NCBI GenBank assembly: GCA_030019075.1
Contig: JASEHD010000011.1
Coordinates: forward strand, 1 to 39,177
Direction: 5' to 3'
Length of the DNA: 39,177 bases
Source: Bacteroidota bacterium
GTDB taxonomy: Bacteria > Bacteroidota > Ignavibacteria > UBA10030 > SZUA-254
The notes beneath the pieces were generated by a model that had not been told where the DNA came from, made no database searches, and saw only the letters and a list, made by a program, of their open reading frames with translations. This document shows positions 1 through 39,177 of the stretch, in pieces (positions within the stretch are counted from its first letter, which is position 1; the number at the start of each line of letters is the position of its first letter). A program made the position numbers and the translations under genes.

Positions 1-2
1 CA

Positions 3-299
3 GAATTAAACTTCATAAATTATATCCGACAATTATTGATTGACTTGACACTAGTTTATAACAAGACAACTTTAATTGTAGACGAAAGCATCTCGCTGTC
101 TTTGATTAATCTTAGAGACCCAACAATCTCAATCGTATTCATGTGCTTTTTCTCTATAACGATTCTTTACCTCACTATTACGATTATTCACGATACTAAA
201 ATGATACGCTGGAAATGGTGGGTTGCCCTGACATTATTCGTATTGCTCATACCATTGGAAAAATGGATGTGGAGAATTGTTGCCCCTCTTTTTGTTTGA
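3..299 (+). CDS. C-terminal part of an unknown membrane protein, cut by the window edge
   Basis: The frame is open from base 3 to the TGA at 297-299 with no stop before the window edge, so the TTG at 36 is probably not the true start and the gene likely begins upstream. The visible 98 residues hold two hydrophobic segments: one around FMCFFSITILYLTITII and one around WWVALTLFVLLIPL. A short basic loop (HDTKMIRWK) lies between them and a WMWRIV tail follows. This suits the end of an inner-membrane protein. I do not recognise the family. A terminator follows at 393-423. If the TTG at 36 were real, it would be an 87-aa two-helix protein. Confidence 0.5.
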   Translation, partial: ELNFINYIRQLLIDLTLVYNKTTLIVDESISLSLINLRDPTISIVFMCFFSITILYLTITIIHDTKMIRWKWWVALTLFVLLIPLEKWMWRIVAPLFV

Positions 300-392
300 T
301 AACCTGTGCTTCGTTCCCAAATTCCCATTCGGGGACAAATTGGACAATGACCACTTAAGGATTTTTCCGAATTGATTTTTGCAGCTACAATA

Positions 393-423
393 AAAAGGGT
401 GAGCTTTTATAACTCACCCTTTT
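393..423. terminator. Bidirectional rho-independent terminator
   Basis: An 11-bp perfect stem (393-403 with 413-423) has a 9-nt loop. There are A residues on the left and T residues on the right on both strands. It lies between the convergent 3' ends of the first gene (stop at 299) and the secreted-protein gene (stop at 447), so it can serve both. Confidence 0.85.
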
Positions 424-446
424 GTGATAGTAACTCTACCCAGAGA

Positions 447-3400
447 TCATTTTAGTAATAGCATCTTCTTTACATCAGTGTAAGTTTTACCCTCACTTTG
501 CGCAGTGACCCGATAGAAGTAAACTCCGCTTGGTATGTTGCTTGCATTCCAATTAATCATTTTATAACCAGGTTCTTGGATTTCATCTACTAATACTGCT
601 ACCAACTGACCTATATGATTGTGTATTACCAATTTAACATTACTTGTTTGTGGCACACTGTATCGTAGTGTTGTTACAGGATTGAAAGGATTTGGGTACG
701 CTTGTTCAAGATTATAATCCCCTGGTATTTCAGCTATCGTTCTGTCCATCTCATCAGGAGGTGGTGGTGGCATCTCCGACGTCGGTACGATTTTGATCCT
801 TGAAGCAGACATATTTGTAAAATTTGTTGTTGAAGAGGATAAAATTAATGAACCGGGTTGATTAACTTTTACCCAGTATGCTTTTCCCGGTTCGAGTGTG
901 TTCGCCCTAACATAACCTTCACCAAGAACAAAATTTAAAAATTGTCCAACGATCATTTCAGTTGGAATTGTTATTATCGTATTTACCGGAATATCACCGC
1001 TGATAGAACCGATCATATTCCAACCCTCCTGCACATCTATTACCTCTTGAAAACGAGGCAATCCATGTAATTGTATTATCTGTGCAGTATTGAATTTCAA
1101 CCAATAACCCATGCCGTTTGAAAGAGTCGAGATGTTGACGTAGTTTCTCTGAAATGAAAAAGCATCAGAGATCGCGGTTGGAAAAAGCACGCTCTTTTGA
1201 TAATATGAAACAGTAATAGGAATAGAAACCATATTCCAACCTTCAGAAACAGATAGAGAAATAGTGAATCTGTTTCCAAAATCAATATTTGAAATATCCT
1301 CGCCACCTGTCAATACAATAGGTGGATGTGATTGAGAAGTTTGTGCCCATCCTGTTTGATTTTCTTCGTTAATAGTATAAGTTCCCGGGGGTAATTCAGT
1401 AAAACTATAGTTACCATTTTCATCGGTTATTTTTGATGAGCTAATTGGTCCGGTTAATTGAATCGTCCATCCAGAAAGGCCTGCTTCGCTCTCATCTTTA
1501 AGACCATTACCATTTAAATCGCCAAATTTTAAACCAGAGATCGATGATAAACCTATTGAGAAATTTGCATCACTTACATCCTTCACTGATGGAATCGAAA
1601 CACTTGTAATCCTTAACAACGCCATTGGAGTCTTTGGACCTGTAACAATCCATGATTCCGAACCGTCATTAGGTGTGTCGGCAAATAGTGTTTCGTATGA
1701 CGAGCCAGCGTTGCGTGAAAGCTCTATCCTCACATTCCCAGGTAGATTACTCGATGTCCATTGAATCACCTGACTCGCCCCAATCGGATAATTTTCGCCG
1801 CCATTTGGAACGGTAACTGTTATTGTTGGTTGTACTATTGAGAAGTTCGCATCGCTAACGTCACTGACTGACGGAATTGACACACTTGTGATTCTAACTA
1901 AAGCCATCGAAGTTATAGGACCAGTGACGGACCATGATTCCGAACCGTCATTAGGTGTGTCGGCAAATAGTGTTTCGTATGACGAGCCAGCGTTGCGTGA
2001 AAGCTCTATCCTCACATTCCCAGGTAGATTACTCGATGTCCATTGAATCACCTGACTCGCCCCAATCGGATAATTTTCGCCGCCGTTTGGAACAGTAACT
2101 GTTATTGTTGGTTGTACTATTGAGAAGTTCGCATCGCTAACGTCACTAACTGATGGAGTCGACACACTTGTAATTCGTATCAGTGCCGTTGATGAAATGG
2201 GACCTGTGACATTCCACGATTCAGTACCATCATTCGGCGTGTCAGCGAAAAGTGTTTCATAGCTCGATCCGCCGTTGCGTGACAGTTCAATCTTTACATT
2301 GCCAGTTATTCCGCTCGATGTCCATGTTATATCTTGAACCAACCCGATGGGCAAGGATTCTCCACCATTTGGATATATGACCTGTATCGTGGAGGTAAGC
2401 AAAACCGCCTGATATGCAGAACGGCCATGAGTGGCTACACGAAGAAGACGAACACCACCTGAATTGAAATAATCGAAATCTAAAGCTGGAACATAAGGGA
2501 AATTCGTCCCCATACGAACCCACGATGTTCCGTTGTTTGTTGATCGATACACACCCAGATCGTTTGCTGTGTAAAGATATGACGTATTAAAAGGATCAAT
2601 AAATAGATCGTTGTGCGGTACATCAGGGAGATCGTTCGTTATGTTCGACCATGTGGAACCGAGATTAGTGCTGCGATAGATTTTATTGCCAGCGCTGAAA
2701 CCGGAACGAATCACAAAGACCGTAGTTGCCTGGCTGGGATGAAAAACAACGCGGCTGATGTACTTTTGCGTACCACCTATATTGGTAGTAACATTCGTCC
2801 ATACCGTACCACCATTAGATGAAACGTAGACAGGTGGGTTTGTAGTCCACTCACCCCCTACCAATATCATATTGTTTGGATCAACAGGACTCTGCGCCAT
2901 AGTATTGATAGCAGCAGAAGTTACCGCACTTCCAGTAAGTGCAGCCCACGAGCTACCTCCATTTGTTGAGCGCCATGGACGATTAGTTGCTGTATAAATT
3001 GTTGAACTATTTGTGGGATGAATGAAAAAGGGGGCAGTCCAAGCCCACGGCTGAGTCGTACTCGGCTTTATGTTTGTGAAAGAACCATAGTTTCCTCCCG
3101 TAGTACTTTTAACTAAACCGCCATTTTGCGTTGAAGCATAAACGGTATTAGGATTGGTATAATCATAAAAACACTCCATACCATCACCAGTGCTTACTAA
3201 CGTCCAGGTTCCTGAACCGCCATTTGTTGTTTTATAAATGCCATTATCTTGCGCACCACCGATAATTATATTTTGATTTGTGGTGTGGGATGCCATACGG
3301 TAATATTGTAAGGTCGGGAGTGTATTGTTAAGATTAATCCAGGTCAATCCACTATTTGTGCTGCGATAAATACCACCATCACATCCAACATATCTAATAG

Positions 3401-4703
3401 CTGGGTTAGATGGAGCAAAAACCATAAAGTGGAAATCCACATGCATCGATTGGTCCCAGTAGCTCCCTCCAACATAATTAAAATTCACTCCACCATTGGT
3501 TGAGCGACGGAGTTCAGCATCACCGATATAAACCTCGTTAGCATCGTTTGGATTAACACCTAAGAGAAGGTCATACCAACCTTGGTTGCTTGAGTAAGTT
3601 AAGCTAACCGCAGCCCATGATGAACCATCATCTGTCGATTTGTACAACGTCATTTGGTCTGTTGTCCCTCTTGTGTAGATCAATGCGTAAATTGTGGACG
3701 GTAAAGAAGTAGGCAATGCGATCTGAATTCTATCAATCGCCGTTGATGAGGGTAATCCTGTCGTGATTTTTGTCCATGTATCACCGTTGTCTGTCGATCT
3801 ATAAAATCCAGCCGCAGTAACTGCTCCGCCTGTTGCACCATAAACACGATTAGCAATTGTGGGATGCGGAAGGACATCGAATCCGTCATCCACATTGAGC
3901 CGTCGTGTCCAGGTAATTCCCGCATCTGTGCTGCGCCAAAGTCCTTCATTCCCCGGATAACCTGCATGCCAAAAGCCACTGCCGAGAGCAGCAAATATAA
4001 AATTCGAATTAGTCGGACTAACTCTGAGTGCACCGAAATGTGTTGTGGAACCGAATCCATTGGTAATCTGCGTCCAGCTTGTACCTGCATTGGTTGATTT
4101 ATACAAACCTTTACCTGAATACATTATTGTATTAAAAAATCTCATCGATTCTCCTGCACCAGCATAAATAATATCTGGATTATTTGGATCTATAGAGATA
4201 GCACCAAAGGTTAGAGATGCAAGGTCAACACCAACATCTTGCCATGAGCTCCCACCGTTTGTAGTTTTCCAAATACCACCAGCAGCAGCTCCGATATACA
4301 CAATGTTTGGATCATTTGGATGTACAGCGATTGCACGAACACGTCCGCTTACAATTCCCCATTGTGAAGGAAATGTTGAGACCACGCCGGTCGGACCGAT
4401 GTTTGACCATGTAAGCTGCATCGTTTCAAATTCCGGTTTGCGAAGTGCATATTTTTGTGTCTCCAATTCGCGGGCTCGCTCGATTGCCCCAACAGGTATA
4501 GTATCAAGTGGAAGTGCCCTCTGGCGATAAAACCATTCAAACCGCTTGAAAGCATTTCTCTTACTAACTTTTTCGGGAATCATGTCCCAGTAAGATTTTT
4601 CCTGACTATCATTGGACTGAAGGGGTTGACTGATTGCTACATCCATTAGAATAATGGTTGATAGAATAATTAAACCAAGGAATATATAAAATATTTTACG
4701 CAT
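447..4703 (-). CDS. T9SS-exported multidomain beta-propeller protein
   Basis: 1418 aa. A signal peptide occupies about residues 1-26. Residues about 85-770 contain many Asp-box/BNR-type motifs (for example STNGGSSW and STDDGSSW), as in sortilin/sialidase-like beta-propellers. Three consecutive modules of about 94 aa beginning with PNGGE follow (about 778-1055), resembling the Kre9/Knh-type Ser-Thr-rich domain. Next come an SdrD B-like domain (about 1052-1150, DLNGNGLKDESEAGLSGW), two GWNM repeats (about 1155-1290), a proline-rich linker (MPPPPPDE) and a T9SS type A sorting domain (about 1331-1418, with YPNPFNP, SGVYFYR and a KKMLLLK end). It is probably exported and surface-attached or released. 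The substrate is unknown, and the Asp-boxes alone do not prove glycosidase activity. The ATG at 4703 has a good Shine-Dalgarno (AGAGGAG, 4709-4715). Confidence 0.9.
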   Translation of the reverse strand: MRKIFYIFLGLIILSTIILMDVAISQPLQSNDSQEKSYWDMIPEKVSKRNAFKRFEWFYRQRALPLDTIPVGAIERARELETQKYALRKPEFETMQLTWSNIGPTGVVSTFPSQWGIVSGRVRAIAVHPNDPNIVYIGAAAGGIWKTTNGGSSWQDVGVDLASLTFGAISIDPNNPDIIYAGAGESMRFFNTIMYSGKGLYKSTNAGTSWTQITNGFGSTTHFGALRVSPTNSNFIFAALGSGFWHAGYPGNEGLWRSTDAGITWTRRLNVDDGFDVLPHPTIANRVYGATGGAVTAAGFYRSTDNGDTWTKITTGLPSSTAIDRIQIALPTSLPSTIYALIYTRGTTDQMTLYKSTDDGSSWAAVSLTYSSNQGWYDLLLGVNPNDANEVYIGDAELRRSTNGGVNFNYVGGSYWDQSMHVDFHFMVFAPSNPAIRYVGCDGGIYRSTNSGLTWINLNNTLPTLQYYRMASHTTNQNIIIGGAQDNGIYKTTNGGSGTWTLVSTGDGMECFYDYTNPNTVYASTQNGGLVKSTTGGNYGSFTNIKPSTTQPWAWTAPFFIHPTNSSTIYTATNRPWRSTNGGSSWAALTGSAVTSAAINTMAQSPVDPNNMILVGGEWTTNPPVYVSSNGGTVWTNVTTNIGGTQKYISRVVFHPSQATTVFVIRSGFSAGNKIYRSTNLGSTWSNITNDLPDVPHNDLFIDPFNTSYLYTANDLGVYRSTNNGTSWVRMGTNFPYVPALDFDYFNSGGVRLLRVATHGRSAYQAVLLTSTIQVIYPNGGESLPIGLVQDITWTSSGITGNVKIELSRNGGSSYETLFADTPNDGTESWNVTGPISSTALIRITSVSTPSVSDVSDANFSIVQPTITVTVPNGGENYPIGASQVIQWTSSNLPGNVRIELSRNAGSSYETLFADTPNDGSESWSVTGPITSMALVRITSVSIPSVSDVSDANFSIVQPTITVTVPNGGENYPIGASQVIQWTSSNLPGNVRIELSRNAGSSYETLFADTPNDGSESWIVTGPKTPMALLRITSVSIPSVKDVSDANFSIGLSSISGLKFGDLNGNGLKDESEAGLSGWTIQLTGPISSSKITDENGNYSFTELPPGTYTINEENQTGWAQTSQSHPPIVLTGGEDISNIDFGNRFTISLSVSEGWNMVSIPITVSYYQKSVLFPTAISDAFSFQRNYVNISTLSNGMGYWLKFNTAQIIQLHGLPRFQEVIDVQEGWNMIGSISGDIPVNTIITIPTEMIVGQFLNFVLGEGYVRANTLEPGKAYWVKVNQPGSLILSSSTTNFTNMSASRIKIVPTSEMPPPPPDEMDRTIAEIPGDYNLEQAYPNPFNPVTTLRYSVPQTSNVKLVIHNHIGQLVAVLVDEIQEPGYKMINWNASNIPSGVYFYRVTAQSEGKTYTDVKKMLLLK
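1651..2214 (-). repeat. 282-bp tandem coding repeat, two near-identical units
   Basis: Units 1651-1932 and 1933-2214 encode successive PNGGE modules with an exact 282-bp period. They are nearly identical for about 230 bp, including at synonymous sites. A third unit starting at 2215 keeps the period but has diverged. This indicates recent duplication or gene conversion of one module inside the secreted protein. Confidence 0.85.
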
Positions 4704-4771
4704 GGTGACTCCTCTATGAATTGTTGTTGTAAAATTATTTAGTTATTTTAAAAATAGAAATATAAAATATT

Positions 4772-4777
4772 TGTCAA
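4772..4777 (-). promoter_or_regulatory. Possible -35 box for the secreted beta-propeller gene
   Basis: On the minus strand an exact TTGACA sits about 70 nt upstream of the ATG at 4703. An AT-rich stretch follows in which TATTTT, at 15-nt spacing, is the nearest -10 candidate. The -10 is poor and the start site is not known, so this is tentative. Confidence 0.3.
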
Positions 4778-4791
4778 ATTATATTATTACC

Positions 4792-4810
4792 TTATCCTCT
4801 TAGAGGATAA
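4792..4810. promoter_or_regulatory. Perfect palindrome between divergent genes, possible operator
   Basis: TTATCCTCT and AGAGGATAA are perfect 9-bp arms around a single central base. The site lies in the 237-bp divergent region between the beta-propeller gene and polA, just upstream of the TTGACA at 4772-4777. No T-tract follows, so it is more likely a protein-binding site than a terminator. The regulator is unknown. Confidence 0.45.
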
Positions 4811-4940
4811 ATAAATAAATCATTGAACACCCGAGGAAATAATATTATTCCCCACTTCAATAAATCAAGTGTATTATAAGTATAAAAATCTAAAAAGTCA
4901 ATACTTTTTCATTATATTTAACATAAATAATAATTGCAAG

Positions 4941-7826
4941 ATGTCGGGAATAAAAACACCAAAAAACACAAAATTTGAGCGACTTTTCCTCCTTGACGGC
5001 ATGGCACTTGCCTACCGTGCATACTTTTCATTCATAAGCCATCCCCTTATCAACTCGAAAGGTGAAAATACAAGCGCTATTTTCGGCTTTGTAAATACTT
5101 TGATGAAAATTCTGAACGATGAAAAACCCGACCACATAGCAGTTGTTTTTGATACCAAGGAACCAACATTCCGACATGTTATGTACGAGCCATATAAAGC
5201 TACACGTCAGAAGATGCCCGAGGATATGATTCCACAAATCGAAAAGCTAAAAGAAGTTGTAAAAGCTTTTAATGTACCAAGTATTGAAATGAATGGATAT
5301 GAAGCTGATGATATTATGGGAACACTCGCACGAAAAGCAGAACAACAAGGTATCGAAACATTTCTCGTTACTGGTGATAAAGATTTCATGCAGTTAATAT
5401 CACCTTTGATTAAAATGTACAAACCCGGTAAACGTGGAGATGATTGGGAAATCGTTGATGAGAGAGGTGTGAAAGAAAAATTTGGTGTAACTCCTGAACA
5501 TGTTATTGATGTTCTTGGTTTAACCGGTGATAAATCGGATAATGTCCCGGGCATTCCCGGCATTGGCGAGAAAACCGCAATCCCGCTTGTGCAAGAATAC
5601 GGAACAATTGAAAAAATAATTGCACAGGTAGAAAAGATTCCACAAAAAGGAATTCAGCAAAAGATTAAAGAACACAAAGCCATAGCAATGCTTTCCAAAG
5701 AATTAGTTACAATCAATGTAAATGTTCCTATAGATATCGACATCCACCATCTCGAAGCAAAACCGTATGACCGTACAAAACTTATCGAATTATTTTCTCA
5801 ATTCGAATTTCGCTCGCTATCGAAAAAATTCTCTGCGGGTGTCGTACAATCTCTGGAAGAGACAGAGTTCGATGTTTCCAAGCATGAGCTTATAAACATC
5901 TCGACAGATGTTCATTCATATCATCTAATCCATACCGAAAAAGAATTAGAAACACTCGTAAATAAATTAGAAAAGACCAAATATTTTGTCTTTGATACTG
6001 AGACTACATCAACTGACCCTTTGCGAGCAGAACTGGTAGGGCTTTCGTTTTCAATTAAGCCAAGAGAAGCGTGGTATATTCCTATTAGCTTAGAGCAAAG
6101 AGCGAAGAGCGGAGAGCTTAGAGTAGAACGCGGAGAGCAGAGTGATTTATTTTTATCTCAATCAGCTCCCACATCTCAAATCCCGCATCACGTTAGTCTT
6201 CCTCTCGATTTCGTTTTGTCTCATCTTGAACCTGTTTTCATAAATCCAGAAATAAAGAAAATCGGACAGAATATTAAGTATGATATACTTATCCTTGCCT
6301 CGCATGGAATTCAAGTAAGAGGTGTTTTGTTCGACACAATGGTGGCAAGCTATATTCTTCGTCCTGATGGCAAACATAATCTCGATTCTTTAGCTAACGA
6401 GCATTTAAACTACAAGATGATTTCTTTCGATGAATTAGTAGGAACTGGGAGAGAGCGAAAAGATATACGCGATATTCCTGTCGAAAAAGTTGCTGAGTAT
6501 TCAAATCAGGATGCCGATATTACACTTCGATTATTTGAAATATTAAAAGAAAAATTGGAGCAGCAACAACTACTCAAGCTGTGTGAGGATGTTGAGTTCC
6601 CATTAATCACGGTTCTCGCCGACATGGAAATCATGGGAGTGAAACTCGATACCGATTTCCTTGCTGACCTTTCGAAAGAGCTTGAGCGAATGCTCGATAA
6701 CCTGACAACCGACATTTATTATTTTGCAGACGAGAAATTTAACATCAACTCGACACAACAGCTCGGAAAGATATTGTTCGAGAAATTGAAACTACCTTCA
6801 GTACGCAAAACCAAAACGGGTTTCTCAACCGACGTTGGTGTTCTTGAAAGTCTCCGCCATCAGCATCCCATCATTGACTGTCTGCTTGAATTCCGTCAAC
6901 TTCAGAAATTAAAGAGTACATACGTTGATGCAATGCCGACATTGATAAACCCACGAACAGGAAAAGTACATACATCATTTAATCAAACAATCACAGCCAC
7001 CGGAAGACTATCAAGCAGTGATCCAAATCTACAAAATATTCCCATCCGTACTGAGATTGGCAGCCGAATGAGACGAGCATTCATCCCCAGCTCGCCGGAT
7101 ATGCTAATAATGTCCGCTGACTACTCTCAAATCGAGCTGCGAATCATGGCACACATCTCCGGCGATGAAGGATTAACAACTGCATTTAGAAATGGCGAAG
7201 ACATACACGCTACTACTGCGGCGAAAGTGTTCGGAGTAACTCTGAATGAAGTGACAAAAGAAATGCGCCGCAAAGCAAAGGAAGTTAATTTCGGAATAAT
7301 GTATGGGATCGGTCCGTACGGACTTGCAACCCGTCTCGATATTCCTCAGACCGAAGCGAAAGAAATCATAACAAAGTACTTCGAGCGTTTCCCGAAAGTT
7401 AATCAATATATATTCGATACAATCGCAAAAGCAAAGAACGATGGCTATGTTAGTACGCTGCTGGGACGTCGTCGCTACTTACCCGACATCAACAGCCGAA
7501 ATCAAAACATTCGCAGCAATGCTGAACGTCAAGCAATCAACATGCCGATACAAGGCACGGCAGCGGATATGATAAAGATTGCGATGATAAAAATCTATTC
7601 CAAAATCTCGATGAGTCGAGTCGTCGACCAAAATCCGATCCCGCTTCGGCGGGACGAAATCCGAATGTTGCTTCAAGTTCACGACGAGTTAGTATTTGAA
7701 ATAGCCAAGAGCCAAGAGCTAAGAGTTAAGAGTTTGATCGTTGGGGAAATGAATAATGCGCTACCACTTTCAGTCCCAATAGAAGTTGAAGTAGGTGTTG
7801 GAAATAATTGGCTTGAGGCGCATTGA
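4941..7826 (+). CDS. polA: DNA polymerase I
   Basis: 961 aa from the ATG at 4941. A GTG at 4869 is in frame, but the extra 24 residues are low-complexity and precede the conserved LFLLDGMALAYRAYFSF start. The N-terminal third is the 5'-3' exonuclease (YEADDIMG, TGDKDFMQL, PGIPGIGEKTA). The 3'-5' exonuclease keeps its catalytic residues: DTET at about 352-355, NIKYD near 445 and YSNQD near 518, so proofreading should be active. The polymerase has motif A (DYSQIELR, D727), motif B (RRKAKEVNFGIMYG, from 776) and motif C (VHDE, D915). It would fill gaps in repair and remove RNA primers. Two odd insertions are described separately: about residues 384-420, and about 895-907 just before motif C. Confidence 0.97.
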   Translation: MSGIKTPKNTKFERLFLLDGMALAYRAYFSFISHPLINSKGENTSAIFGFVNTLMKILNDEKPDHIAVVFDTKEPTFRHVMYEPYKATRQKMPEDMIPQIEKLKEVVKAFNVPSIEMNGYEADDIMGTLARKAEQQGIETFLVTGDKDFMQLISPLIKMYKPGKRGDDWEIVDERGVKEKFGVTPEHVIDVLGLTGDKSDNVPGIPGIGEKTAIPLVQEYGTIEKIIAQVEKIPQKGIQQKIKEHKAIAMLSKELVTINVNVPIDIDIHHLEAKPYDRTKLIELFSQFEFRSLSKKFSAGVVQSLEETEFDVSKHELINISTDVHSYHLIHTEKELETLVNKLEKTKYFVFDTETTSTDPLRAELVGLSFSIKPREAWYIPISLEQRAKSGELRVERGEQSDLFLSQSAPTSQIPHHVSLPLDFVLSHLEPVFINPEIKKIGQNIKYDILILASHGIQVRGVLFDTMVASYILRPDGKHNLDSLANEHLNYKMISFDELVGTGRERKDIRDIPVEKVAEYSNQDADITLRLFEILKEKLEQQQLLKLCEDVEFPLITVLADMEIMGVKLDTDFLADLSKELERMLDNLTTDIYYFADEKFNINSTQQLGKILFEKLKLPSVRKTKTGFSTDVGVLESLRHQHPIIDCLLEFRQLQKLKSTYVDAMPTLINPRTGKVHTSFNQTITATGRLSSSDPNLQNIPIRTEIGSRMRRAFIPSSPDMLIMSADYSQIELRIMAHISGDEGLTTAFRNGEDIHATTAAKVFGVTLNEVTKEMRRKAKEVNFGIMYGIGPYGLATRLDIPQTEAKEIITKYFERFPKVNQYIFDTIAKAKNDGYVSTLLGRRRYLPDINSRNQNIRSNAERQAINMPIQGTAADMIKIAMIKIYSKISMSRVVDQNPIPLRRDEIRMLLQVHDELVFEIAKSQELRVKSLIVGEMNNALPLSVPIEVEVGVGNNWLEAH
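6092..6141 (+). repeat. Purine-rich GAGC repeat inside polA
   Basis: Imperfect short repeats of the type AGAGC-rAAGAGC-GGAGAGC run in frame through polA and encode RAKSGELRVERGEQS. They sit between the exonuclease strand ending YIPISLEQ and the helix LPLDFVLSHLEP, where other Pol I proteins usually have a much shorter linker. It looks like repeat DNA captured into a surface loop. Confidence 0.55.
7631..7664 (+). repeat. Palindrome with 8-bp flanking direct repeats inside polA
   Basis: A 6-bp stem (TCCCGC 7639-7644, GCGGGA 7649-7654) with a TTCG loop is flanked by exact direct repeats AAATCCGA at 7631-7638 and 7657-7664. It encodes part of NPIPLRRDEI, between helix AMIKIYSKI and motif C MLLQVHDEL. 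That segment is about 11 residues longer here than in E. coli or Taq Pol I as I recall them. The direct repeats look like a target-site duplication. Confidence 0.6.
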
Positions 7827-7899
7827 GCGTTAAGTGAATAGTATCAAGCTTTCATTACGCCACAACGTGTGGATAAAGAAGGATATGAACAATTTCCAA

Positions 7900-7916
7900 T
7901 CCGCTTTTTGGGCGGA
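7900..7916. repeat. Small palindrome, TCCGCY/GGCGGA family
   Basis: TCCGCT (7900-7905) pairs with GGCGGA (7911-7916), allowing one G-T pair, around a 5-nt loop. It has the same arm sequence as the elements at 8006-8020 and inside ygiQ. Confidence 0.45.
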
Positions 7917-8005
7917 GAGAAAATTGATCGTTGGAAGTACATAAACTTTGGTTAAGTCCACGAGGGAAAGACTCTATCCCTAACGCGTTCGCCTGTAAAC
8001 ATCCT

Positions 8006-8020
8006 TCCGCCTAAGGCGGA
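8006..8020. repeat. Small palindrome, TCCGCC/GGCGGA family
   Basis: Perfect 6-bp arms TCCGCC and GGCGGA surround a TAA loop. Arm sequence and 3-nt loop length match the element inside ygiQ at 22551-22565. No T-tract follows, so it is not a terminator. Confidence 0.6.
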
Positions 8021-8141
8021 TTTGAATCTTTATAAGAGAATTATTGATTTTCAAATTGATGTCCGGATTTAGAGCAGTGTATAATAATCCAACTCCTTCA
8101 AAAACAAACGAAGAATCTGATGAATCTTGAAAATGTTTTTG

Positions 8142-8178
8142 ATCCTTCAAGGTCTTATAAACCTTGAAGGATTTTTTT
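8142..8178 (+). terminator. Rho-independent terminator downstream of polA
   Basis: A perfect 12-bp stem (8142-8153 with 8161-8172), a 7-nt loop and a T-tract to 8178 face the plus strand. It ends polA transcription before the convergent RRM gene, whose stop is at 8183. It has no T-tract on the minus strand. Confidence 0.85.
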
Positions 8179-8182
8179 CATG

Positions 8183-8524
8183 TTAGAAACGTCTGCCCCT
8201 ACCCCCGCCACCGCTACCACCGTCTCGGCGACCTCCACCAAAACTGCCTTTGCCTCTTCCACGTCCTCCACCACTACGTTCTGTTTTCGGGCGTGCTTCA
8301 TTAACGACTATTGATTTTCCTTGTAACTCTTTACCGTTCAAGCCATCAATTGCAGATTGGCCTTCTTCCTTTTTTGCCATCTCAACAAAAGCAAATCCTT
8401 TGGATTCTCCACTCCATTTATCTTTAATTACCGTAACTCTTGTAATTTCACCAAACGGTTGGAAAGCTGCACGTAAATCATCATCGCTCACTTGAGACGA
8501 CAGGTTGCCGACATAAATATTCAT
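8183..8524 (-). CDS. RRM-domain RNA-binding protein, glycine-rich tail
   Basis: 113 aa. One RNA recognition motif fills about residues 1-80, with RNP2 IYVGNL (3-8) and RNP1 KGFAFVEM (42-49). The aromatic residues used for RNA stacking are present. The tail is Gly/Arg-rich (GGGRGRGKG and similar), as in the short bacterial RNA-binding proteins of cyanobacteria and Bacteroidota, some of which are cold-induced. It would bind single-stranded RNA in the cytoplasm; specific targets cannot be read from the sequence. The ATG at 8524 has an AAGGGA ribosome site. A structured leader lies upstream at 8552-8578. Confidence 0.93.
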   Translation of the reverse strand: MNIYVGNLSSQVSDDDLRAAFQPFGEITRVTVIKDKWSGESKGFAFVEMAKKEEGQSAIDGLNGKELQGKSIVVNEARPKTERSGGGRGRGKGSFGGGRRDGGSGGGGRGRRF

Positions 8525-8551
8525 ATAAATCCCTTCAATTATTTTGGTAAA

Positions 8552-8578
8552 CAGGCTTGACCCTGCCGCTTAATGCGG
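8552..8578 (-). promoter_or_regulatory. Two adjacent hairpins in the leader of the RRM gene
   Basis: Two short hairpins abut with no spacer: 8552-8555 with 8562-8565 (CAGG/CCTG), and 8566-8569 with 8575-8578 (CCGC/GCGG). They sit 27-54 nt upstream of the RRM start codon, inside the probable 5' UTR. Autoregulation or cold-dependent folding is possible but unproven. Confidence 0.35.
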
Positions 8579-8991
8579 AACGTGGTGTGTCAGCTTCTAT
8601 CTACCTTTCTTCTGAATTTAAATATAATAAAATACTATTAATCTTCAAACTATCAATCATCAAGTTAACTAAATATGGAGATCATTTGGTCCCAAAAATA
8701 AAGATGTTTCGTTATGGAAAAAGAGCTTGAACATGGTTACTCTAACTAATGTATTCATAATAGCTTAGAGGGATTAAAACAAAATTTAGTTGTGAATCTG
8801 TTGACCTCCGAGGTGTCCGACTTCGGAGGTTGTTTAATAAAATCTTGATCTATAGCTGCTAAACTTTTTTGAAGGTTGTAATTACAATCTTGAGTGAAAT
8901 TATTGGTTTGATTATATAAGCTGCGACGGTTCAGTAATAAATATTTTTCTTAGAACCCCGAGTCCCAATGAACAAATGTGGAATATAATAT
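8579..8991. other. Gene-free stretch with one weak hairpin
   Basis: I see no coding frame or known RNA in these 413 bases. One 8-bp perfect stem (8804-8811 with 8823-8830, ACCTCCGA/TCGGAGGT, 11-nt loop) is followed by TTGTTTAAT on the plus strand. It could be a weak terminator or another dispersed palindrome. The promoters of the RRM gene and the 3' end of the next minus-strand gene must lie here. Confidence 0.5.
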
Positions 8992-9519
8992 TCAAGAAGC
9001 TGGAATATCTGATTTTACATTATACCGTTTCAAGAGAATTGCCAAACCAAACAGAATTAGAATTACGGGCCAATATGTTCGTACTGCATCCCATACTTCC
9101 CTATGCGAGAAACAGCCATACTCTGTCAATAAGAAAAGACTCCCGATACCAGTCAGAAGTAGAGCTGGAATCAAAAAGTGCCAATCTTTGAAATTATTCA
9201 GATACATCATAAAAAATCCAACCCCAAATATTATGAACGACGCAGGGAGAAAAACAAATGAGTAAAGCTCAATAGAGTCAATTGAACGAAGGAAGAAAAA
9301 TAATGAATAGAGAAAAAGTACCGTCCCCCAGTATATCTTTCTTAGTCGATTTTGTGAAAATCCTTTACCTACAGCAAATATCCCAATGACCATCAAAAGG
9401 GGCCAGAAAATAGAGGAAAAAGCGATATTAATAATATTTAAATGATCTACGAGCATTGCTGCACCGACAATAATTAAAGCAATACCAAACCACGACGTTC
9501 TGCAGCGAGATTCACTCAT
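8992..9519 (-). CDS. LiaF/DUF5668-type transmembrane protein
   Basis: 175 aa, almost wholly hydrophobic, with about six predicted membrane segments. It contains two copies of the LiaI/LiaF-type helix pair, each with a WP-(V/L)-x-(L/V)-x-IG motif (FWPLLMVIGIF early, YWPVILILFGLAILL at the end). Such domains occur in proteins sensing cell-envelope stress, often with PspC proteins. The adjacent upstream gene is a PspC protein (10-bp gap), so the two are likely co-transcribed and work at the inner membrane. No soluble LiaF C-terminal domain is present. The ATG at 9519 has a TAAGGAA ribosome site. Confidence 0.75.
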   Translation of the reverse strand: MSESRCRTSWFGIALIIVGAAMLVDHLNIINIAFSSIFWPLLMVIGIFAVGKGFSQNRLRKIYWGTVLFLYSLFFFLRSIDSIELYSFVFLPASFIIFGVGFFMMYLNNFKDWHFLIPALLLTGIGSLFLLTEYGCFSHREVWDAVRTYWPVILILFGLAILLKRYNVKSDIPAS

Positions 9520-9529
9520 TGAAAATTCC

Positions 9530-10222
9530 TTACATAGTTTGAGGTGTTAATTTCTCTTCAGGCATTACTATCCCGAGGATAATGTAAATCAGTAATCCCC
9601 ATCCAAACGACATTAATACGAGAGCAACAAAAATGAAACGAACTATTGTGGGATCGATATCAAAATAATATGCAATTCCACCACAAACTCCGAACAATTT
9701 CCGATTTGATTTTGATCGTCTTAATTCTTTTACCGGTGGAAGTTGGGTAGGAAAACTCTCCTGCATTACAAGGTTAGGTGGGGATATTGGTTGCGACTTC
9801 TTTGTTGTATGAATATATATAAAGAATATCCCAATAATAATAAATAATATCGGCAGCATTATTTTATAAGAGAACGACCACCAGCCGAATCCCCAGAACC
9901 AGCCCATATTCAGCATCAAGATCAACGCACCGAGAAGAATAAGCATAACGCCAAAAAAACGCCTCTTATCTGTTCCGCCGTTCGTCAGGGAAGTAATTGA
10001 TTGTGGAATCACCAGATGTTCCGGATTGACGGGGATAATGATCATCGCAATAATGTAAAGAATGAATCCTGAGCCACCCATCAATGTGATTAATACCCAC
10101 AATAATCGAACTATTGTCGGATCCATATCAAAATATTCAGCAATACCTCCGCAAATACCATCAATCACTTTATTCCGACGCGATTTATATAATCGCCTGG
10201 GTGTTTGTCCGTTGGTTTCCAT
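9530..10222 (-). CDS. PspC-domain membrane protein with two PspC modules
   Basis: 230 aa. The first PspC domain (about 8-66) has RRNKVIDGICGGIAEYFD and MDPTIVRLLWV. The second (about 165-225) has RSKSNRKLFGVCGGIAYYFD and IDPTIVRFIFV. Between them lies a LiaI-like pair of membrane helices (about 85-140). PspC proteins take part in envelope or phage-shock responses; here no pspA, pspB or sensor gene is next to it. The two PspC copies within one chain suggest internal duplication. It lies 10 bp upstream of the LiaF-like gene on the same strand. Confidence 0.88.
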   Translation of the reverse strand: METNGQTPRRLYKSRRNKVIDGICGGIAEYFDMDPTIVRLLWVLITLMGGSGFILYIIAMIIIPVNPEHLVIPQSITSLTNGGTDKRRFFGVMLILLGALILMLNMGWFWGFGWWSFSYKIMLPILFIIIGIFFIYIHTTKKSQPISPPNLVMQESFPTQLPPVKELRRSKSNRKLFGVCGGIAYYFDIDPTIVRFIFVALVLMSFGWGLLIYIILGIVMPEEKLTPQTM

Positions 10223-10302
10223 ATTAAATTACTTTCTAAATATCCTATAATAGCTTACGATTTATTTAAATGGAATGTTGCGTTGCTCCCCTGAAATAAA
10301 CT

Positions 10303-10334
10303 AAAAATGCCGGTTCATAATTTACAAACCGGCA
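10303..10334 (-). terminator. Terminator after frr
   Basis: An 8-bp perfect stem (10308-10315 with 10327-10334, TGCCGGTT/AACCGGCA) is followed on the minus strand by a TTTTT run at 10303-10307. It lies 43 bp past the frr stop and ends the rplM-to-frr gene run. Confidence 0.85.
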
Positions 10335-10376
10335 GCTAAATACAATTCTTTACACCCCATTCCAACTAATAGCGTT

Positions 10377-10934
10377 TCAGACTTCCATTATTTCTTTTTC
10401 CTTCAAACCTACTAATCCATCAACATCTTTGATGAATTTATCTGTCATTTTCTGAACGTCTTGCTCGGCACGTATACGATCATCTTCAGAAAAATGCTCA
10501 GCTTTTTCCGATTTCTTTAAATGTTCGATAGCATCACGACGAACATTCCGAATAGCTATTTTCCCCTCCTCAGCGAACTTCTTCACTAACTTAACCAATT
10601 CTTTCCGTCTCTCCTCGTTTAGGGGCGGAATCGGAACACGGATACCATCCGCATCGGCGATCGGGTTCAATCCCAAATTTGCAGCGATGATTGCTTTCTC
10701 TATCGGCTGAAGCATTGTTTTATCCCAGGGTTGAACAGTTATTGTGTGAATATCCTTCACGCTCACGTTAGCCACTTGATTGAGGGGCATCTGAGAACCG
10801 TAATAGTCAATCTTGACACCATCTAATAAAGTCGTAGTTGCTTTACCAGTCCGAATTTTTATAAATTCTTGACGTACAACTTCAACTCCTTTTTGCATCT
10901 TGTCTTCTGTTTGTTTAATAATTTCTTTTATCAT
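10377..10934 (-). CDS. frr: Ribosome recycling factor
   Basis: 185 aa, the usual length. It carries the conserved family segments: KIRTGKAT near the start, DGVKIDYYGSQMPLNQVANV, the ITVQPWDK block and PPLNEERRKELVK, with a long C-terminal three-helix-bundle half. Together with EF-G it splits post-termination ribosomes. The ATG at 10934 has an AAGGAA ribosome site. It follows pyrH with a 46-bp gap, the usual order in bacteria. Confidence 0.97.
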   Translation of the reverse strand: MIKEIIKQTEDKMQKGVEVVRQEFIKIRTGKATTTLLDGVKIDYYGSQMPLNQVANVSVKDIHTITVQPWDKTMLQPIEKAIIAANLGLNPIADADGIRVPIPPLNEERRKELVKLVKKFAEEGKIAIRNVRRDAIEHLKKSEKAEHFSEDDRIRAEQDVQKMTDKFIKDVDGLVGLKEKEIMEV

Positions 10935-10980
10935 ACAATTCCTTTTTATTGTTTAACAGAATGTAAAAATATTAAGAAAT

Positions 10981-11727
10981 TCACCGTTGCTTTTTTTGAT
11001 TACTCCTTGAGCGAACGATCGTACCAATTTTTTCACCAGCAATTAATCGTTTAAGGTTGCCCGCAGAATTCATATTGAATACAATAATAGGCATCTCATT
11101 TTCCTTACATAGTGTTATCGCAGTTAAGTCCATGGCTTTCAAATCTTTTTCCAGAACATCTTTGTAAGAGATTTCATCAAATTTAAAAGCATTTTTATAT
11201 TTTTCTGGATCACAATCATAGACCCCCTCGACACGCGTACCTTTAATTATTACATCGGCATGAATCTCAACGGCGCGGAGTGCCGCTGCAGAATCTGTGG
11301 TGAAATATGGATTTCCCGTTCCAGCTCCGAAGATGACAACACGCCCTTTTTCAAGATGTCGTATTGCGCGTCGTCGGATGAACGGCTCAGCCATCTCTTC
11401 CATCTTAATTGAACTCATCAATCGGGTGAATACCCCGCAATGCTCTAGCGCACTCTGAAGTGCAAGACCATTAATAATAGTAGCAAGCATCCCCATCTGA
11501 TCACCCGTTACTTTATCAACACCATCGGAAGAATTCTCGACGCCTCGATAGATATTTCCACCACCAATAACAATCCCGATCTCAACTCCCGTACGGTGAA
11601 TCTCGGCAATCTCATTTGCAAATCGACTCAGTACTTTTGGATCAATACCGAAATCTTTTTCGCCCATAAGTGCTTCGCCGCTCACTTTTATTAGGATTCG
11701 CTTATATTTTGGTTTGATTGTTTTCAT
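10981..11727 (-). CDS. pyrH: UMP kinase
   Basis: 248 aa, counted from the ATG at 11727; a TTG one codon earlier also extends the frame but is a poorer start. It is an amino-acid-kinase fold protein with KVSGEALMG at the N-terminus, the nucleotide/phosphate loop [13 protein letters not shown], and [20 protein letters not shown]. It converts UMP and ATP to UDP, feeding pyrimidine nucleotide supply, and is usually GTP-activated and UTP-inhibited. It is next to frr and separated from tsf by a terminator-like hairpin. Confidence 0.96.
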
Positions 11728-11740
11728 CAATATTTAAAAA

Positions 11741-11764
11741 AAGGTCTCGTTGATTTGAGACCTT
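11741..11764 (-). terminator. Terminator or attenuator between tsf and pyrH
   Basis: A perfect 8-bp stem (11741-11748 with 11757-11764, AAGGTCTC/GAGACCTT) is followed on the minus strand by a run of T at 11734-11740. It sits only 13 bp upstream of the pyrH ATG, so it should reduce readthrough from rpsB-tsf into pyrH-frr, or end the first unit. Confidence 0.8.
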
Positions 11765-11774
11765 ATTAAAATGT

Positions 11775-12374
11775 TTATGAATTTTCTCCAAGATGGAATC
11801 GTTTGAATCGTCGGATAGTGATCTTTTCTCCTGTCTTTGACATCATATCCAGGATTAAATCCTTAATTGTTTTTCCAGAATCCTTAATATAGGTTTGTTC
11901 TGTTAAGCAGAATTCCTGAAAATATTTATCTAATTTTCCTTCAGCAATCCGTTCGACCACTTGTTCAGGTTTTTTATCGTTTCTTGCCTGAGTGCGGTAG
12001 ATTTCCAATTCATGATCAATAGTTTCTTTCGCTACGTCCTCGCGGGTAACATAGAGGGGGTTCATTGCTGCAATCTGCATAGCAAGCTCGCGTGCAAGCA
12101 TTTTGAAATCGTCGGTTTTCGCTACGAAATCTGTCTCACAATTAATTTCCACCATTGAACCGATCCGTCCACCGGCATGAATGTACGCTTCGATCAATCC
12201 TTGGTTTGTTGCACGATCTGCGCGCTTTTCGGCAGTTGCCGCACCTTTTTTACGTAGATAGTCTACAGCTTTCTCCATATCACCATTAGTTTCTGCAAGG
12301 GCTTTCTTACAATCCATCATCCCGGCACCTGTGCTGTCGCGTAATATCTTTACTTGTTCTGATGTAATTTCCAT
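11775..12374 (-). CDS. tsf: Translation elongation factor Ts, short form
   Basis: 199 aa. It has the N-terminal UBA-like domain (LRDSTGAGMMDCKKALAE), the EF-Tu contact motif TDFVAKTDDF and the usual C-terminal strand (KITIRRFKRFHLGE). E. coli EF-Ts is 283 aa; this length is nearer the Thermus type with a single core subdomain. It recharges EF-Tu by nucleotide exchange. It lies 14 bp after rpsB, so the two are surely co-transcribed. The start is ATG at 12374. Confidence 0.95.
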   Translation of the reverse strand: MEITSEQVKILRDSTGAGMMDCKKALAETNGDMEKAVDYLRKKGAATAEKRADRATNQGLIEAYIHAGGRIGSMVEINCETDFVAKTDDFKMLARELAMQIAAMNPLYVTREDVAKETIDHELEIYRTQARNDKKPEQVVERIAEGKLDKYFQEFCLTEQTYIKDSGKTIKDLILDMMSKTGEKITIRRFKRFHLGENS

Positions 12375-12388
12375 ATTCTCTCTTTTTC

Positions 12389-13150
12389 CTATTGTTGAAT
12401 TTTTCTCTCTTTTTTTGCTTCCGCAATCTCTTGAGCTTCCTCTTCCATCGCCTGTTGCATTTCGCTAATTCGTTCTTTACCTTCGAGAACTGCGTCAGCA
12501 ATTATTTTTGTGATTGCCTGTATCGATTTAATCGCATCATCATTCGCGGGAATCGGATAATCAACTGTCGATGGATCGCAGTTGGTATCGACGATGGCAA
12601 ACACGGGAATGCCAAGACGTTTTGCTTCCTTAACGGCAATCTCTTCCTTTTTAATATCGACAACGAAAAGCGCACCCGGGGCCCTTGTCATATCTACAAC
12701 ACCGGATAAGACGTCTGATAGTTTTTCTTTCTCGCGATCCAAAACAAGTGTTTCTTTCTTCGTTATTTTATCATATGTACCGTCAATTTCCATCTTCTCG
12801 ATGTTTTGCAATCGCTTTACACTCTTGCGAATCGTTGTGAAGTTCGTTAGCATACCACCAAGCCACCGTTTAGCGACATAAAAGGCGCCACTACGTTTTG
12901 CTTCTTCTTCAATTACCTGACTTGCTTGGCTTTTGGTTCCAACGAAGAGAACTTTCTTACCATCACTAACAATGTTAGTAAGTGCGTTGCACGCACCTTC
13001 AAGTAATTCTTGGGTTTTTTTTAGATCAATAATGTGAATACCGTTACGTTCCATAAAGATGAAGGGTTTCATCTTAGGATTCCAACGGCGTGTCAGATGC
13101 CCAAAGTGAGCACCTGCATCTAGTAGGTCGGTTAATTCGATACGAGGCAT
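12389..13150 (-). CDS. rpsB: 30S ribosomal protein S2
   Basis: 253 aa. Signature blocks are [19 protein letters not shown] near the start, [28 protein letters not shown] and [22 protein letters not shown] charged C-terminal helix rich in Glu and Lys follows. It is part of the small ribosomal subunit. The ATG at 13150 has a TAGGAG ribosome site. It is followed directly by tsf, as in most bacteria, where S2 often represses the pair through the leader. Confidence 0.97.
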
Positions 13151-13199
13151 TTTTTTACTCCTATGTTAGTTAGTTCTTCTACCCTCGTCAACTTCCATT

Positions 13200-13233
13200 G
13201 GGATCCCGTTTGCTATACTCATGATTAGCAAAC
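13200..13233 (-). promoter_or_regulatory. Hairpin in the rpsB leader
   Basis: A perfect 8-bp stem (13208-13215 with 13226-13233, GTTTGCTA/TAGCAAAC) with a 10-nt loop is followed on the minus strand by the palindrome GGGATCCC (13200-13207). There is no T-tract, so termination is unlikely. It lies in the 139-bp gap between rpsI and rpsB, where a feedback site for S2 could sit. That role is inferred only. Confidence 0.35.
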
Positions 13234-13289
13234 TGAACACTTCCAACAGAATCAGAGAGTATGTATGATAATTAATCGTTCAATGAATC

Positions 13290-13682
13290 TTAACGTTTAC
13301 TGAATTGGAATCGTTTCCGGGCTTTCTTTTGCCCATATTTCTTGCGCTCGACCATTCGTGAGTCACGAGTCAAAAGATCGTGTTCACGAAGTTTCGCGCG
13401 AAAATCATTGTTCATCTCGACTAATGCTCGTGAGATACCAAGTTTTACAGCACCGGCTTGGCCAGACGGACCGCCACCATTTACGTTAGCGACCACGTCG
13501 TACTTACCGGCTGTTTCCGTTACCACTAACGGTAACATTACTTCATTCTGCAGTGTATCAACAGAAAAATATTGTTCCAGCTTTTTATCGTTTACTGTTA
13601 TTTCACCCGATCCTGATTTTATTATTACACGAGCTACTGATGTCTTTCTACGTCCAACTGCAATCTTATGATGATGTATCAT
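13290..13682 (-). CDS. rpsI: 30S ribosomal protein S9
   Basis: 130 aa, standard length. [10 protein letters not shown] at the start, [19 protein letters not shown] in the middle, and the basic tail ending RKRFQFSKR, which reaches the P-site tRNA in the ribosome, identify it. The ATG at 13682 has an AGGA ribosome site. It is 14 bp downstream of rplM, the near-universal pairing. Confidence 0.97.
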
Positions 13683-13696
13683 TGTTATTCCTAATT

Positions 13697-14140
13697 TTAT
13701 ATCTTAATGGGTTCGGGTTTTTGAGCCATGTGTGGATGATCCGCGCCGCGATATACTTTGAGTTTTTTAATGACAGTGGCTCCAAGTCGATTATGTGGAA
13801 TCATTCCTTTTACAGCATGTTCAAATACTCTTTCAGGATGTGTCTTCATTAAATCTTTGTACGATTGTACTATAGCACCTCCTGGGTACAATGTATGATG
13901 GAAATAAGTTTTCAATTCACTACGTTTACCTGTGAGCTTCACCTTATCAGCATTTACAATGACAACAAAATCACCACAGTCGACATTGGGTGTGAATATA
14001 GGTTTATGTTTCCCACGTAAAATATGAGCTACACGACTGGCAACCCGACCAAGTGTTAAACCGTTTGCGTCTACGAGGAACCACTTAGGATTGACCTCGT
14101 TCTGTTTAAAATGATATGTTAATCTCTGAGCTAATGCCAC
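13697..14140 (-). CDS. rplM: 50S ribosomal protein L13
   Basis: 147 aa. Recognised by [37 protein letters not shown], the YHHT-type segment before YPGGA and the MIPHNRLGA block. It is an early-assembling protein of the large subunit. The start is a GTG at 14140 with an AAGGAT ribosome site 5 nt away; no better ATG exists. It heads the rplM-rpsI pair and probably has its own promoter in 14207-14287. Confidence 0.96.
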
Positions 14141-14173
14141 AAAATATCCTTATTTTTTTAATGAAAACACAAT

Positions 14174-14206
14174 ATATCAAAAGAAACCCACCTATATAAG
14201 GCGGGT
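14174..14206 (-). terminator. Terminator after lipA
   Basis: A 7-bp stem with one G-U pair in RNA (14200-14206 with 14186-14192) is followed on the minus strand by TTTCTTTTGAT. It lies between lipA and rplM and would end the lipoate cluster. The overlapping GGGT/ACCC (14203-14206, 14213-14216) could form a competing pairing. Confidence 0.6.
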
Positions 14207-14287
14207 ATGTACACCCTTTTTTATTAGCAGATGAATACAAATTTAACGAAAATTTTGCTTATAGGCAAGGAATATTTTGATTCGAAG

Positions 14288-15151
14288 TTAGATCTGTCCT
14301 TCCGCATGATATGAACTTCTAACAAGCGGACCAGATTCAACGTGTCTGAAACCCATATTCAAACCTATTTCTTTCAACATTTTGAATTCATCTGGATGAA
14401 CGAACCGGTCGACGGGAATATGTTCTTTCGTTGGCTGGAGATATTGTCCTAATGTCAGAATATCGCAATTGATTTTACGAAGATCTTTCATAACTTCAAT
14501 CACTTCTTCTATCTTTTCTCCTATGCCGAGCATCAAACCGGTTTTAGTGTTGAATCCTCTACGCTTTGCACGGTCGAGGAGCTCAAGAGACCGTCTATAA
14601 TTTGCCTGAGGTCTTACAGTTAGATATAAACGCAGAACAGTTTCTAAATTATGATTTAAAATATCGGGGAACGCATCGAGCACGATGTTCAACGCGAATT
14701 CGTCTCCCTTAAAATCGGGAATAAGAACTTCTACTTTCGTTTTTGGATTTACGATACGGATTTGTCGGATTGTTTCTGCGAATATCTGCGCCCCACCATC
14801 GAATAACTCGTCGCGGTTGACTGAAGTAATCACAGCAAGGCGAACACCCATCGTCTTGACTGCACCAGCCACCCGATATGGTTCCTGAGCATCAAGCTCG
14901 GTTGGCTTGCCTGTTTTCACCGCGCAAAATCCACAACTCCGCGTACAAACATCACCAAGTATCATAAATGTTGCGGTGCCGTGATTCCAGCATTCGCCCA
15001 TATTCGGACATCTTGCTTCTTCGCAAACGGTATGCAGCTTTTTACCTTCGATGAGTGATTTCAACCGAGCATAATTCTCGCCCGATGGTATTTTTGCTTT
15101 CAGCCATTCAGGACGACGAAGGAGCTTATTTTCTTCTATGTTTATTTTCAT
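14288..15151 (-). CDS. lipA: Lipoyl synthase
   Basis: 287 aa, radical SAM enzyme. The auxiliary cluster motif C-x4-C-x5-C is at C43, C48, C54 and the SAM cluster motif C-x3-C-x2-C at C69, C73, C76. The C-terminal RSSY supplies the serine ligand of the auxiliary cluster. It inserts two sulfurs into protein-bound octanoyl groups to make lipoyl groups, the second step after LipB. It is the last gene of a run that also encodes LipB and the lipoyl-bearing E2, its likely substrate. The 82-bp gap to E2 is filled by a dispersed repeat (15171-15231), so coupling to the upstream genes is uncertain. Confidence 0.97.
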
Positions 15152-15170
15152 TTTTATTTACCACTGATCG

Positions 15171-15231
15171 CACGGAAAAAGCACTGAGCATCACAGATAC
15201 AATCTGTAACATCTGTGAAAATCCGTGGTTA
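15171..15231. repeat. Imperfect inverted repeat between E2 and lipA
   Basis: The ends ACCACTGAT and ATCCGTGGT are near-complementary, and inner segments TCACAGAT / ATCTGTGA pair perfectly around ACAATCTGTAAC. The layout is that of a dispersed intergenic palindromic repeat. It begins three bases past the E2 stop codon, filling almost the whole gap. Confidence 0.6.
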
Positions 15232-15233
15232 AA

Positions 15234-16559
15234 TTATAGGACTTTCTCTGAATCATAATTCTCCAACAATTTGCACACTGTTCCCAGAAATGTTCCGCCT
15301 AACGCGCCATCGACGATACGATGATCAAACGCGAGCGTGAGATGTGCAATTAATCGGATTGCGATTGCATCGTATTCGCCAGAGGTGGATATTACAACCG
15401 GACGCTTCTTTATTGCACCTGTACCAAGTATTGCAACTTGCGGTTGATTGATGATTGGTATTCCAATTAAAGTGTTGAACACACCGAAGTTTGTTATTGT
15501 GAATGTCCCTCCTTCTATTTCGGATGGGACAAGCCGCTTTATTCGTGCGCGAGTCGCAAGGTCATTCAATGAACGAGCAAGTCCAACGAAATTTTTCTCG
15601 TCTGCATTTTTTATCACCGGAACGATTAAACCATTTTCAGATGCAACGGCAATTCCCAGATTGACAAATTTTTTTAGTATAATCTTATCACCATCAACCG
15701 ATGCGTTGACGAGCGGAAACTGTTTCAATGTTTTAATAACCGCATCGCAAACAAATGGCGTGTAAGTTAATTTGAACCCTTCACGTTTCTCGAACGACTC
15801 GGCATTCTTTTTTCGCGCTTTATCAACATTCGTCATGTCGCACTCATGCACCGCCCAAACATGCGGCGATGTGTTTACACTTTTCACCATATGTTCCGAC
15901 ATCTTCGCAATGACATTACTCATCTGCAAAATCTCGTATTGAGGTGAAGGATATTTCTGAGCTAAATCTCCCGACTCCACATGCTTTAACGTGGTTTCAA
16001 GGTGACCAACCTGAGTAGGGGCAGATGGCTGTGTTGCAGCTAGAGACGGTTTACCTGTTTGTCTTGTGTTTATATATGTAAGCATATCTTTTTTGGTTAC
16101 GCGTCCACCTTCACCAGAACCGGAAAGTTGCTCAAGCTCTCCCATCGAAATGCCTTCTTCATGGGCAATGCTAAGAACGAGTGGTGAATAAAATCTTCCA
16201 GTTATAGGTTTCTCGGTAGCTGTTGTTTTTGTGGATGGGGTTTGAGTTGATTCTTTTATAGGTGCTGCTATTGGTACATCGGGAAATTTTGATGGAGCTT
16301 CGATGGAGATAGCGGTGAAATCAGTTTCGATTTCAGCAATAACAGTACGAACAGTAACGGTCTTTTGCTCTTCGAATAATATTTTCGTGATTATACCGGA
16401 AGCAGGCGATGGAATTTCTGAATCGACTTTATCGGTACTTATTTCAAGAAGTGTTTCATCTTTCTTGATTTTATCACCCGGCTTTTTGTGCCACTTGACA
16501 ATTGTACCTTCGGTGAGACTTTCACCTAATTGCGGCATAACAACTTCTACTTTTGACAT
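15234..16559 (-). CDS. 2-oxoacid dehydrogenase E2 (dihydrolipoamide acyltransferase)
   Basis: 441 aa. The N-terminal lipoyl domain has the lipoylated lysine in STDKVDSE (K44). An Ala/Pro/Thr-rich linker leads to the peripheral subunit-binding domain (about 128-167, SPLVLSIAHEEGISMGELEQ then GRVTKKDML). The C-terminal acyltransferase core has the active site DHRIVDG (H413, D417). It moves acyl groups from E1 to CoA and forms the core of the complex. There is a single lipoyl domain. The substrate (pyruvate or branched-chain 2-oxoacid) cannot be fixed by eye; the fused E1 partner leans towards a branched-chain type. It starts at ATG 16559, 19 bp past the nucleotidyltransferase gene. Confidence 0.93.
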   Translation of the reverse strand: MSKVEVVMPQLGESLTEGTIVKWHKKPGDKIKKDETLLEISTDKVDSEIPSPASGIITKILFEEQKTVTVRTVIAEIETDFTAISIEAPSKFPDVPIAAPIKESTQTPSTKTTATEKPITGRFYSPLVLSIAHEEGISMGELEQLSGSGEGGRVTKKDMLTYINTRQTGKPSLAATQPSAPTQVGHLETTLKHVESGDLAQKYPSPQYEILQMSNVIAKMSEHMVKSVNTSPHVWAVHECDMTNVDKARKKNAESFEKREGFKLTYTPFVCDAVIKTLKQFPLVNASVDGDKIILKKFVNLGIAVASENGLIVPVIKNADEKNFVGLARSLNDLATRARIKRLVPSEIEGGTFTITNFGVFNTLIGIPIINQPQVAILGTGAIKKRPVVISTSGEYDAIAIRLIAHLTLAFDHRIVDGALGGTFLGTVCKLLENYDSEKVL

Positions 16560-16578
16560 ATATTTCTCTCAAACCTTC

Positions 16579-17139
16579 TTATTTAATTCTACATTCTTTC
16601 AAAAGATGATTGAATATTTTTAATAGTGAAATATCTAAATTTATTTCGAATTCACTTAACCATTTTCTAATGTACCTGATATTCAACTTTGATTGTTTCA
16701 ACAAGATTGTCGAAACATCTTCAAGGTCTCTCGGGCGACCTGCAATTATTTTTTGTATGATAACATCTTCAGCGGAAGCAAAACGAATCTTTTTATTAAG
16801 TATCCGAACAAATCCAGATCTTTTCATCGCATTTCTTTCAAACATCGAATCCGAGAAAATAAAATCAATCCTAATCTGACTTTTTGGATCGATAGCTGGC
16901 ATAACATAGAATTGTTTTACAAATTTCTTCGGAGAGCGAACGAGCGATTTAAGTTTCGTATCTTTAATTAATTCCTGAATTAAAGAAAATTTTTCAATCC
17001 CAATCCCAAGAGTAATATCAATATCTTTTGTTAACCGCGGCTCACCATACTTCAATACCGCTTGACCGCCCATTATCATATATGGGATTTTCATTTCATC
17101 CAGGTGTTTGGCGGCTTTAACAATTAGTTTATCAAACAT
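16579..17139 (-). CDS. Nucleotidyltransferase-fold protein (AbiEii/DUF6036-like)
   Basis: 186 aa. The polymerase-beta type active site is complete: GG at 24-25, then D39-x-D41 in LTKDIDI, and a third acidic residue D92 in IRIDF. Near the C-terminus is the AEDVIIQKIIAGRPRDLEDV block typical of DUF6036/AbiEii-like families, some of which are toxins that modify tRNA or partner with antitoxins. Its ATG overlaps the stop of the 65-aa ORF by 8 nt, so the two are translationally coupled. The pair sits between the E1 and E2 genes, which normally adjoin. A toxin-antitoxin or small defence role is inference; a housekeeping nucleotidyltransferase role is also possible. Confidence 0.8.
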   Translation of the reverse strand: MFDKLIVKAAKHLDEMKIPYMIMGGQAVLKYGEPRLTKDIDITLGIGIEKFSLIQELIKDTKLKSLVRSPKKFVKQFYVMPAIDPKSQIRIDFIFSDSMFERNAMKRSGFVRILNKKIRFASAEDVIIQKIIAGRPRDLEDVSTILLKQSKLNIRYIRKWLSEFEINLDISLLKIFNHLLKECRIK

Positions 17140-17329
17140 TGTTTATTGCCCTCGCGAAACGGATATCAACCTCGATTCCATCCAACTTATTCTTTGAAGG
17201 AAATTTTTTCAACTTAATAGCATACATCAACAAGGCATTGACTATCTCTACATTCTGCAGATACCCCGATTTGGTTCGTTTAGTTAGATTGTTTTCAAAA
17301 ATTTTCAAACCTTTTGCATTTTTTATCAT
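17132..17329 (-). CDS. Small unknown protein coupled to the nucleotidyltransferase
   Basis: 65 aa, basic N-terminus (MIKNAKGLKIFENNLTKRTK), then a probable helix EIVNALLMYAIKLKKFP and a GIEVDIRFARAINNV end. I do not recognise the family. It lacks the Rx4-6H motif of HEPN partners. The start ATG at 17329 is 6 nt after the E1 stop, and its end overlaps the nucleotidyltransferase start by 8 nt, which supports it being a real translated gene. A role as antitoxin or cofactor of the enzyme is a guess from the arrangement. Confidence 0.65.
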   Translation of the reverse strand: MIKNAKGLKIFENNLTKRTKSGYLQNVEIVNALLMYAIKLKKFPSKNKLDGIEVDIRFARAINNV

Positions 17330-17335
17330 ATGAAT

Positions 17336-19390
17336 TTAGAAGTCCGATAGTTCTTTCAACGCATAAATTATATCTAATGTCTGAGGAAGCATTGCATTCT
17401 CAAGTGTCGGTCCGTATGGAATAGGACAATCCTTTGCGGCAACTCTCTTGATCGGAGCATCAAGTCGTGTGAATGCTTCGCTTGCAATGATCGCCGCAAT
17501 CTCAGCACCGAATCCGCCCGTCAATGTATCTTCATGAACAATTAAAACTTTTCCTGTTTTCCGCACCGAATTAAGTATCACATCTTTATCAAGAGGATTG
17601 AGTGTCCGCAGATCAACAACCTCAACACTTACGCCGCTCTCTTCCAATTTCAGAGCGGCTTCAAACGAGCGTTGTACCATCATCCCCCAAGTTATTATGG
17701 TAATGTCGTTCCCGAAGCGGACTGTTTTTGCCAAACCAAACGGGAGAAGATAATTTTCATCCGGTTCTGGGGACGCAGCAAAACTTGAACGGTATAATCC
17801 TTTATGCTCAAGGAACACGACCGGATCGTCTGAACGGCACGCTGTTTTCAGTAAACCCTTGGCATCGGCGGCATTTGAGGGAATTACAACCCGAAGACCA
17901 GGTATATGTGTGAAGAATCCATCGATCGATTGGCTGTGATAAAGACCACCATGGATATATCCTCCAACTGCCACACGGATGACCATCGGATTTGTCCATT
18001 CATTGTTTGAACGAAAACGCATCATTGCAACTTCATCCCTCAACTGCATGAAAGCGGGCCAAATGTAATCTCCAAATTGAATCTCAACAACTGGTTTATA
18101 TCCAGCAATCGATAATCCAACGGCAGTACCAATGATACTCGCCTCGGCGAGAGGTGAATTAAAAACGCGCTCCCAACCGAATTTCTTTGTCAAACCTTTG
18201 GTTGCAGTGAAAACACCACCTTTATCGCCGCCAACATCTTCTCCATAAACCAGAATTTTGGGATTGCGTTCGATCTCTTCCGCCATTGCATGATTGATCG
18301 CATCGACCATAACTATCTTACCACCTTTATGTTCCGGTTCTACAAAACCATCGACAGATATAACGGTCTTTGGTGAATAAACATACTTTAACAGATTAAC
18401 TGAATCCTGTTGAAGTTCTGTTTCAACTTCATCAGCCGCTTGATCGATTTGATTTTGAACTTCGGATTGAATTATTTTTATCTCCTCACCTGAGGCGTAT
18501 TTATTCGAGATGAGATATTTCTCAAAATTCGGTATGGGATCCCGCGCTTTGTCTCTTGTTAAATCTTCTTCACTGCGATATTTCCGTTGATCATCGGATG
18601 ATGAATGTGGAAGCAACCGTACCGTATGAGCAAGAATCAAACTTGGTCCTTCACCACTTCGTGCCTTCGCAACAGCTTCTTGCGCCACTTGATGCGAAGC
18701 AATAAAATCACAGCCATCAACTTCATACCGATTCAGTCCTTGATATCCCCGAACGACTTCGTATATCGATCCACCAGCAGTCTGTTCTTTCTTTGTTACA
18801 GAGATCGCAAATTTATTATCCTGAATAACAAAAAGCACCGGAAGTTTCTCACGCGATGCCCAATTAACCGCTTCGTGAAATTCACCTTGACTCGTTGTTC
18901 CCTCACCGGATGAAACATAAACGATATCTTTTGTGCCATCCTTCACCTGCGCAAGAGCGGTACCGACTGCTTGTAGAAATTGCGTGCCTGTAACGCTTGA
19001 TTGAGATGGAATACGCCATTTTTTGTACCCATAATTAAACGGCATGACGAAGCCGCCGCTGCTTGGTGCACTTGCCCGGTGCATCGCCTCAGCAAGTATT
19101 TCTTTTATAGTATAACCCATGCTCAAAACGTAAGCGAGATCGCGATAATATGGATACGACCAATCTTCTTCTCTTTTCAATGCGAAAGCTGTTGCCACCT
19201 GTATCGCTTCATGGCCTGAACCTCCGATATGGAAAAATATCTTACCTTGTTTGAGTAGAACTAATATCTTATCATCCGTCTTCCGAGCAGTATACATAAA
19301 CCGATATGCTTCCAACAGACGCTCTTTCGAGAGACTAATTACCTCAGATTTTTTTTCTTTTGTATCGTTTGATCTCTTCATTGAAGACAT
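17336..19390 (-). CDS. 2-oxoacid dehydrogenase E1, fused alpha and beta subunits
   Basis: 684 aa. The N-terminal half (about 20-340) is E1-alpha with the thiamine diphosphate motif, starting SSGEGTTSQGEFHEAVNW and ending IQDN. The C-terminal half (about 355-684) is E1-beta, with YGEDVGGDKGGVF, FNSPLAEASIIGTAVGLSIAG and the QLRDEVAMMRFRS helix. In most bacteria these are two genes; the single-chain form is common in Bacteroidota, where automatic pipelines often misname it. It decarboxylates a 2-oxoacid and loads the acyl group on E2. Sequence style is nearer branched-chain than pyruvate enzymes, with moderate certainty. It overlaps lipB by 13 nt. Confidence 0.93.
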   Translation of the reverse strand: MSSMKRSNDTKEKKSEVISLSKERLLEAYRFMYTARKTDDKILVLLKQGKIFFHIGGSGHEAIQVATAFALKREEDWSYPYYRDLAYVLSMGYTIKEILAEAMHRASAPSSGGFVMPFNYGYKKWRIPSQSSVTGTQFLQAVGTALAQVKDGTKDIVYVSSGEGTTSQGEFHEAVNWASREKLPVLFVIQDNKFAISVTKKEQTAGGSIYEVVRGYQGLNRYEVDGCDFIASHQVAQEAVAKARSGEGPSLILAHTVRLLPHSSSDDQRKYRSEEDLTRDKARDPIPNFEKYLISNKYASGEEIKIIQSEVQNQIDQAADEVETELQQDSVNLLKYVYSPKTVISVDGFVEPEHKGGKIVMVDAINHAMAEEIERNPKILVYGEDVGGDKGGVFTATKGLTKKFGWERVFNSPLAEASIIGTAVGLSIAGYKPVVEIQFGDYIWPAFMQLRDEVAMMRFRSNNEWTNPMVIRVAVGGYIHGGLYHSQSIDGFFTHIPGLRVVIPSNAADAKGLLKTACRSDDPVVFLEHKGLYRSSFAASPEPDENYLLPFGLAKTVRFGNDITIITWGMMVQRSFEAALKLEESGVSVEVVDLRTLNPLDKDVILNSVRKTGKVLIVHEDTLTGGFGAEIAAIIASEAFTRLDAPIKRVAAKDCPIPYGPTLENAMLPQTLDIIYALKELSDF

Positions 19391-20091
19391 TCTATTTTTT
19401 CTTTAAATAAATAATTGATAGTGGATAGGAATTCATCTTTATCTACGATTTTTGTATGAATCCCGAAAACTTCCCTGAATCGTGATGATACCGAATCTAT
19501 AACATCTTGTAAGGAGACCTTGTTCCCGAGAATTCGCTCCATCGACGTAACACCTTTATGGAAAATTCCACATGGTATGATGCGATCAAAATATGATAGA
19601 TTCGTGTTTACGTTGAGAGCAAAACCATGCATGGTGATCCACCTGCTTACCTTTACACCAATGGCGGCAATTTTATCACCGCCGACCCAAACACCTGTAT
19701 AATTTTCTTCACGATGTCCGTTGATACCGAAATCTTTCAATGTTCGAATCAGCACTTCCTCAAGATCACGAAGGTAACGGTGCGTGTCGAGATAATAATT
19801 ATTCAGATTAATAATCGGATATCCAACAAGCTGTCCGGGACCATGATAGGTGATGTCACCACCTCGATCAATATGGTAAACATCTACATCTGACAATTTC
19901 AATTCTTTTTCATCTGCGAGCAAATGCGCTTCATCTGTGTTCTTACCCAATGTATAAACATGATTATGCTCAGTAATTATGAGAACATCAGAAATCTTTT
20001 TAGAGATTTGAAGATTGAAAATCTTTTTCTGTAATTCCCATATCGGTTGATATGCTGTCAATCCGAAATTGACGGTTTGAATTTCTTTCAT
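19378..20091 (-). CDS. lipB: Octanoyltransferase
   Basis: 237 aa. Conserved blocks are HNHVYTLGK (42-50), IDRGGDITYHGPGQLVGYP (74-92) and the catalytic pair K140 (GDKIAAIGVKVSR) and C174 (IIPCGI). It transfers octanoate from acyl carrier protein to lipoyl domains such as that of the E2 encoded nearby; LipA then adds sulfur. Its 3' end overlaps E1 by 13 nt and its start overlaps the upstream 74-aa gene by 4 nt (ATGA), so all three are tightly coupled. Confidence 0.96.
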   Translation of the reverse strand: MKEIQTVNFGLTAYQPIWELQKKIFNLQISKKISDVLIITEHNHVYTLGKNTDEAHLLADEKELKLSDVDVYHIDRGGDITYHGPGQLVGYPIINLNNYYLDTHRYLRDLEEVLIRTLKDFGINGHREENYTGVWVGGDKIAAIGVKVSRWITMHGFALNVNTNLSYFDRIIPCGIFHKGVTSMERILGNKVSLQDVIDSVSSRFREVFGIHTKIVDKDEFLSTINYLFKEKIECLQ

Positions 20092-20312
20092 GAACGCAGG
20101 AACTTTTTCCGATGATCGGATAAATAATCGGTAATTTTCGTTCCTGCCGCTGCACCCGGACTTACAACCAACTCACGAGCGTATGCAACTCTAAAATCAT
20201 CTTCGGTCATCAATCCCTTTTCTTCCATTATTTTCTTCATCGCGCGAAGGTGGATGTACAACTCTTCGATAGCAAGTGTTTCGTTCGATATGTTGATGCT
20301 TTCATCTTTCAT
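20088..20312 (-). CDS. Small unknown protein upstream of lipB
   Basis: 74 aa, mostly helical and charged: a helix around IEELYIHLRAMKKIMEEKG, a short turn LMTEDDFRVAYAREL and a polar end. I do not recognise it. The ATGA overlap with lipB makes it a probable real gene of the lipoate operon. A weak resemblance of the EEKGLMTEDDF segment to nitrile-hydratase-type N-terminal helices is not enough for a name. The 106-bp gap up to lpdA holds short imperfect repeats of TACTNA type and no gene. Confidence 0.6.
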   Translation of the reverse strand: MKDESINISNETLAIEELYIHLRAMKKIMEEKGLMTEDDFRVAYARELVVSPGAAAGTKITDYLSDHRKKFLRS

Positions 20313-20418
20313 TTTTATATCCTTCCATCATAAATGATTTGTCATTTGTCAATCGTCATTAGTTCTTTGTACATTGTTCTTGGTACTTATCTACTCAAAT
20401 ACTAACATACTCACGTAC

Positions 20419-21813
20419 TTAAATATGAATCGCCTGTCCTTCTGCGTTCTCCGCTGCTTCCATAATCGCTTCTGAGAGTGTAGGATGTGCATGAATTGTC
20501 CTAATTATTTCTTCCGCGGTAGTTTCCAATGTTTTTGCTAACCCAAGCTCAGCGATCATTTCTGTTGCATCAGCTCCAAGGATATGGGCGCCAAGCAACT
20601 CACCATATTTTTCATCGAAGATCAATTTCACTAAGCCGTCTATCTCGCCGATTGCCCGTGCTTTACCGCTTGCTGTGAACGGAAATCTGCCAATCTTCAG
20701 TTTATGTCCCAACTCAATCGCTTTCTCTTCGGTTAATCCGATACTTGCAACCTGTGGTTGACAATAAGTGCAACCGGGAATATTATCCCAATCTATTGGC
20801 TGTGGATTTTTACCCGCAATCTTTTCAATGCAAATAATTCCTTCTTTCGATGCAACATGTGCAAGCCAGGGTGGTCCGGCAACATCACCAATTGCATAAA
20901 CACCATCCACGTTTGTCTTTCCGAAATCATCAACCTGTATCCAGCCCTTCTCAACTTTAACTCCCGCATATTCAAGTCCGATGTTTTCGATGTTGCCTTG
21001 CACGCCGATAGCAACAAGCACAATATCGGCAGTCAGTTCTTTCTTCGCGTCCTTTTCGGTTAAAGATACTACAGCTTCCTTTCTAGTAGAAACATTATCC
21101 ACTTTTGCATCTGTTAAAATCTCAATCCCCGATTTCTTCAGAACGCTCTCAAGAAGTTTTGATATCTCTTTATCTTCAATCGGTAAAACATTCGGCATCA
21201 TCTCGACAATCGTTATCTTCGTCCCGAACGCATTATAAAAATATCCAAACTCAACGCCAATCGCGCCGGCGCCGATGATAATCATCGACTTCGGAGGCTG
21301 CTGTAGTAGCATCGCCTCGGTACTTGAGATTATCTGTTTTCCATCAATCTTTATACTCGGGAATGACCGCGGACGTGCGCCAGTGGCAATGATAATATTT
21401 TTCCCAAAAACTGTTTCAACAGGTTTTCCATCTTTACTTATCTCGATTTTTTCTTTTCCGATAATCTTTCCGAAACCTGAAATCAATTCTATCTTATTTT
21501 TCTTGAAAAGATATTCAACCCCCTTTGAATTTCTAAGCGCAACATCTCTGCTTCGTTTAATTATTTTTGGAAAATCAAACGAAACATCTTTAGCGGAAAT
21601 TCCAAACTCTTCTGCGCGATGGAAATGATTATATACTTCAGCGCTCTTTAAGAGAGCTTTGGTAGGAATGCATCCCCAGTTAAGACACACTCCGCCTATT
21701 TTATCTTTTTCGATAACAGCAGTTTTCAGTCCAAGCTGGGAGGCACGTATAGCCGCAACATATCCACCAGGACCACTGCCAAGAATAACTACATCAAATT
21801 GTCTTTCTAACAT
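20419..21813 (-). CDS. lpdA: Dihydrolipoyl dehydrogenase (E3)
   Basis: 464 aa from the ATG at 21813; the frame extends five codons to a TTG, but the ATG directly precedes the conserved DVVILGSGPGGYVAA FAD-binding start. The redox disulfide is C43/C48 in GGVCLNWGCIPTKALL, the NAD-binding loop is GAGAIGVEFGYFYNAFG, and the C-terminal HAHPTLSEA holds the catalytic His/Glu pair. It reoxidises the dihydrolipoyl group of E2 and makes NADH. As the first gene of the lipoate/2-oxoacid run, its promoter should be in 21814-21972, shared divergently with ygiQ. Confidence 0.97.
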   Translation of the reverse strand: MLERQFDVVILGSGPGGYVAAIRASQLGLKTAVIEKDKIGGVCLNWGCIPTKALLKSAEVYNHFHRAEEFGISAKDVSFDFPKIIKRSRDVALRNSKGVEYLFKKNKIELISGFGKIIGKEKIEISKDGKPVETVFGKNIIIATGARPRSFPSIKIDGKQIISSTEAMLLQQPPKSMIIIGAGAIGVEFGYFYNAFGTKITIVEMMPNVLPIEDKEISKLLESVLKKSGIEILTDAKVDNVSTRKEAVVSLTEKDAKKELTADIVLVAIGVQGNIENIGLEYAGVKVEKGWIQVDDFGKTNVDGVYAIGDVAGPPWLAHVASKEGIICIEKIAGKNPQPIDWDNIPGCTYCQPQVASIGLTEEKAIELGHKLKIGRFPFTASGKARAIGEIDGLVKLIFDEKYGELLGAHILGADATEMIAELGLAKTLETTAEEIIRTIHAHPTLSEAIMEAAENAEGQAIHI

Positions 21814-21972
21814 TGTTTTTCTTCTCAATGAGTTGAATTTTCAACGATTATTGAATTGGCTAACAGAAAAATATATGAAAATGGGCAAGTAAAGTCAAAG
21901 AATATTGAATCATTAGTTAATCGTCAATGCCTTTGTATTCTCTACAGTAATTTTGTAAGTTAGAATCATTCT

Positions 21973-23736
21973 ATGTTTTTACCAACCACAAAAGAAGAGA
22001 TCAGCAACCTCGGCTGGCAGAAGTTAGATATCATCATCATATCGGGTGATACTTACATAGACAGCTCTTATTCCGGTGCAGCGGTTATCGGAAAAGTTCT
22101 TCTCAACGCGGGATATAAGATTGGAATCATAGCCCAGCCTGATGTTCACAGTAAAAAAGATATTACACGATTAGGTGAACCGGAATTATTTTGGGGAGTA
22201 ACATCGGGATGCGTAGATTCAATGGTTGCTAATTTCACTGCCTCTAAGAAACGAAGACGGCAAGATGATTTCACTCCGGGGGAAATAAATAATAAACGAC
22301 CTGATAGAGCAGTCATTGTTTATTCCAATCTGATAAAACAATATTTTAAGAACACGAAACCGATCGCTATTGGTGGAATTGAAGCGAGCTTGAGACGCAT
22401 TGCTCATTACGATTATTGGGATGATAAAATCCGTAGATCAATCCTATTTGATGCAAAAGCAGATATACTTGTTTATGGAATGGGCGAAAAAGCAACTTTG
22501 GAGATTGCTGAGAAATTGAAAACAGCCAAACCTTGCGAAGGTTCAACTTATCCGCCTCCGGCGGAAACATTCGCATGGTTAGAAGACGTTCGAGGAATTT
22601 GTTACATCTCGAAAACTCAAAAAGATAAATACATCGATCTTCCGTCTTTCCATCAAGTCAATGAAGATAAAAAGAAATTCATCGAGATGTTTCATGCTTT
22701 CTATAGAAACAACGACCCGATAACCGCCAAAGGATTATGTCAGCAGCATGGTGATCGTTACTTGATACAAAATCCACCGGCAAAAAATTTAACACAAGAA
22801 GAAATAGACAATATTTACAATCTTGATTACGAGCGTGACGTTCATCCATATTACAAAAAGGATGGAAAAGTCCGTGCTATGGATACGATCAAGTTTTCTA
22901 TAACTACACATCGTGGATGTTACGGCGAATGTAACTTCTGCGCCATCGGCGTTCATCAAGGAACAAACATTATCTCAAGAAGTCAGGAATCTATAATTGA
23001 TGAAGCAAAAGGAATCGCAGGTCTTCCAGATTTTAAAGGTTATATAACTGATGTTGGTGGTCCTACAGCAAATATGTATTCTACCAACTGTGATAAAATG
23101 CAGTTGCATGGAAAATGCCTGAAGAAAGATTGCATCTTCCCAGCAACATGCAGGAAATTAAATATAAGCCATAAACCCCAAATTGAACTCCTTTGGAAAC
23201 TAAGGAAGATCGATGGCGTAAAGAAAGTCTTTATCGCTTCAGGAATACGCTACGATATGATCATAGACGATAAAGTGACGGGTGATGAATATTTGAACGG
23301 GCTTATCGAACACCACATATCGGGACAACTAAAAATAGCTCCCGAACATACAGAAGATAAAGTCCTCAATATTATGCGAAAACCTGGAGCGTTGTATCTC
23401 AACGAATTCAAAAAACGGTTCGATAGTATCAACAAGAAGAAAAAGAAAGAACAATTCCTCACATATTACCTCATCGCCGCACATCCGGGCTGTGATATTG
23501 CGGATGAAATTAAAATGAAGCAATACGTTTCAAAAGAATTGAGAATATATCCTGAACAAGTACAGATATTTACGCCCACTCCATCAACCTATTCAACGCT
23601 GATGTATTATACCGAAATGAATCCGTGGACGGGAGAGAAGTTGTTCGTGGAGAAGAATATTGGCAAGAAAGAAAAGCAGAAACAGGTTGTAACGAGGAAT
23701 AAACATACCGAACGACACGCTGAATCACACAGATAA
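21973..23736 (+). CDS. YgiQ family radical SAM protein
   Basis: 587 aa. An N-terminal cobalamin-binding-like region (DIIIISGDTYIDSSYSGAAVIG, IAQPD) precedes the radical SAM core with C-x3-C-x2-C at C316, C320, C323 (HRGCYGECNFCAIG). The family mark GGPTANMY and the IEASLRRIAHYDYWDD segment fit YgiQ (UPF0313). The biochemical role of the family is not settled. About residues 186-198 carry palindrome-encoded sequence (STYPPPAET) between the EIAEKLK helix and the DVRG motif. The last 12 nt overlap the convergent tsaC. Confidence 0.94.
   Translation: MFLPTTKEEISNLGWQKLDIIIISGDTYIDSSYSGAAVIGKVLLNAGYKIGIIAQPDVHSKKDITRLGEPELFWGVTSGCVDSMVANFTASKKRRRQDDFTPGEINNKRPDRAVIVYSNLIKQYFKNTKPIAIGGIEASLRRIAHYDYWDDKIRRSILFDAKADILVYGMGEKATLEIAEKLKTAKPCEGSTYPPPAETFAWLEDVRGICYISKTQKDKYIDLPSFHQVNEDKKKFIEMFHAFYRNNDPITAKGLCQQHGDRYLIQNPPAKNLTQEEIDNIYNLDYERDVHPYYKKDGKVRAMDTIKFSITTHRGCYGECNFCAIGVHQGTNIISRSQESIIDEAKGIAGLPDFKGYITDVGGPTANMYSTNCDKMQLHGKCLKKDCIFPATCRKLNISHKPQIELLWKLRKIDGVKKVFIASGIRYDMIIDDKVTGDEYLNGLIEHHISGQLKIAPEHTEDKVLNIMRKPGALYLNEFKKRFDSINKKKKKEQFLTYYLIAAHPGCDIADEIKMKQYVSKELRIYPEQVQIFTPTPSTYSTLMYYTEMNPWTGEKLFVEKNIGKKEKQKQVVTRNKHTERHAESHR
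22529..22565 (+). repeat. Two adjacent palindromes inside the ygiQ-like gene
   Basis: AACCTT-GCG-AAGGTT (22529-22543) and TCCGCC-TCC-GGCGGA (22551-22565) both have 6-bp arms and 3-nt loops, separated by 7 nt. They are in frame and code for KPCEGSTYPPPAET, between conserved segments that are close together in E. coli YgiQ as I recall it. The second matches the arms of the intergenic palindrome at 8006-8020. Confidence 0.6.
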
Positions 23737-24351
23737 TATCTCCAGAAATGGGATAACACCCTCACGAATAAGAACAGGTTCATCAACGCTTGCATCTATG
23801 ACGGTCGAAGGTATTGTCGATGCGGTATCACCAGCATCAATAAATAAATCAACTTTATGAGCAAATAATTCTTTTAGAGCTTCGATTTCTGTTATCGTTT
23901 TATCACCGGAAATATTAGCGCTCGTAGAAACGATGGGAACCCGGGATACAGCAATTAATTTCAGGCAAAAATTATTTTTAGGCATACGAATCCCGATTTT
24001 CCCATCATCAGAGATCAATAACGGAGGGATACCTTTTCTCGCATTGAAGAGCATTGTTAACGGTCCAGGCCAAAATCGACGCATTAATTCTTTCGATTTG
24101 GATGAGACATCTTCGACAAGCTCTTGCAGCATAGGAATATCTCGGACAAGAACGAGAGCGGGATTTTTTGGATTCCGGTGTTTAATATCGAAAATCCATT
24201 TTATACTTTTTCTATTGAACGCATCACATCCAAGTCCATAAATTGTATCGGTTGGATATAGGATAATTCCACCTTTCTTGATAACTCCCGCTGCTTTATT
24301 GATTATTTGAGTTTGAATATACGCCGGATTTATTTTAAGTATACTATTCAT
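23725..24351 (-). CDS. tsaC: L-threonylcarbamoyladenylate synthase (Sua5/YrdC family)
   Basis: 208 aa. Family blocks: ILYPTDTIYGLGCDAFN, a KHRNPKNPALVLV loop with the basic residues that bind nucleotide, FWPGPLTMLF and VSTSANISGD. It makes threonylcarbamoyl-AMP from threonine, bicarbonate and ATP for t6A at position 37 of tRNAs. There is no C-terminal Sua5 domain, so it is the short form. It is last in an LPS-related operon, 14 bp after the heptosyltransferase, and its 3' end overlaps the convergent ygiQ-like gene. Confidence 0.94.
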   Translation of the reverse strand: MNSILKINPAYIQTQIINKAAGVIKKGGIILYPTDTIYGLGCDAFNRKSIKWIFDIKHRNPKNPALVLVRDIPMLQELVEDVSSKSKELMRRFWPGPLTMLFNARKGIPPLLISDDGKIGIRMPKNNFCLKLIAVSRVPIVSTSANISGDKTITEIEALKELFAHKVDLFIDAGDTASTIPSTVIDASVDEPVLIREGVIPFLEILSV

Positions 24352-24365
24352 CTGATTATAAATTC

Positions 24366-25406
24366 TTACTTAGTAAGACGGGATATTACATTTTTAAAAA
24401 CATCTTCGGCTGTAATGCGTTTCATGCAATCAAATGTTTTAATCGGGCATTTCGGACCGCCATGGATACTACAGGGACGGCATGTTAAGTTTTTGATTTC
24501 AACAACAACATCATCCTTTCCATAAGGAGCGAAGCCAAATTCTGGTGCTGTTGCCCCAAATATTGCAACGACCGGAGTCTTCATCGCAACTGCGAGATGC
24601 ACTGGCGCACTGTCGTTAGCGATTAATAATTTGCAGCGTCGAATCAGCTCCGCTGACTGCAAGAGTGTGAGTTTTCCCGCTGCCGAATAAACATGCTTGG
24701 AAGATACAGAATTATTTATTTGCTTACACAACTCTGCATCCGCATCGCCGCCGATCAAAATAATATGGAAGCCATTCGCTGTCAGTTTATCAATCAACTC
24801 GATAAACCGTTCTTTTAACCATTGTTTCGTATTCCAAACGGTTCCCGGTGCAACGCTTATGAGTGAATTGACATGTTGAATCCCATGATCTGATAAAAAG
24901 AGCCCGACCTTTTTTCTATCATGGAAAGCAGGAAACAATTGAGGTAATTCTTTTTCTGTATGATCTATCCCAAACGGCATAAGCAGAGAGAGATTTCTTT
25001 CGATCTCATGAGTAAAAGTATCATAATGTATCACATTATTAAAAAGGAAGCGCCAACCACTTTTATCAAAACCAATGCGGTGTTTAATTCCAGTAAATTT
25101 GACCAACACCGCGCTCCGCATAGAGCGATGGGGAATAAAGGCGATATCATAATTTTTCTTGCGTATTATCTTAATTTGCCGCATTAAACCCCTAATTCCC
25201 GAATCCTTGCCCTGTTTATCAAATATAACAGCTTCATTTATAGCGGGATGATTAGAAAGTAATTCAGCGGTTCGGGGAATCACAACCATATCGATCAATG
25301 CTAAAGGGTATCGCTGACTTAATACTTGAGCTAAAGGCAAGGTGAGAATTACATCCCCGGCAAATGCTGTTTGCACTATTAAAATTTTATTTATCTCAGA
25401 TATCAT
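24366..25406 (-). CDS. Glycosyltransferase family 9, heptosyltransferase
   Basis: 346 aa from the ATG at 25406; ATG 25415 and TTG 25418 are also in frame. Two Rossmann halves, with the N-terminal ILIVQTAFAGDVILTLPLA and the C-terminal donor-site block ANDSAPVHLAVAMKTPVVAIFG followed by FGFAPYG. A cysteine-rich stretch (LTCRPC, CPIKTFDC) follows, as in the WaaF branch. It adds a heptose-type sugar from an ADP-sugar to lipid A core on the cytoplasmic side of the inner membrane. It overlaps the acyltransferase gene by 11 nt, which points to joint LPS synthesis. Closest to WaaF (heptosyltransferase II) by eye; exact acceptor unknown. Confidence 0.87.
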   Translation of the reverse strand: MISEINKILIVQTAFAGDVILTLPLAQVLSQRYPLALIDMVVIPRTAELLSNHPAINEAVIFDKQGKDSGIRGLMRQIKIIRKKNYDIAFIPHRSMRSAVLVKFTGIKHRIGFDKSGWRFLFNNVIHYDTFTHEIERNLSLLMPFGIDHTEKELPQLFPAFHDRKKVGLFLSDHGIQHVNSLISVAPGTVWNTKQWLKERFIELIDKLTANGFHIILIGGDADAELCKQINNSVSSKHVYSAAGKLTLLQSAELIRRCKLLIANDSAPVHLAVAMKTPVVAIFGATAPEFGFAPYGKDDVVVEIKNLTCRPCSIHGGPKCPIKTFDCMKRITAEDVFKNVISRLTK

Positions 25407-26301
25407 TTTCACCATCAACAGTTGTTTTCAGATGTTTCCATCGCCGATGCATCCACAACCAATGATCTGGATATTGGCGGATATATTTTTCGAGGATCGC
25501 TAAATGTCGTCGGGTTAACTCGATAACATTCTCTTCCGTTTGATTAATTAGATCAGCGAATAGAATTTCTTCAACAACTGTATTATAAGTACCATCCGCT
25601 TGACGTATGATAAAACCCATGATGAGCGGCGCACGGGTTCGTAGTGCAAAAACTGCTGCTCCCTGATGTGTTGCTACAGTACGACCGAAAAAATCCAGAT
25701 AAATTCCTCCTTTTTGATCTCCACTTTGATCTGGTGCAATACCTATTACTCCACCGTCTTGTAATGTTCGAATAATTTCACGAACCGAAATACCCATCGG
25801 AATTACTTTATTGCCAAAAAGACATCGATGCTGATTGATAACTCTATCTACAAATTTATTATTCTGTACCTGAACGATAATTGAGACAGGAATGTTAGTA
25901 ACGTACGCCATCCCGAGTGCGTTCAGCTCCCAATTCCCGAAATGACCCGCAAGTAGAACCATACCTTTACCGGCAGAGTATCCATTTTGGAACAATTCGA
26001 GACTCTGCGGTTTAACAAGCTTCCGAATAATCTCACCAGTCAGATTGGGAAACCATAACAATTCCACGAGTGTAATACCATAATTTTTGAATGATCCTTT
26101 GGCAATGGCTATCCGTTCTGCTTCAGATTTTTCAGGAAAAGCAAACGATAAATTTTCAAGCGCTATTTTTTGTCGGCTTGTGGATAAATAATATGCAATC
26201 ACTCCCAACATAGCCCCTAACCGCTGAGCCGACTTCAACGGTAAAGCCAAAACAAACCATTTGAAGAGCTGAAAGAATATAAATTCAATTCGGTAACGCA
26301 T
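25396..26301 (-). CDS. LpxL/HtrB-type lipid A acyltransferase
   Basis: 301 aa. One membrane anchor near the N-terminus, then the catalytic GHFGNWE (HX4-5D/E type), IAPDQSGDQKGGIYLDFFG and the C-terminal PDHWLWMHRRWK. These are the marks of the family that adds secondary acyl chains to lipid A. It is followed with an 11-nt overlap by the heptosyltransferase and preceded by 8 bp by the GWxTD gene. A phosphatidylinositol mannoside or ornithine-lipid acyltransferase of the same family is less likely in this context. Confidence 0.9.
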   Translation of the reverse strand: MRYRIEFIFFQLFKWFVLALPLKSAQRLGAMLGVIAYYLSTSRQKIALENLSFAFPEKSEAERIAIAKGSFKNYGITLVELLWFPNLTGEIIRKLVKPQSLELFQNGYSAGKGMVLLAGHFGNWELNALGMAYVTNIPVSIIVQVQNNKFVDRVINQHRCLFGNKVIPMGISVREIIRTLQDGGVIGIAPDQSGDQKGGIYLDFFGRTVATHQGAAVFALRTRAPLIMGFIIRQADGTYNTVVEEILFADLINQTEENVIELTRRHLAILEKYIRQYPDHWLWMHRRWKHLKTTVDGENDI

Positions 26302-26309
26302 GTTGGGTA

Positions 26310-27695
26310 TCAGCGCATCCTTAATGCGTAACGCTTATACCAATCTTCATCGTAAAGCTCGCTCCGGTGCGTGGAATGAACCAGACGGTAACTCCCCAGA
26401 CCTTCGCGGTCAACAAACACAAATATCACTCCGCCCTGAATATTGTTGTAGTGCCATATCTCGTAAGGATTACTCTCAGCAGAACTGGGGAAACGCTCGA
26501 TCTCATCACAGGTACCATAAACTATGAGGACACGTCCACGATCAGTTTTCCATCCCTGACGTAATCCTGTTGATAATTGATCATTCGCATATTGAATTCG
26601 CTTATTATATTCTTCTTCTTTAATTTGCCCTGTAACACTTCGCCTCTGCCAAAAATCGAATATGAATTTCTGCTTTGCTTTTAATTCCGTAAGATTACCG
26701 AACAGAGCTTTCTCATTTTCTGTGGCAATATACTTTGCATATTCAAACGCTTGATTCAGTTCATCTTCATTCATAATCGAATACCGGCTTCGGGATACAT
26801 CCATTCTTTGCTCAATCATTGTTGAATCGAATATAGCCCCATATCGGTAAATGTAAAATTTCTTAGCCGACTCATCAATAATCGTTTTAGATGTATCGAG
26901 CAACGATATCCGAAATTGATACGTTCCGGTTGTCAGCGAAGAGAGATTCAACATCCCCACTTCAACGCTCGCATCATACACACGAGGTTTTATTTTATCC
27001 TTAGTAATTACTTTCCTCCCGGATGCATCAATAACGGTAGTCCGAACAATGATATTAGGTTCCTCTTTCTTTAATAGTAAATTATATGCGTTCGCATAAT
27101 AATAAAGAACTGGTGAGCCAGTACCGTACATTCGGCTTGGATTCGGTATCACTTCGAGTGTATTTTTATAGAATAAAGACTGCTCATTCGTCGATGCCTG
27201 AATTGATGTGCATAACTCGATATCGCTTAAAAATTCACGATCCGTTGGAAACATGCTAATACTAAATGGTATTGCAACACTATCTCTACGCATTGGAGCG
27301 AGTGCATCAAAAGTTGTTAACGTAAGAGTATAATCACCTTGAGGAAGTCCGATTGTTTGCATCCCAACCAACAATTGTGCTGTTGAAAGTTGATTGGTAG
27401 GATTGAGTGCATGGGTAACAGTCCAGGTTTTGTTTGCTGCTATTCGGCTGCCATTTTGAATGATCCATTCGAAAATGATTTTACCACCATATTGACCGGA
27501 ATCGAGCTGATAAGTAAGCATTCCCTCCGAAAAGCTGTAATACATTTCAAGAAATACCTGTGACGAATCACTGTAGAAACGTGCATAATCAACATCGGTT
27601 CTTAAATCATTTTTTGGATAAATAAAATCTTGTGCGAATAGATTGTTGTACAACAATAATAGTACAATTGATATTAGAATATATTTCTTATCCAT
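26310..27695 (-). CDS. GWxTD-domain secreted protein
   Basis: 461 aa. Signal peptide at residues 1-21 (VLLLLYNNLFAQ). The large middle part is beta-rich and unrecognised; it includes phrases such as LPQGDYTLTLTTFD and LTTGTYQFRISL, similar to Ig-like folds. The C-terminal domain has FWQRR, then RQGWKTDRGRVLIVYG (GWKTD near 381-385), NPYEIWHY and FVFVDREG, the defining motif set of GWxTD proteins. Their function is unknown; they occur mainly in FCB and Acidobacteria genomes. It lies 3 bp after the yjbQ-like stop and 8 bp before the acyltransferase, so it is in the envelope operon. Confidence 0.92.
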   Translation of the reverse strand: MDKKYILISIVLLLLYNNLFAQDFIYPKNDLRTDVDYARFYSDSSQVFLEMYYSFSEGMLTYQLDSGQYGGKIIFEWIIQNGSRIAANKTWTVTHALNPTNQLSTAQLLVGMQTIGLPQGDYTLTLTTFDALAPMRRDSVAIPFSISMFPTDREFLSDIELCTSIQASTNEQSLFYKNTLEVIPNPSRMYGTGSPVLYYYANAYNLLLKKEEPNIIVRTTVIDASGRKVITKDKIKPRVYDASVEVGMLNLSSLTTGTYQFRISLLDTSKTIIDESAKKFYIYRYGAIFDSTMIEQRMDVSRSRYSIMNEDELNQAFEYAKYIATENEKALFGNLTELKAKQKFIFDFWQRRSVTGQIKEEEYNKRIQYANDQLSTGLRQGWKTDRGRVLIVYGTCDEIERFPSSAESNPYEIWHYNNIQGGVIFVFVDREGLGSYRLVHSTHRSELYDEDWYKRYALRMR

Positions 27696-27698
27696 TTA

Positions 27699-28112
27699 TT
27701 ATTCCCCTATCACTTTAATAATAACACGTTTTCGTCGCTGTCCGTCAAACTCGGCGTAATATATCTGCTGCCATGGACCAAAATCGAGTCTCCCTTCCGT
27801 TATCGGTACGATTACTTCGTGATGGACCAATAGACTTTTTAGATGGGCATCTCCATTTGTTTCGCCCGTACGATGATGTCTATAGTTTGGATTGAACGGT
27901 GCAAGCTTTTCAAGCCATTCATCAATATCCTGAATTAATCCTGATTCAGCATCATTAACATAGACACCTGCGGTGATGTGCATAGCAGAGACTAACACCA
28001 TTCCCTCCTTTACACCGCTTCGCGTAACAATCTGCTGAACTTCATCTGTTATGTTGAGATAATCTCTTTTCTTTTTTGTGTTGTACCAAATGTATTCAGT
28101 CATAGATTTCAT
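27699..28112 (-). CDS. YjbQ/UPF0047 family protein
   Basis: 137 aa. Conserved marks are [21 protein letters not shown], the [19 protein letters not shown] block with clustered histidines, and [22 protein letters not shown]. The family has been linked to secondary thiamine-phosphate synthase activity, but the physiological role is unsettled. The ATG at 28112 is favoured by a CGGAGA ribosome site; a later ATG at 28103 has worse spacing. It heads a five-gene operon with 3-14 bp gaps or overlaps. Confidence 0.9.
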
Positions 28113-28184
28113 ATTTATAATCTCCGTATACTATTAACGATAGCCAATGTGACTTGCGCAACCAATGAATCATATCAAGCGAGC

Positions 28185-28309
28185 GAGTCATGCCGAACTC
28201 CCGCCTGCTGCCTGCCCGATGCAGGCGGGCGGGCAGGTGTTTCGGCATCTACGCTCAGACCCTGAAACAAGCCAACCCTGACGACAGGTCGGGGTTCAGG
28301 GTGACTCGG
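28185..28309 (+). repeat. Three-way-junction repeat, copy A1 (with nested palindromes)
   Basis: Terminal stem GAGTCA (28185-28190)/TGACTC (28302-28307), hairpin 1 ATGCCGAA (28190-28197)/TTCGGCAT (28241-28248), linker CTACGCTCAGA, hairpin 2 CCCTGAA (28260-28266)/TTCAGGG (28295-28301). The loop of hairpin 1 holds interleaved GC-rich palindromes (CCCGCCTGC 28200-28208 with GCAGGCGGG 28221-28229; CCTGCCC 28211-28217 with GGGCAGG 28231-28237). The loop of hairpin 2 holds another (AACCCTGAC/GTCGGGGTT, one wobble). Confidence 0.8.
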
Positions 28310-28314
28310 TTTTG

Positions 28315-28363
28315 GAGTCATGCTAAATCCTGATATTCATCAGTACAAGCCCGCTTCGGCATT
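28315..28363 (+). repeat. Three-way-junction repeat, copy A2, truncated
   Basis: It begins GAGTCATGCT and ends in CTTCGGCAT but has no second hairpin. Its loop carries CCTGATATTCATCAGTACA, the same loop sequence as in copy B2 650 bp away. Confidence 0.7.
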
Positions 28364-28377
28364 TTTACCCTGCCAAC

Positions 28378-28440
28378 GAGTCATGCTGAATTTATTTCAG
28401 CATCTACGCTCAGACCCTGAACCGAGTTCAGGGTGACTCG
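28378..28440 (+). repeat. Three-way-junction repeat, copy A3, minimal form
   Basis: Terminal stem 28378-28383/28434-28439; hairpin 1 ATGCTGAA (28383-28390)/TTCAGCAT (28396-28403); hairpin 2 CCCTGAA (28415-28421)/TTCAGGG (28427-28433). Hairpin 1 has a compensated C-G to T-A change relative to A1. At 62 bp it is close to the smallest complete unit. Confidence 0.8.
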
Positions 28441-28609
28441 GGTTGGTTGTTATTTTTCTCAATACTGACCTTGCCATGGAATATCATCGTATAAATCTTT
28501 CATCTCAGGATTGAACGATTTTATTAACTGATGTTACGCAAAGGTTATTTTTATCATGCTTCGTTACTACATTGCCGTAAACGGCAATGCTCATGCAAAC
28601 AAAGCATTC
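28441..28609. other. Gene-free stretch with a strong hairpin
   Basis: No coding frame seen. It includes a perfect 9-bp hairpin with a 2-nt loop (28570-28578 with 28581-28589, CATTGCCGT/ACGGCAATG). It lies past the 3' end of the GIY-YIG gene. No T-tract follows on either side, so a plain terminator is unlikely. Confidence 0.6.
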
Positions 28610-28620
28610 TTAAGAATGCT
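28603..28620. repeat. 18-bp perfect palindrome at the end of the GIY-YIG gene
   Basis: AGCATTCTTAAGAATGCT is fully self-complementary. Its centre supplies the TAA stop codon of the GIY-YIG frame, so the gene end is made by the palindrome. Confidence 0.7.
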
Positions 28621-28867
28621 GAATTTTATCTGCATTTAACTTCCAATCTCGATGCCAATTCTTTATCTGTTTTTCTCGAACAATAGCACTGTACATTGAT
28701 GGTAACTCCTCATAATAAACAAGAATATTCAGATTGTACTTTCTTGTAAATACCGATCCTATTCCTCGTCTATGCTCTTCGACCCGCTTTCCTAAATTAT
28801 TTGTTACACCCGTATAAAATGTCGTTCGATTATAATTTGTCATTATGTAAACATATCCCTTTTTCAT
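28610..28867 (-). CDS. Short GIY-YIG nuclease domain protein, probably 3'-truncated
   Basis: 85 aa from the ATG at 28867. The frame extends to 28939 but the extra 24 residues are translated repeat DNA (copy B1). The GIY-YIG half-motifs are YVYIM and FYTGVTN, with the conserved R in LGKRVEEHRRG and the E in VREKQIKNWHR. It is of the stand-alone UhbQ/UPF0213 kind. Members usually continue about 10 residues past WKL with an acidic NPEW-like tail; here it ends KIQHS inside a palindrome. It is flanked on both sides by the same repeat family, which raises the question of a link. It may or may not be active. Confidence 0.8.
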   Translation of the reverse strand: MKKGYVYIMTNYNRTTFYTGVTNNLGKRVEEHRRGIGSVFTRKYNLNILVYYEELPSMYSAIVREKQIKNWHRDWKLNADKIQHS

Positions 28868-28908
28868 CAAACTTAAAATATTCTCATTTACTTTACTAAC
28901 CACGTTTA

Positions 28909-28960
28909 GACCCCTGAAACAAGCCTGCCCTGACGACATCTCAGGGTTCAGGGTGACTCA
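28909..28960 (+). repeat. Three-way-junction repeat, copy B1, second half only
   Basis: Hairpin 2 only: CCCTGAA (28912-28918)/TTCAGGG (28947-28953) ending TGACTC. A nested palindrome CCCTGA/TCAGGG (28928-28933, 28941-28946) is in its loop, with the same AAGC-CTGACGACA flank as in A1. The first half is missing next to the GIY-YIG gene. Confidence 0.7.
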
Positions 28961-28970
28961 GTCGAGGACG

Positions 28971-29088
28971 GGGTCATGCCGAATCCTGATATTCATCAGT
29001 ACAAGCCCGTTTCGGCATCTACGCTCAGACCCCTGAAACACCTGCCCGCCGCTTCGCTCTGGCAGGCGGGAGTTCAGGGTGACCCGGC
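28971..29088 (+). repeat. Three-way-junction repeat, copy B2
   Basis: Terminal stem GGGTCA (28971-28976)/TGACCC (29080-29085), a compensated change from GAGTCA/TGACTC. Hairpin 1 is 28976-28983/29011-29018 with the CCTGATATTCATCAG loop also seen in A2. Hairpin 2 is 29031-29037/29073-29079 with a nested GC palindrome (CCTGCC/GGCAGG and CCCGCC/GGCGGG) in its loop. Confidence 0.8.
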
Positions 29089-29092
29089 TGGC

Positions 29093-29154
29093 GAGTCATG
29101 CCGAACTGGTTTCGGCATCTTAATAGACCCCGAAACGAGTTCGGGGTGACCCGG
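29093..29154 (+). repeat. Three-way-junction repeat, copy B3
   Basis: Minimal form. Hairpin 1 is 29098-29105/29111-29118. Hairpin 2 is CCCCGAA (29128-29134)/TTCGGGG (29140-29146), compensated relative to CCCTGAA/TTCAGGG. The terminal stem GAGTCA/TGACCC (29093-29098, 29147-29152) has one mismatch. The linker is altered to CTTAATAGA. Confidence 0.75.
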
Positions 29155-29221
29155 ACTTGGGAGTCATCCCCGCTCATTACCAAATTCTGTTTGGAAACGT
29201 AAGCGCCAACTTAGTTTTTTA

Positions 29222-29278
29222 GTTCCCAAAGATGACTTTGGGAACCAGGAACAGGTATTAGTCGGGAGTGGAACTCCC
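29222..29278. repeat. Two further hairpins of different sequence
   Basis: A perfect 10-bp hairpin GTTCCCAAAG-ATGA-CTTTGGGAAC (29222-29245) is followed by GGGAGT-GGA-ACTCCC (29264-29278). Neither belongs to the three-way-junction family. The surrounding 29155-29394 has no gene. Confidence 0.65.
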
Positions 29279-29326
29279 TCCTAACTTGCTTATAACATAT
29301 TAAAAAAGTAGAAGAAAGGCAATAAA

Positions 29327-29359
29327 TAGAAAAGGCACCCCGAATTAATCGGGATGCCT
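29327..29359 (-). terminator. Terminator of the 3023-aa gene
   Basis: A two-part stem (29333-29337 with 29355-29359 and 29339-29343 with 29349-29353, one mismatched pair) is followed on the minus strand by TTTTCTATT. It lies 36 bp beyond the stop codon of the giant gene. Confidence 0.75.
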
Positions 29360-29394
29360 CTTCGTTGTGGATTAGAGAATCTATAAATCGAATA

Positions 29395-32300
29395 TTATCT
29401 CACTAACAACATCTTCTTTACAGTCTTGAAGTTTGTTGTTGCTTCGTCCCCGTCAGCGATTCCTTCTGCCTGGATGTGATAGAAGTAAACGCCAGAAGCA
29501 AAACCATCTGCATTGAATTCAATCTCTTGTGTTCCTTCGTACAATTCTTCCCGATCAAGTAATGAAGCTACTTCCTGACCGAGCAGGTTGTAAATCTTCA
29601 ATGTTACAAATGCATCTACTGGTAACTCGAACGAGATTGTCGTAGTCGGGTTGAATGGATTCGGATAGTTCTGATGCAATGTGTACATTGACGGAATTTC
29701 AGGTGCAGAACCCGCTATCGGTGCAATGACAGCAGGAATAACATCCGGATTTGCCTTCAAGTACGGAACCTCAATCAACGACTTGTAACCTTTGAACCTC
29801 AACGAATAAGCAAAATACGCAGTATCGAGTGGACCTTCAAATGCTGTATTTATTTTTTCGATAGTGGCTGATAGATTTTCAAAAACATCTAACTCGGCAT
29901 ATACCTTTTTCAGAAGTGCTGAATCATATTGACCCATCATTAATGGATCGCCAAAGTTAGCAATTTCCTTAACCATCAAGCCGTTCAGAGGATTGCTCGT
30001 TCCATCATCGTATATCAATTCGCCAAAGCCGAGAGGATTTATACGCATTGCACTTGAGGTTATATTCACCTTCAATGCAATCATATCGGCAAGAAGCTTG
30101 TTGTCGAACTTCGTTGGCGGTAAGCTCTTCTGCTGCTTCACCAAGTCCTTAGTCTTACCCGTCAGATGATCGAAACCACGAGGCGTTCCTTCGTGCATTT
30201 GACCCGTATTCTTCACGATGAGGGTTTTTAACACATCACCGTACTTCGTTGTCTGGAACCAGCCGTATTGCTTGGTACTATCAGTACGCACATTTCCAAT
30301 TACCAAACCAGTGGCACCATGTCCACAGAAAGACTCAGCTAATGCATTAACACGATTCGGCATTGGCAGCTTTGGCTGATTGCGCGTGAATACCGGATCC
30401 TTTTTCTTAGCACCAACAAGAACATTATCTCTTGTCCACCAGTATTTTGGTATCTTCTGAACTTTACCTTTATTACCGTAGCCATATACGTACACCGTAT
30501 CACCGGCATCCAGTGGCGTTGAGAATACGAAATTCCATTTCTTTAATTTTGTCTCTGCAGGCGTTGCGACGGATGCGGGTATCGTACCGAATGGGAATGT
30601 CGTATCAATCGCATGAGTAAACTCCATGTGCAGATCGTTTACATTATTACTATCACTTACAACAAAGAGGATAAAATCTACCTTATCTGGTTTTCGTTGG
30701 ACGAATTTATTAATCTTACCCTTATTGTCTTTATCAAGTGCGATACTTTCCGGCATGAAGCTGCGGTACATTGCCAGATAATTAGCATCTTCCTCGAATG
30801 TTGCTGTGATGTTTTTGTTTGCATTCATCACAACGGTAAGCGGATTTGTGGAGCCGCTCGCATCACCACTCCATTCTTTGAACTTCCAGCTTAGATCATC
30901 TGGTATTGCTGTCAACTCGACGTTTGTATTATAATTGTACGTTGGTTGATCTGGAGCTTTTGTTACAGTTCCGCCACCAACAACTGAAACATTGAGCGTA
31001 TAAGTATTGATGGTGAACGTAGCCGTTACCGTTTTGGGTCCATCCATTGTTATGTTCTTTGGTGTTTCAGAACCTAATAGATCGCCACTCCATCCTGCAA
31101 ATGTCCAACCTTCCGCTGCATTTGCAGTTAACTCAACGATCTGTCCATGAGTATAAGTAGCTTGGTCAGGATTCTTCAAAACCGAACCACTGCCGACTAT
31201 ATTGATCGTAAGTGTGTAATCGCTCAATTCGCCGATTGCAAAATCGCTGAACGATGTTACACCAGTTACTTCTGTGCTTGTCGATGTACGGGTACCCATC
31301 GTCAACGGATTCCAGTTCACTCCATCGTAACGTTTCGCAACGAATACTAATGGATTGGCTCCCAGATCAACGTCACCCGATACAAAGTTAAATGTTGCGC
31401 TGTAATTATCAAGTACAACACCGCTATTGGTGAATATATAATATCTGTTGACCGACTTATTGCTGTTGATCTGTGATGTTGCTATCTGCGGATGCTCAAC
31501 TGGATTTACTGTAGCAGTCAATTCACCGAGATTCGTTACGGTTCCGGCGGTGAAGAGTATCGGTGTGTAATTCGATGCATCACCGATTTCAAATGTCCGT
31601 GATACACCAGTACCGGTCGGGATATGCATTTGGAGATTACCAAAGATATGACCACTTGTTCTACTGACAGAACCTGTTGAGCTGATAATTAGTTTATCGG
31701 GCCCTGTAATCACGTTACCGCTCAATAATGTCAGAACGCCATCTACCGTATGGTCAGATGAAAGAGTAACGCCCGCGGAATTGTTAATCGTGAGATTATT
31801 GCAATTTGCCGGGAAGCCATTACCAGTAACCTGCGCGACCGTTCCGTTATAAACATAATTCGCTAAGGAACTAAATGTGCGGGTTCCCGTTACTTGAACG
31901 TTACCAGTTGCACCAGAAGTTGTAATACCATCCGGTGAGCCGATGCCAAGTGTACCTCCATCTGCTAATTCAAAAGTTCCTTTTCCGATAATCAGATTTG
32001 TCCCAAGGTAGAAAGAACCGCTAACTGCAGATCTCGTAGAATCGAGCCAGAGATTATTATTAATCAAATTTACCGTCCTACCAGCAGCAATCTGTACTGT
32101 GCGGAAAACATTAGCAGCACCAGGGTCAAAATTAGATGTATTAGTACCCTTGAAGATAACAAAGAAATCACCAGTATCTCCGCCACCATCTCCTTCTTCT
32201 ACAATGCCTCCATTATTAATCAGGTTACCGCCAATCCGCAGCGTACCACTACCTGTGAAATTAACGCCACGTAATTTTGCACCGCTATTTATTGTTAAAT

Positions 32301-35300
32301 CACCGTTAACATCCAATTCACCTGTGATAGGTGAAGTAGAATTAGAAAGTACAATTATGCCGCCATTGACTGTTACATTACCATATACATATACAGTTCG
32401 TGACGTTGTACTCCCCGTGCCACAACGGAGTTCACCGGTATTTGACTTCAAGAGATTCCCTGCCACGATCATTGTCCCTGATGGTGTAGCATTACCTGTC
32501 GAATTCCAATGTACATTTCCAAAAGTTACAGTCTGCACTGCTGGATTTCTATAGCCAAATCCTGTGGCACCGCCACCAATGGTAAATAGAGAAGCGATAT
32601 CGAAAGCATAGGGTGTTGGACCATTTCCTGGTAATGGGTTGAACAAACTTATTTTAAGCTCGGCACCTGCCTGTGCGGTAAATGTACCACGTAATTGCAA
32701 TGCAAACGTAGCCAAATCAAGCACACCACCCGTTTGCACTGTTGCCGCTTCGCATGTATCTGTCGCAGTCAATGTAACCGTATGACCAGAAGCTATTATA
32801 GCCGCCTGATTTGCCGCCGGTTTGACTCCGCCAACCCACGTTGAACCAACCGACCAGTTACCATTCTGGAACGACGTTACAGTGCCCGAGGTAACCGTAA
32901 TCGAATTACTAACTCCTTGGGTCATAGTGCTCGCATCTGCAAGTACAGTACCTGTACCGGATGTAGATGATGTAAGATTCGTCCACGAGGCAACGCCAGC
33001 CGAAGCGGTTTGTGTCAATCCTCCAACATCAGTTGATGCTAATGTGAAAGTACCGGATGAGAGTGTTACATTTCCGGTGTAATCTCCATCTTTATTTCCA
33101 TTAACATCTTGTGCTGTTACAGCCACAGGAGCAATGTTAGATCCAACAAGCAAGCCCGATTGCGGGTGTGTTGTAAATGCAAGCTGAGTTGCCTGCACGT
33201 CTATGGTTGTACCCGGTGTACCCACAACATCGGTTCCACCCGGCGCCATGTAAGAGCCAGAAGCATCAACTGTTACATCGGTATTTTGATTAATCTTGAA
33301 TTCAAACACCTTTCCATCTGAACCAGCGGGGAGTGATGTTTTCAGATAAATCTTAACCGTTAGTGTTAAACTGCCATCATCAGGAACGGTAACGATCGGT
33401 GAACCCGACCAGCTAACATTATCAGCAGTTATTGTTGCCGTACCCAAACTGTTGACACCATTGAACAGCTCCGCACCCAGAATCGAGGCAGACCATGAGC
33501 TAACTGTGTTATTAGAACCTTTAGCAAGTTGAATATAATTGAGAATAGTACCCGTTAAATCCGCATCACCTGATGCACCACCATCGCGGACTGTGAAATC
33601 AAATACCGCTACCTGCTCGGGTTGTGTATCTACAAGTGATGATATCGTTGCCGGGATGCTGAGAACTCCGGCGATAACATCAGAGAGTTGACTTCCAGTT
33701 ACAATAAGCGGATTAGCATCGTCTGTTAAAGTCCAACGAGAGAACGAGCTTACGTTATTCAATGTAACAGTATTGTTCGTTGGACTCGGTGTACCGCCTT
33801 CTTCCGTCCAATTTACTCCATTATCAATGGATTTCCACATCTCGAGTGTTGCCTCATCACGACCGTTAAGCTCAGATTCGTCGTAATGGAATGTAGCATT
33901 AACATTCAGCCCTGAGTTATTGGTTGGTGTAATATCAAAATAACGTTTCACCGATTGAGCTGCAGGTCCTTGTCCTACGCCTGTTACACGTGTAATCGTA
34001 GTTGAACCGGGAGAATCTCCGTAGGAGTCCATCTCGAAACCGATACCACCAAATGTTTGTGGTGAAGTAACCGTTCGTGTAACTGTAACATTACCGATGA
34101 CTGTATTCCCTGCTGTTTCTGTGAGTGTTCCGGTAGAACCGAGGTCTACGGAATAACTACCCGTCGTAAGATCACCACTTGATAATAAGAGCACATCATT
34201 CATAGTAATATTACCAACCAGTGAAACACCGCTCGAGTTATTAATAGTAAGATCATCAAATGTGCGGGCTGCTAAATATTGGGCAGCCGAACCGTTGCAT
34301 TCAACAGTCGAGCCGCTTGCAAGCGTAACACCACCCGTCGCACTTATATTTCCTTCGATGGCACCGGAGCCGGATGTTGAACCAACTTTAAGTGTGGCGC
34401 CATTGGACACGCTGACAGAACCACCCGTACCAGAAATGACACTCGTTCCACAATCGAGTGCCCCGTTAACTGTAATTGCTTGTGAAATGGCAATACTCTT
34501 CGATAGAACCACATCAGCTCCGGAAGCGATGATAATACTGGTATTAGCACCAAATGTTAATGTACCACCCCCACTAATTGTCTGTGTTGATGTACCGTTA
34601 AAATTGACAGTTGCTGCTGTCGATGCGCTAAATCCAAGTGTAGCACCACCTGCGATGGACACATCACCCTTTATATTGGTTGTAAAATTTGGATTAAGAT
34701 TAAATGTTCCCTGAGTAACAGTGATATCCTCCATAGTAGTACCTGTGCTTCCTGAGGTTGGAGAACAAGTACCACTCGCATTGTATTCATAATTTGCATA
34801 CACACGATTGTCTAATGATGGAAATCCAGTTGTTTCATGTTTGTATAAACTTCCTGATTGGAAAACTACTTTAGAATTTGGTGCAGATAATCCAAAAGGA
34901 TTCGAGCCAGCTTGGAATATGAATGTTGATCCATTTGCAAATATTACTACGTTTGCAGTACCAGAATTTGTAAATATATTTCCAGTCATCCCAGTGCCTT
35001 GCGTCATAATTGAACCTGATTGGAACGTGATAGCACTCTCATCCTGAGCATTCAACTTATGTGCTGCACTTGTGTACGTCATTGTTCCACTGATACTTCC
35101 CGTTGCACCAGTACCAACAAAAATCGTAATAGCATTTGCTACATTACAATTGAGTGCTGAACCGGCAGCAACCGATAAATCAACACCGGAACCGCCGCTG
35201 ATTGTGAGTGTAACTGCCCCGCCTGCTTGCAGATTAACGGTACTGCTATTACTAACCAACAATTGCCCGATCGTTTGTGTAGGCACGCTCGTAGCTGTTA

Positions 35301-38300
35301 CCGTTCCACCACCATTGAATTGGAGGATGTCATTGGTGGCAGGTGTTGTGCGTGTCGGTGTCCAGTTCGTAGACACTGCCCACGATGCAGAACCCGTTTG
35401 ATTCCAGGTATATGTTTCACCGCTTGTTATCTGGCTGCCTATCCCGCCCGGTGTTTTATAATTTTCAGTCCCGCCCGAGCCGTTAAACTCAAACACCGTA
35501 AAATGATATGTAGTACCAGCAGTCAAGCCGCTCACGGGGGCAGAGGTTCCGCTGCCAGCAAAGATAACATAATTACCTGTACCGATTTCATCTCCGCTGC
35601 CGAATGTTGAGCTTGGCGAATATGTTGCGCCATCAACAGGACTTGCGTTAACTGCACTGCCTGATTTCGCCAAAACGATCCTATAGCTTCCATCGCCGGC
35701 TGATAAATCTACGGTCATCGAGTTCGTTGTAACACTCGAGAAACCAGAGATCGATGCTTGTGATGTCGGCTCGGCTGAGTAGATCGTCATCGATGAGCTG
35801 TTTGCTAAGGTCAGCGAGCCGCCCGTCGCTTGCAGTGTTACACCTGTACCTGCAGTGTTGTTCTGTAAATCTGTCCAGTTGTATACACCGGAGGAGAGAT
35901 TTTGTGGAATACCAGTCGCAGACGTTAAGCTTCCTGCTGATGCAGCTAGTGAAACACTGGTAGCATCATCGAGGTCGCGATTGTTGTTGGCATCTAATGC
36001 CTCAACTCCCGCGGCAAAGTTGGTATTCACAACTGTTGTTGCCGGCGGTTGTGTTGAGAAGTTCAGCTTTGTTGCTGTTACCTCTATTCTATTTGCATCG
36101 CTCGTTACATTGCTCGTTTGTGCTGAGAATGTTGTAAACAGCGAGCTATTACTTCCCGCCGCTGTTACATCGCTATTTGTAATCTGAAATTGAAATTGCT
36201 CGTTATCAGTTACTGCCGATTCAAATGTTACATACAAATCCAAAGTTGTGTTACCATCGTCAGGTGCTGTAACATATGAGCCAGAAAGACCTGAGAATGA
36301 AATCGATTCACCAGCGACACCAACTTCGGCAACTAAATTCGAGCCATTAAATAAAGCCGCTCGGCGTAATGTGTTTGCCCAACTTGAGACACCGTTGGAG
36401 CTTCCTTTAGTAATTGATACTGAAGTCATCTCTGTACCGAATGCATCACCATCAGCGCTGCCGCCGCCATCGCGGATTTGAAACGACCACAAGCGCACTC
36501 CATCACTCGTTGTAGTAATCGAGGAAGCTTGATAGCTTGCATATGCAATATTTGCAGTTTCATTACCCGCTGCAAGAATATCTGATGCAGTTGAAACTGA
36601 TGCAGTAGTTGTCTCGTCTCCTGTGGCGGGGGAAGTAATAAGATAATTTTCCGTGCCTTCAGGGTTGTTAAACTCAAAAACCGCTACATGATATGTGGTA
36701 TTCTGAGTTAGTCCAGAGAGAGTAAATGAATTGCTTGAACCTTTATAAACAACCTTTGCATCACCTTGCGTTGGTGCAATCGAGAAATCATTATCGAACG
36801 AATAGGTTGACCCATCCGATGGTGTGAATGTCGGCGCACTGCCCTGTTTGGCAATGACAATCCGATTATTTCCATTTCCACTTGTCCAGCTTACGTCCAT
36901 CGAGGTTGTTAGGACGTTTGAGAAAACAATAACTGATGCCTGTGTCGTTGGCTCGGCAGATAAAATCGTCATCGTATTGCTGTTTGCAGTTGTGTGCGTT
37001 CCAGTTGCAGAAAGTGATACACCCGTTCCTGCCGTGTTGTTCTGGAGGTCCGTCCAATCATAGACACCCGAGGATAAGTTCTGTACCACTCCTGTAGCGG
37101 ATGATAGTAAACCAGCCGAAGCCGCAAGAGTTACCGACGTAGCATCATCGAGGTCGCGGTTGTTATTTGCATCAAGAGCTTCAACACCCGCCGCAAAGTC
37201 TGTGTCTACCACAGTAGTTGCTGGCGGCTGTGTTGAGAAATTGTACTTCGTTGCAGTAACTTCGATGCGGTTGTTATCACCGGAAACTGAGCTTGTCGCT
37301 CCACCTGCATTTCCTGCTGCAAATGTTGAACCCGAAGGATCGGCAGTTGCAGATGTTACTGTAAATGAAAACTGAGTGTTATCTGTTACTGTAGTTTTAT
37401 AAGTAGCTCTCAAATTTAGCGTATAACTTCCATCGTCTGCCGCAGCAACTGTGAGACCTGAAAACGTAATTGATGCGCCTGCGTCAACCTCTTGCAATTC
37501 GGAAGTACCATCGTATAATGCAATTTTCTCGAGAACACTCGAATTTGTAACTGAGAACGTAATGGCAGTAAGCGTTGTGCTAAGTGCATCGTCATCTGCC
37601 GAGCCGCCGCCATCACGAATATCGAGCTGAAAAACTTCGGGATTGGAGGATGTAACGTTCGTTCCCGTATTTGAAGCGTAATCTATGTTTGTGGGATAAG
37701 TGAAGCTTACGTTTGCAATAATGTCGGAGGAGGAACTGGGGGGGAAAATACCAGCCCATGTTTTAGCAATTCTTAGTCCATCTATGTATGAGTTAGATGT
37801 ACCACTTGCTTGTCGTATAAAAAAACCATTTATATCAGCATCTGCGTTTAAACCTGTAATAACATTAGCGGGTGGTTCAGAACCACTCATATCGGGATTT
37901 ACCCATAGTCTTGCAGTATCATTTGTTGTCCCTGAAACAAATTCATAATTAACGACAACTAAGTATGTGGTCCCAACGCTTAAAGTGCCATCTGACCAAC
38001 CGGCTACTGTAGCACTATTTTTTGCTAAGCCGAGATCAAATCCTGATCCATCTGATCTGATAAAAATTCTTGATTGAAATTGTGATGTTCCTGATCCTAA
38101 TATTGCAAAATATGCACCTGCTCCCAAACCGGTGGTATTAATGACATTTAACAAGAAAGATGCATATATTTTATCGGTGGCCTGATTTGTGAAAGTCAAT
38201 TTTAAATCATCAACACCAGTTGATAAAATTCGAACTTGTCTTCCAGTTGCCGGCATTGGGTAACCTGAATAAGATAAATTCCCGTCAACAACATTTAGAT

Positions 38301-38466
38301 CATTAGTTGTTCCCGAAATTCTAGACCAATCAACACCTACAGTTCTCAGTTCACCCGCAAGGTAGTCAAAATGATCTATCGTTGGTACAGTTCTTTGTCC
38401 CCACGCCGTAGAGCCAAGCATGGTGAGACAAATTACTACTATTAAAAAAGTAAAAAAGTTTTTCAT
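29395..38466 (-). CDS. Giant T9SS-exported modular protein
   Basis: 3023 aa. Signal peptide 1-24, then a LamG-like jelly-roll (about 25-245). Two large modules start near 249 and 628, each with an RDGGGSADxDA segment, an NFSTQPPATTVV segment with LDANNNRDLDDA, and a fibronectin-III-like part. A beta-rich stretch with many small repeats (about 1021-1590) follows, then a third diverged RDGG module (from about 1593), another repeat stretch (about 1870-2410), two InlB-type B-repeats (about 2418-2570) and an unrecognised region. It ends with a type A sorting domain (HQNYPNPFNPTTT, SGVYFYHIQ, KKMLLVR). It is probably a cell-surface or released adhesin- or scaffold-like protein; no enzymatic motif is evident. 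Translation is favoured by a very strong ribosome site. Confidence 0.92.
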   Translation of the reverse strand: MKNFFTFLIVVICLTMLGSTAWGQRTVPTIDHFDYLAGELRTVGVDWSRISGTTNDLNVVDGNLSYSGYPMPATGRQVRILSTGVDDLKLTFTNQATDKIYASFLLNVINTTGLGAGAYFAILGSGTSQFQSRIFIRSDGSGFDLGLAKNSATVAGWSDGTLSVGTTYLVVVNYEFVSGTTNDTARLWVNPDMSGSEPPANVITGLNADADINGFFIRQASGTSNSYIDGLRIAKTWAGIFPPSSSSDIIANVSFTYPTNIDYASNTGTNVTSSNPEVFQLDIRDGGGSADDDALSTTLTAITFSVTNSSVLEKIALYDGTSELQEVDAGASITFSGLTVAAADDGSYTLNLRATYKTTVTDNTQFSFTVTSATADPSGSTFAAGNAGGATSSVSGDNNRIEVTATKYNFSTQPPATTVVDTDFAAGVEALDANNNRDLDDATSVTLAASAGLLSSATGVVQNLSSGVYDWTDLQNNTAGTGVSLSATGTHTTANSNTMTILSAEPTTQASVIVFSNVLTTSMDVSWTSGNGNNRIVIAKQGSAPTFTPSDGSTYSFDNDFSIAPTQGDAKVVYKGSSNSFTLSGLTQNTTYHVAVFEFNNPEGTENYLITSPATGDETTTASVSTASDILAAGNETANIAYASYQASSITTTSDGVRLWSFQIRDGGGSADGDAFGTEMTSVSITKGSSNGVSSWANTLRRAALFNGSNLVAEVGVAGESISFSGLSGSYVTAPDDGNTTLDLYVTFESAVTDNEQFQFQITNSDVTAAGSNSSLFTTFSAQTSNVTSDANRIEVTATKLNFSTQPPATTVVNTNFAAGVEALDANNNRDLDDATSVSLAASAGSLTSATGIPQNLSSGVYNWTDLQNNTAGTGVTLQATGGSLTLANSSSMTIYSAEPTSQASISGFSSVTTNSMTVDLSAGDGSYRIVLAKSGSAVNASPVDGATYSPSSTFGSGDEIGTGNYVIFAGSGTSAPVSGLTAGTTYHFTVFEFNGSGGTENYKTPGGIGSQITSGETYTWNQTGSASWAVSTNWTPTRTTPATNDILQFNGGGTVTATSVPTQTIGQLLVSNSSTVNLQAGGAVTLTISGGSGVDLSVAAGSALNCNVANAITIFVGTGATGSISGTMTYTSAAHKLNAQDESAITFQSGSIMTQGTGMTGNIFTNSGTANVVIFANGSTFIFQAGSNPFGLSAPNSKVVFQSGSLYKHETTGFPSLDNRVYANYEYNASGTCSPTSGSTGTTMEDITVTQGTFNLNPNFTTNIKGDVSIAGGATLGFSASTAATVNFNGTSTQTISGGGTLTFGANTSIIIASGADVVLSKSIAISQAITVNGALDCGTSVISGTGGSVSVSNGATLKVGSTSGSGAIEGNISATGGVTLASGSTVECNGSAAQYLAARTFDDLTINNSSGVSLVGNITMNDVLLLSSGDLTTGSYSVDLGSTGTLTETAGNTVIGNVTVTRTVTSPQTFGGIGFEMDSYGDSPGSTTITRVTGVGQGPAAQSVKRYFDITPTNNSGLNVNATFHYDESELNGRDEATLEMWKSIDNGVNWTEEGGTPSPTNNTVTLNNVSSFSRWTLTDDANPLIVTGSQLSDVIAGVLSIPATISSLVDTQPEQVAVFDFTVRDGGASGDADLTGTILNYIQLAKGSNNTVSSWSASILGAELFNGVNSLGTATITADNVSWSGSPIVTVPDDGSLTLTVKIYLKTSLPAGSDGKVFEFKINQNTDVTVDASGSYMAPGGTDVVGTPGTTIDVQATQLAFTTHPQSGLLVGSNIAPVAVTAQDVNGNKDGDYTGNVTLSSGTFTLASTDVGGLTQTASAGVASWTNLTSSTSGTGTVLADASTMTQGVSNSITVTSGTVTSFQNGNWSVGSTWVGGVKPAANQAAIIASGHTVTLTATDTCEAATVQTGGVLDLATFALQLRGTFTAQAGAELKISLFNPLPGNGPTPYAFDIASLFTIGGGATGFGYRNPAVQTVTFGNVHWNSTGNATPSGTMIVAGNLLKSNTGELRCGTGSTTSRTVYVYGNVTVNGGIIVLSNSTSPITGELDVNGDLTINSGAKLRGVNFTGSGTLRIGGNLINNGGIVEEGDGGGDTGDFFVIFKGTNTSNFDPGAANVFRTVQIAAGRTVNLINNNLWLDSTRSAVSGSFYLGTNLIIGKGTFELADGGTLGIGSPDGITTSGATGNVQVTGTRTFSSLANYVYNGTVAQVTGNGFPANCNNLTINNSAGVTLSSDHTVDGVLTLLSGNVITGPDKLIISSTGSVSRTSGHIFGNLQMHIPTGTGVSRTFEIGDASNYTPILFTAGTVTNLGELTATVNPVEHPQIATSQINSNKSVNRYYIFTNSGVVLDNYSATFNFVSGDVDLGANPLVFVAKRYDGVNWNPLTMGTRTSTSTEVTGVTSFSDFAIGELSDYTLTINIVGSGSVLKNPDQATYTHGQIVELTANAAEGWTFAGWSGDLLGSETPKNITMDGPKTVTATFTINTYTLNVSVVGGGTVTKAPDQPTYNYNTNVELTAIPDDLSWKFKEWSGDASGSTNPLTVVMNANKNITATFEEDANYLAMYRSFMPESIALDKDNKGKINKFVQRKPDKVDFILFVVSDSNNVNDLHMEFTHAIDTTFPFGTIPASVATPAETKLKKWNFVFSTPLDAGDTVYVYGYGNKGKVQKIPKYWWTRDNVLVGAKKKDPVFTRNQPKLPMPNRVNALAESFCGHGATGLVIGNVRTDSTKQYGWFQTTKYGDVLKTLIVKNTGQMHEGTPRGFDHLTGKTKDLVKQQKSLPPTKFDNKLLADMIALKVNITSSAMRINPLGFGELIYDDGTSNPLNGLMVKEIANFGDPLMMGQYDSALLKKVYAELDVFENLSATIEKINTAFEGPLDTAYFAYSLRFKGYKSLIEVPYLKANPDVIPAVIAPIAGSAPEIPSMYTLHQNYPNPFNPTTTISFELPVDAFVTLKIYNLLGQEVASLLDREELYEGTQEIEFNADGFASGVYFYHIQAEGIADGDEATTNFKTVKKMLLVR

Positions 38467-38471
38467 AAAAC

Positions 38472-38478
38472 CCTCCTT
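38472..38478 (-). promoter_or_regulatory. Strong Shine-Dalgarno of the 3023-aa gene
   Basis: AAGGAGG, a full match to the anti-SD core, sits 5 nt before the ATG at 38466. It fixes the start and indicates high translation. Such a site is unusual for class Bacteroidia. Confidence 0.85.
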
Positions 38479-38515
38479 GGGTTTAAATGTTAGTAAATTA
38501 GTGAGTTTTCTTTTT

Positions 38516-38579
38516 ACCCCGTTGGATATTTAAATTTTAATTTCTTCATCCCACTGCCAACGGGTATATCCAACGGGGT
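38516..38579. repeat. Long-loop inverted repeat upstream of the giant gene
   Basis: Perfect 14-bp arms (38516-38529 and 38566-38579, ACCCCGTTGGATAT/ATATCCAACGGGGT) enclose 36 bp, including a related GCCAACGGG at 38556-38564. It lies between the coiled-coil gene stop and the giant gene start. No T-tract follows on either strand. It could be a dispersed repeat or an operator/leader structure for the giant gene. Confidence 0.6.
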
Positions 38580-38614
38580 GAAGATTTTGATTTCAAATGT
38601 TAGATATAAGTCAT

Positions 38615-39121
38615 TTATGAGGTTTTCTCTTTAATTACGACTATGCGTTTTTCGTGATCTTCAACCCGTTCGTCGAGCTTAATAATCTCGCCAATCCGTC
38701 GTTCAATCAAATCAACCAAACCGGCAGTATTTACATCAAGTTTATTTTCAAGTTTATCGAATCGTCTATTCATTTGCTCAAAACGTCCATCAACTTGTTC
38801 GAAGCGTTTATCAACCTGCTCGAAGCGTTTATCAACCTGCTCGAAACGTTTATCAACCTGCTCGAAACGTTTATCAACCTGCTCGAAACGTTTATCAACT
38901 TGCTCAAAGCGTTGATCAACTTGATCGAAGCGCTGATCCATTCGATTCTGAACATGCGATATCTTGATATCCACATACTCCTTGAACGACTGTACATTAT
39001 CATCAATTTTAAGAACGAGCTTATCCATCTTTGCATCAAGCCGCCCTTCCATTGATATCAGCGCCTGCTGGATATCCAACTTCTTGGGTTTGATATTTTT
39101 CTTTGTTCTACTTACAGCCAT
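38615..39121 (-). CDS. Heptad-repeat coiled-coil protein
   Basis: 168 aa. A basic N-terminus (RTKKNIKPKK) leads to a helical segment and then nine heptads, five of them identical RFEQVDK, ending in LENKLD and ERRIGEIIKLDERVEDHEKRI. The whole chain from about 20 is predicted coiled coil; there is no signal peptide or membrane segment. I do not recognise a function. The repetition is also exact at DNA level (21-bp unit), so heptad number may vary between strains. No clear ribosome site; ATG at 39121. It lies 148 bp upstream of the giant gene, same strand. Confidence 0.75.
   Translation of the reverse strand: MAVSRTKKNIKPKKLDIQQALISMEGRLDAKMDKLVLKIDDNVQSFKEYVDIKISHVQNRMDQRFDQVDQRFEQVDKRFEQVDKRFEQVDKRFEQVDKRFEQVDKRFEQVDGRFEQMNRRFDKLENKLDVNTAGLVDLIERRIGEIIKLDERVEDHEKRIVVIKEKTS
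38779..38946 (-). repeat. 21-bp minisatellite coding for RFEQVDK heptads
   Basis: Eight units of 21 bp in tandem. Those at 38800-38883 are identical apart from one A/G position; outer units diverge. The 21-bp length keeps both reading frame and coiled-coil register when units are gained or lost. Confidence 0.9.
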
Positions 39122-39177
39122 ATCAATAGATAGATTTAGGATTTCGGATGTTACCCGCCCGACTGAACGACTTCAGT

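Follow-up and report, generated by a model that had tools for sequence, protein, structure and literature searches.

Gene organization of the locus

The window, i.e. the whole 39,177-nucleotide stretch of DNA that was analysed, carries a 2-oxoacid dehydrogenase operon that is interrupted by two small genes, here called A and T. Reading of the open reading frames confirms the gene order fused E1, A, T, E2 on the minus strand (Table 1). The E1 protein contains the Pfam domains E1_dh, Transket_pyr, and Transketolase_C, and the E2 protein contains 2-oxoacid_dh, Biotin_lipoyl, and E3_binding. The spacing is tight, with 6 nt between the stop of E1 and A, an overlap of 8 nt between A and T, and 19 nt between T and E2. 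Coordinates and Pfam matches agree with the preliminary description, which had placed a 65-residue ORF and a nucleotidyltransferase gene, closely spaced, between E1 and E2.

Because the 6-nt gap after E1 leaves little space for a promoter, A and T are likely expressed together with E1, and the pair is probably carried on the transcript of the host operon. The 8-nt overlap recurs in several homologous pairs and suggests translational coupling of the two genes. Another small ORF of the same operon (74 residues, 20088-20312 of the window, minus strand) has no Pfam match; it overlaps the beginning of the gene that follows (19378-20091), which by eye is lipoyltransferase-like.

Table 1 Features of the A–T pair, its neighbors, and the A-less T copies. 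Positions are those of the window unless a locus is named.
Feature	Position	Strand	Evidence
A, 65-residue putative antitoxin, first gene of the pair	17132..17329	-	ORF; homologues directly upstream of T elsewhere; dN/dS
T, 186-residue MenT1-like nucleotidyltransferase, putative toxin	16579..17139	-	Pfam, profile match, fold model
Overlap of A end and T start, 8 nt, AATGTTTGA context	17132..17139	-	Sequence
E1, fused alpha and beta, 684 residues, upstream neighbor (host operon, outside the module)	17336..19390	-	Pfam
E2 acyltransferase, 441 residues, downstream neighbor (host operon, outside the module)	15234..16559	-	Pfam
T active-site stretch R35-L-T37-K-D39-I-D41 (MenT1 R37-F-T39-R-D41-V-D43)	17017..17037	-	Profile alignment
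T D92, invariant acidic residue, RxD motif	16864..16866	-	Conservation among relatives
T K130 (MenT1 K137)	16750..16752	-	Profile alignment; 80/80 relatives
T D141 (MenT1 D152)	16717..16719	-	Profile alignment; 80/80 relatives
A-less T copies between E1 beta and E2	L052:1844-2398 (G014); L056:5990-6547 (G002)		ORFs intact

T resembles MenT1

T matches the Pfam families DUF6036 (2e-7), AbiEii (2.6e-5), and DUF2204 (5e-5). The match to DUF6036 (PF19502) scores 31.4 bits, above the Pfam cut-off of 23.6, and the match to AbiEii is weaker (24.7 bits, cut-off 22.5). A profile of T finds MenT1 (PDB 8an4) with an E-value of 2e-11. In accordance, the five best PDB matches of the AlphaFold model of T (pLDDT 95.5) are all MenT1 structures, with a best TM-score of 0.80 and a sequence identity of ~20% in the structural alignment. 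The earlier assignment of T as MNT/AbiEii-like thus stands only at the level of the superfamily, and the closest solved relative is MenT1 instead. The structural matches include antibiotic ANTs as well, indicating that substrate specificity cannot be read from the nucleotidyltransferase fold.

The active site is shared with MenT1. Residues T37, D39, K130, and D141 of T align with residues T39, D41, K137, and D152 of MenT1 (numbering of the papers), which are the residues mutated in two previous studies (PMC10435456, PMC11375011). The MenT1 mutants D41A, K137A, and D152A are inactive on RNA, while T39 is a phosphoacceptor that is not essential for toxicity (PMC11375011). Among 80 relatives of T from named genomes, R35, D39, D41, D92, K130, and D141 are invariant, and position 37 is a threonine in 79 of them and a serine in the remaining one. 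By profile and fold, T is a putative MenT1-like tRNA-nucleotidyltransferase toxin, for which toxicity and a tRNA target are predicted by analogy with MenT1.

A is a small helical protein outside the curated families

In searches with 32 members of the A family, no Pfam (E ≤ 0.01) or NCBIfam family is matched, and comparison of A with PADLOC and PHROGs gives nothing of note. The preliminary description had recognized no type for the small partner, consistent with this result. The model of A consists of three helices (pLDDT 80, with a low pTM of 0.41), and a fold search with it finds no match in the PDB. A is nevertheless a real gene, since its family recurs directly upstream of T and its dN/dS is low. 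In closer pairs of relatives, dN/dS is 0.07-0.19 for A and T alike, indicating that both are under purifying selection.

MenA1 (Rv0078B), the antitoxin of MenT1, belongs to Pfam family PF18993, which is matched by none of the 32 members of A. When profiles of A and the MenA1 family are compared, one alignment of A gives a score higher than each of 60 column shuffles, and with a larger alignment 2 of 60 shuffles reach the score. Likewise, the similarity between A and a second partner family, 'B', is suggestive with one alignment and weaker with a larger one. A is therefore like MenA1 in size, gene order, and pairing, but the homology between the two does not reach significance, and by the Pfam profile A falls outside the MenA1 family. 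A is best read as an undescribed antitoxin family, which by analogy with the MenT1 system would neutralize T.

Other small ORFs adjoin nucleotidyltransferase genes. In the window's own genome, a small ORF precedes a nucleotidyltransferase gene at two loci (L002 and L004, on contigs C184 and C57), and these ORFs match PF18993 weakly, below the Pfam cut-off (E-values of 1e-4 and 3e-4). In a more distant nucleotidyltransferase branch (L207-L212), another ORF of ~72-78 residues lies directly upstream in most of the loci seen.

A and T are paired across many phyla

Of 391 genomes sampled from the class, 43 contain A and 37 contain a strong T. A lies directly upstream of all 23 of the 23 full-length T genes that have intact motifs and are away from contig ends, a count that includes a diverged A in genome G170. 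A scan of the GTDB species genomes with an alignment as query retrieves 311 relatives of T by one pattern, while a scan of genome contigs with the single T sequence as query gives no match. Among the best 80 of the 311 relatives, A lies directly upstream in 79 of the 79 assessable loci, the remaining one being at a contig end. The 65-residue ORF thus recurs beside such nucleotidyltransferases, a check that had been proposed at the outset. In addition, the distances among A proteins correlate with those among T proteins (r = 0.62, compared with a maximum of 0.15 over 1000 permutations).

The pairing spans more than 15 phyla and candidate phyla, plus an archaeon. The record titles of the relatives name Ignavibacteria, Neomarinimicrobiota, Acidobacteria, Nitrospirae, Spirochaetia, Deltaproteobacteria, Aminicenantes, WOR-3, Omnitrophota, Planctomycetota, Chloroflexota, Actinomycetes, Melainabacteria, Thermotogae, Candidatus Altarchaeum archaeon, and others. 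Viral contigs contain no relative of the pair, and plasmids give three weak matches. Together with the lack of a PHROG match, these results led us to reject carriage by phages or plasmids.

The pair is inserted at the E1–E2 junction

The genomes whose E2 is most similar to that of the window (88-90% identity) are G004, G013, and G007, which represent the three nearest sister genera. In all three, E1 and E2 are separated by 24 nt with no gene in between, in agreement with the initial statement that the two genes are normally adjacent. The window and these three genomes share the bases that directly follow the stop of E1 (ATT), and the E1–E2 gaps are mostly short in other members of the family too. 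A second genome (G012), which belongs to this family but to another genus, also has A and T between E1 and E2, and G002 and G014 carry T alone there. Conservation was checked across the family and the class, and the pair is not conserved at this site.

In a midpoint-rooted tree of T, the four E1–E2 copies group together (support 89/89). This grouping is compatible both with an old insertion followed by repeated loss and with one lineage reusing the site. Other genes are also seen at this junction in other genomes: a TIR-domain gene in G023 (L138:2907-3812), with a similar ORF in G028; a DUF2283 gene and an unmatched 116-residue ORF in G016 (L133:788-1313); and a PDDEXK_3 gene in G019 (L147:957-1331).

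One alternative is that T acts in metabolism or regulation by nucleotidylating part of the dehydrogenase complex, and that A serves as its adaptor. The position inside the E1–E2 operon, the tight spacing, and the presence of the pair at the same junction in G012 speak for it. Modification of the complex had indeed been offered in the preliminary description. However, the three nearest sister genera and most of the family lack the pair, and its relatives adjoin gyrB/gyrA, meaB, fmt/ppk1, cas, and hma genes. The empty junction in the sister genomes and the unrelated contexts elsewhere led us to reject a dehydrogenase role, which we regard as extremely unlikely. The best reading is that A–T was acquired between two housekeeping genes and is not part of the dehydrogenase.

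A outlasts T

Between gyrB and gyrA, A is found without T in one genome (G011), while A–T occupies this site in two genomes of the same genus (G002 and G014). Between fmt and ppk1, A is found without T in two genomes (G331 and G267), while A–T occupies the site in a third genome of that genus (G238). Several further loci hold A together with a frameshifted T. Errors in draft assemblies may explain some of the broken T genes. The converse, T without A, is seen only at the E1–E2 junctions of G002 and G014 (Table 1), and both copies lack R35, T37, and D141. That A outlasts T, and that T persists without A only when impaired, is the pattern expected from a toxin and its antitoxin. The pair in this respect behaves as toxin–antitoxin modules generally do: pairing is constant, and the antitoxin is never lost before the toxin is disabled.

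The dN/dS of the two A-less T copies is 0.13. Since they are still constrained, they may have been put to another use. They are possibly domesticated, catalytically impaired relatives of T.

The same pattern bears on whether the roles could be reversed, with A as the toxin and T neutralizing A by modifying it. Such an arrangement has a precedent in the HEPN-MNT modules, where the antitoxin MNT is a nucleotidyltransferase and the HEPN toxin is the protein it modifies (PMC11586414). The reversal predicts the opposite of what is found, since A occurs without intact T in several genomes and T without A is impaired. In addition, T resembles MenT1 and not MNT, and A has no Pfam match, HEPN included. 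We therefore consider reversed roles very unlikely, and retain A as the putative antitoxin and T as the putative toxin.

A–T occupies other junctions and defence operons

In this lineage, modules of this kind are found repeatedly at the E1–E2 and gyrB–gyrA junctions. In several families of the lineage, the gyrB–gyrA junction holds A–T or a similar pair. Within one genus, it holds A–T in G023, and a second DUF6036-type nucleotidyltransferase with another small partner in G028 and G036. In G002, it holds A–T followed by HicB/HicA. Across the gyrB–gyrA junctions surveyed (L149-L177), the inserts comprise A–T, the second kind of nucleotidyltransferase with a different ~70-residue partner, HicB/HicA, and a WG-repeat protein. 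Further A–T sites lie after meaB, between fmt and ppk1, and before rho (neighbors named by eye).

We also compared the surroundings of the pair with a background. Both neighbors are co-directional with the pair at 35 of 66 loci (loci from named genomes with both neighbors seen) and in 50 of 112 background gene triples, obtained with the same crude ORF caller. Operon embedding is therefore not clearly a property of the whole family. A family-wide preference for housekeeping operons was likewise set aside because there is no clear excess, though the tight junctions are striking in the Ignavibacteria set.

Several copies lie beside or inside defence operons. A–T is positioned between a Cas10-like gene and cmr4 (L249), between cas6b and cas8b (L251), before cmr4 (L292), after a Cas10-like gene (L279), and between hmaA and hmaB (L096). 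At L113, A alone lies beside or inside a defence operon. The CRISPR-Cas genes concerned are of type III and type I-B. The five A–T copies would fit a phage-defence or guard module for CRISPR-Cas (type III, I-B) or Hma operons, of which the window copy would be a stray, and this role could hold together with a toxin–antitoxin function. They are, however, only a handful of ~100 loci, and the window copy has no defence neighbor. As the account of the pair, a guard role is very unlikely.

Proposed function of A–T

With A as antitoxin and T as toxin, we consider it highly probable that A–T is a MenT1-type toxin–antitoxin module acquired between E1 and E2, in which function is assigned by analogy with MenT1. 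The suggestion of a toxin–antitoxin cassette that landed in an operon, made when the locus was first described, is thereby well supported: the pair is not conserved at this site across the family or class, and the ORF recurs beside the enzyme in every assessable locus.

In the proposed mechanism, A would be encoded and made first. As a small helical protein, it would bind T and close the active site. Loss or dilution of A would leave T free to extend the 3' ends of tRNAs with nucleotides (CMP in the case of MenT1), and this extension would stop translation. A might also prompt autophosphorylation of T at T37, as MenA1 does for MenT1 at T39; the conservation of T37 keeps such a MenA1-like reaction possible.

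A broader proposal is tentative, and we hold it as a possibility rather than an expectation. A might found a further, unrelated antitoxin family that controls MenT-type tRNA nucleotidyltransferases in numerous bacterial phyla and also in some archaea. The modules might partly guard CRISPR-Cas/Hma operons, and in one lineage an A-less, catalytically impaired T might have become a gene kept under constraint within the E1–E2 operon.

MenT toxins are known mainly from M. tuberculosis, and the present data place a MenT1-like enzyme with another partner in more than 15 phyla and candidate phyla. The A–T family offers a large natural panel for asking how general autophosphorylation induced by the antitoxin is, and it would allow some hundreds of functionally unassigned genes to be named. 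The locus also calls for caution, as genes inserted tightly into a housekeeping operon do not necessarily contribute to its function.

Comparison with known systems

T passes the cut-off of DUF6036, a Pfam entry that names neither function nor partner. The literature searched, with incomplete coverage, yielded no papers on DUF6036 and none on toxin–antitoxin modules between gyrB and gyrA.

The AbiE system (AbiEi-AbiEii, type IV) resembles A–T in that T belongs to the same nucleotidyltransferase superfamily as AbiEii. In contrast to AbiE, whose antitoxin AbiEi is a two-domain, DNA-binding protein (PMC7319586), the partner of T is a 65-residue protein with no Pfam match, and no AbiEi with a winged-helix domain lies upstream of T. 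T (186 residues) is also shorter than the PADLOC profiles of AbiEii (~290-310 positions). HEPN-MNT (type VII) shares with A–T the arrangement of two small genes, one encoding a nucleotidyltransferase. There, however, the nucleotidyltransferase is the antitoxin, and A is not a HEPN protein by Pfam (32 members).

The closest counterpart is MenAT1 of Mycobacterium tuberculosis (Rv0078B-Rv0078A), in which a small antitoxin gene lies upstream of a minimal nucleotidyltransferase toxin. MenA1 has 68 residues and no evident DNA-binding domain, and is mostly encoded upstream of a menT-like gene (PMC10435456). T shares the fold and the matching active-site residues of MenT1. A–T differs from MenAT1 in that A is outside the Pfam family of Rv0078B and in that the pair lies inside a housekeeping operon. 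The four MenA antitoxins of M. tuberculosis themselves represent three independent families (PMC11375011). A MenT toxin with a small upstream antitoxin is thus known already. Judging from the sources searched, which cover the literature in part, what appears to be new is the family of the antitoxin, the wide occurrence of the pairing, and the hot spots at gene junctions.
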